A DNA stretch of 64,000 nt from Hyphomonas sp. (lineage in GTDB: Bacteria > Pseudomonadota > Alphaproteobacteria > Caulobacterales > Hyphomonadaceae), in the NCBI GenBank assembly GCA_013791775.1, contig VMTE01000025.1, positions 18,255 through 82,254 on the forward strand, given 5' to 3'. Position numbers and translations under genes: made by a program. Below are positions 1-64,000 of the stretch, one piece after another. A model generated the notes under the pieces. That model was given only the letters and a program-made list of their open reading frames with translations. It made no database searches and was not told the origin of the DNA. Positions within the stretch are counted from its first letter, which is position 1; each line of letters begins with the position of its first letter.

Positions 1-1217
1 TTGACGCCGATCACTTTCATCGCGCCGGATTCGATGGCGCGGATGCGGTCGATGTGCGCGCCGACGAGGCTTTCCTTCATGAAGCCGATGGCGTCCTTGG
101 CACCGCCGAGCGCGTCGATCTTCGCCAGCGTCAGGCGGGCCTTCTGTTTCAGTTCCTCGGTCTTGGCGTCGATGACATGGCTGCCATCGAAAATGTCCTC
201 GAACTCGAGGAGGTCGGTCTCGTAGGCGAGGATCTGCTGCAGGCGGAGCGACCATTGCTGGTCCCAGGGACGCGGCAGGCCCATGGCTTCGTTCCAGGCG
301 GGCAGCTGCAGCGCCCGGCAACGGGCCTTCTTGGACAATGTGACGGCAAGGGCTTCGATCAGGATGCGATAGACGTTGTTCTCCGGCTGCGGCTCCGTGA
401 GGCCGAGGGAGTTCACCTGCACGCCGTAGCGGAACAGCAGCGCCTTCGGATCGGTGACGCCGTAGCGCTCCCGGCCGATCTCTTCCCAGAGATCGACGAA
501 GGCGCGCATCTTGCAAAGTTCCGTTACAAAACGGACTCCCGCGTTCACGAAGAAGGAAATCCGGCCGAAGACGGTTTCAAAGTCTGATTCCGGAACTTGC
601 CCGCCAGCCTTGACCGTGTCGAGGACGGCGATGGCGGTCGCGAGGGCGTAGGCCAGTTCCTGTTCCGGCGTCGCCCCGGCTTCCTGAAGGTGGTAGGAGC
701 AGACGTTCACCGGGTTCCATTTCGGAACTTCCAGATAGCACCAGCTGACCATGTCGCCGATCAGGCGCAGGGAGGGCTCCGGCGGGAAGACGTAGGTGCC
801 GCGCGACAGGTATTCCTTGACGATGTCGTTCTGCGTCGTGCCGCGCAGCTTCTTGCGGCTTTCGCCGCGTTCGTCGGCAAGGGCAACGTACAGCGCCAGC
901 ATCCAGGCGGCCGGCGCGTTGATCGTCATCGAGGTGTTCATCTGTTCCAGCGGCAGCTGGTCGAACAACAGGCGCATGTCGCCGAGGTGTTTGACCGGCA
1001 CGCCGACCTTGCCGACTTCGCCTTTGGCGAGGATGTGGTCGGCGTCATAGGCGGTCTGGGTGGGCAGGTCGAAAGCGATGGAGAGGCCCGTCTGGCCTTT
1101 GGAGAGGTTCAGACGGTACAGTTCGTTCGACTTCTGCGCGGTCGAGTGCCCGGCATAGGTGCGGAAGATCCACGGCTCTTCGGCGGCGTGCTGGTAGTTT
1201 GCTTCGGGCTTGCTCAT
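1..1217 (-). CDS. ecm: (2R)-ethylmalonyl-CoA mutase, N-terminal part (runs off the window)
   Basis: B12-dependent mutase converting (2R)-ethylmalonyl-CoA to methylsuccinyl-CoA in the ethylmalonyl-CoA pathway of acetyl-CoA assimilation. About 405 residues from the start are visible. The product begins MSKPEANYQHAAEEPWIFRT and carries the family segments RTYAGHSTA, GQTGLSIAFDLPTQT, MNTSMTINAPAAW, GTTQNDIVKEYLSRGTYVFP and NVCSYHLQEAGATPEQE, which form the TIM-barrel substrate domain of the MeaA/Ecm group. The B12-binding C-terminus lies beyond position 1. It sits 2 kb from ccr, the preceding pathway enzyme. Plain methylmalonyl-CoA mutase is the alternative; the proximity of ccr and the single-chain MeaA-like sequence favour Ecm. 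Confidence 0.85.
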   Translation of the reverse strand, partial: MSKPEANYQHAAEEPWIFRTYAGHSTAQKSNELYRLNLSKGQTGLSIAFDLPTQTAYDADHILAKGEVGKVGVPVKHLGDMRLLFDQLPLEQMNTSMTINAPAAWMLALYVALADERGESRKKLRGTTQNDIVKEYLSRGTYVFPPEPSLRLIGDMVSWCYLEVPKWNPVNVCSYHLQEAGATPEQELAYALATAIAVLDTVKAGGQVPESDFETVFGRISFFVNAGVRFVTELCKMRAFVDLWEEIGRERYGVTDPKALLFRYGVQVNSLGLTEPQPENNVYRILIEALAVTLSKKARCRALQLPAWNEAMGLPRPWDQQWSLRLQQILAYETDLLEFEDIFDGSHVIDAKTEELKQKARLTLAKIDALGGAKDAIGFMKESLVGAHIDRIRAIESGAMKVIGV

Positions 1218-1378
1218 GCGGCTCTGCCTCCCCTTTGTTGCGGCGCAACATGGCGGACCATCGCACGGCTTGCAAGCGACTTGCCGCCGCGCCCCTTCGA
1301 CACGCTGGCAAAGCCGGGCCGGCATCCCCATCTCGCCCCTCTGGCCCATCCGGCGCCAGACCGACGGGAGCCTGCCCC

Positions 1379-1879
1379 ATGAACCGCCCCGGCCTGCAGA
1401 CCGTGCTCAACCTGCGTCTCGTTTCACTGTTCGCTTTTCCCTTCGGCGCGGCGCTGCTGGCCATTTACCAGCGCAGTCCCCTTGCCCTGGCGGGTCTCGC
1501 GGCCCTGATGCTGGCGGTCAGCTTGATCGAACGCCGCCGGTTGGCGGTGGCGCAAGTGAGCGGCGCTTCGCTGTTTATGGGCTTTGCCTTCCGGCTGGGC
1601 CTGCTGATCGGCGTGTTCGTCCTGTTCACCGGCGTGCTGACCTTGTTTCGCGACACCGCGCTGGCCCGGGAAATCGCCCTGCCTGACCTGTTGATCCTCG
1701 GCGGCACGGCAGGTCTTGCACTCGGCGCCAACGAGGTCAGCGCGCGGATCGCCGGCCGGCAGATCGCAGAGGTCCGCTCCGGACTGGAAGCGGCCCTGCG
1801 CGCACAGCAGGGCGGAGCGGCAGTACCCGGCGACGGGGAAATCATCGAAGGCGAGATCATCGACCGCGATCTGCCGTGA
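1379..1879 (+). CDS. Hypothetical integral membrane protein
   Basis: 166 residues with about four hydrophobic segments (roughly residues 12-30, 34-50, 60-85 and 98-117) and an acidic soluble tail ending in EIIEGEIIDRDLP. No family is recognised. The frame is open upstream to about 1199, but that stretch overlaps the divergent ecm start region and reads as low-quality arginine-rich sequence, so the ATG at 1379 is taken as the start. It precedes the PQ-loop gene by 55 bp on the same strand and may be co-transcribed with it. Function unknown. Confidence 0.6.
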   Translation: MNRPGLQTVLNLRLVSLFAFPFGAALLAIYQRSPLALAGLAALMLAVSLIERRRLAVAQVSGASLFMGFAFRLGLLIGVFVLFTGVLTLFRDTALAREIALPDLLILGGTAGLALGANEVSARIAGRQIAEVRSGLEAALRAQQGGAAVPGDGEIIEGEIIDRDLP

Positions 1880-1934
1880 CGCGGGCGCCAAAGCGCCCTA
1901 TGGCTGCCGGCCGGACGCGGCAGGAGCGCATTTC

Positions 1935-2243
1935 TTGACAGACATTTTCGGCTTCGTGGGCGCTTTCCTGACCACGCTTTCCTTCGTGCCGCAGGCCTGG
2001 CTGGTGCTGCGCACCGGCAAGACCGAAGGCATCTCCCTCGCCATGTACGCGCTGTTCACCGTGGGCGTGGCGGCCTGGCTGGTTTACGGCATCCTCCAGG
2101 GCGCCCTGCCGATCATCCTCGCCAACGCGATCACACTGTCGCTGGCATCCCTGATCCTGACGATGAAAACGCGGGCTGTGATTCAGGCCCGTTCCAGCGT
2201 CCAGGGCGCGGCGGTGGCGACGTCGGCGCCCATGGCTTCGTAG
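1935..2243 (+). CDS. SemiSWEET-type PQ-loop transporter
   Basis: 102-residue protein with three predicted membrane helices and the PQ motif in GFVGAFLTTLSFVPQAWLV, typical of bacterial SemiSWEET sugar transporters that work as dimers in the inner membrane. The start is a TTG at 1935 with AGGAG at 1922-1926, eight bases upstream; the in-frame ATG at 1716 would add a non-membrane, arginine-rich extension inside the previous gene. Its last 20 codons overlap the convergent aminotransferase gene by 61 bp, so the hydrophilic C-terminal tail is encoded on the opposite strand of that gene. The substrate cannot be told from sequence. Confidence 0.8.
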   Translation: MTDIFGFVGAFLTTLSFVPQAWLVLRTGKTEGISLAMYALFTVGVAAWLVYGILQGALPIILANAITLSLASLILTMKTRAVIQARSSVQGAAVATSAPMAS

Positions 2244-3073
2244 TAAAGGCGCTGCAGCGTGCGGGTGACCGGGCCCGGCAGGCCTTGGCCGACCGGCCGG
2301 CCGTCGACGTGCGTGACGGGAGCGATCATGGCGCCCGCCGAGGTCGTGAAGACTTCAGCGGCGCCCGCCACTTCGTCCGGTGTGAAGGCGCGCTCGGTGA
2401 TGGTGAAGGCTCCCTTCCCGCGCAGGGCCATGACGCCCACCCGCGTGATGCCGGGGAGGATCGCCGGCGAAAGGTCGCGCGTGATGATCTCGCCCGCCGG
2501 CGTGACGATCCAGGCATTGGCGGAGGCCGCCTCGGTGACGAAACCATCCTCGACCATCAGGGCCGTGTCGGCGCCTTGCGCCTTTGCCGTGCGGTAGGCG
2601 AGCGCCTGCGAGAGCAGCTGCGTGGTTTTCATGTCGCGCCGCTTCCAGCGCGTGTCATTGATGAACACGGCCTTGATCCCGTCCCGGGCGGCGGCGCCGA
2701 TCAGGGGCCGGGCGTCGGCATAAGCGAAGACGGTGGGCGTGAACGTGTCGGGCCCGGCGAAATCGCGGGCGTCATAGGCGCCGCCGGTGACTTCGAGATA
2801 GACAAGACCCTCGGCGAGATCGTTGCGGACGATCAGTTCCCTATGCAGCGCCTCCCAGCCGGCCGGGTCGTGCGGATTGGGGATCGCGATGCCGTCCAGG
2901 GTGCGGGTCAGCCGGGCGATGTGACCCGCGAGATCCACGAAGCGGCCACCGTAAACGGCGGTCACCTCATAGGCCGCATGGGCGAACAGGAAACCGCGGT
3001 CCAGCGGGGATATCCGCGCCTCGGTGAGCGGCAGGAACGAACCGTTCAGGTGAACGACAGGGCAGACAGGCAT
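2183..3073 (-). CDS. Class IV (fold-type IV) PLP aminotransferase, D-amino-acid aminotransferase-like
   Basis: 296 residues from the second Met of the frame (MPVCPVVHLNG). The N-terminal motif ISPLDRGFLFAHAAYE, the PLP lysine in RRDMKTTQLL and the segment VTEAASANAW match D-alanine/D-amino-acid transaminases more than IlvE, whose equivalent segment usually differs. The likely reaction is D-amino acid plus 2-oxoglutarate to 2-oxo acid plus D-glutamate, in the cytosol. It stands alone on the minus strand between a convergent PQ-loop transporter and the divergent ccr gene. A second class IV aminotransferase lies at 27449-28378. Branched-chain or aminodeoxychorismate lyase activity cannot be excluded. 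Confidence 0.8.
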   Translation of the reverse strand: MPVCPVVHLNGSFLPLTEARISPLDRGFLFAHAAYEVTAVYGGRFVDLAGHIARLTRTLDGIAIPNPHDPAGWEALHRELIVRNDLAEGLVYLEVTGGAYDARDFAGPDTFTPTVFAYADARPLIGAAARDGIKAVFINDTRWKRRDMKTTQLLSQALAYRTAKAQGADTALMVEDGFVTEAASANAWIVTPAGEIITRDLSPAILPGITRVGVMALRGKGAFTITERAFTPDEVAGAAEVFTTSAGAMIAPVTHVDGRPVGQGLPGPVTRTLQRLYYEAMGADVATAAPWTLERA

Positions 3074-3226
3074 GCGGCGGGCCTCGGGCAAACGGGCGGG
3101 GTTTGTGCGCCGCAACATTTTTCTTGCGCTGCGGCATTACACTTGCCAGTGTGCCCGCGCCAAAGAGGGCTGTGAAGTCACCGTCAGTGTGTCACTCAGT
3201 CATAAACAACATAACGGAGGACGGTG

Positions 3227-4498
3227 ATGGCCACCACAACAACCGGGCGGGCAACGAAAGACATCTACGAGCTGGGCGAGATTCCGCCCGAGTTCCACGT
3301 TCCCAAGCTGATGCACGCCTGGGCGATCCGGCGCGAACGGCACGGGCGCCCGATGACCGCCATGCAGGTCGAGCAGGTGCCGGTGCCGGAGATCGATTCC
3401 GACGAAGTGCTGGTCCTCGTGATGGCAGCTGGCGTCAACTATAATGGCATCTGGGCCGCGCTCGGCGAGCCGATCTCTCCCTTCGACGTGCACAAGCAAC
3501 CCTTCCACGTGGCGGGCTCCGATGCGGCAGGCATCGTCTGGGCCGTCGGCAAGCGCGTCACCCGCGTGAAGCCGGGCGATGAAGTGGTGATCCACTGCAA
3601 CCAGGATGACGGCGACGACGAGGAGTGCAATGGCGGCGACCCGATGTTCTCGCCGAGCCAGCGCATCTGGGGCTATGAGACGCCGGACGGCGCCTTCGCG
3701 CAGTTCTGCCGCGTGCAGGCCCGCCAGTGCATGCCCCGCCCGAAACACCTGACCTGGGAAGAGAGCGCCTGCTACACGCTGACGCTGGCGACCGCCTACC
3801 GCATGCTGTTCGGCCACCGCCCGCATATCGTGAAGCCTGCTGACAACGTGCTCGTCTGGGGCGCCTCGGGCGGTCTCGGCAGCTTCGCGGTGCAGCTCTG
3901 TGCGGTGACCGGCGCGAACGCGATCGGCGTCGTGTCGTCCGATGACAAGCGCGACTATGTCGTGAGCCTGGGCGCCAAGGGCGTGATCAACCGCAATGAC
4001 TTCAACTGCTGGGGCCAGCTGCCGAAAGTGAACGGCCCGGAGTTCAATGACTACATGAAAGAGAGCCGCAAGTTCGGCAAGGCGATCTGGGACATCACCG
4101 GCAAGAAGGACGTCGATATCGTCTTCGAACATCCGGGCGAAGCCACCTTCCCCGTTTCGGTCTTCGTGGTGAAACGCGGCGGCATGGTGGTGATCTGCGC
4201 GGGAACCTCGGGCTTCAATCTGACCATGGACGCACGGTTCCTGTGGATGCGCCAGAAGCGCGTGCAGGGCTCGCACTTCGCGAACCTGAAGCAAGCCTCA
4301 GAAGCCAACCAGCTGGTGATCAACCGCCGGATCGACCCCGGCATGTCGGAAGTCTTCACCTGGGCGGACATTCCGCTGGCCCACGAGAAGATGCTCGACA
4401 ACAAGCACCTGCCCGGCAACATGGCGGTGCTCGTGACGGCGCCGAAGCCTGGCCTGCGGACCGTCGAGGACGTTCTGGCGGTGAACGGGCAGGGCTGA
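3227..4498 (+). CDS. ccr: Crotonyl-CoA carboxylase/reductase
   Basis: 423-residue medium-chain reductase that carboxylates and reduces crotonyl-CoA to (2S)-ethylmalonyl-CoA with CO2 and NADPH, the signature enzyme of the ethylmalonyl-CoA pathway. Family marks include FHVPKLMHAWAIRRERHG near the N-terminus, VAGSDAAGIVWAVGK, the NADPH-binding VWGASGGLGSFAVQL, and the C-terminal FANLKQASEANQLV. GGAGG at 3216-3220 fits the ATG at 3227 (six bases); a GTG one codon earlier is too close to it. With ecm at the window start this gives two consecutive-pathway enzymes within 4.5 kb, separated by unrelated genes. Length is normal for Ccr. Confidence 0.95.
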   Translation: MATTTTGRATKDIYELGEIPPEFHVPKLMHAWAIRRERHGRPMTAMQVEQVPVPEIDSDEVLVLVMAAGVNYNGIWAALGEPISPFDVHKQPFHVAGSDAAGIVWAVGKRVTRVKPGDEVVIHCNQDDGDDEECNGGDPMFSPSQRIWGYETPDGAFAQFCRVQARQCMPRPKHLTWEESACYTLTLATAYRMLFGHRPHIVKPADNVLVWGASGGLGSFAVQLCAVTGANAIGVVSSDDKRDYVVSLGAKGVINRNDFNCWGQLPKVNGPEFNDYMKESRKFGKAIWDITGKKDVDIVFEHPGEATFPVSVFVVKRGGMVVICAGTSGFNLTMDARFLWMRQKRVQGSHFANLKQASEANQLVINRRIDPGMSEVFTWADIPLAHEKMLDNKHLPGNMAVLVTAPKPGLRTVEDVLAVNGQG

Positions 4499-4507
4499 GG
4501 CTCTGCC

Positions 4508-4873
4508 GTGAAACCGCCGTTCGACCGCGCCAAGTCCGAGAAGTTTGCCCGTGCTTGGCTGTCGGCCTGGAACGACCGGGACATCGACCGGATCCTGTCT
4601 CACTATTCCGACGCCGTGGTGTTCCACTCGCCGCGCATCGCGCTGGTGATGGGCACGGACGCGGCCAGCATTTCCGGCAAGCCGGCGCTGCGCGACTACT
4701 GGACGAAGGCGCTGGCGCGGTCGCCGGAATTGTTCTTCGAGCTTGAGAATGTCCTGACGAGCTCGGACGCGATCACCCTTCTGTACACAAACCACCGGGA
4801 AGAGCTGGTGGCCGAGACCTTCGTGTTCGACGGGGACGGCGAAGTGAGCGAGTCAGTCGCCGCCTATCGCTGA
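4508..4873 (+). CDS. SnoaL/NTF2-like small protein
   Basis: 121 residues starting at GTG, 9 bp after ccr and probably co-transcribed. The pattern FARAWLSAWNDRDIDRILSH, then a mid segment with SGKPALRDYWTKAL, then an alternating hydrophobic strand region, is typical of the SnoaL-like polyketide cyclase/NTF2 fold used by many small lyases, isomerases and orphan proteins. No catalytic residue set identifies a reaction. The 3' end overlaps the convergent DMT transporter gene by 10 bp. Confidence 0.7.
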   Translation: MKPPFDRAKSEKFARAWLSAWNDRDIDRILSHYSDAVVFHSPRIALVMGTDAASISGKPALRDYWTKALARSPELFFELENVLTSSDAITLLYTNHREELVAETFVFDGDGEVSESVAAYR

Positions 4874-5811
4874 GCGGCGCTGCGTCCGCGTCCGCCGGTG
4901 CGGGCAAGCCAGACGCCGCCGAGGATGAGGATGAAGGCGAAGACCGCATTCCAGCTTTGTGTTTCGTGGAAGAAGACCCAGCCGAAGGCCGCGCTGATGA
5001 CCGGGATGGCATAGCCGCTGAGCGAAACGAATGTGGCGCCGGCGCGCGCGATCAGGGTCATGTAGAGGATCTGGCCGATCCCGGACGAGCCGATCCCAAG
5101 ACCGAGCACGCCGAGCCAGTTGACCCAGCTGGCATCCACCGCCGCCGCGTCGATCGTGAACACAAGCGGGATCGACGTCAGCGCCGAGACCGTGGCGTAG
5201 CTGGCGGCGAAGACAATCGCCTCCATTGGCGGTGCGCCGCGCGCAATCAGCGTGCTGAGGGCGTAGGACAGGGTTGCGATCAGCAGGAAGACCTGTGCGA
5301 TCACATCGGCGGAGGCCAGACCCTGGGCGGCGTCCGGGCCAAACAGCACACCAACCCCGACAAAGCCGAGGACGACGCCGATTCCGGTGCGGGCCGTCAT
5401 CCGCTCCCCGGCGAACAGCAGGTGGGCCCCGATGGCCACAAAGACGGGCGAGGCCGCCGTGTAGAGCGCCGCGAGGCTGGAACTGACGGTCTGCTGCGCC
5501 GTGGTGATGAAGAAGAACGGGATCACCGAGCCGACAATGCCCATGCCGGCAATGGTCAGCCAGCGGCGCCGGTCGCTCCAGGGTGGCAGGTGCTTGCGGC
5601 TGGCCAGCAGCAAGGTCCAGAGGAACACCGCGCCGATGCAGAGCCGGCCCGGCAGCACCCATTGGGGCGGAAGGCCCGTGTCCAGCCCCTTGCCGACCGC
5701 CAGGCGCGTCAGCGGATAGGCCCCGGCCCAGATGACCGAGAGACCGGCGAACAGCAACCAATCCAGCATCGGGCGGCCGGCCTCCCTCCCCTGTGCCTGC
5801 GCGCTGTCCAT
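4864..5811 (-). CDS. EamA/DMT-superfamily transporter
   Basis: 315-residue inner-membrane protein with about ten hydrophobic helices arranged as two EamA repeats (about 17-150 and 165-300). Typical segments are GLSVIWAGAYPLTRLAVG in helix 1 and LYTAASPVFVAIGAHLLFAGERMTA at the end of repeat one. The start at 5811 has AGAGG six bases upstream; a second Met at 5769 would trim a 14-residue polar leader. Family members export amino acids, nucleobases and other small metabolites; the substrate is unknown here. Confidence 0.85.
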   Translation of the reverse strand: MDSAQAQGREAGRPMLDWLLFAGLSVIWAGAYPLTRLAVGKGLDTGLPPQWVLPGRLCIGAVFLWTLLLASRKHLPPWSDRRRWLTIAGMGIVGSVIPFFFITTAQQTVSSSLAALYTAASPVFVAIGAHLLFAGERMTARTGIGVVLGFVGVGVLFGPDAAQGLASADVIAQVFLLIATLSYALSTLIARGAPPMEAIVFAASYATVSALTSIPLVFTIDAAAVDASWVNWLGVLGLGIGSSGIGQILYMTLIARAGATFVSLSGYAIPVISAAFGWVFFHETQSWNAVFAFILILGGVWLARTGGRGRSAAQR

Positions 5812-6130
5812 TGTCTGCCTCTCATCGTTCCTCGCACCGGATCAAAGGGCTGACGGCCTGAATCAGAACGGTGATCCGGCCGTCATGTTGGTCGCGGCAT
5901 GTTCCCGAAAACCGGGACCCCTTTTCGACCCGCCGCTCTAGGCGCCCGCGTCAGACGTGTCCAGCCGCGCCGGTTGCATGGAACTTGCAGGCCCGGGAAG
6001 GGCGCGAAACGTCCTTCCCGAGCGTCAAGTTCGCGGCGCGGTGCCACACGGATTTCGGGTGGACGCGGGGGGCCAGCGCCAGTAAATGGCAGCAAAACCG
6101 CGAGAAATCTCGCCTGACAGGAGAAAACTG
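5812..6130. other. Intergenic region between divergent DMT transporter and gap
   Basis: No credible gene. It must hold both divergent promoters. A short palindrome with arms CGAAAA (5906-5911) and TTTTCG (5922-5927) lies in a stretch resembling palindromic intergenic units seen in many alphaproteobacteria. AGGAGA at about 6118-6123 is the ribosome-binding site of gap. Confidence 0.5.
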
Positions 6131-7141
6131 ATGGCCGTTCGTGTTGCAATCAATGGTTTTGGCCGGATCGGCCGCCTCGTCCTGCGCTCGATCATCGAAC
6201 ATGGCCGCACCGACATCGAAGTGGTTGCCATCAATGATCTCGGCCCGGTCGAAACAAATGCCCATCTCCTGCGCTTCGATTCGGTACACGGCCGCTTCCC
6301 GGCCGATGTGAAGGTTGACGGAGACAAGATCGTCATCAACGGCAAGCCGATCCTCGTGACCGCGATCCGCGATCCGAAGGACCTGCCGCACCGCGAGCTC
6401 GACGTCGATATCGCGATGGAATGCACCGGCATCTTCACCTCGAAGGACAAGGCCTCAGCCCACCTCGCCGCCGGCGCCAAGCGCGTGCTGGTTTCCGCCC
6501 CGGCGGACGGCGCCGACCTGACGGTCGTTTACGGCGTCAACCATGACAAGCTGAAGAAGGAACACCTCGTCGTCTCGAATGCCTCGTGCACCACGAACTG
6601 CCTCGCACCGGTCGCGCAGGTTCTGCACGCCGCGGTCGGCATCGAGAAGGGTATGATGACGACGATCCATTCGTACACGAATGACCAGCCTTCGCTCGAC
6701 CAGATGCACAAGGACCTCTACCGGGCCCGCGCCGCGTCGCTGTCAATGATCCCGACTTCGACCGGCGCTGCCAAGGCGGTCGGCCTCGTCCTGCCGGAAC
6801 TGAAGGGCAAGCTCGACGGCATCTCGGTGCGCGTGCCGACGCCGAACGTTTCGGTCGTTGACCTGAAGTTCATCGCCAAGAAAAGCACCACGGCCCAAGA
6901 CGTGAACGCAGCCATCATCGCAGCCGCCAGCAACGGCCCGCTGAAGGGCATTCTTGGCGTCACCGACCAGCCGAACGTGTCCTCGGACTTCATCCACGAC
7001 GACCGCTCGTCGATTTTCCACCTCGACCAGACGAAAGTGATGGACGGCAACTTCGTGTCGATCATGACCTGGTATGACAACGAGTGGGGCTTCTCGACCC
7101 GCATGGCCGACACGGCCGTCGCGCTGGCGAAACTGATCTAG
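6131..7141 (+). CDS. gap: Type I glyceraldehyde-3-phosphate dehydrogenase
   Basis: 336 residues, normal length. It oxidises glyceraldehyde 3-phosphate to 1,3-bisphosphoglycerate with NAD. The Rossmann motif [10 protein letters not shown] is at residues 8-17, the catalytic cysteine is C153 in [12 protein letters not shown], and the C-terminal [12 protein letters not shown] closes the active site. The start ATG at 6131 follows AGGAGAAAACTG. It is first in a gap-pgk-aldolase series on the plus strand, separated from pgk by an inverted repeat. Confidence 0.97.
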
Positions 7142-7152
7142 CCCACATTTTC

Positions 7153-7232
7153 CCGCTCACCCCCGCGAAGGCGGGGGGCTGCGGCGGCTTCTTGAAACGT
7201 CACGAGGCCCCTGCCTTCGCGGGGGTGAGCGG
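7153..7232. repeat. 20-bp perfect inverted repeat between gap and pgk
   Basis: Arms at 7153-7172 and 7213-7232 are exact reverse complements (CCGCTCACCCCCGCGAAGGC). Each arm itself holds a small GCGAAGGC-centred palindrome. The form is that of the CCCCGCGAAGGCGGGG-type intergenic palindromes common in alphaproteobacteria. The right arm ends in the GG of the pgk Shine-Dalgarno GGAG (7231-7234), so a full hairpin in the gap-pgk transcript would cover the pgk ribosome-binding site. Confidence 0.85.
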
Positions 7233-7240
7233 AGATTACA

Positions 7241-8437
7241 ATGACCTCCTTCAAACGCATTTCCGACGCGGGCAATCTTACCGGCAAGGTCGCGCTCGTC
7301 CGAGTGGACTTCAACGTGCCGATGGAGAATGGTCTGGTTACGGACGATACGCGCCTGCGCGCCGCCGTCGATACCGTCCAGAGTCTGCGAACGGCGGGCG
7401 CCAAGGTCGCTCTGCTCGCCCATTTCGGTCGCCCCAAGGGTGAGCGCGTGGCGGAGATGAGCCTCGCCCCGGTCGCCGGCGCCTTCGCCAAGGTGCTCGG
7501 CGCGAATGTCAGCTTCGTGGCCGACTGCAAGGGCGAGCACGTCAGGAAGGCGATCGCCGACCTGGCGCCAGCCGGCGTGATCCTGCTGGAGAATACCCGC
7601 TTCCACAAAGGCGAGGAAAAGGGCGATCCTGAACTTGCGAAGGAGATCGCCGCGCTCGGTGATCTTTTCGTCAATGATGCGTTCTCCGCTGCCCACCGCC
7701 GCCATGTGACGACCGCCGTGCTGGCCGACTTCCTGCCCGCTTATGCCGGCATCAACATGGAAGAAGAACTCGTCGCCCTGGACAAGGCGCTCGGCAATCC
7801 GGAGCGCCCGGTGCTGGCGATTGTCGGCGGCGCGAAAGTGTCCTCGAAGATCGACCTGTTGAAAAACCTGGTGACCAAGGTGGACATGCTGGCCATCGGC
7901 GGCGGCATGGCGAACACCTTCCTGGCGGCACAGGGCGTCAATGTCGGCAAGTCGCTCTGCGAGCATGACCTGGCCGACACGGTGCGGGAAATCGAAGCGG
8001 CGGCGAAAGCGGCGGGCTGCGAGATCCTGCTGCCGCGCGATGTCGTGGTGGCGAAGGAATTCAAGGCAAACGCCGACAACCGCGTCTGCGCGCTCGGGGA
8101 TGTGGCGGCGGACGAAATGATCCTGGACGCCGGCGCGCTGAGCATCGCGCACCTCGCCGAAGCCCTCGGTCGCGCCAAGACGGTGATCTGGAACGGACCC
8201 CTGGGCGCGTTTGAACTGACGCCGTTCGACACGGCGACGGTGAAAGTGGCCGAAGAAGCGGCGCGCCTCGCCAAAGCCGGCAAGCTCGTCGCGGTCGCCG
8301 GCGGCGGCGACACCGTTGCCGCGCTGAACCATGCCGGCGTAGCCGGGGACTTCACCTTCATCTCGACCGCCGGCGGCGCGTTTCTCGAGTGGATGGAAGG
8401 CAAGGAACTGCCGGGCGTCGAGGCCCTGAAGGCCTGA
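7241..8437 (+). CDS. pgk: Phosphoglycerate kinase
   Basis: 398 residues. It transfers phosphate from 1,3-bisphosphoglycerate to ADP in glycolysis, or the reverse in gluconeogenesis. Family motifs are VRVDFNVPM near residues 20-28, [21 protein letters not shown], and the nucleotide-binding GGAKVSSKI and [12 protein letters not shown]. The start ATG is seven bases after GGAG at 7231-7234. It lies 99 bp downstream of gap in the same direction and upstream of the aldolase gene. Confidence 0.97.
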
Positions 8438-8709
8438 ACACCCCGCGCCTTGACCGCCCCGATTCCGGCGCTTGGCCCGGACACCAAAATCACTTGCAGC
8501 ATGGCAACGTTGTCTGCCTTTCCCGGCATGACAGTTGAATATAGGGCAGACAGAAAGGTCTCCCGCCGGGCACCCTGGCCGTTCAGGCTGAGGAATGCGC
8601 CGGCCCAGGCAGAGCTGTCCCAAAGCGTGACAGCCTGCAGCCAGGAAGGGCGGCCAGCGTGAAACAATTCGGGCGGGATATCGTCCGGGGACAAATGGAA
8701 GGTTCAAAC

Positions 8710-9630
8710 ATGGCGGGTACGGACATGGCAGTAAAGACAGCAGACAAGGCCGCGATGGCGAAACAGGCCGCCTCGAAGGACGGCTTCATTGCCGCGCTCG
8801 ACCAGTCGGGCGGCTCGACGCCGAAAGCCCTGCGCCTTTATGGCATCATGGAAGACGCCTACGGCAATGACGAAGAGATGTACCGCCTGATCCACGAGAT
8901 GCGGGCACGGATCATCAAGTCGCCGGCCTTCACCGGCGACAAGGTGATGGGCGCCATCCTGTTCGAGCGCACCATGGAAGGCGACATCGACGGCGTCCCG
9001 ACCGCGGAATACCTCTGGGACAAGCGCGGCGTCGTGCCCTTCCTGAAAGTCGACAAGGGCCTTGAGGCGGAAGTGAACGGCTGCCAGCTGATGAAGCCGA
9101 TGCCGGAACTCGACACCCTGCTCGAGCGCGCCGTCGCCAAGGGCATGTTCGGCACCAAGATGCGCTCGGTCATCTCGGCCGCCAATGCCGAAGGCATTGC
9201 CGCCGCCGTCGCCCAACAGTTCGATGTCGGCCGCCAGATCCTCGGCCATGGCCTGATGCCGATCATCGAGCCGGAAGTGACCATCTCGATTGCCGACAAG
9301 GCCGAGGCCGAGGAAATCCTCCTCGCCGAAATCCTCAAGCAGCTCGATGCGCTTGGCCATGACAAGCAGGTGATGCTGAAGCTGACGCTGCCGACGAAGC
9401 CGAACCTCTACAAGCCGCTGGTCGATCATCCGCGCGCGATGCGCGTGGTGGCCCTGTCGGGCGGCTATTGCCGCGCGGACGCCAACAAGATCCTCGCCGC
9501 CAACAATGGCATCATTGCCAGCTTCTCGCGCGCCCTGACCGAAGGCCTGTCAGCCCAGCAGACCGACGCGGAATTCGACAAGGTGCTCGGCGACGCCATC
9601 AACGGAATTTTCGAAGCCTCGCGGTCCTGA
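8710..9630 (+). CDS. Class I fructose-bisphosphate aldolase
   Basis: 306 residues from the Met following GGAAGG at 8697-8702 (eight-base spacing); upstream in-frame Mets at 8659 and 8695 are less well placed. It cleaves fructose 1,6-bisphosphate through a Schiff-base lysine. Motifs seen are [56 protein letters not shown], the Schiff-base region QVMLKLTLP and [12 protein letters not shown]. This is the short bacterial class I form rather than class II. It completes the gap-pgk-aldolase group. The 272 bp before it hold no other convincing gene. Confidence 0.93.
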
Positions 9631-9686
9631 GGCTCAACGCGGGGCGAATTGCCCCTTGCAGGCAGGGTCCGGCCTACCATGTGAAG

Positions 9687-9721
9687 AGGGCGCGGCGTAA
9701 GGGCTGCGCCCTTTTGCTTTC
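9687..9721 (+). terminator. Rho-independent terminator after the aldolase gene
   Basis: AGGGCGC (9687-9693) pairs with GCGCCCT (9706-9712), with further G-C pairs inward, followed by TTTTGCTTT. It ends just upstream of the ribosome-binding site of the next gene (ATG 9734). Confidence 0.7.
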
Positions 9722-9733
9722 AGGAGTGTCCCG

Positions 9734-10030
9734 ATGAAGTGCCCGGTCGATGGTGAAACCCTGGTGATGACCGAACGCTCCGGCGTCGAGATCGACTATT
9801 GCCCGAAATGCCGCGGCGTCTGGCTGGACCGGGGCGAACTCGACAAGATCATCGACCGGTCGGCGGCGGCGGTTGCCACCCCCGCCCCGCAGCCCGAAGC
9901 GCACCGGCCGGAACACTTCCGCGACGAGGGCCACTTCCAGGACCGTCACGATGACGATGACGACTGGCGCTACAAAAAGGGCAAACGGCACAAGCGCGAG
10001 AGCTTCCTGAGCGACCTGTTCGACTTCTGA
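9734..10030 (+). CDS. TFIIB-type zinc ribbon protein
   Basis: 98 residues. MKCPVDGETL and IDYCPKCRGVWLDRGELDKI form a CPxD...CPxCxGVWLDxGE zinc ribbon of the zf-TFIIB family. The rest is low-complexity and charged: a run of Asp around residues 74-78, then a Lys/Arg stretch and a C-terminal FLSDLFDF. The bacterial members have no firmly known role. Confidence 0.85.
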   Translation: MKCPVDGETLVMTERSGVEIDYCPKCRGVWLDRGELDKIIDRSAAAVATPAPQPEAHRPEHFRDEGHFQDRHDDDDDWRYKKGKRHKRESFLSDLFDF

Positions 10031-10068
10031 GGCTTGCGCCAGGCGTCCTTCCGCTTAGGATTTTCCAG

Positions 10069-10302
10069 ATGCTCGAAATGCGCCCCAACTGCGAACACTG
10101 TGACCGTGACCTGCCGGCCGATGAGCCCGGCGCCTTCATCTGTTCGTTCGAATGCACGTTCTGCGATGACTGCGCGGACGGCCCGCTCGATGGCCTCTGC
10201 CCCAACTGCAAGGGCGACCTGGAACCGCGTCCGATGCGCCGGGGGGCCGCCCTCGCAAAGAACCCGGCCAGCTCGAAACGCGTGTTCAAGCCGGCGGGCT
10301 GA
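10069..10302 (+). CDS. DUF1272 zinc-ribbon protein
   Basis: 77 residues beginning MLEMRPNCEHCDRDLPADEP, with six more cysteines in ICSFECTFCDDCADG and LCPNCKGDL. This is the standard layout of the DUF1272 family, a small probable metal-binding cytosolic protein. It lies 38 bp after the other zinc-ribbon gene and may share its transcript. Its 3' end overlaps the convergent DUF2798 gene by 17 bp. Confidence 0.88.
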   Translation: MLEMRPNCEHCDRDLPADEPGAFICSFECTFCDDCADGPLDGLCPNCKGDLEPRPMRRGAALAKNPASSKRVFKPAG

Positions 10303-10564
10303 CCTCCGCCCGTGCCGAAGGCGCGGCAAACGGCGACTCGGCGAAGCGTAGCGCGAGACGCCGGGCGACTGGCGCGACGATCAGGATGGCGGGATAGGCC
10401 AAGACGAAGGCGATGCCCCAGGCGTGCATCCACCGGCCGGAAAAGTCCGGCGGAAACCCGATATTGAGGGCCGTGATCGCGCCCGACATCAGGAAGCTCA
10501 TGAAGAAAGCCATGAACAGCCCGAACAAGGGCTGAAACAGGCGGACGGGAAGTTTTCGGGTCAT
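10286..10564 (-). CDS. DUF2798 small membrane protein
   Basis: 92 residues with two hydrophobic helices (about 13-33 and 48-68). The pattern FMAFFMSFLMSGAITALNIG, then WMHAWGIAFVLAYPAILIVAPVARRL, is characteristic of DUF2798. It is an inner-membrane protein of unknown function. It is convergent with DUF1272. Confidence 0.85.
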   Translation of the reverse strand: MTRKLPVRLFQPLFGLFMAFFMSFLMSGAITALNIGFPPDFSGRWMHAWGIAFVLAYPAILIVAPVARRLALRFAESPFAAPSARAEVSPPA

Positions 10565-10669
10565 CCGGGAAGTCCGTTCACTGTGAGTTCCAATATGGCA
10601 CTTGCTGTGTGATAGTCAAGAACGGCCCGGCGTTGACTTCTGGCCGCCTGCGCCGCAGAGGCAACATCC

Positions 10670-11344
10670 ATGAGTCCCTCGCTACCGCCCCGCCCCCGCA
10701 CCCGCCTCTATCTGATCACACCGCCGCAGATTGCGGATGTCGCGGCCTTTGCCAGAACGCTGGGCGCCGTGCTCAGTGCCGGAGACGTGGCCTCCCTGCA
10801 GCTGCGTCTCAAGGGCGCGGACGGTATGACAGATATGCAGGCAACGCGGGAGGCCGGCCGCGCCTTGACCGCGATGGCGCAGGAAGCGGGGGTCGCCGTG
10901 CTGGTCAACGATGTGCCCGACCTCGTCCGGGAACTCGGCGCCGACGGAGTACACCTCGGCTGGACGGACATGCCGGTGAAGACCGCCCGCAACCTGCTCG
11001 GCCCCGACACGATCATCGGCGCAACCGCCAAGAACAGCTATCACAAGGCCATGCAGGCGGGTGAAGACGGGGCGGACTATGTGGCGTTCGGGGCGTTCTA
11101 TCCCACCGCGACCAAGGCGGAAACCGTGCCTGCCGAGCTTGAGCTGCTGCAGGTCTGGCAGGCCGCCATGCTGATCCCCTGTGTCGCGATCGGCGGGATA
11201 ACGGCGCAGAACGCTGCGCCCCTGGTGACCGCCGGCGCGGATTTCCTCGCGGTTTCAAACGGCGTCTGGAACCACGCCGAAGGCCCCGCCGAAGCGGTCA
11301 GGGCCTTCAACGCGCTGTTCGACCAGCTCGAAGGCGCAGCCTAG
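10670..11344 (+). CDS. thiE: Thiamine phosphate synthase
   Basis: 224 residues. It joins HMP-PP and thiazole phosphate to make thiamine phosphate. TIM-barrel signatures are RLYLITPP, VASLQLRLKG, VLVNDVPDLVRELGADGVHLG, IIGATAKNS, DYVAFGAFYPTATK and CVAIGGITAQN. The usual GASC-type segment reads GATA here, as in several alphaproteobacterial ThiE paralogues. No TPP riboswitch was recognised upstream (10565-10669), and no other thi gene is adjacent. Confidence 0.88.
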   Translation: MSPSLPPRPRTRLYLITPPQIADVAAFARTLGAVLSAGDVASLQLRLKGADGMTDMQATREAGRALTAMAQEAGVAVLVNDVPDLVRELGADGVHLGWTDMPVKTARNLLGPDTIIGATAKNSYHKAMQAGEDGADYVAFGAFYPTATKAETVPAELELLQVWQAAMLIPCVAIGGITAQNAAPLVTAGADFLAVSNGVWNHAEGPAEAVRAFNALFDQLEGAA

Positions 11345-11643
11345 GAGGCGCTGACCGGAGCGCCCGACTTCATGGTCTTGATGTCGCGCAGGTCGTCCGC
11401 CATGCGGAAGAGCAGCAGGTAGACTTCGCAGATGAACCGCCAGAACAGCACGGCCAGCGCCGCGCCGACGATGCTGGCGATCACCATGCCGAGGCCCGAC
11501 AGGAAGCCGTAGCGCATGCTGCCCAGCCCGCCGAAAATACCGCCCAGGCCGCCCAGCGCGATGCCGATCAAACCCAGCCAGTAGAGAAGCACGATCAGCT
11601 TGGTGCCGATCAGTTTATCGAAGTTGGTAAAGTAAGACAGCAT
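11341..11643 (-). CDS. DUF4282 membrane protein
   Basis: 100 residues. The N-terminal MLSYFTNFDKLIGTKLIVLLYW is followed by a glycine-rich loop, a second long hydrophobic span, then the conserved FWRFICEVYLLLFRM. This matches DUF4282, a small two-helix inner-membrane family of unknown role. The stop overlaps the end of the convergent thiE by 4 bp. Confidence 0.87.
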   Translation of the reverse strand: MLSYFTNFDKLIGTKLIVLLYWLGLIGIALGGLGGIFGGLGSMRYGFLSGLGMVIASIVGAALAVLFWRFICEVYLLLFRMADDLRDIKTMKSGAPVSAS

Positions 11644-11812
11644 TGCCCAGCCCTCCTGAATTGCAGTGCGGGCGGAGGGTGACCCGAGTTTGCCATTTGC
11701 GCAACTCTTCCAGGACCCGCCCCCTTGTTAACACTCCGCAGCCTTGACCCTGCGCAGACAAGGCCTTACGCCCCGCGCTTTCCGCCCCAAAAGCGCGCAA
11801 GAGCTATTTCTC

Positions 11813-12634
11813 ATGTCAAAACCCTCCCCCGTTGGCGCCGTCATGATCGCCGCCGCACGCGCCGCCGGGCGCAGCCTCGCGCGTGATTTCGGCGAAGTCG
11901 AAAACCTGCAGGTCTCCAAGAAGGGACCGGCTGATTTCGTGTCAAACGCCGACCACCGCGCCGAAGAGACGATCTACACCCACCTGATGAAAGCCCGCCC
12001 CGGCTATGGCTTCGTGATGGAGGAGCGCGGCATCGTCGAGGGGACCGACAAGTCGAACCGCTTCATCGTGGACCCGCTCGACGGCACCCTGAACTTCCTG
12101 CACGGCCAACCGCATTACTCGGTCTCGATCGGGCTTGAGCGCGACGGCCAGCTGCTGACCGGTGTGGTGTTCGACGTTGCCAAGAACGAGATCTTCTGGG
12201 CCGAAACGGGCCGCGGCGCCTGGCTGGAACAGCGAAAACTGCGGGTCGCCACGCGCCGGAAGCTGACCGAGGCGGTGATTGCCACCGGCTCGCCCTGGCA
12301 CGGCAAATCGGAAGACGCTCATACGGTGTTCGCCCGCGAGATGCTCGCCATGACCCCGAGCTGCGCGGGAATCCGCCGCTATGGCTCAGCCGCGCTGGAC
12401 CTTGCCTGGGTCGCCGCGGGCCGGTTCGACGGGTTTTGGGAACGCAGCCTCAAGTCATGGGACATCGCCGCCGGGATCGTCCTGGTGCGCGAAGCCGGCG
12501 GCATGGTCACCGAGATCGACGGCGGCAATGTGATGACTACGGGTTCGATCATCGCGGGCAACGAGGACATCGTGCCGCTGGTGCAGGAGCAATTGCGCCA
12601 TGCCGGAGCGTTCGGACGGCAGGCGAACGTCTAG
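11813..12634 (+). CDS. suhB: Inositol monophosphatase family protein
   Basis: 273 residues from the ATG at 11813; an upstream in-frame Met at 11744 adds an arginine-rich tail and is unlikely. Mg-dependent phosphatase motifs are present in order: ADFVSNADHRAEE, FVMEERG, the metal site DPLDGTLNFLHG, and the C-terminal SLKSWDIAAGIVLVREAGG. Likely substrates are inositol 1-phosphate and related sugar phosphates. SuhB can also act in rRNA antitermination in enterobacteria, which cannot be judged here. Confidence 0.9.
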   Translation: MSKPSPVGAVMIAAARAAGRSLARDFGEVENLQVSKKGPADFVSNADHRAEETIYTHLMKARPGYGFVMEERGIVEGTDKSNRFIVDPLDGTLNFLHGQPHYSVSIGLERDGQLLTGVVFDVAKNEIFWAETGRGAWLEQRKLRVATRRKLTEAVIATGSPWHGKSEDAHTVFAREMLAMTPSCAGIRRYGSAALDLAWVAAGRFDGFWERSLKSWDIAAGIVLVREAGGMVTEIDGGNVMTTGSIIAGNEDIVPLVQEQLRHAGAFGRQANV

Positions 12635-12708
12635 GCTGCTCGGACGCCTGAAGGGTGACACCCGCGTCACCTATTTCCTTTTTGCCATTCTCGCGTAACC
12701 TGCCGGGC

Positions 12709-14205
12709 ATGACAAAACTCGATAAAGACGTACTCATCATCGGCGCCGGCCTGTCCGGCATTGGCGCGGCCGTGCACCTCCATAAGCTGTCGCCGGGAAA
12801 GACCTACCGGATCTATGAGGCGCGCGACGCCATCGGTGGAACCTGGGACCTGTTCCGGTACCCAGGCATCCGATCAGACTCCGACATGCATACACTGGGT
12901 TTTGACTTCAAACCTTGGACTGAGGCCAAGGCGATTGCCGACGGTCCGTCCATCCGCAAATACGTGAACGACACGGCCGACGAGTACGGCGTGCGACCGC
13001 ACATTTCATTCAACACGAAGATCGTCTCGGCGGACTGGTCCAGCAAGGACCAGGCCTGGCACGTCGTCAGCGAAGGCAAGGACGGCGCGCGCCAAACGAC
13101 TGTCTGCCGCTTCCTGTTCATGTGCGGCGGCTATTACCGCTATGATCAGGGCTACCGGCCGGAATTTCCGGACGAGGCTGCGTTCAAGGGCCAGATCATC
13201 CACCCGCAGCACTGGCCGGAAGACCTCGACTATTCGGGCAAGCGCGTGGTCGTGATCGGTTCCGGCGCAACCGCCATGACGCTGGTTCCCGCGATGGCCG
13301 AGACCGCGGCGCACATCACCATGCTGCAGCGCTCACCCACCTATGTCGTCTCGCGCCCGGCCGTGGACAAGATGGCGAACTTCCTGCGCCAGATCCTGCC
13401 GGATCAGTGGGCCTACACGCTCATCCGTTGGCGGAACGTTCTCTTCCAGCAGTTCTTCTTCCGCCAGACCCGCAAGAACCCGGACAAGGCCCGTGAACGC
13501 CTGATCGGCATGGTGCGCGAGGAGATGGGGCCCGGCTACGACGTCGACAAGCACTTCAACCCGGCCTACAATCCGTGGGAGCAGCGGCTCTGCCTTGTTC
13601 CGGACTCGGATCTGTTCAATGCGCTGAAGTCCGGCAAGGCCAGCGTCGAGACCGACCATATCGAGCGCTTCACCGAAACGGGCATTCTACTCAAATCCGG
13701 CAAGACGTTGGACGCCGACATCATCGTCACCGCAACCGGCCTGAACCTCATCTTCATGAACGGGGTTCAGGTCTCGCTCGACGGCGCGCCGGTCGATCCG
13801 GGCCGGCTGCTCAACTACAAGGGCGTGATGCTGTCGAACATGCCGAACCTCGCCGTCACGTTCGGTTACACCAACGCGTCGTGGACGCTGAAGGCGGACC
13901 TGACGAGCGAGTATGTCTGCCGCCTCCTGAACCTGATGGACGAGAAAGGCGCGACGTCGGCGATGCCCTACCTCGCCCAGTATCCGAACGAAACCGAGCC
14001 GTTTGTCGATTTCTCGTCAGGCTACTTCCAGCGCGTGATGGACCAGTTCCCCCGGCAACACACCGAGGCGCCGTGGAAACTGCACCAGAACTATTTCGCG
14101 GACCGGAAGAACCTGCGCGAGCAGCCGATCGAGGACGGCGTGATGCAGTTCACGGTTCCGGCGGCGCCGGCTTCGGCCAAGTCCGAACTACAGGCGGCCG
14201 AATAG
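12709..14205 (+). CDS. Flavin-containing Baeyer-Villiger-type monooxygenase
   Basis: 498 residues. The FAD Rossmann motif is GAGLSG (12-17), the NADPH one is GSGATA (184-189), and between them lies FKGQIIHPQHWP (159-170), matching the type I Baeyer-Villiger fingerprint FxGxxxHxxxWP. ARDAIGGTWDLFRYPGIRSDSD is the usual family segment after the first Rossmann strand. It should insert oxygen into a ketone using NADPH and O2; the substrate is unknown. The start at 12709 is the Met closest to the FAD motif, 18 codons inside the open frame. Confidence 0.88.
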   Translation: MTKLDKDVLIIGAGLSGIGAAVHLHKLSPGKTYRIYEARDAIGGTWDLFRYPGIRSDSDMHTLGFDFKPWTEAKAIADGPSIRKYVNDTADEYGVRPHISFNTKIVSADWSSKDQAWHVVSEGKDGARQTTVCRFLFMCGGYYRYDQGYRPEFPDEAAFKGQIIHPQHWPEDLDYSGKRVVVIGSGATAMTLVPAMAETAAHITMLQRSPTYVVSRPAVDKMANFLRQILPDQWAYTLIRWRNVLFQQFFFRQTRKNPDKARERLIGMVREEMGPGYDVDKHFNPAYNPWEQRLCLVPDSDLFNALKSGKASVETDHIERFTETGILLKSGKTLDADIIVTATGLNLIFMNGVQVSLDGAPVDPGRLLNYKGVMLSNMPNLAVTFGYTNASWTLKADLTSEYVCRLLNLMDEKGATSAMPYLAQYPNETEPFVDFSSGYFQRVMDQFPRQHTEAPWKLHQNYFADRKNLREQPIEDGVMQFTVPAAPASAKSELQAAE

Positions 14206-14281
14206 GCAGGTTGTGCGCCGGCTGCGGCGTCTTATCTGAAAAGGGCAGGTTTTCGCCTGCGCAGTTGGAGGGTTGGCGCCG

Positions 14282-14443
14282 ATGTGGCTCTGGATATTCT
14301 GGTGGTGCGTTGACGATCATATCGCCAAGGCCGCAGGCGCACCGGGCATCGGCGCGCTGCCGATCTGGGTGCCGCTGATCCTGTCGCTGGCTTTCGCCTT
14401 CTCGCTCGACGGCGCCTTCGACCGTGCGCGGAAGAAGCGCTGA
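14282..14443 (+). CDS. Small tryptophan-rich membrane protein, 53 residues
   Basis: The frame MWLWIFWWCVDDHIAKAAGA continues with a hydrophobic helix (LPIWVPLILSLAFAF) and ends ...FDRARKKR, giving a positive C-terminus after the helix. GGAGGG at 14267-14272 lies nine bases before the ATG, which supports translation. It occupies the gap between the monooxygenase and the SDR gene on the same strand. No family is recognised. Confidence 0.5.
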   Translation: MWLWIFWWCVDDHIAKAAGAPGIGALPIWVPLILSLAFAFSLDGAFDRARKKR

Positions 14444-14520
14444 AGCCCGCCGCAAGAACCGGGTGGCGGACAAGACTGCGCTCATGTGAACCTCATGACC
14501 TCACCATCCGGAGGCCGCGC

Positions 14521-15267
14521 ATGAGACTGTCGCAGAAAACCGCAATCATCACGGGCGCGAGCTCGGGCATCGGGCGCGCCGCCGCGCTACGCTTTGCGCA
14601 GGAAGGCGCCGCTGTAGTTCTCGCAGCGCGCGATTCTGCTAGACTTGGTGTACTCGCAAGCGAAATTCGCGCGAAGGGCGGCACAGCGTTCGAGCTTGCA
14701 GGTGACGTGCGCGACCCAGGTTACGCCCCTTCCCTGACGGCGTTGGCGCTGCGTGAGACAGGCCGGCTCGACATCGCCTTCAACAATGCAGGCACACTTG
14801 GCGCTGGCGGCCTAGTCGAATGTTCGGATCCGGACGATTGGCACGACGTGCTTCGCACCAACCTGACCAGTGCCTTCTTCGCTGCGCGCAGCCAGATCCC
14901 TGCGATGCGGGCTGCAGGTCGCGGATCACTGATCTTCACTTCGAGTTTCGTGGGCCATGCGATCGGCCTACCCGGCATGGGCGCGTATGCCGCCAGCAAG
15001 GCAGGGCTAATCGGACTGGTGCAGGTGCTTGCCGTAGAGCTTGGCTCGTCGGGCATCCGCGCAAATGCCTTGTTACCCGGAGGCACGCGAACCGGCATGC
15101 TGATGGACGGTGCCGAGGCTGCCATCGCGGGCCTGCATGCCCTTAAAAGAATTGCTGAGCCGGATGAAATCGCAAATGCCGCGTTGTTCCTTGCCTCTGA
15201 TGAATCGAGCTTCATGACCGGTGCTGCGATGACGGTAGATGGCGGCAACTCGGTCACAAAGGCCTGA
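14521..15267 (+). CDS. Short-chain dehydrogenase/reductase
   Basis: 248 residues, classical SDR size. TGASSGIGRA binds the cofactor, NNAG is the structural motif, and the active site is S...YAASK (SSF near 140, Y near 155, K near 159). The C-terminal MTGAAMTVDGGNSVT is the usual SDR ending. The acidic/neutral residue after the second strand (AARDSARL) does not settle NAD versus NADP. Codon use is slightly richer in A/T than the flanking genes. Substrate unknown. Confidence 0.9.
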   Translation: MRLSQKTAIITGASSGIGRAAALRFAQEGAAVVLAARDSARLGVLASEIRAKGGTAFELAGDVRDPGYAPSLTALALRETGRLDIAFNNAGTLGAGGLVECSDPDDWHDVLRTNLTSAFFAARSQIPAMRAAGRGSLIFTSSFVGHAIGLPGMGAYAASKAGLIGLVQVLAVELGSSGIRANALLPGGTRTGMLMDGAEAAIAGLHALKRIAEPDEIANAALFLASDESSFMTGAAMTVDGGNSVTKA

Positions 15268-15282
15268 GCCAACGGGAACTGC

Positions 15283-17115
15283 TCAACGCTCCGTGAACTG
15301 AAGTTCGGCCAGGCGCGCATAGAGCCCGCCTTGCGCAACCAGCGTATCGTGCGTGCCTTCTTCGACGATGCGGCCATTTTCCATCACGAGGATCCTGTCA
15401 GCCCGGCGCACGGTTGACAGGCGGTGAGCGATCACCAGCGTGGTACGCCCCACGGCCGCGTTCTCGATGGCGCGGCGCACGGCGGCCTCGCTTTCCGAAT
15501 CGAGCGCCGAGGTGGCTTCGTCCAGCAGCAGAACCGGCGCGTCACGCACCAGGGCGCGGGCCAGCGCGATGCGCTGGCGCTGGCCGCCGGACAGGCTGCG
15601 ACCCTTCTGTCCAAGCTGTGTGGCGAGGCCTTCCTTCGCCTCCAGGAAGCCCATGGCCTCCGCCATGCGCGCGGCTTTCTCAAGCTCGGCGTCGCCGGCA
15701 TCTTGCCTGCCGAAGCGGATGTTGTCAGCAGCGGTTCCCGTGAACAGTGCCGATTCCTGAGGCGCATAGGCGAAACGGCGGCGCCAGTCGCGCGGCTCTG
15801 CCTCGGTCGAGGCGGTACCGTCCAGTCGTATGACACCGGATTGCGGATCGAACAGGCGCAGCGCGAGCCGGAACACGGTCGTCTTGCCCGCGCCGCTGGG
15901 ACCGACCAGCGCGACAAACTCGCCGGGCTTCACGTCGAGAGAAAAGTCCTCGAGCGCCGAGGCGTCGCTGCCCGCGTAGTGGAAGGTGACGGCGTCGAAG
16001 GAGAGGGCGCCCTTCCCTGCGGCATTGACGGGACGCGGATGAGCGGGCGCAGCGATCTCCGGCGTCTCGCGCAGCACTTCCGCCGCGCGGTCAGCGGCGC
16101 CGGCCGCGCGCATCACTTCGCCGTACACTTCGGCCAGCATGCCGAAGCCGGAACCGGCATAGGCGGCGTACATCACCATCGTTGCGAGATCCCCGAAGCT
16201 CATCTCGCCATTGGCCACCGAACGTGCCCCGAGCCAGAGCACACCCGTGAAGCCGCCGAAAAGCAGAACAGAGACAAGCACGATCATCCAGGCCCGCGCG
16301 CCGGTCCGGCGCATGGCGGCCGCAAAAGTAGCTTCTATGGACTCAGCAAAGGTTTTCAGCTGCCGCTCTTCCCGGCCATAGGCCTGGACGAGTTCGATTG
16401 CATCCAGCGTTTCGGCCGCCTCAGCGCCGGCATCGGCGAGGCGCGACTGGGCCCGGTTCGACATGCGGCGGATGATCCGGCCGATGCCCATCACCGGCAG
16501 GACCGCCACCGGCAGCATCGCCACCAGCGTCAGGCCGAGCTGCCAGTTGACGGCGATCATCAAGGCCAGCGCGCCAAACGTCGTGATCAGGGTTCGAGTG
16601 GCCAGCGAGGCCGAGGATCCGAGGAAGTTCTCGATCAGGGTGACATCCGCCGTCAGGCGCGACACCGCCTCACCGGAGCGCATCTTCGCGTGATAGGCCG
16701 GCGATAGCCGCAGCAGGTGGGCATAGAGGTCGCTGCGCAGGTCGGCGGCGATGCGCTCTCCGAAGCGGGAGACAAAGTAGAATCGGAAGGCGCCGAGCAC
16801 CCCTGCCCCCACCGCCGCCGCAAAAACCCACAGGAACGCCTGGTCGATGAGCCTCAGCAGCGCTGCCGGGTCCGAGCCTGCATGGCGGCCGGCATCAGCG
16901 GCCCGGCCCAGCAACATCGGGATCGCCAGGCTGACAGCAGACGCCAGGATCAGGAACACGAGCGCGATGGCGACGGTGGCCCAATGGCGGCGGACATAGG
17001 GCCACAGCAGCGCCAGCGGACGCAGGCTGCGCCCCTTGGGCCGGCTCATCGCCTCACCGCCGTCAGGCAGCGTGGTGCGGCGGTCATCGGTGATCTGCGC
17101 GCCTGAATCGGCCAT
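15283..17115 (-). CDS. ABC transporter, fused permease-ATPase (MsbA/multidrug exporter type)
   Basis: 610-residue half-transporter that should act as a homodimer in the inner membrane. Six helices lie in residues about 40-320, including YFVSRFGERIAADLRSDLYAHLL, typical of type IV exporters. The ATPase has Walker A GPSGAGKTT, signature LSGGQRQRIALARALV, Walker B VLLLDEATSALD and H-loop IAHRLST. The substrate cannot be assigned: lipid A/LPS flipping (MsbA) and drug export both fit. It faces the SDR gene tail to tail with a 15-bp gap. Confidence 0.88.
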   Translation of the reverse strand: MADSGAQITDDRRTTLPDGGEAMSRPKGRSLRPLALLWPYVRRHWATVAIALVFLILASAVSLAIPMLLGRAADAGRHAGSDPAALLRLIDQAFLWVFAAAVGAGVLGAFRFYFVSRFGERIAADLRSDLYAHLLRLSPAYHAKMRSGEAVSRLTADVTLIENFLGSSASLATRTLITTFGALALMIAVNWQLGLTLVAMLPVAVLPVMGIGRIIRRMSNRAQSRLADAGAEAAETLDAIELVQAYGREERQLKTFAESIEATFAAAMRRTGARAWMIVLVSVLLFGGFTGVLWLGARSVANGEMSFGDLATMVMYAAYAGSGFGMLAEVYGEVMRAAGAADRAAEVLRETPEIAAPAHPRPVNAAGKGALSFDAVTFHYAGSDASALEDFSLDVKPGEFVALVGPSGAGKTTVFRLALRLFDPQSGVIRLDGTASTEAEPRDWRRRFAYAPQESALFTGTAADNIRFGRQDAGDAELEKAARMAEAMGFLEAKEGLATQLGQKGRSLSGGQRQRIALARALVRDAPVLLLDEATSALDSESEAAVRRAIENAAVGRTTLVIAHRLSTVRRADRILVMENGRIVEEGTHDTLVAQGGLYARLAELQFTER

Positions 17116-17291
17116 GAGGCAGCTCTACTCCCATTTTGGGCCCGGTACAGCCGCCGAATCCCTGCCGGCGCCTCTTGCGGCGGCTCAGCCTTTCACCTAT
17201 ACGGCCCACTTCGATTTCAGGCTGAGACATGCCAGCGCACCCGGGGCGTCAACCCGGATTGAAACAAGACTTGAGAAAGAGGCCCAGGCCA

Positions 17292-17510
17292 ATGAAAAAA
17301 GAGGGGCACCCCGACTACCACTTCATCACGGTCGTGATGACGGACGGTACGGAATACCAGACCAAATCAACGTACGGCAAAGCGGGCGACCGGCTGGTGC
17401 TGGACATTGATCCGAAAGTGCACCCGGCCTGGACCGGCGGCGAAGGCAAGTCGCTTGACCGCGGCGGCCGCGTCTCGCGCTTCAAGGACAAGTTCAAGGG
17501 CTTCGTGTAA
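17292..17510 (+). CDS. rpmE: 50S ribosomal protein L31
   Basis: 72 residues beginning [19 protein letters not shown] and including [21 protein letters not shown], the alphaproteobacterial bL31 pattern without zinc-binding cysteines. The start at 17292 follows AAAGAGG with nine-base spacing; an upstream Met at 17229 would add a basic leader absent from the family. A strong terminator follows at 17549. Confidence 0.95.
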
Positions 17511-17548
17511 GCGCCTCGCCGCGCCCACGATGTGTTGCGTAAGGAATG

Positions 17549-17577
17549 CCCCGGCCTGACGGCCGGGGTTTTTCTTT
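17549..17577 (+). terminator. Rho-independent terminator of rpmE
   Basis: CCCCGGCC (17549-17556), loop TGAC, GGCCGGGG (17561-17568), then TTTTTCTTTTT. It sits between rpmE and the convergent glycosyltransferase gene and may serve both directions. Confidence 0.92.
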
Positions 17578-17578
17578 T

Positions 17579-18382
17579 TCAGGCCCTCAGCTTCATGGCC
17601 AGGCCGATGAACGGCGCGGCGAGTTCGACCATCAGCCGCTCGGCCGGTCCGCGCGCGAACCTGCGGAGGTAACGGGCGAGGCTCTTCGCCTTGTGGCCGG
17701 TCACGAAGGCGGACGGCACATCCGACGTTGAGCCATAGTGCAGCGCCCCGGCGCCCGGCACGTAGATCACCGCGCCGCCCATCTCCAGTGCGCGCCGGCA
17801 GATGTCCACATCCTCGAAATGGAGGAAATACCCTTCGTCAAACCCGTTCAGCCGGTCGAAGTCGGCCTTGCGGATCAGGAAGAATGCGCCGGAAATGGCG
17901 CCGACCGCCACCGGGCCTTGCGGCGGCGGTTCCTGGTCCAGCGTCCAGCGCGCGAGGCCGAGCGCGCGGGCCAATGTCAGCGTCTCGCGCCGGGCGCCGC
18001 GCTCTTCCCTGCCCTGAAGGTCGAATATCCGCCCGCCCGCGATGGCCGGCGCCGGCGCGCCGGCGAGCGCATCGATCAAGGGGCGAAGGCTTCCGCGCCG
18101 GATCACGCAGTCAGGATTGATCACCAGGAGATGCCGGGTCGCGGCAAGGCGCGCGGCGGCGTTCACGGCGGCCCCGAAGCCCGGATTGGCAAGCCGCACA
18201 ATCTGCGCCTTGGGCGTCGCCGCAACGAAAGCATCCAGCCAGGCCTCCGTGCCCGGAGGATTGCCGTTGTCGGCGATCACGATGGCGGACACGCCCGGAT
18301 CGCCCTTCAGAGCGTACAGGCATTCCGCGAGGCGCGGACCGGTGTGAAAGCTGACCACGAGGGCAGTGACCGACTCCATCAT
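17579..18382 (-). CDS. Family 2 glycosyltransferase, rhamnosyltransferase-like
   Basis: 267 residues, GT-A fold. VTALVVSFHTGPRLAECLYAL opens the nucleotide-sugar domain, ADNGNPPGTE follows, and the metal-binding site is in LLVINPDCVI. The later block GYFLHFEDVDICRRALEMG is typical of rhamnosyl and related GT2 enzymes building O-antigen or cell-wall linkers. Its ATG overlaps the stop of the upstream O-antigen ligase-like gene by 4 bp, so the two are translationally coupled, which points to surface polysaccharide synthesis. Confidence 0.85.
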   Translation of the reverse strand: MMESVTALVVSFHTGPRLAECLYALKGDPGVSAIVIADNGNPPGTEAWLDAFVAATPKAQIVRLANPGFGAAVNAAARLAATRHLLVINPDCVIRRGSLRPLIDALAGAPAPAIAGGRIFDLQGREERGARRETLTLARALGLARWTLDQEPPPQGPVAVGAISGAFFLIRKADFDRLNGFDEGYFLHFEDVDICRRALEMGGAVIYVPGAGALHYGSTSDVPSAFVTGHKAKSLARYLRRFARGPAERLMVELAAPFIGLAMKLRA

Positions 18383-19620
18383 TCGTCCGTCTCCCGCAGT
18401 GTCCGGTGCCAGAGAATGATCGCCGCCGCCGCCAGCGCCAGCGAGGCCCAGAAGCCTTCATTCCAGAGACTGTAGGCAAAGCTGAAGATGCTCGCTGCAG
18501 CGCCGGCGAGCCCCGCCGCCGCAAAGCGGATTTCCGGCCGCAATTCGGCGGGCCGGGGCAGGTGGAAGGCCAGCGCGACGAGGCTGAGCGCGGCCAGCAC
18601 GGCGCCGATCATGCCGGTCTCGGCCCAGATCTGCAGCGCCATGTTGTGCGGGTGCCCCGGTACGACCGGATAGTCTTTCCAGTAGTCCGGCAATTGGGCG
18701 AGCCAGTCGGGCCGCGTTGCGAATGTTTCCTTCCAGGTCCGCGTCGCATTCAGGCCGTGACCAAGGAACGGGGCATCCGACATACGCCCGATGACGATTT
18801 CCCATGACCAGAGCCGCGACCGGAACGAGGCCGGCAGATGCGGCGCAACCCCGTCAAGCGCCCGGATGAGCAGCGCAAAGAGGACAGGCGCCGCCGCGAT
18901 ATAGCCCGCCAGGCCGCCGAACAGCCAGCGGAAGCCGCTGCGCGGCAATACCGCCACGAACATGATGGCCGCCGACATGCCGATCATCGCCACCAGCGCC
19001 GAATCGTAACCGGAGATGATGAACATGGCGACGGCGCCGATTGCGAGCAGTGCGGCCAGCGCCGGGCCTACAAATTTGAGCCGCAAGACCAGCATCGGCA
19101 GAAGCAGCGGCAAGGCCAAAGCCAGCGTGTTGGCGCTGCGGCCGATGTTTTGCGCGCCTTCCTGCAAGCGGCGGGCATCTTCTCCGTACACGGCGGACAA
19201 GACAGGCCCCGACAATATCGTCGATGCAATCACCAGCACCGCCTGAACACCCAGCATGACCGCCACAACGCCCGATGCCCGGGGGGCCGGCGACGCGCGC
19301 AGGGTGCTCCCGATCGTCAGCGCGGCCATGAGGGCGAGCAGGATGGCCGACACACTGCGCGCTTCGACTGAAAAATTGCCGTCAAGAAGGCTTCCTGAAA
19401 CCAATCGGGGATGGCCGGGCGCCCAGAGTTCGCTGAGCGCCGCCCAGGCAATGAAGCCGAACCCGATCAGAGCGAACGGGGCCGGTGGCAAGCGCGGCCG
19501 GGAGACCGCCAGCGCGGCCAGTCCCGTCAGCCCGACGAGCGGCGCAAAGCCCTGCCCGCCCAGCACCGCCATGACGGGCCAAAGCACAAAGGCGGCAGCG
19601 AGAAAGGGCCCGAATGACAT
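18379..19620 (-). CDS. O-antigen ligase/polymerase family membrane protein
   Basis: 413 residues with about ten to twelve hydrophobic helices. The long periplasmic loop near the C-terminal third holds HPHNMALQIWAETGMIG, the PHN motif of the Wzy_C domain shared by O-antigen ligases (WaaL) and polymerases (Wzy). It is the first gene of a two-gene unit with the GT2 gene (ATGA overlap). Ligase and polymerase cannot be told apart from sequence alone. Confidence 0.85.
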   Translation of the reverse strand: MSFGPFLAAAFVLWPVMAVLGGQGFAPLVGLTGLAALAVSRPRLPPAPFALIGFGFIAWAALSELWAPGHPRLVSGSLLDGNFSVEARSVSAILLALMAALTIGSTLRASPAPRASGVVAVMLGVQAVLVIASTILSGPVLSAVYGEDARRLQEGAQNIGRSANTLALALPLLLPMLVLRLKFVGPALAALLAIGAVAMFIISGYDSALVAMIGMSAAIMFVAVLPRSGFRWLFGGLAGYIAAAPVLFALLIRALDGVAPHLPASFRSRLWSWEIVIGRMSDAPFLGHGLNATRTWKETFATRPDWLAQLPDYWKDYPVVPGHPHNMALQIWAETGMIGAVLAALSLVALAFHLPRPAELRPEIRFAAAGLAGAAASIFSFAYSLWNEGFWASLALAAAAIILWHRTLRETDE

Positions 19621-19654
19621 CTGGCCCTACTCTAGTCGCCGCCCGCGCGCCTTG

Positions 19655-21646
19655 TCACCGCTGCGTATCAGCGGCCCGTTTCAAGTCCGGCGGCAGGGCC
19701 TCGTGAGCAAGGGCCTTCACCGCCTCCTCCAGCGACACGATCTGCTGCCCGTTGGAGCCCAGCCGGCGCAACGCCAGCTGGCGGCCTTCCGCCTCGCGGG
19801 CGCCGACCACCGCAATCACCGGCACTTTCTGCAGGGAGTGCTCGCGGACCTTGTAATTGATCGTTTCGTTGCGCCGGTCGACCTCGACCCGGAGCCCCGC
19901 CTTGCGAAGTTCGGCGGCGACATCGTCGGCATAGTTGCCCGCCGCATCATCCGAAATTGCCGCCACAACGACCTGAACCGGCGCGAGCCAGATCGGGAAA
20001 GCCCCGGCGAATTCCTCGATCAGGATTCCGATGAACCGCTCCATCGACCCGAGGATCGCGCGGTGCAGCATCACCGGCCGCTGCTTGGATCCGTCCGAGG
20101 CCGTGTATTCCGCGCCCAGACGTTCCGGCAGCACATAGTCGAGCTGAAGTGTACCACATTGCCAGACCCGGCCGATGGCGTCCGTCAGCTGGAATTCGAG
20201 CTTCGGCCCGTAGAAAGCGCCCTCGCCGGGCAGCAAGTCGCAAGGCAGGCCCGCAGCATCGACGGCAGCTTTGAGGCCTTCCTCGGCCCGGTCCCATGTC
20301 GCGTCATCGCCTGCCCGCACAGCGGGCCGCGTTGACAGTTTCACGGCGATCTTCTCGAAGCCGAAGTCCCGGTACACGCTTTCCAACAGACGGCAGAAGC
20401 GGATGGATTCCTCGACGATCTGATCTTCGCGGCAGAAGATATGGGCGTCGTCCTGCGTGAACTGGCGCACTCGCATGATGCCGTGAATGGCGCCATGCGG
20501 CTCGTTGCGGTGGCAGCATCCGAACTCGGCGAGTCGCAGCGGCAGGTCGCGATAGGACTTCTGGCCCGACTTGAACACCTCGACATGCGCCGGGCAGTTC
20601 ATCGGCTTCAGCGCCATCAGCTTGGCATCTTCTGGCACCGAGATTTCCACGCCCTCGTCGCCTTCCGGAATGAAGTCCGGCACGATGAACATGTTCTCGC
20701 GGTACTTGCCCCAGTGGCCGGACTTTTCCCACTGCGCGGAGTCCATCAGCTGCGGCGTCTTGATCTCCTCGTAGCCCGACACATCGAGGCGCCGGCGCAT
20801 ATAGGCTTCAATCTGGCGCCAGATCTGGAAACCGTTCGGGTGCCAGAAGACCGAGCCGGCGGCCGCCATGCCGTCGAGGTGGAACAAGTCCAGCTGCGCG
20901 CCCAGCTTGCGATGGTCGCGCTTCTCCGCTTCTTCGAGGCGGTGGAGATGGTCCTTGAGGTCTTTCTCATTGGCCCAGGCCGTGCCGTAGACGCGCTGCA
21001 GCATCTCGTTGTTGCTGTCGCCGCGCCAATAGGCGCCCGCGAGTTTCATCAGCTTGAATGCCTTCGGCAGTTTGCCCGTCGATGGCAGGTGCGGCCCCCG
21101 GCAGAGGTCAAACCAGTCGCCCTGGCGGTAAAGCGTGATCGCTTCGCCGGGTGGGATGATATCGTCGATAATCTGGGCCTTGTAGTCTTCGCCCTTCTTC
21201 CTGAACTCAGCGATGGCTGCGTCCTTTTCCCAGACCTCGCGGACGATGGGAAAGTCCGCATCGACGATTTCGCGCATCCTGGCTTCGATCTTTTCGAAGT
21301 CGTCTGTCGAGAACGGCGCCTTGCGGGCGAAGTCGTAATAGAAGCCGTCCTCGATCACCGGGCCGATCGTGACTTGCGTGTCGGGATACAGCGCCTGCAC
21401 CGCCTGCGCGAGCACATGGGCGGCGTCGTGGCGGATCAGTTCGAGCGCGTCCGGATCCTTGTCCGTGACGATCTCGACCTGGGCATCACCCTCGAGGGGG
21501 CGTTTCAGGTCGCGCAATTCGCCGTTCACACGGGCGGCAATGGCTTTCTTGGCAAGGGATTTGGAGATGCTCTCGGCGACATCGAGGGGCGAGGCCCCAT
21601 CGGCGTATTCTCGCTTCGAACCATCAGGCAGCGTGACGTTGATCAT
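19655..21646 (-). CDS. thrS: Threonyl-tRNA synthetase
   Basis: 663 residues from the ATG at 21646 ([14 protein letters not shown]); a longer frame upstream encodes no conserved sequence. Domains in order: TGS (1-62), the N2 editing/SAD domain with [13 protein letters not shown] and the HxxxH-like zinc/editing residues, the class II catalytic core with [40 protein letters not shown] and [11 protein letters not shown], and the anticodon-binding domain (about 560-663). It charges tRNA-Thr. No threonine-rich leader is visible upstream, in contrast to the cysS gene in this window. Confidence 0.97.
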
Positions 21647-21905
21647 GGGTCTTCGTTTCTTTGACTGGCCGCACGCGCGGCAGAATTCGGGTGATCCGGC
21701 GAAGGCATCTGGCGCGGCCACGCTTAACGCGGCTTTACCGGGATTCCCACCCTGTTTTCAGGGGTATGCCGGGGCGTATCAGGAATTTTGCGGGTACATG
21801 AACGGACGCGCACATGTCGTGCGGGCCAAGGGCGCTTCATGCACCCTGGCGAGTTCGCGTGGTCAGTCCGGTGAGGAAGAAGCCTGCGTTCATGCGGCCG
21901 CTATG

Positions 21906-22226
21906 TCACGACTCAGGGCCGGTTTCAACCAGCCCTCTCGGACCGGACTTCCAGTCGCCATAGCGCCACGGCTGCCAGAACGGAACCTGCGGGACCGTTT
22001 CCGGCGCCGGATCATGGCCGTGGCTGCCGCCCGGCCGGCACCGGATGAAGCGCGCCAGCGCCATCCACCCGCCCGGCCACCAGCCATGGCGGGCGATGCA
22101 CTCTGCGCCGTATTCGCTGCAAGTGGGCATGTGCTGGCAGCGCGCGCCCGCCAGTTGAAGCAGCTGGCTGGGCCCATGCTTGTAGATCCAGAGCAGGGCG
22201 TAGGCGGTGCGCCGGCGCAAGGCCAT
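21906..22226 (-). CDS. yidD: Membrane protein insertion efficiency factor
   Basis: 106 residues. YALLWIYKHGPSQLLQLAGARCQHMPTCSEYG is the YidD signature with its conserved cysteines, preceded by a short amphipathic N-terminus. It peripherally assists YidC-dependent insertion. The start at 22226 lies 1 bp after the stop of the Fe-S scaffold gene, so the pair is an operon, a linkage also seen in other alphaproteobacteria. The C-terminal tail is longer than the minimal family. Confidence 0.93.
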   Translation of the reverse strand: MALRRRTAYALLWIYKHGPSQLLQLAGARCQHMPTCSEYGAECIARHGWWPGGWMALARFIRCRPGGSHGHDPAPETVPQVPFWQPWRYGDWKSGPRGLVETGPES

Positions 22227-22227
22227 C

Positions 22228-22671
22228 TCAGGCCGCCGCCCGGGCCGCAAGCGCTTCCTCGATGGCGGCCACGGCGGCCTCGAAAGCGAGCATCGTGGAC
22301 GCATGGCGCGGCGGATAGTCGGCCACAGGCTCAAGGTGGCGCAGCTCCCAGAACCGCCCCTCCGGCGGAGCACCGCCGGCCTTGAGCATATTCCGCAGGG
22401 CGTCGCGGGCAGCCCGGATCTCTTCGACCGCAGCGCCGACCGCATGTTCGGCCAGGATCGCCGTGGTCGCCTGCCCCAGCGCGCAGGCCTTGGGGTCCAC
22501 GGCAATCGCGATGACCCGCTCGCCGACTTCGTCCAGCTTCAGATCCACGTTGACCGTTGATCCGCACACCCGCGAGACCTTCAACACCGAACCTTCGGCG
22601 TCTCGCAACCGCCCGACATGCGGAATGCCGGCAGCCAGCTCGAGAATGCGGTTGTGATAAAGCTCGCTCAT
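22228..22671 (-). CDS. NifU/IscU-like iron-sulfur cluster scaffold protein
   Basis: 147 residues. The U-type scaffold fold is indicated by MSELYHNRILELAAGIPHVG, the first cysteine in SRVCGSTVNVDL, and the second in DPKACALGQATTAIL. At the expected third cysteine position the sequence reads RHASTML, so only two of the three classical ligand cysteines are seen. That variation is frequent in the alphaproteobacterial group of this family, but it makes the scaffold role less certain. Confidence 0.82.
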   Translation of the reverse strand: MSELYHNRILELAAGIPHVGRLRDAEGSVLKVSRVCGSTVNVDLKLDEVGERVIAIAVDPKACALGQATTAILAEHAVGAAVEEIRAARDALRNMLKAGGAPPEGRFWELRHLEPVADYPPRHASTMLAFEAAVAAIEEALAARAAA

Positions 22672-22723
22672 GGGTGCCTAGATGGCCCGGCGGCGCGTGT
22701 CCGGCAAGAGGCCGGAGCCGGCG

Positions 22724-23344
22724 TCAGAATGGCCACAGTCCGATCAACTGCGGCAGCATGTGAAAGACGATGAACATTGCCGCGACAAGGGAGAGCGTCG
22801 CCAGCAGCACCACAACCCCGTCCCGCGCCGTCAGGCCAAGACCGAACAGCAACACGGTCAACCCTGGCAGCAAGGGCCCGAGCGGTACCAGGCCGAGCGG
22901 ATAGGTTATCAGCGAAGCCAGCACGCAAATCAAACCCACAACCTGCACGAAGGGCGCCTCCGTCAGGAAATGAAGGCGCGGGCGCACCAAGGCATCCACC
23001 ATGTACGCATACTTTTCACTCGCACCCACACCCTGCACGAGAAGGTTTCGCTTGAAGCTGAAGTCCAGCGCACGTTTCGGCAGCCAGGGCGTCTTCCGGC
23101 CAATCACGATCTGGAGTGCAAAGATCAGGGTGACCGTTGCCACGAACCAGTTGGCACCGGGGATGACCGTCAGCGGGCTGACGGCAATGAACCCCAGGAG
23201 GAGAAGCACCGGCCCATAGGCCCGGCGCCCTATGGCGGTCAGCAGCTGGCGCACCGTGACGTCGTCGCCCTCGGTGTTGAGCACGAGCGAATGCAGAAGC
23301 GACCGCAAGTTGGTGACCGGGACTTTGGTGCCCTGACGGTTCAT
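22724..23344 (-). CDS. ExoD-family membrane protein
   Basis: 206 residues with about five hydrophobic helices. It has the ExoD pattern: a soluble N-terminus with VRQLLTAIGRRAYGPVLLLLGFIAVSPLTVIPG, then IGRKTPWLPKRALDFSF. ExoD was linked to exopolysaccharide production and alkali tolerance in rhizobia; the mechanism is unknown. Its ATG overlaps the stop of the phosphatase gene (ATGA), making it the third gene of the cysS unit. A paralogue lies at 47810-48430. Confidence 0.85.
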   Translation of the reverse strand: MNRQGTKVPVTNLRSLLHSLVLNTEGDDVTVRQLLTAIGRRAYGPVLLLLGFIAVSPLTVIPGANWFVATVTLIFALQIVIGRKTPWLPKRALDFSFKRNLLVQGVGASEKYAYMVDALVRPRLHFLTEAPFVQVVGLICVLASLITYPLGLVPLGPLLPGLTVLLFGLGLTARDGVVVLLATLSLVAAMFIVFHMLPQLIGLWPF

Positions 23345-23892
23345 TGACTGGCTCCGGGTAGCGCCTTCGACGGCGCGCCATAGCGCTCGATCCGGGACCG
23401 GACGATTCCACCCGCGTCAATGTCGATGACATAGAGCCGATCGAACTCGGCCGCCTCGTCAATTGCAGGACCGGGATCCGCCCCGAGCAGCGCGGCGAGC
23501 GCATCGGTCGTATTCGAGTGCCCGACCACCAGTTTCACGCCGGGCGTATCCAGCAGCCAGCTGGCAAAAGCCGGCAGGGTCGAGGCGTCATAGGTCTGCA
23601 ACACCAGGCCGGTCTGCGCCGCCGTGGGAGCTGCGGTCTGTTCGGTTCGCCGGGTGCGCGTTGACCAGATTTCCGTCACGCCCGCGTCCCGGAGCCGTGC
23701 AGCCAGCGCGTCTGCCCGCGCGGCGCCGGCCGGTGTCAGGCCCGGATCGCTGCCGGCCTCCTTCTCGCCGTGGCGCACAAGGAACAACCGCGTGATGCCC
23801 GCCACATCAGGTTCCGGGGCGGGCGCAGGCGCGGACGCGCAGGCCGTCAGGCACGCTGCCGCCAGCAGGCCCAGAACGCGTCTCCGGATCAT
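23341..23892 (-). CDS. Histidine phosphatase-family lipoprotein
   Basis: 183 residues. The signal MIRRRVLGLLAAACLTACASA ends in a lipobox with Cys near residue 19, so it should be a lipid-anchored periplasmic protein. The catalytic motif FLVRHGEKEAG (RHG) and a later VVGHSNTTDAL give the two active-site histidines of the phosphoglycerate mutase/SixA superfamily. The start ATG at 23892 overlaps the cysS stop (ATGA), favouring it over the upstream Met at 23904. Substrate unknown. Confidence 0.85.
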   Translation of the reverse strand: MIRRRVLGLLAAACLTACASAPAPAPEPDVAGITRLFLVRHGEKEAGSDPGLTPAGAARADALAARLRDAGVTEIWSTRTRRTEQTAAPTAAQTGLVLQTYDASTLPAFASWLLDTPGVKLVVGHSNTTDALAALLGADPGPAIDEAAEFDRLYVIDIDAGGIVRSRIERYGAPSKALPGASQ

Positions 23893-25274
23893 ATCCGCCG
23901 CCATGTGCTGCCTCCCGCGCTGTCCATGATTTCCACGCCTTCTTCGATCAGGGCCTTGCGGATACGGTCCGCCTCGGCCCAATCCCTGGCGGCTCGCGCC
24001 GCGACCCGCGCGGCCACAAGCCCATCAATCCGCGCGGTTTCATCTGCGTTGCCCCCCTGCTCCCATTCCCTGGGGGTGATCGTCAGTAGGCCGAGCAATT
24101 TACCCGCAGCGAGCAGGTTTGCCCGCGCGTTGGCCATGGCGCCAGTGTCTTTCTGATCCGCTGCCATGTTCGCCTCGCTGGCAATCCGTGACAGTTCGGC
24201 CAGCGCTTCCGGCGTGTTTAGATCATCCTCCAGCGCATTGAACACGCCGCGGTCCCGGGCCTCGCCGCCCGTCTCGTCCCAGACACGGCGCAGCGCGCCA
24301 TAGATCCGGTCGAGGGTTGTCTTCGCCTGCTTCAACAGCTCCGGCGTCCAGTCAAGCGGCGCACGGTAGTGCCCGCTCAACATCGCAAAGCGGATCACCT
24401 CGCCGGGCCACTGCTTCAGCAGGTCGTGCACGAGCACGACATTGCCGAGCGACTTGGACATCTTCTCCCCGCCCATGTCGAGGAAGCCGTTGTGCAGCCA
24501 GTAGCGCGCCATGACCTGGCCATGCGCACATTCAGACTGTGCGATCTCGTTCTCATGGTGCGGGAACTGGAGGTCCACACCGCCGCCATGGATGTCGATC
24601 GTCTTGCCCAGATGCTTGGCGGCCATGGCTGAGCATTCGATGTGCCAACCCGGGCGCCCCCGGCCCCAGGGCGAATCCCAGATGGCATCTTCAGGCTCGC
24701 CGGGCTTGGCAAATTTCCAGAGTGCAAAGTCTGCCGGATTGCGTTTGTCGGGATCGACGTCCACGCGCGAGCCCGCCGCGTTGTCATCGGCCTTGCGGCC
24801 GGACAGTTTGCCATAGTCCGACATCTGGCTCACTGAGAACCAGACGCCCTCCTTGCCGACATAGGCATAGTCCTTGCGCACCAGCTTCCCGATGATCTCG
24901 ATCATCTCCGCCACATGCCCGGTCGCCCAGGGCTCGACACTCGGCGGCAGCACGTTCAGGGCCAGCATGTCGGCATTGTAGATATCCGCATACTTCCGGG
25001 TGATCGAGGCGATCGGCTGGCCACTGTCGAGCGCCGCCTTGATGATCTTGTCCTCGATGTCGGTAATGTTGCGGGCAAACACGACCGAACCCTCGCCATA
25101 CGTGGCCAGCAGCAGCCGGCGCAGCACGTCGAAGGCGATCGGCGGCCGGGCATTGCCGATATGGGCAAAGTTGTAGACCGTGGGTCCGCACACGTAGATC
25201 GTGATCCGGCGCGTGTCCTGAGGCTGGAACCCGCGTTTCTCGCGCGTCATCGTATCATAGAGCTTGAGGGTCAT
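23889..25274 (-). CDS. cysS: Cysteinyl-tRNA synthetase
   Basis: 461 residues from MTLKLYDTMTREK at 25274. Class I motifs: YVCGPTVYNFAHIGNAR (zinc Cys plus the HIGH variant HIGN) and KMSKSLGN; zinc ligands also in HIECSAMA and HHENE. It charges tRNA-Cys. It heads an operon with the histidine phosphatase and exoD genes through ATGA overlaps. Between its start and the divergent folE lies a short leader ORF ending in five Cys codons (25354-25404), which suggests control by charged tRNA-Cys supply. Confidence 0.97.
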   Translation of the reverse strand: MTLKLYDTMTREKRGFQPQDTRRITIYVCGPTVYNFAHIGNARPPIAFDVLRRLLLATYGEGSVVFARNITDIEDKIIKAALDSGQPIASITRKYADIYNADMLALNVLPPSVEPWATGHVAEMIEIIGKLVRKDYAYVGKEGVWFSVSQMSDYGKLSGRKADDNAAGSRVDVDPDKRNPADFALWKFAKPGEPEDAIWDSPWGRGRPGWHIECSAMAAKHLGKTIDIHGGGVDLQFPHHENEIAQSECAHGQVMARYWLHNGFLDMGGEKMSKSLGNVVLVHDLLKQWPGEVIRFAMLSGHYRAPLDWTPELLKQAKTTLDRIYGALRRVWDETGGEARDRGVFNALEDDLNTPEALAELSRIASEANMAADQKDTGAMANARANLLAAGKLLGLLTITPREWEQGGNADETARIDGLVAARVAARAARDWAEADRIRKALIEEGVEIMDSAGGSTWRRI

Positions 25275-25353
25275 CTGGTCTCTTCGGGGCGGAAATGTCG
25301 TGAATGCGGCGGCAGGGCGTGTGATCCGGCCAGCCCTATGGCCCGTTGCGGCG

Positions 25354-25404
25354 TCAGCAGCAACAGGGGCAGCAGCCCGAAGCGTTAATAGCGACCATCG
25401 ACAT
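25354..25404 (-). CDS. Cysteine-rich leader peptide upstream of cysS (putative attenuator)
   Basis: A 16-codon ORF reading MSMVAINASGCCPCCC then TGA, so five of the last six codons are Cys (TGC, TGC, CCC, TGT, TGC, TGC). A good ribosome-binding site, GGAG, lies at 25410-25413 on the minus strand, five bases before the ATG. The ORF ends 79 bp before the cysS start, on the same strand. Just downstream, GCAAC can pair back to GTTGC inside the Cys codons, and GGCC...GGCC repeats allow an alternative stem. There is no U-run, so a classical intrinsic terminator is not evident; Rho-dependent or translational attenuation fits better. The ORF and its placement are direct observation; regulation is inference. 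Confidence 0.8.
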   Translation of the reverse strand: MSMVAINASGCCPCCC

Positions 25405-25610
25405 GCGCGCTCCGATAACACCTTACGCCGCGAAAGCCAATAATCTGCTGATCCATGACGCGACGGCGTCCGTAGAAAGCGCTGGAAACGGACGATGTGC
25501 AGTCCTATGTGTTGTGGCATCGCCCTGAGGGTATCAACTCCGGGCGGGCGTTAAGTCCGTGCAGAGATGCCCCGGCTCGACCCCCGTCCCTCAGTGAAGG
25601 ACTAAAACCA

Positions 25611-26237
25611 ATGGCTATGGACGCCGTCACACCCAAGAACGACCTCATCCGTGCGGATTCCGTGATCCGCCCGACGCAGGAACAGGCCGAAGAGGCCGTC
25701 CGCACGCTCATCGCCTGGGCGGGAGACGACCCAAGGCGCGAAGGCCTGATCGACACGCCCAAGCGCGTCGTCAACGCCTACAAGGAATGGTTCGAGGGGT
25801 ACGGCGAAGACCCGGTCAAATACCTCAGCCGCACTTTCGAGGATGTGCAAGGCTATGACGACATCGTCATGCTGCGCAATATCGAGGTCGAAAGCCATTG
25901 CGAGCACCACATGGCACCGTTCATCGGCAAGGCCTTCGTGGCCTACAAGCCGTCGCACGCTGTTGTCGGAATCTCGAAACTCGCCCGCGTAGTCGAAATT
26001 TTCGCCAAGCGCCTGCAAACACAGGAAACCATGACCGCGCAGATCTGCGACGCCATCACCGAAAGCCTCGCGCCGATGGGCACCGCCGTGCTGATCGAAG
26101 CCGAGCATCAGTGCATGTCCACACGCGGCGTGCACCACCGCCACGTCACCACAGTGACGACGCAGTTCACCGGCGTCTTCAAATCGGACGCAGACCTGCG
26201 CAACCGCTTCCTTCGCATGAGCGAGCAGCAGACCTGA
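25611..26237 (+). CDS. folE: GTP cyclohydrolase I
   Basis: 208 residues. It converts GTP to dihydroneopterin triphosphate, the first step of tetrahydrofolate synthesis. Family motifs: [17 protein letters not shown], the zinc cysteine in [36 protein letters not shown], and the second zinc cysteine in [18 protein letters not shown] about ten bases upstream supports the ATG at 25611; another Met lies two codons later. It is divergent from cysS, and a terminator follows. Confidence 0.96.
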
Positions 26238-26259
26238 CACCGGACGGCACGGCACAGAC

Positions 26260-26296
26260 AAAACGCCCGTCATGGTTTCATGGCGGGCGTTTTCTG
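26260..26296 (+). terminator. Terminator after folE
   Basis: AAACGCCCG...CAT pairs with ATG...CGGGCGTTT around the loop GTTTC, followed by TTTTCTG on the plus strand. A matching A-run precedes it, so it could work in both directions. Confidence 0.85.
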
Positions 26297-26389
26297 TTGA
26301 ATGAGGTTGCGCGCGAAACCGGCGGCGCTATCAATCCTCCGGCGTAGAGTTAACCTTGAATCAGACCACGCCCCGGGAGATGAAACACC

Positions 26390-26710
26390 ATGAAGAAAAC
26401 CCTGATCCTCGCCGTCCTCGCCGCAGCGGCCCTGCCCGCTTTCGCCGGATCAACGACCGTCGAGTTCGCACCGGCTGAAGGCGACGCACTCGTTGCCGTG
26501 TTCAGCGACGACATGACCGTGACGTTCAATGGCGGCGAGCCCGTCGCCTACACGATGGACGAGTCGGCCCGGAAAGTCTGCTCCACCGTCAATGGCGCCG
26601 ACGACTGCGCCATTTTTGAAACCTGGGGCAACGAAGTCGGCCACGTCACGCCTTACACCACCCTGCAGGGCTCTGCGGGCACCGCGACGGTGACGGCGAA
26701 AACCGAGTAA
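26390..26710 (+). CDS. Small exported protein of unknown function
   Basis: 106 residues with a clear signal peptide, MKKTLILAVLAAAALPAFAG, cleaved near AFA-G. The mature part is about 87 residues, mostly beta-like, with two cysteines (KVCSTVNGADDCAIF) that could form a disulfide in the periplasm. GGGAGATG precedes the start. It stands alone, convergent with the sulfotransferase gene. No family recognised. Confidence 0.7.
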   Translation: MKKTLILAVLAAAALPAFAGSTTVEFAPAEGDALVAVFSDDMTVTFNGGEPVAYTMDESARKVCSTVNGADDCAIFETWGNEVGHVTPYTTLQGSAGTATVTAKTE

Positions 26711-26720
26711 TCTACGTCAT

Positions 26721-27452
26721 TCAGACGTGAAATTGGAGGAGGTGCTCGTAAACCGCGAGCGCCTCCTTTTCGATTCCGGCAGCCTCGCCCGTGTGGACCG
26801 GCAGCAAGCCGGTCGGCGCGCCGAAGCCGGTTGATCGCCAGACCGAGTCGTACCAGTGCGGCGCCCAAGCGCCATCCTCCGCACGCGGACCAGATGGCCA
26901 GGCCAGCATCGCCGGGTCAAAGCCGATGCCCAGCGTCTCGCACAGGCGTGTCAGGACGCCTTCCGGGTCCGCTAGGATCCGGTCTGCATCCACCACCGGC
27001 GGCGGCGCGCCGAGCCGGTGCGTCAGGCCGGCATGCAGCGCCGCGCTCTGCGGCACGCCGATAGCTTCCAGCGACACGGTTTCCATCTTCGCCGCATAGG
27101 ACGCGATCACCCGCGCCGGATGGCGCACCAGCAGGACATGCCGCTCGATTCCGCCGGCCCAGTCCATCGGGATGCCTGGCACCATATGGTGAACCATGTG
27201 CTTCTGGTAGAATACCCGCCTGCCGCCCGGAACAGGCCCGGTCAGGGCCGCCGCAATCCGTGCAGGATCGGCCTCGTGCGCTTTGAGGATCTCATCCGTC
27301 ATCGGATGGTTGAGCCCCGTGATCGCCAGATAGGCAGCATAGAACGGCTCGTCCACCACCGCCGTATCGGCCCGCGCCCCGAAGCTGCGCATCATCGTGG
27401 TCGAGAGGTTCCTCGGTCCCGACCACATCGCGATCCGCACGGGCGCACTCAT
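26721..27452 (-). CDS. Sulfotransferase-like protein
   Basis: 243 residues. The N-terminal RIAMWSGPRNLSTTMMRSFGAR is a P-loop-like PAPS 5'-phosphosulfate-binding motif, and LLVRHPARVIASYAAKME matches the 3'-phosphate-binding region (RxPxxxxxS) of sulfotransferases. Its ATG overlaps the stop of the class IV aminotransferase gene by 4 bp. Sulfotransferase-like domains of this type recur beside branched-chain aminotransferase-like genes, which suggests a shared but undefined substrate pathway. A true PAPS-dependent activity is not proven. Confidence 0.72.
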   Translation of the reverse strand: MSAPVRIAMWSGPRNLSTTMMRSFGARADTAVVDEPFYAAYLAITGLNHPMTDEILKAHEADPARIAAALTGPVPGGRRVFYQKHMVHHMVPGIPMDWAGGIERHVLLVRHPARVIASYAAKMETVSLEAIGVPQSAALHAGLTHRLGAPPPVVDADRILADPEGVLTRLCETLGIGFDPAMLAWPSGPRAEDGAWAPHWYDSVWRSTGFGAPTGLLPVHTGEAAGIEKEALAVYEHLLQFHV

Positions 27453-28378
27453 GCGATCGGGGTCAGGCTTTTCGCCTGCAGGGACTTGTAGAGCCCGCGC
27501 ACGCGCTGCGAGACCGGTCCACCGAGATGTTCGATCACCCGGCCGTCCACCTCGCGCACCGGTGTCACGCCGGCGAAGGTGCCGGTGATAAACGCCTCGT
27601 CAGCCGAATAGACATCAAACAGCGAGAAGCGTTTCTCCACTGCCGGGATGCCTGCCTCGCGGCACACCCGGAGAATGTTGCCGCGCGTGATGCCGCCGAG
27701 GCAGTAGTCCGGAGGCGAGGTCCACACTTCCCCGTCGCGCACGATAAAGAAGTGGGTCGAATTGCACGTCGCGACAAAGCCTGCCGGGTCCAGCATCAGC
27801 GCTTCGTCCGCCCCTGCCTTGTCGGCCTGGATGCAAGCCATGATGCAGTTCAGTTTGGAATGCGAGTTCAGCTTCTGGTCCTGCTCCGCCGGCCCCGTCC
27901 GGCGCACATGCACCGTGAACAGACTGACCCCGCGCGCCTGCACCTCCGGCACCGGCGTCTTGTATTCCGGAATGATCACGACCGTCGCCTTGCCGATCGT
28001 GAAGCGCGGCCCCTGATAAGGAGTCTTCTTGATGCCGCGCGTCACCATCAGGCGGATGTGCACACCGTCGCGCATGCCGTTGGCCTTCAGGCAATCCATC
28101 AGGCGCGCGGTCATTTCTTCGCGCGTCAGGCCGATGTCCATGTCGATCGTCTTGGCGCCCGCATAGAGCCGCTTCAGGTGCTCCGGCCAGAAGGCCACGC
28201 CGCCATCCATGACGCGCAGCCCCTCCCACACGCCGTCGCCGAGCAGGTAACCGGAATCGAAAACCGAGACGACCGCTTCGTCGCGGTGCTTCAGCGCGCC
28301 ATTGACTGAAATCAGCACATCCGCATTACGGGGGTCGGCGACGTAATCGTGAACGCCGTGGACTTCCTCTTCCGTCAT
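27449..28378 (-). CDS. Class IV PLP aminotransferase, branched-chain/D-amino-acid type
   Basis: 309 residues. SVFDSGYLLGDGVWEGLRV is the fold-type IV N-terminal motif. The PLP lysine should be that of LNSHSKLNCIMA, and VATCNSTHFFIV takes the place of the EGSSSN-type loop. The differences from the enzyme at 2183-3073 argue for a different substrate. It overlaps both neighbours by 4 bp (alpha/beta hydrolase upstream, sulfotransferase downstream), so all three should be translated together. Confidence 0.82.
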   Translation of the reverse strand: MTEEEVHGVHDYVADPRNADVLISVNGALKHRDEAVVSVFDSGYLLGDGVWEGLRVMDGGVAFWPEHLKRLYAGAKTIDMDIGLTREEMTARLMDCLKANGMRDGVHIRLMVTRGIKKTPYQGPRFTIGKATVVIIPEYKTPVPEVQARGVSLFTVHVRRTGPAEQDQKLNSHSKLNCIMACIQADKAGADEALMLDPAGFVATCNSTHFFIVRDGEVWTSPPDYCLGGITRGNILRVCREAGIPAVEKRFSLFDVYSADEAFITGTFAGVTPVREVDGRVIEHLGGPVSQRVRGLYKSLQAKSLTPIA

Positions 28379-29133
28379 GCCGCGCGCCCGAGCCAGCCGG
28401 CGATGTCGGCCACCACCTTGTCCGTACCCGGCTCATCCACGATCCAGTGCGCGTGGTCCGGATACTCGATGAAGTCGCCCTTCGCCGGGCTTTTCGCATA
28501 CTTGGCCGCCACCTTGCGCACGCCTTTCGGCAGGGTAGCCCGGTCCTGACATCCGGCGATGGTCAGGGTAGGGATCGTCACCTTGCGCTCGTCCACCTCG
28601 ATCCCATCGGTCATGTCACCATAAACCTTGCCGGAATCGTACAGCGCCGTCGCATAGATCGCGTCATGGCGCGCCTTCGGCACGCGGTTCAGGACGCCCC
28701 AGCTGAACCCGGTCTTCCACACCTTGTAGGATCGCTTCCGGTCCTGCCTGAGGATGATGTTGAGGAACGTCCAGGCGACCGGCAGGCCGATCTCTGCGCA
28801 GCCCTTCGGCTGGGCCGGCGTCAGGAACACCGCCTTCGACACCTCGCCGCGCTCAGCCAGCACCTGCGCGATCAGCCCGCCCATCGAATGTCCGATCACG
28901 GCCGGCTTGGCACCGTCGCGGGCCGCCAGGCGCCGCGCTTCGGCGGTGGCCGCTTCGACAAAATCCGCAAAGCCGAGGTCCGGCAGGCTTGCGGGCGGGT
29001 TTTCGCGCACGCGCCGGTCAGGAAACAGCGTGATCGCTTCGCAGGTCCAGCCGGCCGCCTCGAAACCCGGTTTCATCACATCCCACGCGCTGCCATCGCA
29101 GCCTATCCCGTGGATCATCAGCAAAGTGGCCAT
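28375..29133 (-). CDS. Alpha/beta-fold hydrolase
   Basis: 252 residues from the ATG at 29133, which has GGGAAGG upstream. ATLLMIHGIGCDGSAWD provides the oxyanion-hole HG motif, VIGHSMGGLIAQ the nucleophile elbow (GHSMGG), and DHAHWIVDEPG the late histidine. The cytosolic esterase/lipase-like family is too broad to predict a substrate. It lies 16 bp after rppH and overlaps the aminotransferase gene. Confidence 0.82.
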   Translation of the reverse strand: MATLLMIHGIGCDGSAWDVMKPGFEAAGWTCEAITLFPDRRVRENPPASLPDLGFADFVEAATAEARRLAARDGAKPAVIGHSMGGLIAQVLAERGEVSKAVFLTPAQPKGCAEIGLPVAWTFLNIILRQDRKRSYKVWKTGFSWGVLNRVPKARHDAIYATALYDSGKVYGDMTDGIEVDERKVTIPTLTIAGCQDRATLPKGVRKVAAKYAKSPAKGDFIEYPDHAHWIVDEPGTDKVVADIAGWLGRAA

Positions 29134-29149
29134 GGCCCTTCCCCTTCTC

Positions 29150-29665
29150 TCAGCCCTGCGGCACACGGCCCGGCAGTACGGGTTCCGTCCAGCGGCGGAA
29201 ACGTTCCGCCACTTCCATATAGACCGGCCGTTTGAACGGCACGATCAGGTCCGGTGTCTCGTCCAGTTTTGCCCAGCGCCAGGCATCGAATTCCGGGGTG
29301 TGCCGATCGAGGCGCACGTCGCTGTCGGACCCCTTGAACCGCAGCGCAAACCACTTCTGCCGTTGTCCGTGGAACGGGCCGGGCAGGCGCTTCTTCAGGT
29401 CGGGCGGAAACTCGTAATGCAGCCAGTCCGGCGTCTCTTCCAACACTTCGACAAGTTTTGCGGGAACGCCTATTTCTTCCTCAAGCTCGCGCAGGGCGCC
29501 CGCAACGGCGCTCTCGCCATCGTCAATGCCGCCTTGCGGCATCTGCCACTGGAAAGGCCCCCTGCCGTTGATCCGGCGCCCGACAAAGACGTGTCCCGCC
29601 TTGGAGAACAGGGCGAGGCCGACATTCGGCCGATACAGGCTTGAATCAAACTTCGGCTGGGTCAC
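29150..29665 (-). CDS. rppH: RNA pyrophosphohydrolase (Nudix)
   Basis: 171 residues. It removes pyrophosphate from 5'-triphosphate RNA and so starts mRNA decay. YRPNVGLALFS and FQWQMPQGGID are RppH-specific; the Nudix box begins at Gly45 and holds RELEEEIG (59-66). Its start overlaps the stop of the polysaccharide deacetylase gene (ATGA). The ctpA-deacetylase-rppH order is common in alphaproteobacteria. Confidence 0.93.
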   Translation of the reverse strand: MTQPKFDSSLYRPNVGLALFSKAGHVFVGRRINGRGPFQWQMPQGGIDDGESAVAGALRELEEEIGVPAKLVEVLEETPDWLHYEFPPDLKKRLPGPFHGQRQKWFALRFKGSDSDVRLDRHTPEFDAWRWAKLDETPDLIVPFKRPVYMEVAERFRRWTEPVLPGRVPQG

Positions 29666-30942
29666 CCGCCCGTGTTTAGCCCAGACATGTCGAGGCTGCC
29701 AGTGCGCAGCGCGGGCGCTGGCTGACCGGAAATTGCCGAAACCGGTGCCAACACGAGACCCTTTTCGTCCAGTTGCCCGATCCAGTTCTTGGCCGCTTCC
29801 ACCGTGACCGGGAAGGCGTAGCCGGAACCGAACGCAGCCCCCTTCTCAAGCGCGAGCGTCTCAAGGTCCATCAGCTCGGCATTGATGTCGTCCGGCGTCT
29901 GGCGGGCGTCGATGGGGCCGACAGCGCGCGAATACCGCAGACCGCTTGAGCCGGCCAGGCCAGCGAAGGCCGAGCGCTCGAAACTGCCATCGTCGATGAA
30001 GGCGAGGCCCTTCTCGCTGAGACGTTCGGCAACCGGCCCCGCAGCGGATTTGTCGGCGGCGAATTTTGCGCCCTGATAGTTCACGATCCCGAAATAGCCG
30101 GTGGCGCGCGACAGGATGGCATCCAGCCGGGCGAGGTTCGCCTTGGCGTCTGCGCCGGCCAGCAGCGTATCCGGATGCATCTTCGCCCGGCCGTAATCAT
30201 AGGCCTCCATCGGCACTTCGATCAGCACTTCATGGCCGTCGGCGCGGGCCGTCTTGATCCAGTAGTCGAGGCGCTTGGAATCGAGCGCAAACGACAGGGT
30301 CACGTCGGCTGGCAGGTCGTCGATGGCGATCTGGGTCTGGGTGGCGCTGATGCCAAGGCCGCCGATCACAAGGCCCACCATCGGGCGGCCTTCCGGATTG
30401 GAGAACTTGCGCGCGTAGATGTCGGCCGGCGCCTTGCTCCTGGCCTTCGCCGGCGCTTCGGTTGCGGGGGTTGCCGAAGCGAGGCTCAGCGCCGTGCTGC
30501 CGGTCTGGGGCACGCTGCGCACCTGGCTCAGCGACTCCCCTGCCCGCACGATGCGGCCATTGATGCGGATCGCGTCTGCCGGGCTGACGGCCGGGCCGCC
30601 CTGGCCGCCGGTCACGCCGACACGGACCGCGTCGTTTTCCAGCTGTGCCAGCGCCCGTTCAAGCGCGCCGTCATCGCTCGGTTCGAGGTCGGCGAGGATA
30701 TCGCCGCGGGACTTATCTTCAGGATCGGTGAAATGCGCCACGCGCACTGGCTCGGCGTCCGGCGAATCGGTGGACTCGAACAGGGCAATTGTCCGGCTCG
30801 GGCTGGCTGCGCCGGGATCGGCCGTCACCTGGATCCCGAGCCCCAGCGATGCCGCCAGGCCGCCGAAAACGGCGAGGCTCATGCCGCCATGGACAATTCC
30901 CGTGCGGAAAGGAGACGGCTCGGACTCGCGCCGGTAACCCAT
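29662..30942 (-). CDS. Divergent polysaccharide deacetylase family protein
   Basis: 426 residues: a short cytosolic N-terminus, one membrane helix (about 18-38), a disordered linker rich in Ala, Asp and Ser (50-185), then the deacetylase-like domain beginning MVGLVIGGLGISATQTQIAIDDLP. Blocks EVLIEVPMEAYDYG and FIDDGSFERSAF are typical of the divergent (DUF610) group. The periplasmic domain probably acts on envelope polysaccharide. It lies between ctpA and rppH in a conserved order. Confidence 0.85.
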   Translation of the reverse strand: MGYRRESEPSPFRTGIVHGGMSLAVFGGLAASLGLGIQVTADPGAASPSRTIALFESTDSPDAEPVRVAHFTDPEDKSRGDILADLEPSDDGALERALAQLENDAVRVGVTGGQGGPAVSPADAIRINGRIVRAGESLSQVRSVPQTGSTALSLASATPATEAPAKARSKAPADIYARKFSNPEGRPMVGLVIGGLGISATQTQIAIDDLPADVTLSFALDSKRLDYWIKTARADGHEVLIEVPMEAYDYGRAKMHPDTLLAGADAKANLARLDAILSRATGYFGIVNYQGAKFAADKSAAGPVAERLSEKGLAFIDDGSFERSAFAGLAGSSGLRYSRAVGPIDARQTPDDINAELMDLETLALEKGAAFGSGYAFPVTVEAAKNWIGQLDEKGLVLAPVSAISGQPAPALRTGSLDMSGLNTGG

Positions 30943-31074
30943 GGGCTCGACCTCTTTGCAAACGGGGACTTAATTCAGACCCCGACCATCACCCCGCAGG
31001 GTTAACAGGTCGCAAACAAAACACCCCTCCGGCCGTATTCGGGCCGGGCAATGACAGGCATTCCAAAGGTTAAT

Positions 31075-32403
31075 TCAGCCGGCCTTCATCGCCAGTTTCG
31101 AGGGCGCCGCGCGCCCCTCCCGGAGCATCTGAACGGCTTGTTCCAGCTGGAAATCCTCGCCTTCATAGCCTTCCGGCGGCTGCACGTCGGGCTTGCGCAG
31201 GTCGGGGCGCTTCTCGCCGGTCTCGTTCTCCAGCGCGTGCGGCAGATCGGCCTCCGACCAGCGCTCGATCTTGGCGAGTTCTTCTTCGGTCAGGCGCACT
31301 TGTGTCACCATCACGTCCGGCTCGATGCCCAGCGCCTGGATCGACCGGCCCGCCGGCGTGTAATAGCGCGCCGTGGTCAGCCGGATGGCCCCCCGATCGG
31401 CGCCCAGCGGGATAACCGACTGGACCGAGCCCTTGCCGAAAGACGTCGTGCCGACCACCAGGGCGCGCTCCCGGTCCTGCAGCGCGCCGGCCACGATTTC
31501 GGAAGCCGAGGCCGAACCGCCATTGATCAGCACGATCATCGGCACGCCCTTGAACACTTCGCCCTTGGTGGCGTTGCGGCGTTCCACATCGATCGGACGC
31601 CGGCCCTGCGTCGAGACAACTTCGCCGCCCGACAGGAAATGGTCCGAAACCCTGACGGCCTCGTCGAGCAGGCCGCCGCCATTGTTCCGGAGGTCGAGCA
31701 CAATGCCCTTCGGCTTGGCGCTGCGGCCAATGCCGTCGATGGCTTCCTCGAGCAGCAACGTCGTGCGCTCGTTGAAGGTGGAGACGCGGATATAGCCGAT
31801 ATCGCCGGGCTCCATGCGCCAGGTCACCGATTTCTGCTGGATCACGTCGCGCACCAGCTTGACCTCGAACGGATCAATGCCTTCGCGCAGGATCGTGATC
31901 TCGATCTCGGTGCCGCGCTCGCCGCGCATTTCCTTGACGGCGTCGTTCAGGGTCTGGCCGATGATCGGCTTGCCGTTGATCGCGGTGATGAAGTCGCCCG
32001 GCTTGATGCCGGCGAGGGCCGCCGGTGTACCGTCCATCGGGGAGATGACCTTGACGAATCCGTCCTCCATCGTGACTTCGAGTCCGAGGCCGCCATATTC
32101 ACCGGATGTCTGTACCTGCAGCGACTGGAAGTCTTCCGGGTCAAGATAGCTTGAATGCGGGTCGAGCGAGGTCAGCATGCCGTTGATGGCGGCGGACATC
32201 GCCTCCTGCTCATCGATCGGCACGACATAGTCACGCTGCGCCCGGGCAAAGATTTCGGCGAACAGTTCAATCTGCTGATAGGTCGCCGTGCGCGGATCTT
32301 CGGGTGCCACGGCTTCCTGCTGAGGCCAGGCCATCGCCGCAAAGCCGACGGCCGCAGCGCCCAGAATCCCGCCAAGGGCGGTACCGGTCAGCAATGAACG
32401 CAT
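31075..32403 (-). CDS. ctpA: S41-family carboxyl-terminal processing protease
   Basis: 442 residues from MRSLLTGTAL; GGAG seven bases before this ATG makes it preferable to the Met six codons earlier. A signal or anchor helix occupies 1-25, the PDZ domain about 95-185 (GGLGLEVTMEDGFVKVISP), and the catalytic dyad is Ser299 in GGSASASEI and Lys324 in TSFGKGS. It is a periplasmic serine protease that trims C-termini. It lies 30 bp after the EnvC-like gene; such Ctp proteases often regulate murein hydrolases, which suits the pairing. Confidence 0.93.
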   Translation of the reverse strand: MRSLLTGTALGGILGAAAVGFAAMAWPQQEAVAPEDPRTATYQQIELFAEIFARAQRDYVVPIDEQEAMSAAINGMLTSLDPHSSYLDPEDFQSLQVQTSGEYGGLGLEVTMEDGFVKVISPMDGTPAALAGIKPGDFITAINGKPIIGQTLNDAVKEMRGERGTEIEITILREGIDPFEVKLVRDVIQQKSVTWRMEPGDIGYIRVSTFNERTTLLLEEAIDGIGRSAKPKGIVLDLRNNGGGLLDEAVRVSDHFLSGGEVVSTQGRRPIDVERRNATKGEVFKGVPMIVLINGGSASASEIVAGALQDRERALVVGTTSFGKGSVQSVIPLGADRGAIRLTTARYYTPAGRSIQALGIEPDVMVTQVRLTEEELAKIERWSEADLPHALENETGEKRPDLRKPDVQPPEGYEGEDFQLEQAVQMLREGRAAPSKLAMKAG

Positions 32404-32433
32404 GTTCCACTCCAAAGTCATATCAGCGACCTT

Positions 32434-33654
32434 CTATTTGTCGCGCGGCATCCACTCTGCAGGATTCAGTACCCGGTCGCCAAGCCTTAATTCCACTGTC
32501 AACTCAGGAGGCGGATCATCGCGGTCAGGCATGCGGCCGACCGGTTCTCCGGCGCTGACGGTCTGGCCTTCGGATACATAAATCCGGCTCATCCCCGAAA
32601 GGATAACATGATATCCGTCACTTGTCCGCAGAATCAGCATATTTCCATAGGTCCGGAACGGCCGGGCAAACTCGATCACGCCGCCGGCCGGCGCAACAAC
32701 CTGCGCCTCCGCGCGGGTCTCGAACACCAGGAATTCGGTCTTGGCGCCGCTCGGCAGTGCGTCCCCGAATCCATGCAGCAGCGTGCCCGCTGCCGGCTGC
32801 TTCAGTCCGCCCAGGGTCGCCTTGCCCAGCGGATCGGCTGTCACCTTCGGCGCCGGGCTGATCGCCGTCTTGGCCTTGCCCGGCTTGGTCGTCCGCAGCG
32901 CGGCCAGTTGTAGCCGGCTCTCCGGCTTCACGCGCGGCGCCTCCGGCGCATTCGTTTCCAGCGCAGTCAGCAGGTCGCGCAGGGTGCCAGCTTCCCGGCC
33001 CAGCTTGTCCGCCCGGCTGCGGAGCCCCTCGAGACTCCCCGCGAGCCCCTCAAACGAGGCGCGCTTGGCCGCGGCCAGCTGTTCGATTTCCTCTTTCTTG
33101 AGTTTCATGTTCGCTTCGGCCACGCCGAGACGCGCCTGCTCGATCTTGATGCCGGATTCCAGCGCATTCAGCTCACTGATCTCGGCCGAGATCGCGGCGG
33201 CGCGTTCGGTCAGTTTCGGATAGGTCGCTTTCATCAGGATGGCGCGGCGGATGGCGACACCGGAATTGTCCGGGCTGACGACCAGGGCCGGCGGCCGGCG
33301 GCGATTGGCGGCGGCGAGCGCGCCAAGCAGATCCTCCAGCGCGCCTTCGCTGCTGATCAGTTCGGCGCGCGCGGTCTCCCGGCGGGCGCTGAGCCCGGCG
33401 AGCGCGGTTTCGGCCTTGCTCGCCTGTTCCTCACGGCGGCGCGCGTCCATGGCGGCAGACAGCAGCTCTCCGTCCAGCTCGCGGATGTCCAGCGCCGTGA
33501 CTTCGCCCTCGCTCTCGAGGCGCCTCAGTTCATCCACCGCCGCAGCGCGTTCGGCTTCCAGCGCGTCAAGGTCAGCGCGCGTGAATGTATCCGGCGCCGC
33601 CGCGATCAGCGGTAGCATGCACAGGCAGGCAACGAGAGGCAGGAAGAAGCGCAT
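32434..33654 (-). CDS. EnvC-like murein hydrolase activator (degenerate M23 domain)
   Basis: 406 residues: signal peptide (1-20), long coiled coil (about 25-235), then a LytM/M23-like domain (about 290-400). The zinc-binding HxH and HxxxD of active peptidases are not seen (HGFGDAL and GYHVILSGM stand at those places), as expected of EnvC activators that switch on amidases during division. It lies 30 bp upstream of ctpA on the same strand, the usual alphaproteobacterial arrangement. Confidence 0.87.
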   Translation of the reverse strand: MRFFLPLVACLCMLPLIAAAPDTFTRADLDALEAERAAAVDELRRLESEGEVTALDIRELDGELLSAAMDARRREEQASKAETALAGLSARRETARAELISSEGALEDLLGALAAANRRRPPALVVSPDNSGVAIRRAILMKATYPKLTERAAAISAEISELNALESGIKIEQARLGVAEANMKLKKEEIEQLAAAKRASFEGLAGSLEGLRSRADKLGREAGTLRDLLTALETNAPEAPRVKPESRLQLAALRTTKPGKAKTAISPAPKVTADPLGKATLGGLKQPAAGTLLHGFGDALPSGAKTEFLVFETRAEAQVVAPAGGVIEFARPFRTYGNMLILRTSDGYHVILSGMSRIYVSEGQTVSAGEPVGRMPDRDDPPPELTVELRLGDRVLNPAEWMPRDK

Positions 33655-33678
33655 CGCGCCACTCTTGCCGGCGAGGCG

Positions 33679-34239
33679 TCACTTTGACGTTAAAGCCTGC
33701 TCGAGACGGTCAAGCTCGATTCGGAAGCCGGCGACCAGCAGGTTCACCTTGCGCGGATCGAACGCCGGGGCGTCCAGCACGAGGAACCGCAGGAGCCCGG
33801 CCGCGACGCGCGCATCCGGCCCGAACGTCTCCGGAACCCCGGTCGCCAGCGCATGCACCGCGCCGTTGCGCACCGCGATCAGCCGCTCCAGTGCGCGCTG
33901 GCGGGCGGCGTTGATCTCCACACGCTCCGGCGCGTTGAGCAGCTCCGCCGACCGCGCGCGCCGCAGCAACAATGCCACCGGCGCGATCCGGTCCGGCTGA
34001 GAGGGGTTCAGGACGGCGGTCGTGTCCGCCGTGTCATATCCCGACAGCGCGGCGACCAGCGCGCCTTGCAGGGCGCTGACGAGTCCGAGCGCCGCCCAGC
34101 GCAAGCGCGCCGCATCCTCACCGGCCGCTTCGGCTTCGCGCCGCGCCAGCCTGAGCGCTTCGAGCGCCGCGTCCAGCGCGAGCCGGACACGCTCGCCCCG
34201 GTCCTCCGGCACCGGCAGGATCGCCGGGTCGTCCGTCAT
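33679..34239 (-). CDS. Hypothetical protein, mostly helical
   Basis: 186 residues from the ATG at 34239, which overlaps the stop of the GNAT gene by 4 bp. The sequence is Ala-, Leu- and Arg-rich and helical throughout, without signal peptide, membrane helix or cysteines. It is 24 bp upstream of the envC-like gene. No family recognised. Confidence 0.65.
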   Translation of the reverse strand: MTDDPAILPVPEDRGERVRLALDAALEALRLARREAEAAGEDAARLRWAALGLVSALQGALVAALSGYDTADTTAVLNPSQPDRIAPVALLLRRARSAELLNAPERVEINAARQRALERLIAVRNGAVHALATGVPETFGPDARVAAGLLRFLVLDAPAFDPRKVNLLVAGFRIELDRLEQALTSK

Positions 34240-34775
34240 CCGGCGCGCCGCGCCCGCCAGGCGTCTGCAGTTTGTCCGTACACGTCCCAGTGCATGTCGC
34301 TGAGGGGCGGCGGCGCGACAGCCTTGCGCAGAAACACCGAGCCGAGCCGCTCGGCAACCTTGATCGACGGCGCGTTCTTCTCGTCGATGCAATGGATGAT
34401 CTCGCGCCAGCCGAGGATATCGACGGCATAGTCCATGGCCGCGCTCGCCCCTTCGATCGCATAGCCCCTGCCCTGCGCCGAGGTCAAAAGGCCCCAGGCC
34501 ACTTCCGTGCCCGGCCAGCCCGCCGGTTGCCAGGGCCCGAGCCGGCCGATCCAGCGGCCACTTTCCTTCTCGATCACCGAGAACATCGAAAAGCCGTTGA
34601 TCGTCCACGCGCCCGCCATTACGCAGAGCGTCCGCCAGACGGCTTCGCGCGGCTGTACGCCGCCAATGAAGCGCGCGCTTTTCGCGTCAGCCATCAGTTC
34701 GCAGAATCCGTCATAGTCCTCCGCCTGCGGAGGACGCAGGATCAGGCGTTCGGTTTCCAGCGTGATCGCGGGCAT
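34236..34775 (-). CDS. GNAT-family N-acetyltransferase (RimJ/RimL type)
   Basis: 179 residues. LETERLILRPPQAEDYDGFCELM is the N-terminal signature of the RimJ/RimL subgroup, GTEVAWGLLTSAQGRGYAIEG holds the acetyl-CoA-binding QGRGYA, and IHCIDEKNAPSIKVAERLG is the late N...S...AERLG motif. It acetylates an amino group of a protein or small molecule; the target is unknown. It starts 2 bp after the lipoprotein gene. Confidence 0.88.
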   Translation of the reverse strand: MPAITLETERLILRPPQAEDYDGFCELMADAKSARFIGGVQPREAVWRTLCVMAGAWTINGFSMFSVIEKESGRWIGRLGPWQPAGWPGTEVAWGLLTSAQGRGYAIEGASAAMDYAVDILGWREIIHCIDEKNAPSIKVAERLGSVFLRKAVAPPPLSDMHWDVYGQTADAWRARRAG

Positions 34776-34777
34776 CG

Positions 34778-35236
34778 CTACCCGCTTGCGGCGCAGCGCG
34801 CCTGATCCGGCGTATGCGGGCTGAGCAACCGGTGACCGTAATGCTTGTCGTCAACCGTGATGCACAACTGTTTGATGTCCGCGTCCTGCCTGAGCTTGAT
34901 CCGGACTTCGAAACCGGAACCAAGCAGGTCCGGATCGCCGACGGCCGCGCTCACATCCGGACGCTCCATGCGGGCCACGCTGAGGACCGATTCGGCGCCC
35001 GGCATGTAGACCCGCAACTCATGCGGGTTCGTCTTGGGTGTCAGCATGTGCCAACCCTTCGCCGTCAGGATATCCTTCTCCGGATCAATCTCGACCGAGT
35101 CGATACTTCCGCCAAGCTGGTAGCCGGCTTCGGGCGGCGTCTGCGCAAGCACGACATTCAGGTCACGGTCTTTCCCGGCCTGCGAGCAGGCACACAGGAA
35201 GATCAGGGTGGCAGGCAAAAGCAGTTTTGATTTCAT
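34778..35236 (-). CDS. Putative lipoprotein
   Basis: 152 residues from MKSKLLLPATLIFLCACSQA, with a lipobox LCAC giving acylation near Cys17. The mature domain is beta-rich, contains one further pair of cysteines, and resembles no family I know. It heads the minus-strand run leading to envC and ctpA. Longer in-frame starts encode no signal peptide and are rejected. Confidence 0.7.
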   Translation of the reverse strand: MKSKLLLPATLIFLCACSQAGKDRDLNVVLAQTPPEAGYQLGGSIDSVEIDPEKDILTAKGWHMLTPKTNPHELRVYMPGAESVLSVARMERPDVSAAVGDPDLLGSGFEVRIKLRQDADIKQLCITVDDKHYGHRLLSPHTPDQARCAASG

Positions 35237-35473
35237 CAGGTGAGACCTCAGCATTCTTGGGGGAGGCAGCTGCACAGGGTTGAACCTCAACGGGGGCAAA
35301 TCCTCGGTGAGCTTCCGGCATTTCCAAGGCATTCCAGGCATTCACATTGCGGCTGCCGGAAACAGAACGCCCTTACCCCTCCCGGGTTCCCGCCCCGGCG
35401 GGCTACAACAGCGGTCCCCCGGCCGGCAGGCGGCGGGAGAACGGAATTGCACCGGATTGGAACGAGCCGGTTC

Positions 35474-36565
<1,092 letters not shown>

Positions 36566-36575
36566 TCAGATCAGC

Positions 36576-37349
36576 CTAGTCGCGCGAGAGCAGCGACATC
36601 AGGATCGTGAAGATATTGTAGAACAGGATGAAGAAGTTCAGCGCGCCGAAATTCGTCATCACCGCCAGCGACCGTGTATCGCCTTCATACTGGAAATAGC
36701 TGTTCTTCAGGTTCTGCGTATCGGTGGCCACCAGCACGCCCGAGACGCCCAGAACGCCGACCTGAATCAGAATTTCCATCATACCCGACGGCGGAAACAG
36801 GAAGCTCAGCAGCGACACCCCGATCAGGCCCCACAGCGCGAAGACCATGAACACGCCGATCGGCTGGAGGTTTTTCTTCGTCGTGTAGCCGAACAGGCTG
36901 AGTGCGCCGAAGGCCGAGGCCGTCAGGAAGAAGGCTTTCGCAATCGTCAGGAAGGTCGGCGACAGAGTCGCGCCGGAGCGCAGTGCGCCGCCGGTACCGG
37001 CCGTCGCCATGTAGACCCAGATCGACAGGCTGAGACCCAGCACCGTCACGATGGTCCAGTACATGATGCCGGTCGCCAGCGGCGACGGGCGTTTCATCAG
37101 GAAGGCCGAGCCGAGAATCAGCACCAGCGGCGCGAACTGGATGACCAGCCGCAGCGGCGAGAACAATACCAGCTCCGTCAGGGCCGGGAACGTGTTCGAG
37201 CCGACGAGGAAGGCCAGGCCGCCGGCCAAGGCAATGCCGAGCGCCAGTTTCTGGTAGACGCCCAGCATGAAGGCGCGCAGCCCCACGTTTACGGACGTGT
37301 CGGCAGACCGGGCATCCAAAGCGCCGAAAGTCCGGTTGAAGTCGTTCAT
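36576..37349 (-). CDS. Bax inhibitor-1/YccA-family membrane protein
   Basis: 257 residues with seven hydrophobic helices. The late pattern GVLVATDTQNLKNSYFQYEG followed by SLAVMTNFGALNFFILFYNIF is the BI-1 family C-terminal block with its conserved aspartate. Bacterial members can act as calcium-leak channels or associate with FtsH. It is transcribed alone toward a terminator. Confidence 0.92.
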   Translation of the reverse strand: MNDFNRTFGALDARSADTSVNVGLRAFMLGVYQKLALGIALAGGLAFLVGSNTFPALTELVLFSPLRLVIQFAPLVLILGSAFLMKRPSPLATGIMYWTIVTVLGLSLSIWVYMATAGTGGALRSGATLSPTFLTIAKAFFLTASAFGALSLFGYTTKKNLQPIGVFMVFALWGLIGVSLLSFLFPPSGMMEILIQVGVLGVSGVLVATDTQNLKNSYFQYEGDTRSLAVMTNFGALNFFILFYNIFTILMSLLSRD

Positions 37350-37725
37350 TGGTTTTACAACCCTTTCCTTGATCGCGGACGCCCATCAGGCGCCGTTTGG
37401 ATAATATATGGAGGCCTTTGCTCCGCTTCGCAACAACATCCGGAGAGTGAGGGCGCCGCCCATTCAACGTATAGTGTTGCGGTCGCTCCCGCTTTCGGGC
37501 TCCACCAGAATACTGGTCTTGGTTTATGCTTCATTTACTTAGTATAGATCACCGCCCGGCCAATATTCACTTGAATTCGCAGACAACGACTAGGCCGCCC
37601 TCAAGTGCCGGATCCAATGAACGGCTAGTCACGGTTGACTTGGATTGGCCGGGATTTACAGTCCCATCTGCTGTGAAACCACCGTTCGCAGCAGATTGAA
37701 GCCATAACTTAAAAGGGGAAAGAAC
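37350..37725. other. Intergenic region between divergent yccA and DUF2853 genes
   Basis: 376 bp, visibly richer in A/T than its neighbours around 37500-37570. No convincing ORF. It should hold both promoters; AAAGGGGAAAGAAC just before 37726 is the ribosome-binding site of the DUF2853 gene. No riboswitch or small RNA was recognised. Confidence 0.5.
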
Positions 37726-38058
37726 ATGGCGGATGCATCGGCTTATGCCGAAAATATCAAAAAATATGCTACTGGTTACAACAAGGCAGCGGCCGAGAAG
37801 ATCGTGGGTCACCTGGGCATCGCCCTGCGCAACAAGGACAGCTCTGTTGTCGCCTGCAGCGATGACGGCGAACTGGACCGGATCCGCGAGAAATGGTGCC
37901 GCGCAAAGTTGGGGCTCGCCGAGAATCAGAAGGAACTCGACGCAGCGATCCAGAAAGTCTGTGAAAAGATGAAGGCTGAAGGGGGCCAGAAGTCTCGCGT
38001 CACATTCTATTACCTGATCGCTGAACATTTCGGGAAACTGGCGCACCTCGCCGGCTGA
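37726..38058 (+). CDS. DUF2853 family protein
   Basis: 110 residues, helical and charged: SAYAENIKKYATGYNKAAAEKIVGHLGIAL, REKWCRAKLGL and the C-terminal KSRVTFYYLIAEHFGKL are the DUF2853 pattern. A small cytosolic protein of unknown function, followed by a terminator. Confidence 0.9.
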   Translation: MADASAYAENIKKYATGYNKAAAEKIVGHLGIALRNKDSSVVACSDDGELDRIREKWCRAKLGLAENQKELDAAIQKVCEKMKAEGGQKSRVTFYYLIAEHFGKLAHLAG

Positions 38059-38084
38059 CCCGATCCTCCCGGACTCCTGTCCAG

Positions 38085-38113
38085 ACCCGGCCCGAAAGGC
38101 CGGGTTTTCTTTT
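38085..38113 (+). terminator. Rho-independent terminator after the DUF2853 gene
   Basis: ACCCGGCC (38085-38092), loop CGAAA, GGCCGGGT (38098-38105), then TTTTCTTTTG. Confidence 0.92.
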
Positions 38114-38140
38114 GCCCACTTCTATGGTCAAGGTTCGGAA

Positions 38141-38704
38141 ATGCTGCGCCTCTTCGCCGCCTTGCCCGTGCCGCCGGACGTCTCGGGCGCGCTTCTGAAA
38201 CTTCAGAAGGACCTGCCCGGCGCCCATTGGCGGCCGCAGGAAAACTTCCACATCACACTCTGCTTCTTCGGCGAGATCAGTCACACCGCCGCGCGCGACC
38301 TCGACGAATTGCTGGGCGAGATCGAAACCCCGGCCTTCGAACTCGCACTCGAAGGCGCGGGCTGGTTCGGACGACGCGAGCCCACCGCCGTATGGGCCCG
38401 GGTGCGGGAAAGCGACGAGCTGCGCGGTTTGGCCTCCGCCTGTGCGCGCGCCGCCCGCCGCCTCGGCCTGACGCTAGACCGTGCGCCGTACACGCCGCAC
38501 GTCACCCTCGCCTATTGCCATGCCACCCCGCTGGAAGACGCCCGCACCTGGAGCGAGCGCCATCAGACCTTTCGCAGTGCGCCCTGGCTTGCCGGCGCGT
38601 TCCATCTCTATTCCAGCCGGGCGCGCGCATCCGGCCCGTCGCTGTATGTCGCCGAAGCGGACTATCCCCTCGCCGGGTTCATCTCGCCTGAAGAAATGTA
38701 TTGA
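38141..38704 (+). CDS. thpR: RNA 2',3'-cyclic phosphodiesterase
   Basis: 187 residues of the 2H phosphoesterase superfamily. It starts MLRLFAALPVPPDV, and the two HxTx motifs are ENFHITLCFFG and PYTPHVTLAYC. It hydrolyses 2',3'-cyclic phosphate ends of RNA. The 3' end overlaps the convergent DUF6445 gene by 26 bp. Confidence 0.92.
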   Translation: MLRLFAALPVPPDVSGALLKLQKDLPGAHWRPQENFHITLCFFGEISHTAARDLDELLGEIETPAFELALEGAGWFGRREPTAVWARVRESDELRGLASACARAARRLGLTLDRAPYTPHVTLAYCHATPLEDARTWSERHQTFRSAPWLAGAFHLYSSRARASGPSLYVAEADYPLAGFISPEEMY

Positions 38705-39362
38705 TCGTGAGGCGGCCGGTGCGGGGATCGGCCGGCAGCGCATGGCCGTCCGGAATCGTTCCGGCGTGCAGCGTCCAGCCCCGATAGATCACCAGCCGGT
38801 TGAAGGCCGCGTTCACCCGGTAGATCTGCTCGAACAGCGGCGTGTCACCCTGCATGTAGGCCGGCGGCGGCGCGCCGCGCCGGTCGATCTCGTCGTCCAG
38901 GTGCAGCGCATAGTCTTCCACCCGGGAGGCGCTCACCGTCTCGAAGCCGGTCGCGCGATGCCGGTAGAATGCCGTCCCGCCGCACTCCGGGCCGCACAGG
39001 TAATGCAGCACGGCAAGCCGGCCGGGATCGGTGGAGTCGAAATGCGGCAATCGCTGAAGCGGTTGCAGGCCGGCCGGCGGCGTGGTCACCAGCGAGAAGT
39101 TGCACTCGACGAGGTTGGCGCCGTCCTGCAGCCCGAAGACATCCGACAGCAGCCGCTGCAACAGGTCCATCCGCTCGGACAGGTACTGCGCCGCCAGCGG
39201 CGCGCGCACGCCCGGATAGTAGGGCCCCAGCGGGCGGTAGGTCTCGCCGGCTGCCCGCTCGACCAGCGCCTCGGGATCGGAGCTGAACCCGTCAATGATG
39301 ATGATCGGTTCGCGCTCATTCCCGATGCGCCCGATGGTTGGCGAAGGCGCTATGGTCGGCAA
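38679..39362 (-). CDS. DUF6445 family protein (2OG-Fe oxygenase-like)
   Basis: 227 residues. PHFDSTDPGRLAVLHYLCG gives an HxD motif followed by a double-stranded beta-helix-like region and a late histidine (RGWTLHAG), as in 2-oxoglutarate/Fe(II) dioxygenase folds. Such proteins often accompany tryptophan halogenase and SapC-type genes in aquatic bacteria, but none are seen here. Function unknown. Confidence 0.75.
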   Translation of the reverse strand: MPTIAPSPTIGRIGNEREPIIIIDGFSSDPEALVERAAGETYRPLGPYYPGVRAPLAAQYLSERMDLLQRLLSDVFGLQDGANLVECNFSLVTTPPAGLQPLQRLPHFDSTDPGRLAVLHYLCGPECGGTAFYRHRATGFETVSASRVEDYALHLDDEIDRRGAPPPAYMQGDTPLFEQIYRVNAAFNRLVIYRGWTLHAGTIPDGHALPADPRTGRLTINTFLQAR

Positions 39363-39582
39363 ACGTCGTCATCCCTTCGCTTCATCCCGGCCGGGCCGGT
39401 GCTGGTCGGGATGCCGGACCGGTACGCCCCTCCCCTTAAGCCCCGAACATCCATCGGACCCGGGAACGGATCAACCGGCAAACTCAGTTTGTTGCACGGT
39501 CACTGTCATTGCCATGACCGGTCCGGCGCGCCATGCTGGAGTCCCGTCCCTGCCCGCGCCGCGTCCGAACAGGAGCCATCCG

Positions 39583-39846
39583 ATGCCGAAACTCACCCCC
39601 ATCGCACTCGCCGCCTTCGCCGGCCTGATGCTCGCCGCCTGCAGCGCCGAGAAAGAAGGCGAAAAACTCGACACCGCCATCGAGGAAGCCACAACCGGCG
39701 AGACCGCCCACAGCGACGGACTCCTCGAAGACGCGGGGGAAGTCATCGACGAAGTCACAGGCGCCGAGAATGACGACCCGGTCGATGCCGTCGGCGACGC
39801 CGTCGAAGACGCCGCCGACGAAGTGACCGACGAAAACCCCGTGTAA
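39583..39846 (+). CDS. Small acidic lipoprotein
   Basis: 87 residues starting MPKLTPIALAAFAGLMLAAC, with the lipobox cysteine at residue 20. The mature part is very acidic and low-complexity (repeated DA/DE/EV units such as DAVGDAVEDAADEVTDE). AGGAG at 39571-39575 supports the start. It is probably an outer-membrane-anchored spacer or coat peptide, without a recognised family. Confidence 0.7.
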   Translation: MPKLTPIALAAFAGLMLAACSAEKEGEKLDTAIEEATTGETAHSDGLLEDAGEVIDEVTGAENDDPVDAVGDAVEDAADEVTDENPV

Positions 39847-39993
39847 CAGGTCCGAACCACCCGGACCCGGCTGAATTCAGTCCGGCGCAACGTGCGGCCT
39901 GAGGTCACCCACCTGCAAACTGGCAGGGAGAAGCCTTGCGTTGCGCGTTGCATACAGAACCCCGATTTCACGCCGTCCGCAGCGCCCGGTCTT

Positions 39994-40932
39994 TCAGCGC
40001 GCGCCTCTGAAGATGTCCGCAAGCTGATCATGTGGAAGGCCGTACCCGGTCACGTCATCCATCCCGGTCATCGTTTCAGATGCAACGAGCTGATTTGCCA
40101 GGGCCTCCTCGACAGCCTGCACCGTGGCGGCGAACAAGCTGTTCATCACCTCATCATCCAAGTCACTGATCGGTGCCGCCTGCATCGCCGGTGACCCATC
40201 GATCGACAGGATGTTTGTGGTTGAGAAGGCCAGCGAAAACTCACCGGACAGATTCCCAGCCGTGCTGCCCGTACGCCCCAGACCCAAGCGGGCCCGCCGG
40301 GCCAGGCGTTCCAGTTGGTGAGCCTGCAGTGGCGCATCTGTCGCGATTACGATCAGCAGGGAATTCTTTTCCGGCATCGCCACCGTCTTGCCTGCGTCGG
40401 GGCCGAACACGACGACGCCTTTTTGCGAGGGCCATGCGCCGTCGATCATTCGTCCCATAGGAAGACCGGCAATCCGCAGTTCATCGCGGTTTCCATGGTC
40501 TGCCTGGACGAGTACGCCGACCGTATACCGTTGATCTCCGCTGCCCACCACGCGCGAGGCGGTGCCGATGCCGCCCTTGAAGGTGTAGGCGATCATGCCC
40601 GTGCCGCCGCCGACATTGCCCTCTTCAACGGCACCGCCCTTGGCAGAATTCAGGGCCGCGAAGACGTCCGCCTTGCTCGTCGGGTGTTCAACCTGCTGTG
40701 TCTTCGGCATCTGATTCCAGGGATTCAATTTGCTTCCGGCGTGACCCGCGTGAAAGACGAGCGCCGTTTGAGCATTGATCCCGCAATGGCGCGAAGTGCC
40801 TGGTCCGGCGCAGATTGATTTGCGCGCAACCGCGCGATGATTGCGGTATTTCTTGCCCAGGCGGTATCGAGCGCTGAAACGCGGAAACCGAAAGCCCCGG
40901 CACCCCCAAAACCCCCGGATCGGAACGGACAT
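39994..40932 (-). pseudogene. P1-family (DmpA/BapA-like) aminopeptidase, N-terminal half missing
   Basis: From about 40671 down to the stop, the frame matches the second half of P1 family self-processing aminopeptidases: DVFAALNSAKGGAVEEGNVGGGTGM, YTFKGGIGTASRVV, YTVGVLVQADHG, and NSLLIVIATDAPL, which contains the serine that becomes the N-terminus of the beta subunit. The first half of the family (about 130-150 residues) is absent; the ~85 codons before 40671 do not resemble it and no other frame holds it. The break lies about 300-400 bp from the tRNA-Leu-type repeat at 41032, so loss of the 5' part may date from island insertion or deletion. Confidence 0.7.
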
Positions 40933-41031
40933 ACCCGCACCCGTTTGGACAACAAACTGGCCAACCCGCGGGTTATTTCCCTGTTTTTATATTGATTTTC
41001 GGATGAAATCGGACTGTGTAAATCAGTCTGA

Positions 41032-41053
41032 TGGTGCTCTGGCCGGACTCGAA
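41032..41053. repeat. Left attachment-site repeat (tRNA-Leu 3'-end copy)
   Basis: 22 bases equal the last 23 bases of tRNA-Leu plus CCA (47540-47562) except for one missing C: TGGTGC then TCTGGCCGGACTCGAA. The 35 bases to its left (40997-41031) also match the 35 bases left of the tRNA (47505-47539) at about two-thirds of positions without gaps. Confidence 0.75.
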
Positions 41054-41565
41054 GTCGCGTTAAGCCTTTGTTTTACAATTGCTTAGTTGGCGGCTTTTGA
41101 AGCGTATCAGCAGAAATACCAACACTCAGCTTTCGTTCTCCGGTACGAGTCCTGTTTTCCACAGGAATCGATGTCAGGATAATGAGCATTTTGTACCGGA
41201 TTTGGCCGTCGTCAAATTCGATCTGGTTTGTTCACGTGTACCCGATTTTCGTCATGGCAGCTCCTCCCCATCAGCCTTGAGCGGATGTTGAGATCAAACC
41301 CTCCCATCAACAGAGCTTGCCTGAATTCGCTGCGCCATGCCGACCGCGTTTGAAAGCATGAAGTTTCAGCTGCCAGCTGTAAACCGTTGCGGAATGCCGG
41401 AGCGCAATTCAGCAGGAGAACGTCGAAATTCGCACCGGAAACATAGTTTCCACACAGACGGTGCGTCGGGCTGGCCCTGGAAATTGGAAAGGAAAATTCA
41501 CGCTTAATTCAAAACCTTAGTCTACATGCCAGAGCTACATTGCAGGACACCCGGTACAAAGCGTT
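41054..41565. other. Non-coding left end of the island
   Basis: About 510 bp with lower GC than the chromosome and only short, unconvincing frames on either strand. It must include the promoter of the REC-GGDEF-EAL gene. No known element recognised; it may be decayed DNA. Confidence 0.45.
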
Positions 41566-43437
41566 ATGAAGATTCTCGTGGTCGATGATGAGCGCGCCGT
41601 GCTCGACGCCTACAAGCACATCCTGACGCCGTCCTCAGGACAGCCCCAGGAAGATGCCCTTCGCCAGCTGGCGAACAGCTTGTTCTCTGACGTCGCTTCG
41701 ACCCCCAAGGTCCCTGCCCTCGCCGAAACTGAGGTCACCTATTGCTGCCAGGGACTTGAAGCCGTCGAGGCCATCAAACGCTCTTTGGCAGAAGGCGCTC
41801 CGTTCAAGGTTGCCTTTATCGACATCCGGATGCCGCCGGGAATCGACGGCAAGGAGACCGCCCGACAAATTCGACGGATCGACCCCAACATCAACCTCGT
41901 GATCGTATCGGCCTATTCCGATCACAATGTAACCGACATTTCCGCCGTCGCCGGCCCACCGGACAAGATCTTCTATATTTCCAAGCCTTTTGACGCCGCC
42001 GAAATCACACAGATGGCGACTGCGCTGGCGAACCGTTGGGATTTTGATACCCGCCAGCTCGAAGCGCTGAAATCCAAGGTCAATGAACTTGCAGCCAGCG
42101 AAGCGCGCGCCCGTCACATTGCCAGTCACGATTTCCTGACAGGCGCTCCGAACCGGATGTCGTTCCAACGTAGCCTGACCGACCGCGTCCGCTCTGGCGA
42201 CAAGGGTTTTGCGCTCGCGCTTCTGGATCTCGACCGGTTCAAACACGTCAACGACACCTTCGGTCATGGCGCCGGGGACGATCTGCTGACAAACGTCTAC
42301 CAGTCGATCCGCGAACAGGTTCCGCCGAGTGCCATCGTGGCGCGGCTTGGGGGAGACGAGTTCGCAATCATCATCGACACGACGTCGATCGAAGAAGCCC
42401 GGAAAATTTTCTCCAGCGTCATCGACGTCTGCGCACGGCGCCATTCGATCTATGGAAACACGGTGCAGATCGGTGGATCGATCGGTTGGCTTCTTGCCAG
42501 TTCGTTCGAAAGCAGTTCGGCCGTTGATCTGATGCGCTTTTGCGATGTCGCGCTTTACGCCGCAAAGAAAGACGGTCGCAGCATCGCCTTCCTTTTCGAT
42601 GCCGCGATGGATGAAAGCACGAAGTTCAAACAGTCGATCGAGTCAGGCCTTAAGCACGCGATCACACAGGGCGAACTGGCCGTGCACTATCAGCCGATCA
42701 TCGACCGCAACACCTTGGAACCTGTCGGTGTGGAAGCCCTTTTGCGTTGGACAAGTCCCGTACACGGCCCAGTATCGCCGACCGTCTTCATTCCGATCGC
42801 TGAAGAAAGCGGCCTGATCCACGAAATTGGAGACTGGGTCGTCCGCCGCGCGCTCGAAGACAGCTTAAACTGGCCTGAATATTTTATCTCCATCAATCTC
42901 TCGCCGCGCCAGTTCCGGCGCGTCGATCTGGTTGAATCGCTCTGCCAACACGCGCTGGCAGCTGGGGTTCCCCATAGCCGGGTGCAACTTGAAATCACCG
43001 AAACGGCGCTGTTCGACGATGCATCACGTGCGTCGTCCGTTCTCGCCGAACTTCAGTCCCTGGGCTTCCGTATCGCGCTCGATGATTTTGGCACAGGATA
43101 CTCCAGCCTTTTGAACGTCAAGAATTTCGGGCTCGACTGTATCAAGATCGATAAGAGCTTCGTTGAGGGGCTTGGCACCGAACCAAACGCCGCCGCCATT
43201 ATCAACTCGATCGCACACTTGGCCAAAGGCCTGGGGCTGACTGTGGTTGCAGAAGGCGTCGAAACCGACGCGCAATGTCAAGCCCTTCGGTTGGTTGGCT
43301 GCTCACATCTTCAAGGATTCCTTTTCGGCGCCGCCGAAGAATTGACGCAAGCAAACTTGCGCTATGCGGGAAGAAGCGCACTGAAAGCATCTGCAAATCC
43401 TCCGCCCCTCCTCGTAGTTCACAGCGCGGCAAACTGA
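41566..43437 (+). CDS. Response regulator with GGDEF and EAL domains (c-di-GMP turnover)
   Basis: 623 residues. REC domain 1-155 with VVDDE (D7, D8), phospho-acceptor Asp86 in AFIDIRMPPG and Lys140; it carries an unusual insert of about 33 residues (22-55). GGDEF 183-345 with an intact GGDEF at 262-266 but no RxxD inhibitory site before it. EAL 355-605 with EAL at 390-392, INLSPRQF, EITE, DDFGTGYSS (506-514), IKIDKSF and VAEGVE, the full set of catalytic residues. Both making and breaking of cyclic di-GMP are therefore possible. The kinase gene starts 1 bp after its stop, so they are a likely two-component pair. Confidence 0.93.
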   Translation: MKILVVDDERAVLDAYKHILTPSSGQPQEDALRQLANSLFSDVASTPKVPALAETEVTYCCQGLEAVEAIKRSLAEGAPFKVAFIDIRMPPGIDGKETARQIRRIDPNINLVIVSAYSDHNVTDISAVAGPPDKIFYISKPFDAAEITQMATALANRWDFDTRQLEALKSKVNELAASEARARHIASHDFLTGAPNRMSFQRSLTDRVRSGDKGFALALLDLDRFKHVNDTFGHGAGDDLLTNVYQSIREQVPPSAIVARLGGDEFAIIIDTTSIEEARKIFSSVIDVCARRHSIYGNTVQIGGSIGWLLASSFESSSAVDLMRFCDVALYAAKKDGRSIAFLFDAAMDESTKFKQSIESGLKHAITQGELAVHYQPIIDRNTLEPVGVEALLRWTSPVHGPVSPTVFIPIAEESGLIHEIGDWVVRRALEDSLNWPEYFISINLSPRQFRRVDLVESLCQHALAAGVPHSRVQLEITETALFDDASRASSVLAELQSLGFRIALDDFGTGYSSLLNVKNFGLDCIKIDKSFVEGLGTEPNAAAIINSIAHLAKGLGLTVVAEGVETDAQCQALRLVGCSHLQGFLFGAAEELTQANLRYAGRSALKASANPPPLLVVHSAAN

Positions 43438-43438
43438 G

Positions 43439-45340
43439 ATGCTCTCAGCATTGAACAAGACGTTGCACGCGTTTTCATCTCGCATTTCGGCTTCGCTCAG
43501 CTTTCGCCTGGGCTGGAACCTCCTGCTCGCAGGCGGCGTGGGCGCCGCCGCGATGCTTTTCCTCCTCAACGCCACGATCAATGACCGGTTCGAGTTTCTC
43601 GAAGATACCGCAATCCAGGGTCACATCGACCGCTCCGGATCCATGCTGGAGTCGATGAAAGCGCAAGTCCAGGCGAAGTCGATGGACTGGGCCGTATGGG
43701 ACGCAACGTTCGACTTCATTCACGATGGAAACCAGAGTTACATCGACGAAAACCTGTCAACGGTGTCGATGTTGAATCTCGATGTAAACGCCATGGGCTT
43801 CGTCCGGTTCGATGGCGCTTTCCGGCGTGGCGAATACGTCGACCTGGAAAGCGAAGAGAAGACTCCCGATCTGGCGGCCATATTTTTGGCCCATACAACG
43901 ACTCCGGATTTTATTGAGGCCGCGAAACGCGCGCCGAATTTCCAGACATTTATCCGCCAGGGCGACCGGCTACTCGTGCTCAGCGCTGCTCAAGTCACGA
44001 TGAGCGACGGCTCCGGCGCGCCAGAAGGCTTTCTGGTCCTTGGCAAGGAGATCGGCGAGGAAGATATTTTCGAAGCGCTCCAGATCCCCGGCCAAGTCGC
44101 TTTTGAACGGATCGACGCCCCGAGCGCTGTCATAAAAGATAGCAGCGGCTCCAAAATCACCCGCCAGGTGACGGGATTGAGCGGCGCACCGATTGCGACC
44201 ATCGGCTTTACAGTTCCCCGCAATCTTGTGGCGCAAGGCCGAAGACTTTTCTGGCTCGCCAGTTCCGGCATGCTCATCATGTTGATCCTGATGATCGCAC
44301 TCGTCAGCTACCGGCTTTGGGCCATCGTGATCCGACCAATTGAATCGTTCCAGCACCACGTCGCGAAGATCAAGGACTCCGGCCAACTCGCCGACTTTAC
44401 AAGCGATCCGCGTTCGGATGAGCTTGGAGAGCTGTACACCGAGTTTAACGAGATGGCCCGCGAACTGGATGCACTGCGTTCGAAGATCGAAGCGCAGTCC
44501 TTCGCCATCGGGAAAAGCGAAAGCGCCATTGGCACAATGCACAACGTCCGCAACGGCCTTAGCCCGGTGCGCGCCATTCTCACCAAGCTCGACGGTGAAA
44601 TGATTTTGCCTATGGAAACTGAAATCGGCCGCGCGATTACGGAACTGTCTTCGGCGGCTGAGCCCTCAGCACGCCGCGAGAAGCTGTTGAGCTTTCTGCA
44701 AACGGCCATCAGCCATGCAAGCGGGTCCATGACCGACAAGAAGGTCCTGCTCAGAGAGGCTATCCGCAGCCTGAACGGCGCCGTGGAGACGATCGAGACC
44801 GTTCAGTCTGCGGACAACCAGAAACAGTCTTATTCAGAAACCTGCGACCTCAGCTCGCTGGTCGGCAATGCCGCCACTCTGGCGCGCCATGTTGCCGGCC
44901 TGCCGATCGAAGTCGAGTTCGCGAGCGACGAACGGTTCCAGATCGCGGGCAACAGGGTCCTGCTTGCCCAGATCCTGGAGAACATCGTCACGAATGCGGT
45001 TGAGTCGATTTCGGCCACCGAGCGCGGCTCCGGACGGATCGACATCGCGGCGAGTCGTATTGTCGTGGGCACTGAGGCGTGCGTCCGCGTCGATATTACG
45101 GACAGCGGAAACGGCTTCGACGCAGATCTGACTTCCAGGATATTCGAGCGCGGCTTCTCGACCCGGGGCAAGACCGGCAGGGGTCTCGGCCTCCACTGGT
45201 GCGCCAACACCGTCAACGCCATGGGCGGCAACTTCACCATAAACAGCCCCGGCCCTGGCGCCGGCGCAACCGTCACCCTCGTTTTGCGTACCGCGACGCA
45301 CAACGCCGAAAGCGGCCAGACTTCGCCGCGCGCCGCCTGA
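43439..45340 (+). CDS. CHASE4-domain sensor histidine kinase
   Basis: 633 residues. TM1 about 24-45, periplasmic CHASE4 domain 46-265 with the signature DWAVWDATFDFI, TM2 268-290, HAMP 291-345. The phosphorylation site is probably His368 in GTMHNVRNGLSP, an atypical H-box. ATP-binding domain: N519 in LENIVTNAVESI, DSGNGF (555-560) and GRGLGLH (580-586). It lies 1 bp after the REC-GGDEF-EAL gene and 22 bp before the porin gene, so the three form one operon. Ligand unknown. Confidence 0.9.
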   Translation: MLSALNKTLHAFSSRISASLSFRLGWNLLLAGGVGAAAMLFLLNATINDRFEFLEDTAIQGHIDRSGSMLESMKAQVQAKSMDWAVWDATFDFIHDGNQSYIDENLSTVSMLNLDVNAMGFVRFDGAFRRGEYVDLESEEKTPDLAAIFLAHTTTPDFIEAAKRAPNFQTFIRQGDRLLVLSAAQVTMSDGSGAPEGFLVLGKEIGEEDIFEALQIPGQVAFERIDAPSAVIKDSSGSKITRQVTGLSGAPIATIGFTVPRNLVAQGRRLFWLASSGMLIMLILMIALVSYRLWAIVIRPIESFQHHVAKIKDSGQLADFTSDPRSDELGELYTEFNEMARELDALRSKIEAQSFAIGKSESAIGTMHNVRNGLSPVRAILTKLDGEMILPMETEIGRAITELSSAAEPSARREKLLSFLQTAISHASGSMTDKKVLLREAIRSLNGAVETIETVQSADNQKQSYSETCDLSSLVGNAATLARHVAGLPIEVEFASDERFQIAGNRVLLAQILENIVTNAVESISATERGSGRIDIAASRIVVGTEACVRVDITDSGNGFDADLTSRIFERGFSTRGKTGRGLGLHWCANTVNAMGGNFTINSPGPGAGATVTLVLRTATHNAESGQTSPRAA

Positions 45341-45362
45341 TCTCATTTCAAGGAACACTCGA

Positions 45363-46076
45363 ATGTCCTCACCCCTTCAAACTGGCAAATGGCTTCTCTC
45401 CGGGCTGGCGGCGCTTGCGCTGGTTTTCTCCGCCCACGCCGACGAAGCGGAGACACCCGACTCCGGCGCCTTTGAAGTCGATTTCACGATCGTCGCGGTG
45501 TCCGATTACCGGTTCCGCGGATATTCCCTCACAGACAAGGGCCCAGCCCTCCAACCCGAGCTGACCGTTTCCCACGAAAACGGCCTATACGTCTTTGCTT
45601 GGGGCTCGAACATCGACGACAATGGCGGCGCAGGCATCGAGGTCGATTTCGGTGCGGGCTATTATACCGAGTTCGGCCGCTTCAATTTCGATCTGAACGG
45701 CATGTACTATTCCTATCCCGACGCCAACGACGACAACTACGCGGAATATACCGGTCGTCTAGGCGCTGCTGTAGGCAACAGCGAAGTGGGCTTCACCCTC
45801 GCCTACTCCCCCGCTCAAGAAAGCCTCGGTGATGTCGACAACACCTATGTCATGCTGGACGGAAGCGTTCCGATCCAAGGCACACCGTTCACCTTGCTTG
45901 GCTCATACGGCGTCGAAGATGGCGCCTTCGGTGATTCCAAACGCGACTGGTCAATTGGCGCGTCCACGGATCTAGGCCCTTTTTCTGTAAGCCTTACTTA
46001 CGTTGACGCCGCCCGCACCGGCGACGATCCACTCACCGACCCCACCGCTGTCTTCGCGATCAGTCGCAGTTTCTGA
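45363..46076 (+). CDS. TorF-family putative porin
   Basis: 237 residues with a signal peptide (cleavage near AHA-DEAE). VSDYRFRGYSLTDKGPALQP is the family's N-terminal hallmark, followed by amphipathic beta strands and a C-terminal VFAISRSF ending in Phe, as in outer-membrane beta barrels. Third gene of the island operon, suggesting that envelope sensing and c-di-GMP output are linked to an outer-membrane protein. Confidence 0.88.
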   Translation: MSSPLQTGKWLLSGLAALALVFSAHADEAETPDSGAFEVDFTIVAVSDYRFRGYSLTDKGPALQPELTVSHENGLYVFAWGSNIDDNGGAGIEVDFGAGYYTEFGRFNFDLNGMYYSYPDANDDNYAEYTGRLGAAVGNSEVGFTLAYSPAQESLGDVDNTYVMLDGSVPIQGTPFTLLGSYGVEDGAFGDSKRDWSIGASTDLGPFSVSLTYVDAARTGDDPLTDPTAVFAISRSF

Positions 46077-46170
46077 CGAGACCCAGATCAACAATAGCAA
46101 GATAAACTCATCGATCGGCACACTCGAAACTGCAAGCAGACCCGCGAATGACCGGTCAAACGCAGTCAGA

Positions 46171-47355
46171 TCATTCCGGATCAGACAAAATCAACTCGGC
46201 CCACCAATCAGCCATTCTTACGCGCTCATCCCAGTATCGCGCCCGGTGGTATGCCTTGCGCACCTGATCACCGCCAACATGGCCCAGCTCGGCCTCAATG
46301 GCGTCAGTGTGCCATTTGCCGCTTTCATTCAGCAGGCTGGACGCGCTCGCCCGGAAGCCGTGCGAAGTAAGTTCTTCCCGTGTGTATCCCATCCGGCGCA
46401 GGGCGAGGTTCAGTGTGTTCTCGCTGATCGGCTTGCCGGGAGACTGGTGCGAGGGAAACACAAGAAGGCGTTTGCTATTGAGCGCCTGAAGATCCTTGAG
46501 GATGGCTACCGCCGCCGCCGATAGCGGCTTCACGTGTTGGCGGCGCATCTTTGCCCGCGTCTCCGGGATCGTCCATGTGCGCTTCTCAAGGTCAAACTCC
46601 TTCCACCAGGCGAGGCGAAGCTCCCCGGGCCGGGGGTAGAGGAGCACCATCAGTTTCAGCGCCGCCTGAGTCTCTGGTGCACCGTCATAAGCCCAGACGT
46701 GCCGAACAAGCTCATGAAAGGCGTCGCGTTCTGTGATCGCCGCCCGATGGTTGACCTTCGGCGTCGTCACCGCCCCCCGCAAGCCAAAGGTCGGATCATT
46801 CTCAGCCCGCGCTGTGGCGATGGCATACCGGAACACCTGCCCGACAACGGCCCGCATGCGGATTGCGCTTTCATAATGCCCCTTGGCCTCAAGGCGGCGC
46901 AGCGGCTTCAGGATTTCGGCGGCGGTGATTTCGCGGATCGGGCGGGCGCCAAGATCGGCCGCCGCGAGACCGATCAGCCAGCGCTTCTTTGAAAGCGTGA
47001 TGGCGGCGCGCCCTTCCCGCTCGCCCCGCGCCAGCAATTCCTCTGCCAAGGCCAGAAAGGTGTCTTCCGCCAGCGCCCGGCGCTCTTCCTTGTCGGCCTT
47101 GGCCTTGGCGCTGGGGTCGATACCATTCTGCAAAAGGCCTTTGGCCTCCTGCCGCTTCTCTCGCGCACGGGCGAGCGAGGTTTCAGGATAGGTGCCAAGT
47201 GCCAGCAGCTTTTGCTTGCCGTCAAAGCGATAGGCGAGGCGCCAGAATTTCGTGCCGCTCGGCGAGGCCTCTACAAACAGCCCGCCGCCATCGGAAATGC
47301 GATAGGCGCGCGCTTCGGTTTTCAGATTTCTGATTTGGGTATCCGTCAGCGGCAT
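46171..47355 (-). CDS. Tyrosine recombinase (P4-type integrase)
   Basis: 394 residues. An N-terminal DUF4102 domain (1-80, MPLTDTQIRNLKTEARAYRISDGGG) is followed by a SAM-like core-binding domain and the catalytic domain with R242 (PRPGELRLAW), H332-x-x-R335, H359 and nucleophile Tyr369 in KAYHRARYW, then a WWAELI tail. All catalytic residues are present, so it should be active. It starts 185 bp from tRNA-Leu and reads away from it, the usual position for an integrase using a tRNA 3' end. Confidence 0.95.
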   Translation of the reverse strand: MPLTDTQIRNLKTEARAYRISDGGGLFVEASPSGTKFWRLAYRFDGKQKLLALGTYPETSLARAREKRQEAKGLLQNGIDPSAKAKADKEERRALAEDTFLALAEELLARGEREGRAAITLSKKRWLIGLAAADLGARPIREITAAEILKPLRRLEAKGHYESAIRMRAVVGQVFRYAIATARAENDPTFGLRGAVTTPKVNHRAAITERDAFHELVRHVWAYDGAPETQAALKLMVLLYPRPGELRLAWWKEFDLEKRTWTIPETRAKMRRQHVKPLSAAAVAILKDLQALNSKRLLVFPSHQSPGKPISENTLNLALRRMGYTREELTSHGFRASASSLLNESGKWHTDAIEAELGHVGGDQVRKAYHRARYWDERVRMADWWAELILSDPE

Positions 47356-47507
47356 GTGGACTCGTTCGCATCAGGCCGGGCGCCATACCAACAACCATAC
47401 CAACGTTTATACCAACAAAAAATCCGGATGCCAACGCGCGACTTTGGAGCGCTCCGGACCTTCCGGGACGCTATTCCTTGAATTTATTTGCTTATTTTAT
47501 TGTGTTT

Positions 47508-47527
47508 CGGACGATCTCGGACCATCT
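47508..47527. repeat. Tandem 10-bp repeats next to the tRNA-Leu attachment site
   Basis: CGGACGATCT followed directly by CGGACCATCT, 12 bp outside the tRNA 3' end and inside the island. They resemble the paired arm-type sites bound by integrases. The left end has the weaker counterpart CGGATGAAAT CGGACTGTGT at 41000-41019. Confidence 0.55.
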
Positions 47528-47539
47528 AAAACCTGTTGC

Positions 47540-47623
47540 TGGTGCCTCTGGCCGGACTCGAACCGGCACTCCTTGCGGAAGCGGATTTTGAATCCGCCGC
47601 GTCTACCATTCCACCACAGAGGC
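47540..47623 (-). tRNA. tRNA-Leu (anticodon CAA)
   Basis: On the minus strand GCCTCTG (47623-47617) pairs with CAGAGGC (47550-47544), then A and an encoded CCA. The anticodon loop is TTCAAAA with anticodon CAA; the long variable arm (CTTCCGCAAGGAG) is typical of tRNA-Leu; the T loop is TTCGAGT. It is the integration site of the island to its left. Confidence 0.96.
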
Positions 47624-47809
47624 CTGCAGATTGGGCGGTTCCTGCCGCACGCGGCGGGCTCCTGTCAATCGTCTCGACGCGGGCCGGCAAGCCGGTTAAA
47701 TCGGCGGGCCGGAAGGTGGCCGCGGTTTCCGGGGGCGCGCCGCGACCGGCAAACCTGCCGGATCAACCAGACGATCCAGACCATCCGCACTTTGATCGGA
47801 GACAGCGCC

Positions 47810-48430
47810 ATGACCGAGACGCCTGCCGAGACCGAGCAAACGCTCCTGCAAATCATCGAGGCGCTGGCCGAGGCCGCGCCGGACGCGGGTTTCAGCCTGC
47901 GGGAAATCTTCGATCGGCTGGACGAGGCCGCCTTCGGCACCGTGCTGTTCCTGCTGGCCCTGCCCTGCTGCATCCCGGCGCTGTACGTCATCCCGCAGAT
48001 TGTCGCCGTGCCGATGATGGCGCTGGCCGTGCAGATGTGTTTCGGCCGGGAGGAGCCCTGGCTGCCGGAAGCCCTGGCCGTCCGGAAGATCGACAAGGCC
48101 GGGCTTACCCAGATGGCGCATGGCGGGCGCAAATGGCTCGGCTGGATCGAACAGCTGAGCCGGCCGCGCGTCACCGTCATCACCGGCAAGCGCTCGGAGC
48201 GCGTCGTCGGCGCCTTCCTCGTCGTTTTCTGCGCCTCGATCCTGGTGCCCTTGCCGCTCACCAACACCGTGCCGGGCTTCGGCGTCGCCATCGCGTCCTT
48301 CGGCCTGATGCAGAAAGACGGCCTGGCCGTGATCGCCGGCCTGATCATCGGAACCGTCTGGATCGGCGCGCTGGTCTTCGCGGCCCTGACCGGCGCCACC
48401 TTCCTGGCCGGCGCCGCCCTGGGCTCGTGA
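47810..48430 (+). CDS. ExoD-family membrane protein (second copy)
   Basis: 206 residues, starting MTETPAETEQTLLQ, with the ExoD helix pattern FGTVLFLLALPCCIPALYVIP, GREEPWLPEAL and PRVTVITGKRSERVVG. About the same length as the paralogue at 22724-23344 but divergent in sequence. The start at 47810 is chosen because the open upstream frame is the reverse of tRNA-Leu. dsbB follows after 38 bp on the same strand. Confidence 0.85.
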   Translation: MTETPAETEQTLLQIIEALAEAAPDAGFSLREIFDRLDEAAFGTVLFLLALPCCIPALYVIPQIVAVPMMALAVQMCFGREEPWLPEALAVRKIDKAGLTQMAHGGRKWLGWIEQLSRPRVTVITGKRSERVVGAFLVVFCASILVPLPLTNTVPGFGVAIASFGLMQKDGLAVIAGLIIGTVWIGALVFAALTGATFLAGAALGS

Positions 48431-48468
48431 CGCTGCGCCGCATTGCGGAGCGGGTGCGCAGCGATTGA

Positions 48469-48996
48469 ATGGCCCGCATGACCGTGATCAAATCCCTCCT
48501 GCTGGGCTGGCGCTGGCCCGTCGCCGCGCTGATCGCTTCAGCCCTGGTGCTGGCCGGGGCCCATGCCTTCGAAATCTTCGGCGGTCTTGAACCCTGCCCG
48601 CTCTGCCTGCGCCAGCGCGAAGTCTACTGGGCACTGATCGCGATGACGCTGACCGGGCTGACCATCTGGCGCTTCCTGCCGAAGCGCCGTTTCCTCGTCG
48701 CGCTCAACGTGATGATCGGCCTCGTCTTCGTGGTGGGCGTGGTCGTCGCGGCCTATCATGCCGGCGTCGAGTGGAAGATCTTCCCGCCGCCGGAAGGTTG
48801 CGACGGTACGGTGCCGGTCAATCCCTTCGAAATCGGAGACCTCAACGCGCCGATCTACATTCCCTCGTGCACGGACGCACCCTTCTATATCCTCGGCCTG
48901 TCGATGGCCGGATGGAACGGCGTCATCTCCGCGCTGCTCGCCGCCGCCAGCTTCACCGCCGCAACACTGACCTTCCGCAGCTACTGGAACAGATAG
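48469..48996 (+). CDS. dsbB: Disulfide bond formation protein B
   Basis: 175 residues, four helices. The periplasmic redox pairs are CPLC in LEPCPLCLRQREVYWA and a second pair, C in EGCDGTVP and C in IPSCTDAPF. It reoxidises DsbA and passes electrons to quinone in the inner membrane. The 3' end overlaps the convergent DUF3429 gene by 16 bp. A second in-frame Met is three codons in. Confidence 0.9.
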   Translation: MARMTVIKSLLLGWRWPVAALIASALVLAGAHAFEIFGGLEPCPLCLRQREVYWALIAMTLTGLTIWRFLPKRRFLVALNVMIGLVFVVGVVVAAYHAGVEWKIFPPPEGCDGTVPVNPFEIGDLNAPIYIPSCTDAPFYILGLSMAGWNGVISALLAAASFTAATLTFRSYWNR

Positions 48997-49445
48997 GCGC
49001 CGGCTGCGGCCGCCAGGGCGGTTGCCGCCGCCAGTGCGCCGGAAAGGCGCAGCCGCCGGAACCAGATCGGCAGGCCGGCCCCGCAAGCGTCCCAAACGCC
49101 GTGCACCGCATGCGCGGCCGCCGCTGCGGCGAACACCGGCCAGTCAAGCGCGCCGAGCACGCCCGCCAGCACCAGTCCCCAACCGGCCAGCGCGCCCAGC
49201 CCCGAGAGGGCCGCCAGCGGGGTCCGCAGCTGCGCCTCGCCGTAGGCATGGATCCCGGCGCCCCAGCGTACGCCGCCGGCAAAGGACAGGATCATGCCGG
49301 CATAGACCAGCAGGCACAGCGCCGCCTGCGCCCGCAGCACGGGACCCGTCTGCGGCAGCCACATCACCGCCGCGCCGGCGATGAACGGAACCAGCCCGGC
49401 CAGCGTCAGGGCCAGCTGCGTGGCCAGATTGCCGGACAGTCTCAT
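48981..49445 (-). CDS. DUF3429 membrane protein
   Basis: 154 residues, about five short hydrophobic helices. The conserved central stretch LLVYAGMILSFAGGVRWGAGI is the DUF3429 hallmark. Function unknown. It lies 3 bp downstream of the acyl-CoA dehydrogenase gene on the same strand and is probably co-transcribed. Confidence 0.87.
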   Translation of the reverse strand: MRLSGNLATQLALTLAGLVPFIAGAAVMWLPQTGPVLRAQAALCLLVYAGMILSFAGGVRWGAGIHAYGEAQLRTPLAALSGLGALAGWGLVLAGVLGALDWPVFAAAAAAHAVHGVWDACGAGLPIWFRRLRLSGALAAATALAAAAGAYLFQ

Positions 49446-49448
49446 CTG

Positions 49449-50612
49449 TCAAAGCCCCAGCACCTTGCGGGCGATGATGTTCTTCTGGATCTCATTCGTG
49501 CCGCCATAGATCGACTGCGCCCGCCCGCCGAGATAGCTCGCCACGTCGCGCGGTCCGCTGCCTGCAGATGGCGCGCGGTGTCCCACAAACGGACCCGCCG
49601 CCTCAAGCAACAATTGCGTGATGAACTGGTGCGTTTCGGTCGCGAGGATCTTCACGGTCGAGGACGCGTCCCCCACCGATCCGCCGGACACCTGCGCCGA
49701 AAGAATCCGGAACACCGTCATCTCCAGTCCGTCCACCGCGATCTCCGCCTGCGTCAGCCGCGCGGCAAACCCGGCATCGTCGATCAGGCGTTCGTTGGCG
49801 CCTTCCGGCAGCGCCGAGGCCAGCCCGCGCACATGCCGCAGCATCGCCCGCTTGCCGCCGATGCGCGCATAGGAGGTCCGCTCGAACCCGAGCAGGTATT
49901 GCGAATAGGTCCAGCCCTTGCCCGCTTCGCCGATCCGGCAATCCTCCGGAACGGTGACGTCCTCGAACAGCACTTCGTTCAGCGCGTGCGCCCCGTCGAT
50001 CGAGATGATCGGTTTCACCGTCACGCCCGGTGCGTCCAGCGGGCAGCAGATGAAGCTGATGCCTTCCTGTTTCTTTTCGCCCCGGCTGGTGCGCGCCAGC
50101 AGGAAAATCCAGTCGGCGTGCTGGGCGGCCGAGGTCCAGATCTTGTGGCCGTTCAACGTATAGACCCCGTCCTTCAGCACGGCGGAGAATTCGAGGCTCG
50201 CAAGGTCCGATCCCGCGCCGGGCTCCGAATAACCCTGCGCCCAGCCGACCGACCCGTCGCGGATGCCCGGCAGCCAGCGCGCCTTCTGCGCGTCCGAGCC
50301 GAACGTGTAGAGCACCGGCCCGACATAGATCACGCCCATCGGCGTCACCGTGGGCACGCCCGCGCGTTCCAGCTCCTCGTCGAACACGTATTGTTCCTCG
50401 ATCCCCCAGCCCGGCCCGCCATATTCCTTCGGCCAGGCCGTCGCGAGCCATCCGTTGGCCCCGAGCGCCATTTCCGATCGGCGCACATCGGCCGTCGTCA
50501 GGGCCTCGCCCGCCTTGTATTTCGCGATGATGTCCTTCGGGAATTCGGTTTCGAACCAGGCGCGCACATGGGCGCGGAAGGTCTCGGTCTCGGGCGCGAA
50601 TTTCAGGTGCAT
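49449..50612 (-). CDS. Acyl-CoA dehydrogenase family protein
   Basis: 387 residues from MHLKFAPETETF at 50612; the frame extends upstream only through the intergenic repeat. FAD-binding blocks include WAQGYSEPGAGSDLASL, LNGHKIWTSAAQHADW, QLLLEAAGPF and the C-terminal YGGTNEIQKNIIARKVLGL. The expected base glutamate position is within the late Y-G-G-T-N-E segment. Oxidises an acyl-CoA thioester at the alpha-beta bond; chain specificity unknown. A DUF3429 gene follows. Confidence 0.9.
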   Translation of the reverse strand: MHLKFAPETETFRAHVRAWFETEFPKDIIAKYKAGEALTTADVRRSEMALGANGWLATAWPKEYGGPGWGIEEQYVFDEELERAGVPTVTPMGVIYVGPVLYTFGSDAQKARWLPGIRDGSVGWAQGYSEPGAGSDLASLEFSAVLKDGVYTLNGHKIWTSAAQHADWIFLLARTSRGEKKQEGISFICCPLDAPGVTVKPIISIDGAHALNEVLFEDVTVPEDCRIGEAGKGWTYSQYLLGFERTSYARIGGKRAMLRHVRGLASALPEGANERLIDDAGFAARLTQAEIAVDGLEMTVFRILSAQVSGGSVGDASSTVKILATETHQFITQLLLEAAGPFVGHRAPSAGSGPRDVASYLGGRAQSIYGGTNEIQKNIIARKVLGL

Positions 50613-50695
50613 GGCCGGCTCCTTGATCGGTTGAAACCGTAGGCGGATGGCGAGGCGAGGCAATATCTGCCGCAAAGTAAAGTCGCGCCGGTATC

Positions 50696-50775
50696 TCCCC
50701 TCTCCGAAGACCCCAGCGAAGGCTGGGGTCCAGTTCCAAAAGCGCTGGATACCTGCCTCCGCAGGCATCCACGAA
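50696..50775. repeat. Two-hairpin intergenic palindromic repeat
   Basis: ACCCCAGCGAAGGCTGGGGT (50710-50729) is one palindrome and TGGAT...ATCCA around CCTGC/GCAGG (50746-50771) a second. On the minus strand it reads as the often mistranslated WTPAFAG-type sequence found between genes in many proteobacteria. It lies between the acyl-CoA dehydrogenase start and the DUF885 terminator, in no real gene. Confidence 0.8.
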
Positions 50776-50787
50776 GCGTCGCCCCGA

Positions 50788-50819
50788 AGAAAAAGCCCTC
50801 CCCGTTTCCGGAGAGGGCC
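50788..50819 (-). terminator. Rho-independent terminator of the DUF885 gene
   Basis: On the minus strand GCCCTCTCCG, loop GAAA, CGGGGAGGGC, then TTTTTCTTC. It lies 27 bp beyond the stop of the DUF885 gene. Confidence 0.9.
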
Positions 50820-50845
50820 CTCTTCATTCGGTCAGACCGCGCGCC

Positions 50846-52711
50846 TTACGACGCTTTGACGGTCGCAATCCACTGATCGACCTTGCGGCTCAGCACGTCG
50901 AGCGGCAGGGCGCCGCCGCCCAGCACTGTGTCGTGGAAGGCACGGATGTCGAACTTGTCGCCCAGCTCGGCTTCGGCTTTCGCGCGCAGCTGCTGGATAC
51001 GGATCATACCGATCTTGTAGGCCGTCGCCTGACCCGGCATCACGACGTAACGCTGCACTTCGGAACGTGCCTGCGTCTCGGTGATCGCCGAGTTCTCGAG
51101 GAAGTACTGCACCGCCTGGTCTTCGGTCCAGCCCTTCGAGTGCAGGCCGGTATCGACGACGAGGCGGATTGCGCGCCAGATTTCCGAGCCAAGGCGGCCG
51201 AAGTCCGAGTACGGATCAACATAAGTGCCCGGCATTTCCTTGGCGAGCTTTTCCGCATAGAGGCCCCAGCCTTCCGCATAGGCCGTGAACCCGGCCTGGG
51301 TGCGGAATTGCGGCACGCTGGTCAGCTCCTGCGCGATCGAGATTTGCATGTGGTGACCCGGCAGGCCCTCGTGATAGGCGATCACTTCCAGCTCGCCTTT
51401 CGGCATCGCTTCCATGTCCGACAGGTGGGCATAATAGACGCCCGGGCGCGTGCCGTCCGGCGTGCCCGGATAGTAATGCTGGGCTGCGCCCGGCTGCTCG
51501 CGGAACGCTTCGACGCGTTTCACCTCGAGGTCGGCTTTCGGCAGGATGCCGAAATAGTCCGGCAGCTTGGTCTTGATGTTATTGATCGCGGCGGTGGCGT
51601 CCGCGATATAGGCCTCGCGGCCTTCATCCGTATCCGCATAGTAGTGGCGCCGATCACTCTTTGCGTCTCGGATGCTCGTGAAGAATTCCTTCAGCGTGCC
51701 CTCGAAGCCGACCTGCGTCTTGATCGCTTCCATCTCGGCATGGATGCGGTCAACTTCCGCAAGGCCGAGCGCGTGGATCTCGTCCGCCGTCATCGACGTC
51801 GTCGTCTGCCCGGCCAGCATGAAGTTATAGTAGGCCGCGCCGTTCGGCTGCAGGTTGGCGCCCTGCGGACCCTTCGGATCGGGCGAGTTCGCCATGTCGG
51901 CGGTGCAGAACGCGATCAGGTCATTGTAGAAGGTCAGGAACGGGCCCTTCAGCGCCGCTTCAGCCTGCGCCGTCATTTCAGCGGCCGCTTCCGGTGTCGT
52001 TTTGCCGGTGTCGACCAGCTTCTGGACGTCGGCCTTGAAGTCGGCGAAGATCGCCGAGTCCGGACCATCCGTGAACGGTGCGCCGGTGATGATCTTCTTC
52101 GACTGGTCGATCACGCCTTCATAGGCAAACTTCGGCGCGTGCACGCCGTATTCGGCGCTCGACCTGGCAATCGCCAGCGCGTCCTGCAGCGCAGCGGCGG
52201 CGGCCGTGTAGCGCGCCACCAGCGCGCGGGCATCGGCTTCCTCGTCCACTGCATGGAACTGCATCAGGAAGGTCGGCGCGAAACTCTGAACGCCGTTCAT
52301 CTGGTCGAAGATGAACCCGTTCTGGCGATAGGCCACGCTCGCGGCGCTCCGTTCGGTCTGGTAGACCCAGAGCTCGTAGGAGTCCTGGTCCGTGGCCGAC
52401 AGCTGGTCGAAGGGGAAAGTGGCCTTCATCTCGGCCGTGGCGGCCTGCAGCCAGGCCAGTTGCTCGTCGGCGCAGGCAAAGGTGAAGCAGTCGATCTGGT
52501 CGTTCTTGTCCTTGCGGCCCAGGAACGTCAGCTGAACCGGGCTGAACTGAAGCTGCTCTTCATACTTGGCGTCAAACCAGGCATTCAGCTTGGTGCTCAG
52601 CTCTTCGGGGCTCAATGCCGCAGCCGTGTCGGCGGGGTCAGTGGCGGGGTTTGGCGCGCAGGCGCCCACGACAAACATCAGGGCAAGCGCGGAAACAGCG
52701 GTACGGAACAT
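50846..52711 (-). CDS. DUF885 family lipoprotein, putative metallopeptidase
   Basis: 621 residues. MFRTAVSALALMFVVGACAP has a lipobox with Cys18, so it is a lipid-anchored periplasmic protein. The DUF885 domain fills the rest. EVIAYHEGLPGHHMQISIA carries an HExxxxHH-type zinc site, and YAEGWGLYAEKLAKEM the downstream glutamates. These proteins are probably peptidases; substrate unknown. GGAGGAG precedes the start at 52711. A terminator follows at 50788. Confidence 0.88.
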   Translation of the reverse strand: MFRTAVSALALMFVVGACAPNPATDPADTAAALSPEELSTKLNAWFDAKYEEQLQFSPVQLTFLGRKDKNDQIDCFTFACADEQLAWLQAATAEMKATFPFDQLSATDQDSYELWVYQTERSAASVAYRQNGFIFDQMNGVQSFAPTFLMQFHAVDEEADARALVARYTAAAAALQDALAIARSSAEYGVHAPKFAYEGVIDQSKKIITGAPFTDGPDSAIFADFKADVQKLVDTGKTTPEAAAEMTAQAEAALKGPFLTFYNDLIAFCTADMANSPDPKGPQGANLQPNGAAYYNFMLAGQTTTSMTADEIHALGLAEVDRIHAEMEAIKTQVGFEGTLKEFFTSIRDAKSDRRHYYADTDEGREAYIADATAAINNIKTKLPDYFGILPKADLEVKRVEAFREQPGAAQHYYPGTPDGTRPGVYYAHLSDMEAMPKGELEVIAYHEGLPGHHMQISIAQELTSVPQFRTQAGFTAYAEGWGLYAEKLAKEMPGTYVDPYSDFGRLGSEIWRAIRLVVDTGLHSKGWTEDQAVQYFLENSAITETQARSEVQRYVVMPGQATAYKIGMIRIQQLRAKAEAELGDKFDIRAFHDTVLGGGALPLDVLSRKVDQWIATVKAS

Positions 52712-52825
52712 GGGGGTCTCCTCCAATAGTCTTTCCGTTTAACGATAAAACCACGTAGCCGTCCCGCCCGTCCGCGTCAATCGCTGGCGAATTGGCAAGC
52801 CCGGAATCCCCGGCTAAGCAAAACC

Positions 52826-53791
52826 ATGACCCAGACACCTCTTTCCTCCGCCCCGCAGCGCGTCCGCCTTGGCACCCGCGGCTCACCCCTCGCACTGGCG
52901 CAGGCCCATGAAGTCGCCGCCAGCCTGAGGGCGGCGTCCGGCGGCGCGTTCGAAGCCGAGATCGTCACCTTCACCACCACCGGCGACCAGCTGACGACCG
53001 AGCGCCTGATCAATTCCGGCGGCAAGGGCCTGTTCACGCGCGAGCTCGACGACTCCCTGTCGCGCGGCGATATCGACATCGCCGTGCACAGCCTGAAGGA
53101 CGTGCCGTCCCTTCTCCCCGAGGGCCAGTTTTTCGCGGCCTTTCCGGCGCGCGAAGATCCGCGTGACGGTTTCGTCTCGCACATCGCCGCCACCTTGCGC
53201 GACCTGCCGGCAGGCGCCCGTCTCGGCACCGCGTCGCTGCGCCGCGAAGCGCAGGCGCTGGCGCTGCGGCCGGACCTTGAGGTCGTCACCTTTCGCGGCA
53301 ACGTGCAGACCCGGATGCGCAAGCTCGAGGAAGGCCTCGCCGATGCCACCTTCCTCGCCATGGCCGGCCTCAGCCGCCTCGGCCATGCCGGCAAGGCGCG
53401 GCCCATCCCGCTCGAAGACATGCTGCCCGCCGCCGCCCAGGGGATCATCGGTGTGGTCGCGCGCGAAAATGCCGCCGCCGACCTGCGCGCCGCGCTTGCC
53501 CGGCTGAACGTTGCGGCCAGCGAAGCCGCCGCCACGGCGGAGCGCGCCTTCCTTGCGCAACTCGACGGCAGTTGCCGGACACCGATCGCCGCGCACCTCT
53601 TCGATGAAGGCAGCACCTGGCGCCTCACCGGCGAAGTGCTCAGCCCGAAGGGCGAACAGCGCTGGCGCGCCGAAGCGACCTGCCGGAAAGACGCCAGCCT
53701 CGCCCGGCTGGCCGCCCTCGGCCGCGAGGTCGCCGGCGAGATATTGGAGTCCGCGCAGGGCCAGCTTCCGGTGTTCGGGGACGAGCGGTGA
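52826..53791 (+). CDS. hemC: Porphobilinogen deaminase (hydroxymethylbilane synthase)
   Basis: 321 residues. It polymerises four porphobilinogens to hydroxymethylbilane. [18 protein letters not shown] starts the family, [11 protein letters not shown] holds the catalytic aspartate region, [12 protein letters not shown] and [12 protein letters not shown] the substrate arginines, and the dipyrromethane cofactor attaches to the cysteine in [12 protein letters not shown]. Its stop overlaps the GTG start of hemD by 4 bp, so the two are translationally coupled. Confidence 0.96.
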
Positions 53792-54495
53792 CCCTGCCGG
53801 TGATCGTGACGCGGAGCCAGCCCGGCGCCCGCGAAACGGCAGCGAGCCTCGAAGCCCTCGGCTTCACGCCCCTCCTTTCGCCGATGCTGCAGATCGTCGA
53901 AACCGGCTTCGACCCGGCCGTCCTCAACGGCGTCCGGCACATTGTCTTCACCAGCGTCAACGGCCTGGGCGCGGTCCGGAGCGCCGGCATTCCGGGCGAC
54001 ATCGTCGCCTGGTGCGTTGGCCCGTCCACGGCCGGGGCCGCGCGGGAGGCCGGCTTCAGCCATGTCGTCGAGGGTGATGGCAATGCCGGCGATCTCGCGC
54101 GGCGCATTCTCGCGTCTGGTATTCAAGGCCCCCTCCTCCACATCGCCAACGAAGCGGCCGCCGGTGATCTTGTGGCGCTCCTTCGGGCCGGCGGCTGCGA
54201 TGCCCGTTTCTGCGCGCCATACCGGACCGAGCCGGCGGCCTCGCTCAGCGCGGCGGCGCTCGCGGCGCTGAACGGACCGTCGCCGGTGGCCGTCCTGCTC
54301 CACTCCGCCAAGGCGGCCGCCGCCGTCGCCGCCGGTGCGCCGAACCTTGAACATGCCGCCCTCGTGGCCATTTCTGCCGCAGCCCTTGCGCCCCTCAAGG
54401 GACAGGGCGGTCTTGGCGAATGGGTGGCCCGCAAGCCGAACGACAGCGACCTCATGCATGCGCTGCTCGACGCGCAGGCGGCCGTGTTGCGCTGA
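53788..54495 (+). CDS. hemD: Uroporphyrinogen-III synthase
   Basis: 235 residues from a GTG inside the hemC stop (GTGA). [22 protein letters not shown] is the usual N-terminus and [13 protein letters not shown] the conserved core block; the family is otherwise poorly conserved, so position after hemC carries weight. Cyclises hydroxymethylbilane to uroporphyrinogen III. The mic60-like gene follows 70 bp later. Confidence 0.9.
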
Positions 54496-54565
54496 CGCCC
54501 CGCTTTGCCCCTGGACCAGCGCTGTGCAACATTGTTTCGAAACCAGAAGCTGACAGAGTGACGGG

Positions 54566-55609
54566 ATGAGCGACGACCCCTTCAGCGACGCCGGCCGCAC
54601 CAGCGGTCCGATCGATGCCCAGTTCGAACCGGCCCCCGCCGTGTCCGCGGAAGCGGCGCGTCCGGGACCCGGCTGGGCGGCGCTCGCCGCCGTTGGCCTG
54701 ATCTCTGCGCTGATCGGCGCCGCTGCCGGTGCCTTCGGCGCGGGCTTCGTGGGCCCTGACCCGTCGGGTGACCTCGCCGCCGCCCAGAAACGCCTCGAGA
54801 CCCGGATCGGCGAACTGGCCGCCGTGCAGGCCGCCATCGACGAAAAACTCTCCGAGCCTGCCGCCGCTTCGGCGGAGCTCGCCGGCCTCATCGGCGAACT
54901 CGACACGGTCTCGCGCCGGCTTGACCAGGCGATCGCGGCCGGCGGCGATCCGCAAGCCCTGGCCGTGCTCGCAGAGCGCCTTGACGCGCTCGAACGCGGC
55001 TCGCCGGCCTCCAGCCCGGATGTCACCGCCCTGACCGAACGCCTCGCCGGGCTTGAAGCCGCCGCCCTGGCCGCCGCCGCCGAATCCAGCGCCGCCGTGA
55101 AATCCAGCGGCAGCCGCGCCGAAGCCGCCCTCGCCCTCTCCGCCATCGAATCGGCAACCCGGCGCGGCGCCGGGTTCGAAGCCGACTACCGCGCCCTTCG
55201 CACCGCCGTTCCCGGCAACGCGAACGTCAAACGCCTCGCCCCTTATGTGTCCGGCGTCACCGCCCTGACCACGCTGCAGGCCGAGTTCCCGAAAGTCCGG
55301 GCCGCCGTGGTCGCGGCCGCAGACCCGGAAACCACCTCCGGCCGGTTGTCCTGGATCGACCGGACCTTCGGCGACGCGGTCAGCGTCCGCCCCGCAAACG
55401 GCAAGCATTCGACCGTCACCAAAGCCCTCGACGCTGCCGCCGCCGCGCTCGACGCCGGCGACCTTCCGGCCAGTGTCCAGGCGCTTGCCGTCCTCGATGA
55501 AAACGCCGCGCTTGCGGCAGAAGACTGGACCCGGCGCGCAAACCGTCGCATCACGCTCGAAGAGGCATTGGAAGACGTCCGCCTCAGCCTTGTCGAAGGG
55601 GGGAACTGA
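54566..55609 (+). CDS. Mitofilin/Mic60-like membrane protein
   Basis: 347 residues: a disordered N-terminus (1-36), one membrane helix (about 37-63, WAALAAVGLISALIGAAAGA), a coiled coil (about 69-180), and a C-terminal helical domain (190-345). Composition is Ala-rich. Alphaproteobacterial Mic60 homologues sit at this very place between hemD and hemY and shape intracytoplasmic membranes; the C-terminal mitofilin signature is weak by eye, so identification leans on architecture and position. It overlaps nothing and ends 7 bp before hemY. Confidence 0.75.
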   Translation: MSDDPFSDAGRTSGPIDAQFEPAPAVSAEAARPGPGWAALAAVGLISALIGAAAGAFGAGFVGPDPSGDLAAAQKRLETRIGELAAVQAAIDEKLSEPAAASAELAGLIGELDTVSRRLDQAIAAGGDPQALAVLAERLDALERGSPASSPDVTALTERLAGLEAAALAAAAESSAAVKSSGSRAEAALALSAIESATRRGAGFEADYRALRTAVPGNANVKRLAPYVSGVTALTTLQAEFPKVRAAVVAAADPETTSGRLSWIDRTFGDAVSVRPANGKHSTVTKALDAAAAALDAGDLPASVQALAVLDENAALAAEDWTRRANRRITLEEALEDVRLSLVEGGN

Positions 55610-55616
55610 CGGGTCC

Positions 55617-57050
55617 ATGAGCCGGTTTTTCCTGTTCCTCATCGTGATCATCCTGGTGATGGTTGGCGCCGCCCTGTCCTGGTGGGCCTTCAGCCTGCCC
55701 GGCGAAGTGACCTTCCCGGTCGGCCAGGAAATCGTTGCGGTGAAATCCGGCGTTGCCGCCATCTTTGTGGTTCTCCTCGGCGGATTGATCGCCCTCGTCT
55801 GGTGGCTCGCCACCGGTATCCTTGTCCTGCCAGGCCGCATCTCGAAGGCCCGCCGCCTGTCGCAAACCCGCAAGGCCAACGCCGCCCTCGCCGAAGGCCT
55901 GCTGGCGGCGGAAGGCGGCGACGCGAAGGCCGCGCTCAAACTTGCCCGCCGCGCGATGCGCCATGCCGAAGACGAACGGCTGAAACTCCTCCTCGAAGCC
56001 CGCGCCGCCGAAGCGAACGATGACTGGGCCGGCGCCGAACGCGCCTGGGGCTTGTTGACCCGCCTGCCCGGCGGCCAGCTCGCTGGCCTGCGCGGCGCGG
56101 CGACCGCCGCCTCCGAACGCGGCGACCAGCTGACCGCCGAGACCCGTGCCCGCGAAGCCCTTGCCCTCAAGTCCGACGCCGACTGGCCGTTCAACTCGCT
56201 GTTCGACCTGCAAGTGTCGAAGGGCGACTGGGACAAGGCGCTCGAAACCCTCGCACAAGGCGAGAAGCGCGGACAGATCGAAGCCCTCAACGCCAAGCGC
56301 CGCCGCGCGGTCCTCCACACCGCCAAGGCCGTCAGCCTTCCGCATACGGAGAAACAGGCCGCCCAGAAGGCGCTGGCCGAAGCGATCCGGTCGGCGCCCG
56401 ATTTTCCGCCCGGCGCCTATCACGGCGCCCGCTTCCTGATGACCGACGGCAAGACCAAGGCCGCCCAGGGCGTGCTCGAACTTGGCTGGAAAGCCCGGCC
56501 CCACCCGGCGCTCGCCCAGCTCTCGCGCCGCCTCATTCCGCAGGACATCCGCCAGAACATCGCGGCCCGCCTGAAAGGCCTCGTCGATGCCCATCCCGGC
56601 CACCGCGAAAGCCGGATCCTGACGGCCGAGAACGCCATGGACTCGGCCGACTGGGTCGGCGCGATCCGCATCCTCGCCCTTCTGGTCGAGGAGAACCCGA
56701 CCGCGCGTCTCTGCCTCCTGATGGAGCGCGCGCTGAAAGGCTATGGCGACCCGGTCGAGGCCCAGCGCTGGGGCCGGATGGCGGCCTCGGCCTCGCGCGA
56801 AGCCGACTGGTCGGACATCGACCCCAAGGGCAACGCCTTCGACTTTGACCGCGCCGCCTGGGGCCGTCTCGTCTACGCCTTCGGCGATGTCGGCGACCTC
56901 GTCCACCCGCGCTACGAAACCTATGGCCGCGAACTGGAAGCCGGACGCGTCCTCGCCCTGCCGTTGGCCGATGAAAGCCCCCTCGCCCCGCCGAAAGCCC
57001 CGCAAGGCCCGCTCACCCAGCCGCTGGACTACGCTCCGGACGAGGATTGA
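55617..57050 (+). CDS. hemY: HemY-family heme biosynthesis-associated protein
   Basis: 477 residues. Two N-terminal helices (about 3-25 and 42-63) surround the HemY_N signature PGEVTFPVGQEIVAVKSG, then tetratricopeptide-like helical repeats (about 80-430), ending in a proline-rich tail. An inner-membrane protein at the end of the hem operon. It is the HemY of the X-D-Y operon type, not the protoporphyrinogen oxidase also called HemY. The start at 55617 lies 7 bp after the mic60-like gene. Confidence 0.9.
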   Translation: MSRFFLFLIVIILVMVGAALSWWAFSLPGEVTFPVGQEIVAVKSGVAAIFVVLLGGLIALVWWLATGILVLPGRISKARRLSQTRKANAALAEGLLAAEGGDAKAALKLARRAMRHAEDERLKLLLEARAAEANDDWAGAERAWGLLTRLPGGQLAGLRGAATAASERGDQLTAETRAREALALKSDADWPFNSLFDLQVSKGDWDKALETLAQGEKRGQIEALNAKRRRAVLHTAKAVSLPHTEKQAAQKALAEAIRSAPDFPPGAYHGARFLMTDGKTKAAQGVLELGWKARPHPALAQLSRRLIPQDIRQNIAARLKGLVDAHPGHRESRILTAENAMDSADWVGAIRILALLVEENPTARLCLLMERALKGYGDPVEAQRWGRMAASASREADWSDIDPKGNAFDFDRAAWGRLVYAFGDVGDLVHPRYETYGRELEAGRVLALPLADESPLAPPKAPQGPLTQPLDYAPDED

Positions 57051-57129
57051 GCGCACCGCGCTGCGCCGCAAAACTGGCCTTGCGCGCCCGGGGGCCTGCC
57101 AGTATATGCGGGGCCTGCCGGAACGGCAT

Positions 57130-57205
57130 GCCGCTTTAGCTCAGCTGGTAGAGCACCGCATTCGTAATGCGGGGGTCAGGTGTTCAAGTCACCTAAGCGG
57201 CACCA
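57130..57205 (+). tRNA. tRNA-Thr (anticodon CGT)
   Basis: GCCGCTT (57130-57136) pairs with AAGCGGC (57195-57201); then A and an encoded CCA. D arm AGCTCAGCTGGTAGAGC, anticodon stem-loop CCGCATTCGTAATGCGG with CGT, T arm with loop TTCAAGT. It marks the right end of the core region; accessory DNA follows. Confidence 0.96.
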
Positions 57206-57270
57206 TAAAACCCATACAATTCAGATACTTGAGGCGACATCTGCGTGATCGGACGATCACATGATTTCCG

Positions 57271-57292
57271 TGTCAGCACCATGTCAGCACCG
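57271..57292. repeat. Tandem 11-bp repeats downstream of tRNA-Thr
   Basis: TGTCAGCACCA followed by TGTCAGCACCG, 65 bp after the tRNA 3' end. The same form (TGTCCGCACCG, TGTCCGCACGG) occurs at 57458-57479 after the tRNA-Arg fragment. Such pairs are typical of the integrase side of tRNA attachment sites. Confidence 0.65.
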
Positions 57293-57365
57293 ATGCCCGA
57301 CACCAACCGGGTGTAGAATTAGGCTTTCGCGCAACCAGCTCGACAAATTCGCTGTCCGGGAACCG

Positions 57366-57410
57366 CTCCGAAGGCAAAGGTCAGAGGTTCGAATCCTCTT
57401 GGGTGCGCCA
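57366..57410 (+). pseudogene. 3' fragment of a tRNA-Arg (CCG), attachment-site remnant
   Basis: From the anticodon loop CTCCGAA (57366-57372, anticodon CCG) through the 3' anticodon strand, variable loop AAGGTC, T arm AGAGG-TTCGAAT-CCTCT, acceptor strand TGGGTGC, G and CCA. The 5' half (acceptor, D arm, anticodon 5' strand) is absent. A 45-bp tRNA 3' fragment is the usual core of a tRNA-directed attachment site, implying an element that targets an intact tRNA-Arg elsewhere. Confidence 0.8.
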
Positions 57411-57457
57411 GTAAAATCAAGGACTTACACGGTTCTATGGTTTTTCAAAAATGACCG

Positions 57458-57479
57458 TGTCCGCACCGTGTCCGCACGG
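57458..57479. repeat. Tandem 11-bp repeats downstream of the tRNA-Arg fragment
   Basis: TGTCCGCACCG then TGTCCGCACGG, 47 bp after the fragment's CCA. They differ from the pair at 57271-57292 mainly by CAG versus CCG at bases 4-6, suggesting related but distinct integrase specificities. Confidence 0.65.
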
Positions 57480-57833
57480 ATTCTCAGGGTCGATCAACTT
57501 CCGTCAGAGAACGCGGCAGACGCAAAAGTTCGAGCAGCTGGGATGAACCTGCAATTAGGATGTGTCCCATCCCCCTAACTGTGGAATTTGCCGCTCGCTC
57601 AACTCGGGACTTATCCCACCAATTCTCGCAACAGTTTCCCACCGACGTCCAGGTCAGGTCAGCGAGCCTCGGGCGAGCCCGACTGAACAATACCCAGATG
57701 GCTTAGAACACCTCTTGGCGGCCAATGACGCCTTCGCGGCTAGGCGGATTCGCAGACGTTAGGTGGCGACAATGGTGAGTCACGACCGGGGCCGACGATA
57801 TGGGAGAAAGCCTAGAAAAAATATCGCTCCGCC
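57480..57833. other. Non-coding stretch at the accessory-region left end
   Basis: Only short frames on both strands, none with family resemblance or a good ribosome-binding site. No integrase gene is present, although both attachment-like sites to its left would be expected to have one. Probably decayed element DNA. Confidence 0.45.
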
Positions 57834-58382
57834 CTAGGGTTGCGGAACTAGCGCAAACACTTGAACGGCCTCGTCGAAACAATCCTGATAGTACTGATCA
57901 AGATCTGTAAGTCCGCCTCGCAAGCGCTCGCACTCAGTCATTTCATTCATCACAACATGCGAAAAATAGTAGCTTGCTGTACGCAATAACGGATCGAAAT
58001 CGGGGATATGCATAACTAGCTCGTTGTCCAAATGGGCTACGAACCTGTCCCGGTACGTCCGAGTTTGCTGAATTAATCTGTCCAACTCTATCTGGGTACG
58101 CCCCGCCGCCACCAATAGGCCCAATTCAAACGCGTTGACATCGGTCACGACGCGCCGCCAGAAGTGCCAACCCTGATTGTCGGCAAAAAGCTTGCACCAT
58201 TCAAGCACTGCCACGTCGATGAAGTTCCCTTCTAGATTAATCCAGAAGTTTTGCCTGGGCAGGATTCTATCCCCATCTCTTCGAGTAGCTCGATAGTAGG
58301 CTACGTTCCTCGTAAAGTTCGCTGAAAGAATGCCGACTCGGCGGAGCCTTTCTTCGCGACTAAGTACTGGGCGCAATCCCAT
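57834..58382 (-). CDS. HEPN-domain protein, AbiU2-like
   Basis: 182 residues, wholly helical. The motif RDRFVAH (residues 111-117) fits the HEPN ribonuclease consensus R-[NDH]-x4-H exactly, and the preceding VAVLEWCKLFADNQGWHFWRRV resembles AbiU2-type HEPN proteins. HEPN proteins of this size act as RNA-cleaving toxins or abortive-infection effectors. No antitoxin-like gene (for example MNT) is adjacent; the next gene is divergent. Composition is A/T-richer than the chromosome, implying acquisition. AbiU2 assignment is by eye; the HEPN motif is direct observation. Confidence 0.6.
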   Translation of the reverse strand: MGLRPVLSREERLRRVGILSANFTRNVAYYRATRRDGDRILPRQNFWINLEGNFIDVAVLEWCKLFADNQGWHFWRRVVTDVNAFELGLLVAAGRTQIELDRLIQQTRTYRDRFVAHLDNELVMHIPDFDPLLRTASYYFSHVVMNEMTECERLRGGLTDLDQYYQDCFDEAVQVFALVPQP

Positions 58383-58490
58383 ATTCGATCCCCACGAATC
58401 ACTGATAAAGCGTTGAGCACGACAAGATCATGAGCAGTCCGAATTACAACTGAGATGCATCCCTTTTAATATTTCCGGCAATCACGCGAA

Positions 58491-60095
58491 ATGGAAACGA
58501 CAAAGGAGCTGAAGCTGCTTTGTTACAGCAGCATAGCATCGCGACGAGCTCGTAATATCAGTGGTCTGACGGGATTGGACGGACCAATCAAAGGATTTAA
58601 TAAGGGCGCTGATACAATGCGCTCCCGCACACCAGACAAGTCGCTCTCAAGCAGCAATTCCAGCCTGGAGACAATCTATTTTATGTTTGCACGTGCTTTG
58701 GAAGACATATTGCGTCGCTACTCTTCGAAGGCCGATTTTGGCCGTGAAGCAGTCGACGCTTTTGAGCATCGGTTTCGCTCGTTAAGAGGATCGGGCCTCC
58801 TGCCCAGCGGACGAGAGAACAGAGCGCAGCGACTGTCCACTCAACAAATCGCTTATGCGATCTTGTCCACTGCTTCAATTCAGCCTGGGTGGGCGGGTGC
58901 TACAGCCGTTATACTCGCCAATCTCGTACCCGAAGGAGGAGCAGAAACATCTTTCTTCAACGTTGGAACTCTTCTTGATACGATCACTAAGTTGATTGAA
59001 GATGATGCGGCACGGGCCAGTTTAATACTACTTACTCTGTCTGCCGCTGAGGGTGGCTTAAACAGCAGTGGCTTTGCTAACCTCGTTTATATCGATGCCA
59101 GCGGTCAAAGGCGCCATTCCAGATATATGCACCGGCTCGCGGCAAATTTTACGAGTCCGAATAATGAAGCCCGAAATGATCTTAATCGCCGCTACGCAAA
59201 AATGTCGCGGGAATTGGTATTAAACACGGCATTCTTCGACGCATTGGCTCGGGAAATTGACCGATCCCAGCATTGGCCAGCGCCCCCCGGTGAAGGTGAA
59301 GAGTACACCATTGAAGAAATCGAAGACCATCGACGGAAGGCTCTTGGAGTAAGAAGCGGTGCCCGCTACCTGAATATTGGGGTTGAGAACCATGTAGCCT
59401 GGCCAGCTGAAGAACGCTTGGTCAAGTTTGACGAATACGAACTCGTGTTGATGCCCCGCACTCCGGACCACTCTGCGTCTATCCATATCGATCTACACCG
59501 TTACAGGCTTTCTCAGACGCAAGCGAGGACATTGATAAATCGATTTCTTAGCATGATGAGTTGGGTAGATGATCACTACGCTATTTCCCAAGATGGTTGG
59601 TCAGGAAATCCTATTCCAGTTGCCGTTCCAAGACGTGAACTCGCCACTATCACAGCACATCAATGGATATTTGCTCGGCGTATTCCCACTAGCGAACAGA
59701 CCCGGCGCGCATTGGCGCTCTATAGGGAGGCACGCAACGCCCAGCAGAACTTTATGGTCAGCTATGCTGTGTTGAACTTCTATAAAATCGTCGAACTGCG
59801 CCATCCTGGCCGCGCGCCTGCTAGAACATGGATTCGCGATAACTACCTCATAGCCCGCTCTACCTATGCCTTTGATGAATCCTTCGAGCGACTGGAAACA
59901 ATATGCCAGGGACAAACGGTTCATGAATATCTGTATACTGCTTGTCGTGTGGCCGTGGCTCATGGCAGTCCTAAATCATCCTCGGACCCCGACGATGCAG
60001 ATGAGATCAGACGTCTTCACACTGCCGCCGATGTATTACGCTGGATGGCACGTCATCTTATCAAAACAGAATTGCAAGTCGGGGAGCACCCTTGA
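58491..60095 (+). CDS. Large protein with C-terminal HEPN-like domain (MauJ/ApeA-like)
   Basis: 534 residues from 58491; no clear ribosome-binding site there, and the Met at 58617 (after AAGGGCG) giving 492 residues is an alternative. The N-terminal 340 residues have no recognised fold. The C-terminal third (NRFLSMMSWVDDHYAISQDGW to the end) resembles the methylamine-utilisation MauJ-like/ApeA-like group and ends with RVAVAH (486-491), an R-x4-H motif in the HEPN position although the usual N/D/H second residue is Val. Divergent from the small HEPN gene with 108 bp between. Function unknown; defence is a hypothesis. Confidence 0.55.
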   Translation: METTKELKLLCYSSIASRRARNISGLTGLDGPIKGFNKGADTMRSRTPDKSLSSSNSSLETIYFMFARALEDILRRYSSKADFGREAVDAFEHRFRSLRGSGLLPSGRENRAQRLSTQQIAYAILSTASIQPGWAGATAVILANLVPEGGAETSFFNVGTLLDTITKLIEDDAARASLILLTLSAAEGGLNSSGFANLVYIDASGQRRHSRYMHRLAANFTSPNNEARNDLNRRYAKMSRELVLNTAFFDALAREIDRSQHWPAPPGEGEEYTIEEIEDHRRKALGVRSGARYLNIGVENHVAWPAEERLVKFDEYELVLMPRTPDHSASIHIDLHRYRLSQTQARTLINRFLSMMSWVDDHYAISQDGWSGNPIPVAVPRRELATITAHQWIFARRIPTSEQTRRALALYREARNAQQNFMVSYAVLNFYKIVELRHPGRAPARTWIRDNYLIARSTYAFDESFERLETICQGQTVHEYLYTACRVAVAHGSPKSSSDPDDADEIRRLHTAADVLRWMARHLIKTELQVGEHP

Positions 60096-60392
60096 GAGAC
60101 AGGCGGCGAATTCGATGACGCTTGAATGCGGGCTGAGAATTAGCCTCCAAGCCAAAGAAAGAGGATTTGGTTGGCGGACCGGACGCCGCTTGTTCACCGA
60201 TAGGTCGTGCCGGAAGTCACGCGTCTTTTTTGGCTGCTTGAGCGCACCAAGAATACCATAACAGCTTGGCGATTTTTTTGAGCTCGAAGTATCCGAAAGA
60301 CGGTGAAACGTCCCCGTCCAGACTATCGAGAAGACTGTTGCCTTCAACTTTCTCGTGCTATTATGCACCGTTCAGTTGGGCGGGATCACGCT
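60096..60392. other. Non-coding gap before the repeat protein
   Basis: About 300 bp with T-rich patches (for example near 60227 and 60270) and no convincing gene on either strand. Nothing recognised. Confidence 0.4.
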
Positions 60393-61169
60393 ATGCTTCG
60401 AGCATATCTGCTTTGTCTGCTGCTGGCCGCTATCTCGCTGTCCAGTGGCGCTCAAGTGAGCGTGAAAGGGTACTATCGCGCAGATGGAACTTACGTATCC
60501 CCTCACATCCGATCAGCTCCCGATGGAACCAAATCTAACAATTACGGCGCCTCATCATCGTCCCCATACTACACCGGAAAGGGTTCCGTAACGCCACCAT
60601 ATTCCAGGGATGTTGACCGCGATGGAACCGCAAACCTCCTGGACTGGGACGATGACAACGATGGGCGTGGCGATGACTTCGACCTAACCTCGCGCAGCTC
60701 TCAGACTGGTTTTCCAAGTATTCCGATGCCTGTTAGTCCGCAAACACCAATGTCATGGCCGCTCAATGAAGCAACAGATAAAAAGGCCGAGCCTGCTGCG
60801 AAGAGTTTAGCTACCAGTTCCGCCACGGTTCCGTGCGTGAACGGTCATTCTGGCTGCGTAGAAGGTATTTTCACACCAAACCAGAAAGGTATTTTCGATC
60901 AAGCAGCGATGTCACGAAACTTCCAGCTCTGTCGCAACAGACTCTACGGCTGCGATGATACTCTCCTGACAGAGCAGCAGAAGGTCGTTTCATATCAGGA
61001 GATGTTGTCTCGGAATTTCCATAAGTGCCGCAACGGCTTCTACGGCTGCGATGATACTCTCCTGACAGAGCAGCAGAAGGTCGTTTCATATCAGGAGATG
61101 CTGTCTCGGAATTTCCATAAGTGTCGCAACGGATTCTATGGCTGCGACGAGACCCTCCTTCAACAGTAG
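60393..61169 (+). CDS. Exported protein with Ca-binding-like segment and 32-residue Cys repeats
   Basis: 258 residues from the ATG at 60393 (MLRAYLLCLLLAAISLSSGA, signal peptide cleaved near SGA-QV); an earlier Met adds a basic leader. Mature part: VKGYYRADGTYVSPHIRS, a motif seen in several short exported proteins; an Asp-rich loop DVDRDGTANLLDWDDDNDGRGDD like EF-hand/thrombospondin-3 calcium loops; a linker; then repeats ending the protein. Each repeat has the form CRNGFYGCDDTLLTEQQKVV...SRNFHK, 32 residues, two near-identical copies plus a degenerate first and partial last one, with paired cysteines. Function unknown. Confidence 0.65.
   Translation: MLRAYLLCLLLAAISLSSGAQVSVKGYYRADGTYVSPHIRSAPDGTKSNNYGASSSSPYYTGKGSVTPPYSRDVDRDGTANLLDWDDDNDGRGDDFDLTSRSSQTGFPSIPMPVSPQTPMSWPLNEATDKKAEPAAKSLATSSATVPCVNGHSGCVEGIFTPNQKGIFDQAAMSRNFQLCRNRLYGCDDTLLTEQQKVVSYQEMLSRNFHKCRNGFYGCDDTLLTEQQKVVSYQEMLSRNFHKCRNGFYGCDETLLQQ
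60945..61136. repeat. Two tandem 96-bp repeats inside the exported protein gene
   Basis: Copies 60945-61040 and 61041-61136 differ at three positions only, two of them synonymous. A third, partial copy begins at 61137 and a diverged copy precedes. The in-frame 96-bp unit points to recent duplication. Confidence 0.9.
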
Positions 61170-61460
61170 GAATGTAAATACCAAAAACGATCCGGCAGCG
61201 GCAAAATTTGACATCCTTCTAGACACGCGATGCTGAAAGCACGGGCATTTGATTCTCTGCATACGGCGGGAGGGGCCGGACGTCGCTTATGCCGGGGCGC
61301 GGCGGCCGCGCACGGGGGGCGGGTTTGTAAACGTCCGGATCGTTGCGGCTCTCCGACCTGACCCCGTGCCCGCCCGCCTTATACGCCCCGCCAGCGCGCC
61401 TTTCTCCGCCCCCTCCCGCCTGATGCGGGAAGGCACGCGGGACAGAGAGGAGCACGGATT
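61170..61460. other. Leader region upstream of ardA
   Basis: 290 bp. CTCCCGC...GCGGGAAG near 61413-61432 could form a hairpin, as in leader regions of conjugative elements, where ardA often lies. AGAGGAG about ten bases before 61461 is the ribosome-binding site. No other gene. Confidence 0.4.
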
Positions 61461-61668
61461 ATGACTGACCCGATTGAACTCACCCCCGCCGTAGAGGCTG
61501 ACGCCCCTGCCCGGCCGCGTATCTATGTGGCCTGCCTGGCCGCCTATAACTCCGGCATCCTGCACGGCCGGTGGATACCGGTCGCCACGGCCGATGACGT
61601 GAAAAGAGAAGTGGGCGCCGTGCTGGCCGAGAGCCCGGTACCCCGCGCGGAAGAATGGGCGATCCATG
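61461..61668 (+). pseudogene. ardA: Antirestriction protein ArdA, 5' exon (interrupted by intron)
   Basis: 69 codons plus one base. PRIYVACLAAYNSGILHGRWI and ESPVPRAEEWAIH are the N-terminal hallmarks of ArdA, a DNA mimic that blocks type I restriction enzymes on mobile elements. After AEEWAIH the reading frame runs into the group II intron. The next codon, normally Asp in this family, begins with G61668 and would be completed by the A at 64000 onward once the intron is removed. The rest of the gene lies outside the window. If the intron splices, the gene may be functional. Confidence 0.85.
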
Positions 61669-62195
61669 GTGCGACCAGAAAGTCGCATCTGTTGAGTGAG
61701 GCAGGGATGCCTCTGGTCGAGCCTTCTCGACCATTTCTAACCGGAGCGTGCGAGCTGGGTAACCGGCTGGTGCGGAGCCTCCGGCAACGAGCGGGGAGCT
61801 GGCAGCCACAAGCCGGCGAACCGCCCAAGGAGAAGACCGGTATGGTGAACGAAAGTGAATCTGTGTCGATGCGTCGTTACACATCAGTCCCCCGGAAGTG
61901 GCTTTTACGGGGAGAGCGGGAATGGGCTGCGGGCACGTGGACTCCGCAGTCAGAAGGTCGATATTCCCCGGCGTATAGCAGGCACCTAACCCGGTCGCAT
62001 CTCACAGATGCGGAACTGAGTAACCCCGATGAGGTCCGCGCGTTGTTTGCAGCGATCGGTAAGCGGCTCGCAAGAGCCGCCCAATCCCTCAGCGGGTGGA
62101 GGATGTCATCAGAAGCGAATGCCGCCCGCCGAAAGGCACGGGGAATCAATAACCCGGCGGATAGGGCCATGCCCAACCTGAAAGGGTGCTGACAG

Positions 62196-63926
62196 ATGAC
62201 TGGTGAGTCCCCCGTAATCTCGTGGAACAGCAACCGAACCGTTCGTGAAAAGATGGACGGGCCGCAAGGCCTGATCGTAAGCGGCGGAACCGTTCAATGG
62301 CAGGCCATCGACTGGACTGCCGCCTATCGAACCGTCAGGACGCTGCGCCGGAGAATCTACCGGGCGACTGAAATGCGGGACTGGAAGAAAGTCCGCTCAC
62401 TGCAAAAGCTGATGCTGCGCAGCCGGGCGAACCTGTTTCTCTCCATCCGAAGGGTCAGCCAGATCAATCGAGGGAAAGGCACTCCAGGTGTCGATGCGCG
62501 AACCGCACTGACACCGGCCGAGCGAGCCGACCTTGCGAACGAGATGGTGAACCTCAAGGCATGGAAGCCTCTTCCGGCCCGGAGGGTGTATATCCCGAAA
62601 GCCAACGGCAAGAAGCGGCCGCTTGGAATCCCGTCCCTTATCGACCGGTGCCAGCAAGCGATTGTGCTGAATGCACTTGAGCCCTGCTGGGAAGCACAGT
62701 TCGAGGGGACAAGTTACGGGTTCCGGCCCGGTCGGGGCGTCCATGACGCCATCGAACGGATACATCTGGCAACGAAATCCGGCTCTAATCGGGTCTGGGT
62801 TCTCGATGCCGATATCAAAGGCTGCTTCGACAATATCGACCACAACGCCCTGATGGAGGCCATCGGCAACTTCCCCGCAAGGGGAATGATCCGCCGCTGG
62901 CTGAAAGCAGGCTATGTGGAAGATGGCGTCTTCAATGCCACCGAACAGGGCACGCCGCAGGGTGGGGTCATCAGCCCCCTCCTCGCGAACATCGCTCTGC
63001 ACGGAATGGAAGAAGCGCTGGGCATTGAGTATCGCGGCGGCGTCAGCGCCACCACGATCAAACCTCACTGTCCCGTCTTTGTGCGGTATGCGGACGACTT
63101 TGTCGTCATCTGCCACACGAAGGAAGATGCGCATGAGGCCAGGACACGCGTTGCGGCCTTCCTTTCCGGGCGCGGTCTTCACCTCTCTGAGGAGAAGACC
63201 AGCATCCGGCACATACGGGAAGGCTTCGACTTCCTCGGCTTCAATGTCCGTTCCTACACGGTGTCCGACCGCGCCGCTGGCACGAAGACCCTGATCAAGC
63301 CTTCCAAGGCCGCCGTTAAGGCGTTCCGGAAAAAGCTGAGGGACCTGTTCCGCGCCCATGTCGGTACGGATCAGGGGCAGCTGATCTCAGCTGCCAACCC
63401 GGTGATACGTGGATGGTGCAATTACTACCGCTACAGTGTCGCCTCACGGATCTTTGCGGAGATCGAACACTACGTCCATGTTCGGCAACGTCGCTGGTGC
63501 CACCGTGCCCATGCGAGGAAGTTGAAACACTGGTGGATGCGGAAGTACTTCGGGCGGCACTATAACTGCCCGAACTTCAGCTACACCTTCATGGACAAGC
63601 AGTCTGGTGCGTTCATGATCCACCCGGCCGCGATCAAGATCGTGCGCTGGACGATGGTGAAACATCGCAACTCTCCCGACGATCCATCTCGTGCCGACTA
63701 CTGGCGCGGGCGGGAACGCCGGACCGGAGGGACTGACCTCACGCGCAGCTGGCAGAAGGTCGCGCAGCAGCAAAGGCACAAATGCCCGACCTGCCGCGAG
63801 AGCCTCTACAACGGCGATACCATCCGCATGTCTCATCGCGATGGGGACAGGAAGAATGGCTCCTACCGGAACCTCGCTCTTGTCCATGCCGACTGCCGCC
63901 GCGCGGCAAAACAGGGACTTGCTTGA
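62196..63926 (+). CDS. ltrA: Group II intron reverse transcriptase/maturase with HNH endonuclease
   Basis: 576 residues. RT_N region (about 33-90, WQAIDWTAAYRTVRTLRRRI), finger/palm RT domain with TPGVD (96-100), QGTPQGG (251-257) and the catalytic YADD (298-301), maturase X domain (about 365-480, IRGWCNYYRYSVASRIF), and a C-terminal HNH endonuclease with C530, C533, H547, H564 and C567. It helps intron splicing, nicks target DNA and copies the intron. The first Met is at 62196; a second at 62253 is also possible. The stop codon TGA overlaps the start of domain V. Confidence 0.95.
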   Translation: MTGESPVISWNSNRTVREKMDGPQGLIVSGGTVQWQAIDWTAAYRTVRTLRRRIYRATEMRDWKKVRSLQKLMLRSRANLFLSIRRVSQINRGKGTPGVDARTALTPAERADLANEMVNLKAWKPLPARRVYIPKANGKKRPLGIPSLIDRCQQAIVLNALEPCWEAQFEGTSYGFRPGRGVHDAIERIHLATKSGSNRVWVLDADIKGCFDNIDHNALMEAIGNFPARGMIRRWLKAGYVEDGVFNATEQGTPQGGVISPLLANIALHGMEEALGIEYRGGVSATTIKPHCPVFVRYADDFVVICHTKEDAHEARTRVAAFLSGRGLHLSEEKTSIRHIREGFDFLGFNVRSYTVSDRAAGTKTLIKPSKAAVKAFRKKLRDLFRAHVGTDQGQLISAANPVIRGWCNYYRYSVASRIFAEIEHYVHVRQRRWCHRAHARKLKHWWMRKYFGRHYNCPNFSYTFMDKQSGAFMIHPAAIKIVRWTMVKHRNSPDDPSRADYWRGRERRTGGTDLTRSWQKVAQQQRHKCPTCRESLYNGDTIRMSHRDGDRKNGSYRNLALVHADCRRAAKQGLA

Positions 63927-63958
63927 GCCGTGTGCGGGGAAACTTGCAAGCACGGTTC
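63925..63958 (+). ncRNA. Group II intron domain V
   Basis: 34-nt hairpin GAGCCGTGTGCGG-GGAAAC-...-CACGGTTC with the catalytic AGC triad at 63926-63928, a GAAA loop (63938-63941) and a two-base bulge in the stem. It lies directly after the maturase ORF, and domain VI with its branch-point A (63993) follows. Confidence 0.92.
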
Positions 63959-64000
63959 TGAGGGGGCGGGCCGGTGGCAACACCGGCCTGCTACCCGACA

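Follow-up and report, generated by a model that had tools for sequence, protein, structure and literature searches.

What is a run of cysteine codons doing immediately ahead of the gene for cysteinyl-tRNA synthetase? The question is raised by a short open reading frame (ORF) in the stretch of DNA analysed here (64,000 nucleotides from Hyphomonas sp., henceforth referred to as the window), which a first-pass annotation had described as 16 codons long, with five Cys in six codons, 79 nt ahead of cysS and on the same strand. Translation of window positions 25404-25354 (minus strand) confirmed this description: five of the last six codons are Cys, and 79 nt separate the stop codon from the cysS ATG at 25274, both being on the minus strand (Table 1). 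From the comparative sequence evidence given below, the ORF probably acts in Hyphomonas as a leader for ribosome-mediated attenuation of cysS in response to Cys-tRNA; cysS as a target matches the amino acid that would be sensed.

Table 1. Features of the leader locus and of the genes behind it, in window coordinates.
Feature	Position	Strand	Remarks
Proposed leader promoter, -35 element TTGGCT	25435..25440	minus	T-36 28/34, T-35 34/34, G-34 28/34
-10 element TATCGG	25412..25417	minus	T-13 30/34, A-12 28/34; TG at 25420-25419
Leader ORF, MSMVAINASGCCPCCC and stop	25354..25404	minus	16 codons; AUG is the proposed mRNA 5' end; C at -1 in 29/34
Cys codons 14-16, TGT TGC TGC	25357..25365	minus	Invariant core is TGTTG
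Putative hairpin P1, final Cys codons pairing with GCAACGGG just past the stop	25342..25367	minus	z -1.8; 10/200 shuffles as good
Conserved block CAACGGGCCATAGGGCTGGCC 3' of the leader stop	25328..25348	minus	CCAT and TAGG nearly invariant in the genus
cysS, cysteinyl-tRNA synthetase, 461 aa	23889..25274	minus	Pfam PF01406 E 1.5e-120, DALR_2, CysS_C
Histidine phosphatase family gene	23341..23982	minus	PF00300; start codon uncertain, listed ORF overlaps cysS
exoD family gene	22724..23344	minus	PF06055; 4-nt overlap with the histidine phosphatase family gene

A run of cysteine codons beyond chance

The Cys run had been judged to exceed what this base composition would give by chance, and dinucleotide shuffling of the 340 nt that precede cysS bore this out. 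None of 20,000 shuffles contained a short ORF with at least five Cys in its final six codons, while at least four Cys appeared at a frequency of 5e-5 and at least three at 1.4e-3. The cysS frame itself stays open upstream to 25520, so that the leader site also falls inside a 553-codon open frame of cysS, and the ORF listing has a 543-aa cysS starting at 25520 and spanning the region. The short ORF might in principle be an out-of-frame piece of an N-terminal extension of CysS. Such an extension was rejected, however, because the alignment of relatives starts at 25274, and the distance from the leader stop to cysS, 75-86 nt over 35 Hyphomonas leaders (see below), is not kept in frame. With the Cys run also far above chance, we give next to no credence to either a chance ORF or a piece of a CysS extension.

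Searches of the window's genome located 22 occurrences of the pattern TGYTGYYGYTRA, as compared to 16 of its backwards control. Of the 22, the leader site is the only one with five Cys within the last six codons; the remaining 21 sit inside longer stop-free frames of 130-726 aa. A second pattern, TGYTGYTGYTRA, had 6 sites against 7 for its backwards control. Neither pattern, both being blind to leaders with scattered Cys, disclosed a convincing further poly-Cys leader in this genome, the other sites lying in longer frames. No Rfam family matched near the leader at its gathering score, two matches with E up to 5 falling far below the family cut-offs.

Conservation of the leader within Hyphomonas

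The comparison within the genus drew on 42 genomes, and upstream DNA was examined in 39 of them (loci L002-L039 and L056); left out were one genome with cysS split between contigs (G011), one without a match (G026) and one with 27 nt of upstream DNA (G098). A 16-codon ORF with Cys at codons 14 and 15 is present in 35 of the 39, the Cys14-Cys15 pair being a selection criterion that was set after an open scan lacking that requirement had given the same 35. Most of these leaders contain additional in-frame starts; with the ATG that follows the promoter taken as codon 1, every one of the 35 has 16 codons. CysS of a Hyphomonas MAG and of H. beringensis is 85% and 80% identical, respectively, to that of the window, and both carry the leader, with peptides identical to those in two same-genus genomes.

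Conservation is unevenly distributed along the ORF. Over codons 2-11 the mean information (averaged by hand) is 0.48, 0.51 and 0.54 bits at codon positions 1, 2 and 3; third positions are conserved like first and second ones, and the N-terminal half of the leader thus appears to be without coding constraint. The Cys run, whose conservation the first-pass annotation had suggested checking, behaves otherwise, with Cys14-Cys15 kept while the N-terminal codons drift. Among 33 distinct sequences, codon 15 switches between TGC and TGT (28:5), while codon 14 is TGT in all 33, in a genus whose cysS genes use TGC 94 times and TGT 8 times. That TGT is fixed here despite the preference for TGC indicates that TGTTG is constrained as RNA or DNA as well. 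Around the invariant pair, Cys occupies codon 12 in 16/33 sequences, codon 13 in 13/33 and codon 16 in 20/33, Arg stands instead of Cys16 in 13/33, and the number of Cys per leader ranges from 3 to 6.

A small Cys-rich peptide with a function of its own, for instance in metal binding, could also preserve a C-terminal Cys cluster in 35 of 39 genomes with no ribosome pause involved. Its N-terminal half would nevertheless be unconserved as a protein, its Cys count would vary twofold and its last Cys would be exchanged for Arg in over a third of the distinct sequences, and we regard such a peptide as very unlikely in comparison with a pause site.

Relatives that lack the Cys run in an otherwise alignable region had been named at the outset as evidence against a leader, and one such relative was found. 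Locus L032 keeps the block (76.8 bits against model R1, which was built from the Hyphomonas leaders) but has UGA at codon 11. The TGA replaces a Cys codon there, truncating the leader ahead of most Cys codons. At L004, L005 and L008 the leader block is replaced by other sequence, with an element of the folE side (described at the end) directly behind.

Proposed promoter and start of the leader

An ungapped alignment of 34 distinct Hyphomonas sequences, anchored on the ATG, shows two conserved motifs upstream of it: TTGGCTTT starts at -36 and TGNTA at -16. The spacer between the -35 and -10 hexamers is 17 nt long, and the end of the -10 hexamer lies 7 nt from the leader AUG. The combination TTGGC-N14-16-TGNTA-N9-11-CATG has a single match in the whole genome, at the leader, and its backwards control also has one. 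An E. coli-type promoter scan did not report the leader promoter.

The GGAG at 25413-25410 had been read as the ribosome-binding site of the ORF. We doubt this assignment because the motif and the -10 hexamer (25417-25412) share bases at the hexamer's end, and because transcription is proposed to start downstream of the motif, at 25404. Across the genus, GGAG, GAGG or AGGA stands at the usual place in just 3 of 35 leaders, that of the window included. Given that 7 nt separate the promoter-like element from the AUG and that Shine-Dalgarno-like motifs are this rare, the leader is probably translated leaderless, a start that the geometry of the promoter favours over the GGAG.

The constraint on TGTTG invites another explanation, in which this motif and the CATAGG/CATTAGG block form a second cysS promoter (TTGCTG-N17-CATAGG) that overlaps the leader, the Cys codons being a by-product of its -35. 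It would account for TGT always being found at codon 14, and in each of the two sequence classes 17 nt do lie between the invariant TTG and CATAGG or CATTAG. It leaves unexplained, on the other hand, why the frame keeps to 16 codons, why an AUG stands 7 nt past a -10 and why Cys is found at codons 12, 13 and 16. Conservation moreover extends through the spacer of this candidate (CAAC) and past its -10 (GGGCTG), and the block is absent from two other leader groups, in which R1 finds nothing beyond the borderline match at L057. The promoter scan gave no minus-strand site for it, though it missed the leader promoter too. Altogether we consider a second promoter an improbable source of the Cys codons and retain the attenuator leader as the preferred reading.

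Hairpins, terminators and the stretch before cysS

In most species the final Cys codons can pair with a conserved CAAC behind the stop, giving a hairpin around the stop codon (P1). Over 33 sequences 77% of the P1 cells are paired, as compared to 37-42% when the pairing is slid by 1, 2 or +3 and 68% when it is slid by -3, the last value being high because the Cys codons repeat. Against column shuffles, covariation is not clearly above expectation (31/500 for cells paired, 57/500 for double-change cells, 113/500 for the covariation score), and 12 of 33 sequences have a P1 whose energy is better (p<0.05) than in shuffled tails, the median being 0.063. We consider P1 likely, with moderate support. 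RNAalifold gave a weak consensus on the genus alignment. A general second stem further downstream (AGGGCUG with GCCCU or CAGCCC) was rejected because over 34 sequences it folds no better than shuffles (median fraction 0.53); in some subclades it is convincing by eye.

The first reading had noted the absence of a U-rich terminator, and this holds: no terminator-like sites were found in 24900-25700, with 0.4 expected. The interval between leader and cysS contains at most 4 T per 8 nt in 29 of 35 Hyphomonas loci and 5-6 in the other six. In six related species (L022, L030, L031, L036, L037 and L038) a G+C hairpin can be drawn downstream by eye, followed at a distance of some nucleotides by a U-rich tract. 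An attenuator of the trp type, with mutually exclusive antiterminator and terminator hairpins and a U-run, was not recognised, as the window has no U-run and the downstream stem is no better than shuffles overall.

How attenuation might work

In the mechanism that we propose, the A of the leader AUG would be the first nucleotide transcribed, and ribosomes would initiate on this leaderless 5' end. When charged tRNA-Cys is short, a ribosome would pause on codons 11-16 and cover the 5' arm of P1, and cysS would be made; with ample Cys-tRNA the ribosome would run off, P1 would fold and cysS expression would drop. The initial idea of a Cys-codon leader for cysS is supported in that the leader appears to be under selection (35/39 Hyphomonas genomes with drifting N-terminal codons); the ribosome-binding site assigned to it is doubtful.

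The final step could be Rho-dependent termination, another kind of termination or a block of cysS translation. For the window Rho is slightly favoured, because a U-run is lacking and because C is abundant and G scarce in the 52 nt examined ahead of cysS. The C-over-G excess of the window, 0.17, is the highest of ten gene-upstream regions compared. Its means, most of them widely spread, are 0.109 in Hyphomonas, 0.058 in the three leader-less Hyphomonas, 0.066 in a Rhodobacteraceae-like family (f23) and 0.032 in a class survey (both introduced below), and over 29 loci from further genera of the same family, among which no more than one has a leader, it is 0.078. The excess is thus modest and not clearly specific to leader-bearing loci.

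Alternatively, the output may be purely translational, leader translation altering the folding near the cysS ribosome-binding site with no termination involved. The window is without a terminator, and none of the 35 cysS genes is preceded by GGAG, GAGG or AGGA (only the weaker AGAG or CGAG occurs), so that initiation may need help. A consistent pairing with the cysS start region was not found by eye, however, and the whole-leader fold is ordinary (z -0.47). We see a translational output as possible, with the odds against it.

The first-pass annotation supposed that the leader could also adjust the phosphatase and exoD genes behind cysS. Such co-control is conceivable in the window; neither gene is a general target, because a phosphatase homologue follows cysS in just 15 of 35 Hyphomonas loci and an exoD homologue likewise in 15 of 35 (two of the 35 are repeats).

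Cysteine-codon leaders beyond Hyphomonas

We surveyed other lineages for ORFs of 8-20 codons that have Cys at two or more of the final eight codons and a stop 50-115 nt ahead of cysS. Hyphomonas yields 35/39 by this measure, with 0.68 expected in shuffled sequence. Such leaders are frequent in the sister genus g15 (17/28 loci, 0.67 expected; 28 of 29 genomes) and in f23 (20/30, 0.46 expected; out of 41, the 30 with the highest scores). Loci from other genera of the same family gave 1/30 (0.47 expected) and other families of the order 0/15 (0.23 expected; 15 of 24 fetched). A class survey, which took 60 of 220 matching genomes and drew almost every one from a family of its own, gave 5/60 (0.82 expected), and a set of contigs, L213-L290, gave 5/77 (1.41 expected; L227, with almost no upstream DNA, was dropped). 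The last two sets contain somewhat more candidates than chance, e.g. L125 (VSVDVLCCCA) and Lutimaribacter L285. The Paracoccus homiensis and Falsigemmobacter loci had no Cys-codon leader.

The g15 leaders (L057-L093) are, like those of Hyphomonas, Cys-rich ORFs, of 10-16 codons and 58-81 nt before cysS. They differ in that several of them have a clear AAGGAG ribosome-binding site, and in having other peptides (MPLRVICCVCICG and relatives) and other hairpins. In several of them a hairpin can be seen by eye at or after the stop, e.g. GGCTAAGGC...GTCTTAGCC.

The f23 leaders have C at -1 in 20/23, a -35 at the same distance as in Hyphomonas and a weaker -10, and their tandem Cys codons lie at about positions 8-12. 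We take f23 to be Rhodobacteraceae because R2, a model built from 21 of these Rhodobacteraceae-like leaders, finds the Lutimaribacter leader with 85.8 bits. Downstream of the leader, about 25-45 nt before cysS, another block is conserved at the f23 loci L182-L209. This block, AAGTTGCTAAGCCCGC, is complementary to a GCGGGC that follows the stop and could be part of a long-range stem or a second promoter.

This patchy spread, over Hyphomonas, a sister genus with Shine-Dalgarno-led leaders, f23 and scattered candidates, suggests repeated invention or rapid turnover of leaders for one gene.

Relation to known cysteine-codon leaders

Hyphomonas was formerly classed in the Rhodobacterales, and it is for cysS of that order that a Cys-codon leader has been described. 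According to Brewer et al. 2021 (PMC8632094), the motif uORFC-8-2 has 145 examples, exclusively ahead of Rhodobacterales cysS. Its tandem Cys codons mostly occupy positions 14 and 15, UGC being dominant; it ends in a U-run, read as an intrinsic terminator, and was interpreted by its authors as ribosome-mediated attenuation. The first-pass annotation, which knew of no such leader for an alphaproteobacterial cysS, is overtaken by this description. The Hyphomonas leaders share with uORFC-8-2 a short upstream ORF, tandem Cys codons at 14/15 and a position directly ahead of an alphaproteobacterial cysS. They differ from it in the window's lack of a U-run terminator and in codon 14, which is UGU in 33/33 where UGC dominates in uORFC-8-2. 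The first stem of uORFC-8-2 contains the Cys codons; in Hyphomonas the putative P1 would pair them with the post-stop CAAC, at a covariation not clearly above that of shuffles.

We tentatively take the f23 leaders to be the uORFC-8-2 motif, even though the published Cys positions 14 and 15 fit Hyphomonas and not the sampled f23 leaders (about 8-12). Because of that fit, the Hyphomonas leaders may themselves overlap the published motif. Models built from each group do not recognise the other's leaders. R2, which has only 3 base pairs, tests sequence and not structure and differs from the published uORFC-8-2 model, finds the held-out Lutimaribacter L285 (85.8 bits) and L209 (47.5 bits). Against the window and 20 other Hyphomonas loci its only match at a leader is at L013 (7.2 bits, E 4.1), its best other match lying away from the leader, at L006 (15 bits). 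Conversely, R1 found no leader in 20 f23 loci and L285, and in g15 gave a borderline match at the L057 leader (12.4 bits, E 0.08).

A bolder reading is that Hyphomonas has a terminator-free, leaderless Cys-tRNA sensor, of an origin independent of the Rhodobacteraceae one or diverged from it beyond recognition, in which a stop-codon hairpin blocked by the ribosome spares cysS from Rho. The pause site would then be fixed 40-48 nt from the 5' end of an mRNA beginning at the AUG, and the fixed 16-codon length would set the timing of the first ribosome relative to RNA polymerase. We put this forward tentatively, as a suggestion that may well fail. If it is true, a synthetase gene sensed through its own codons would offer a natural test of leaderless ribosome-RNA polymerase coupling, and a clean one, because 35 genomes place the pause site equally far from the proposed 5' end of the RNA.

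Outside the Alphaproteobacteria, Canestrari et al. 2020 are said to have described leaderless polycysteine short ORFs in mycobacteria, with Cys-responsive attenuation of the downstream gene. The Hyphomonas leader resembles them in its contiguous Cys codons and proposed leaderless start. Mycobacteria belong to another phylum and reportedly have several such ORFs per genome, against one in the window's genome by the patterns tried; the Cys response of the downstream gene was reportedly tested there and is predicted from sequence in Hyphomonas. A further functional parallel, besides the mycobacterial ORFs, is given by the Cys-run leaders of actinobacterial cys operons (PMC1262725), with Cys codons near the stop, no conserved terminator hairpin and a proposed role for Rho. 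The Hyphomonas leader likewise has its Cys codons close to the stop and no terminator-like site in the window; it stands before cysS, whereas the actinobacterial ones belong to cysteine operons and cbs (PMC1262725). No other cysS leaders of such a kind were found in the literature searched, which covered few subscription papers. The kind of gauge is known in other bacteria; the Hyphomonas version has its own layout.

Other features of the window

Between the divergent folE and cysS, on the plus strand at 25522-25559, the folE 5' leader contains a strongly conserved element, GCCCTGAGGGTATCAACTCCGGGCGGGCGTTAAGTCCG. Its core, ACTTAACGCCYGCCC, occurs at 63 of 308 loci (repeats included): at every one of the 39 Hyphomonas loci examined, at loci from further genera of the family and at a single locus from a different family; adjacency to folE was checked in the window. 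The element has no Rfam match and a fold z of -1.7, and may be a folE leader RNA or an operator not described before. At 61713-63999, on the plus strand, the window contains pieces of a group II intron (Rfam RF02012, RF00029).
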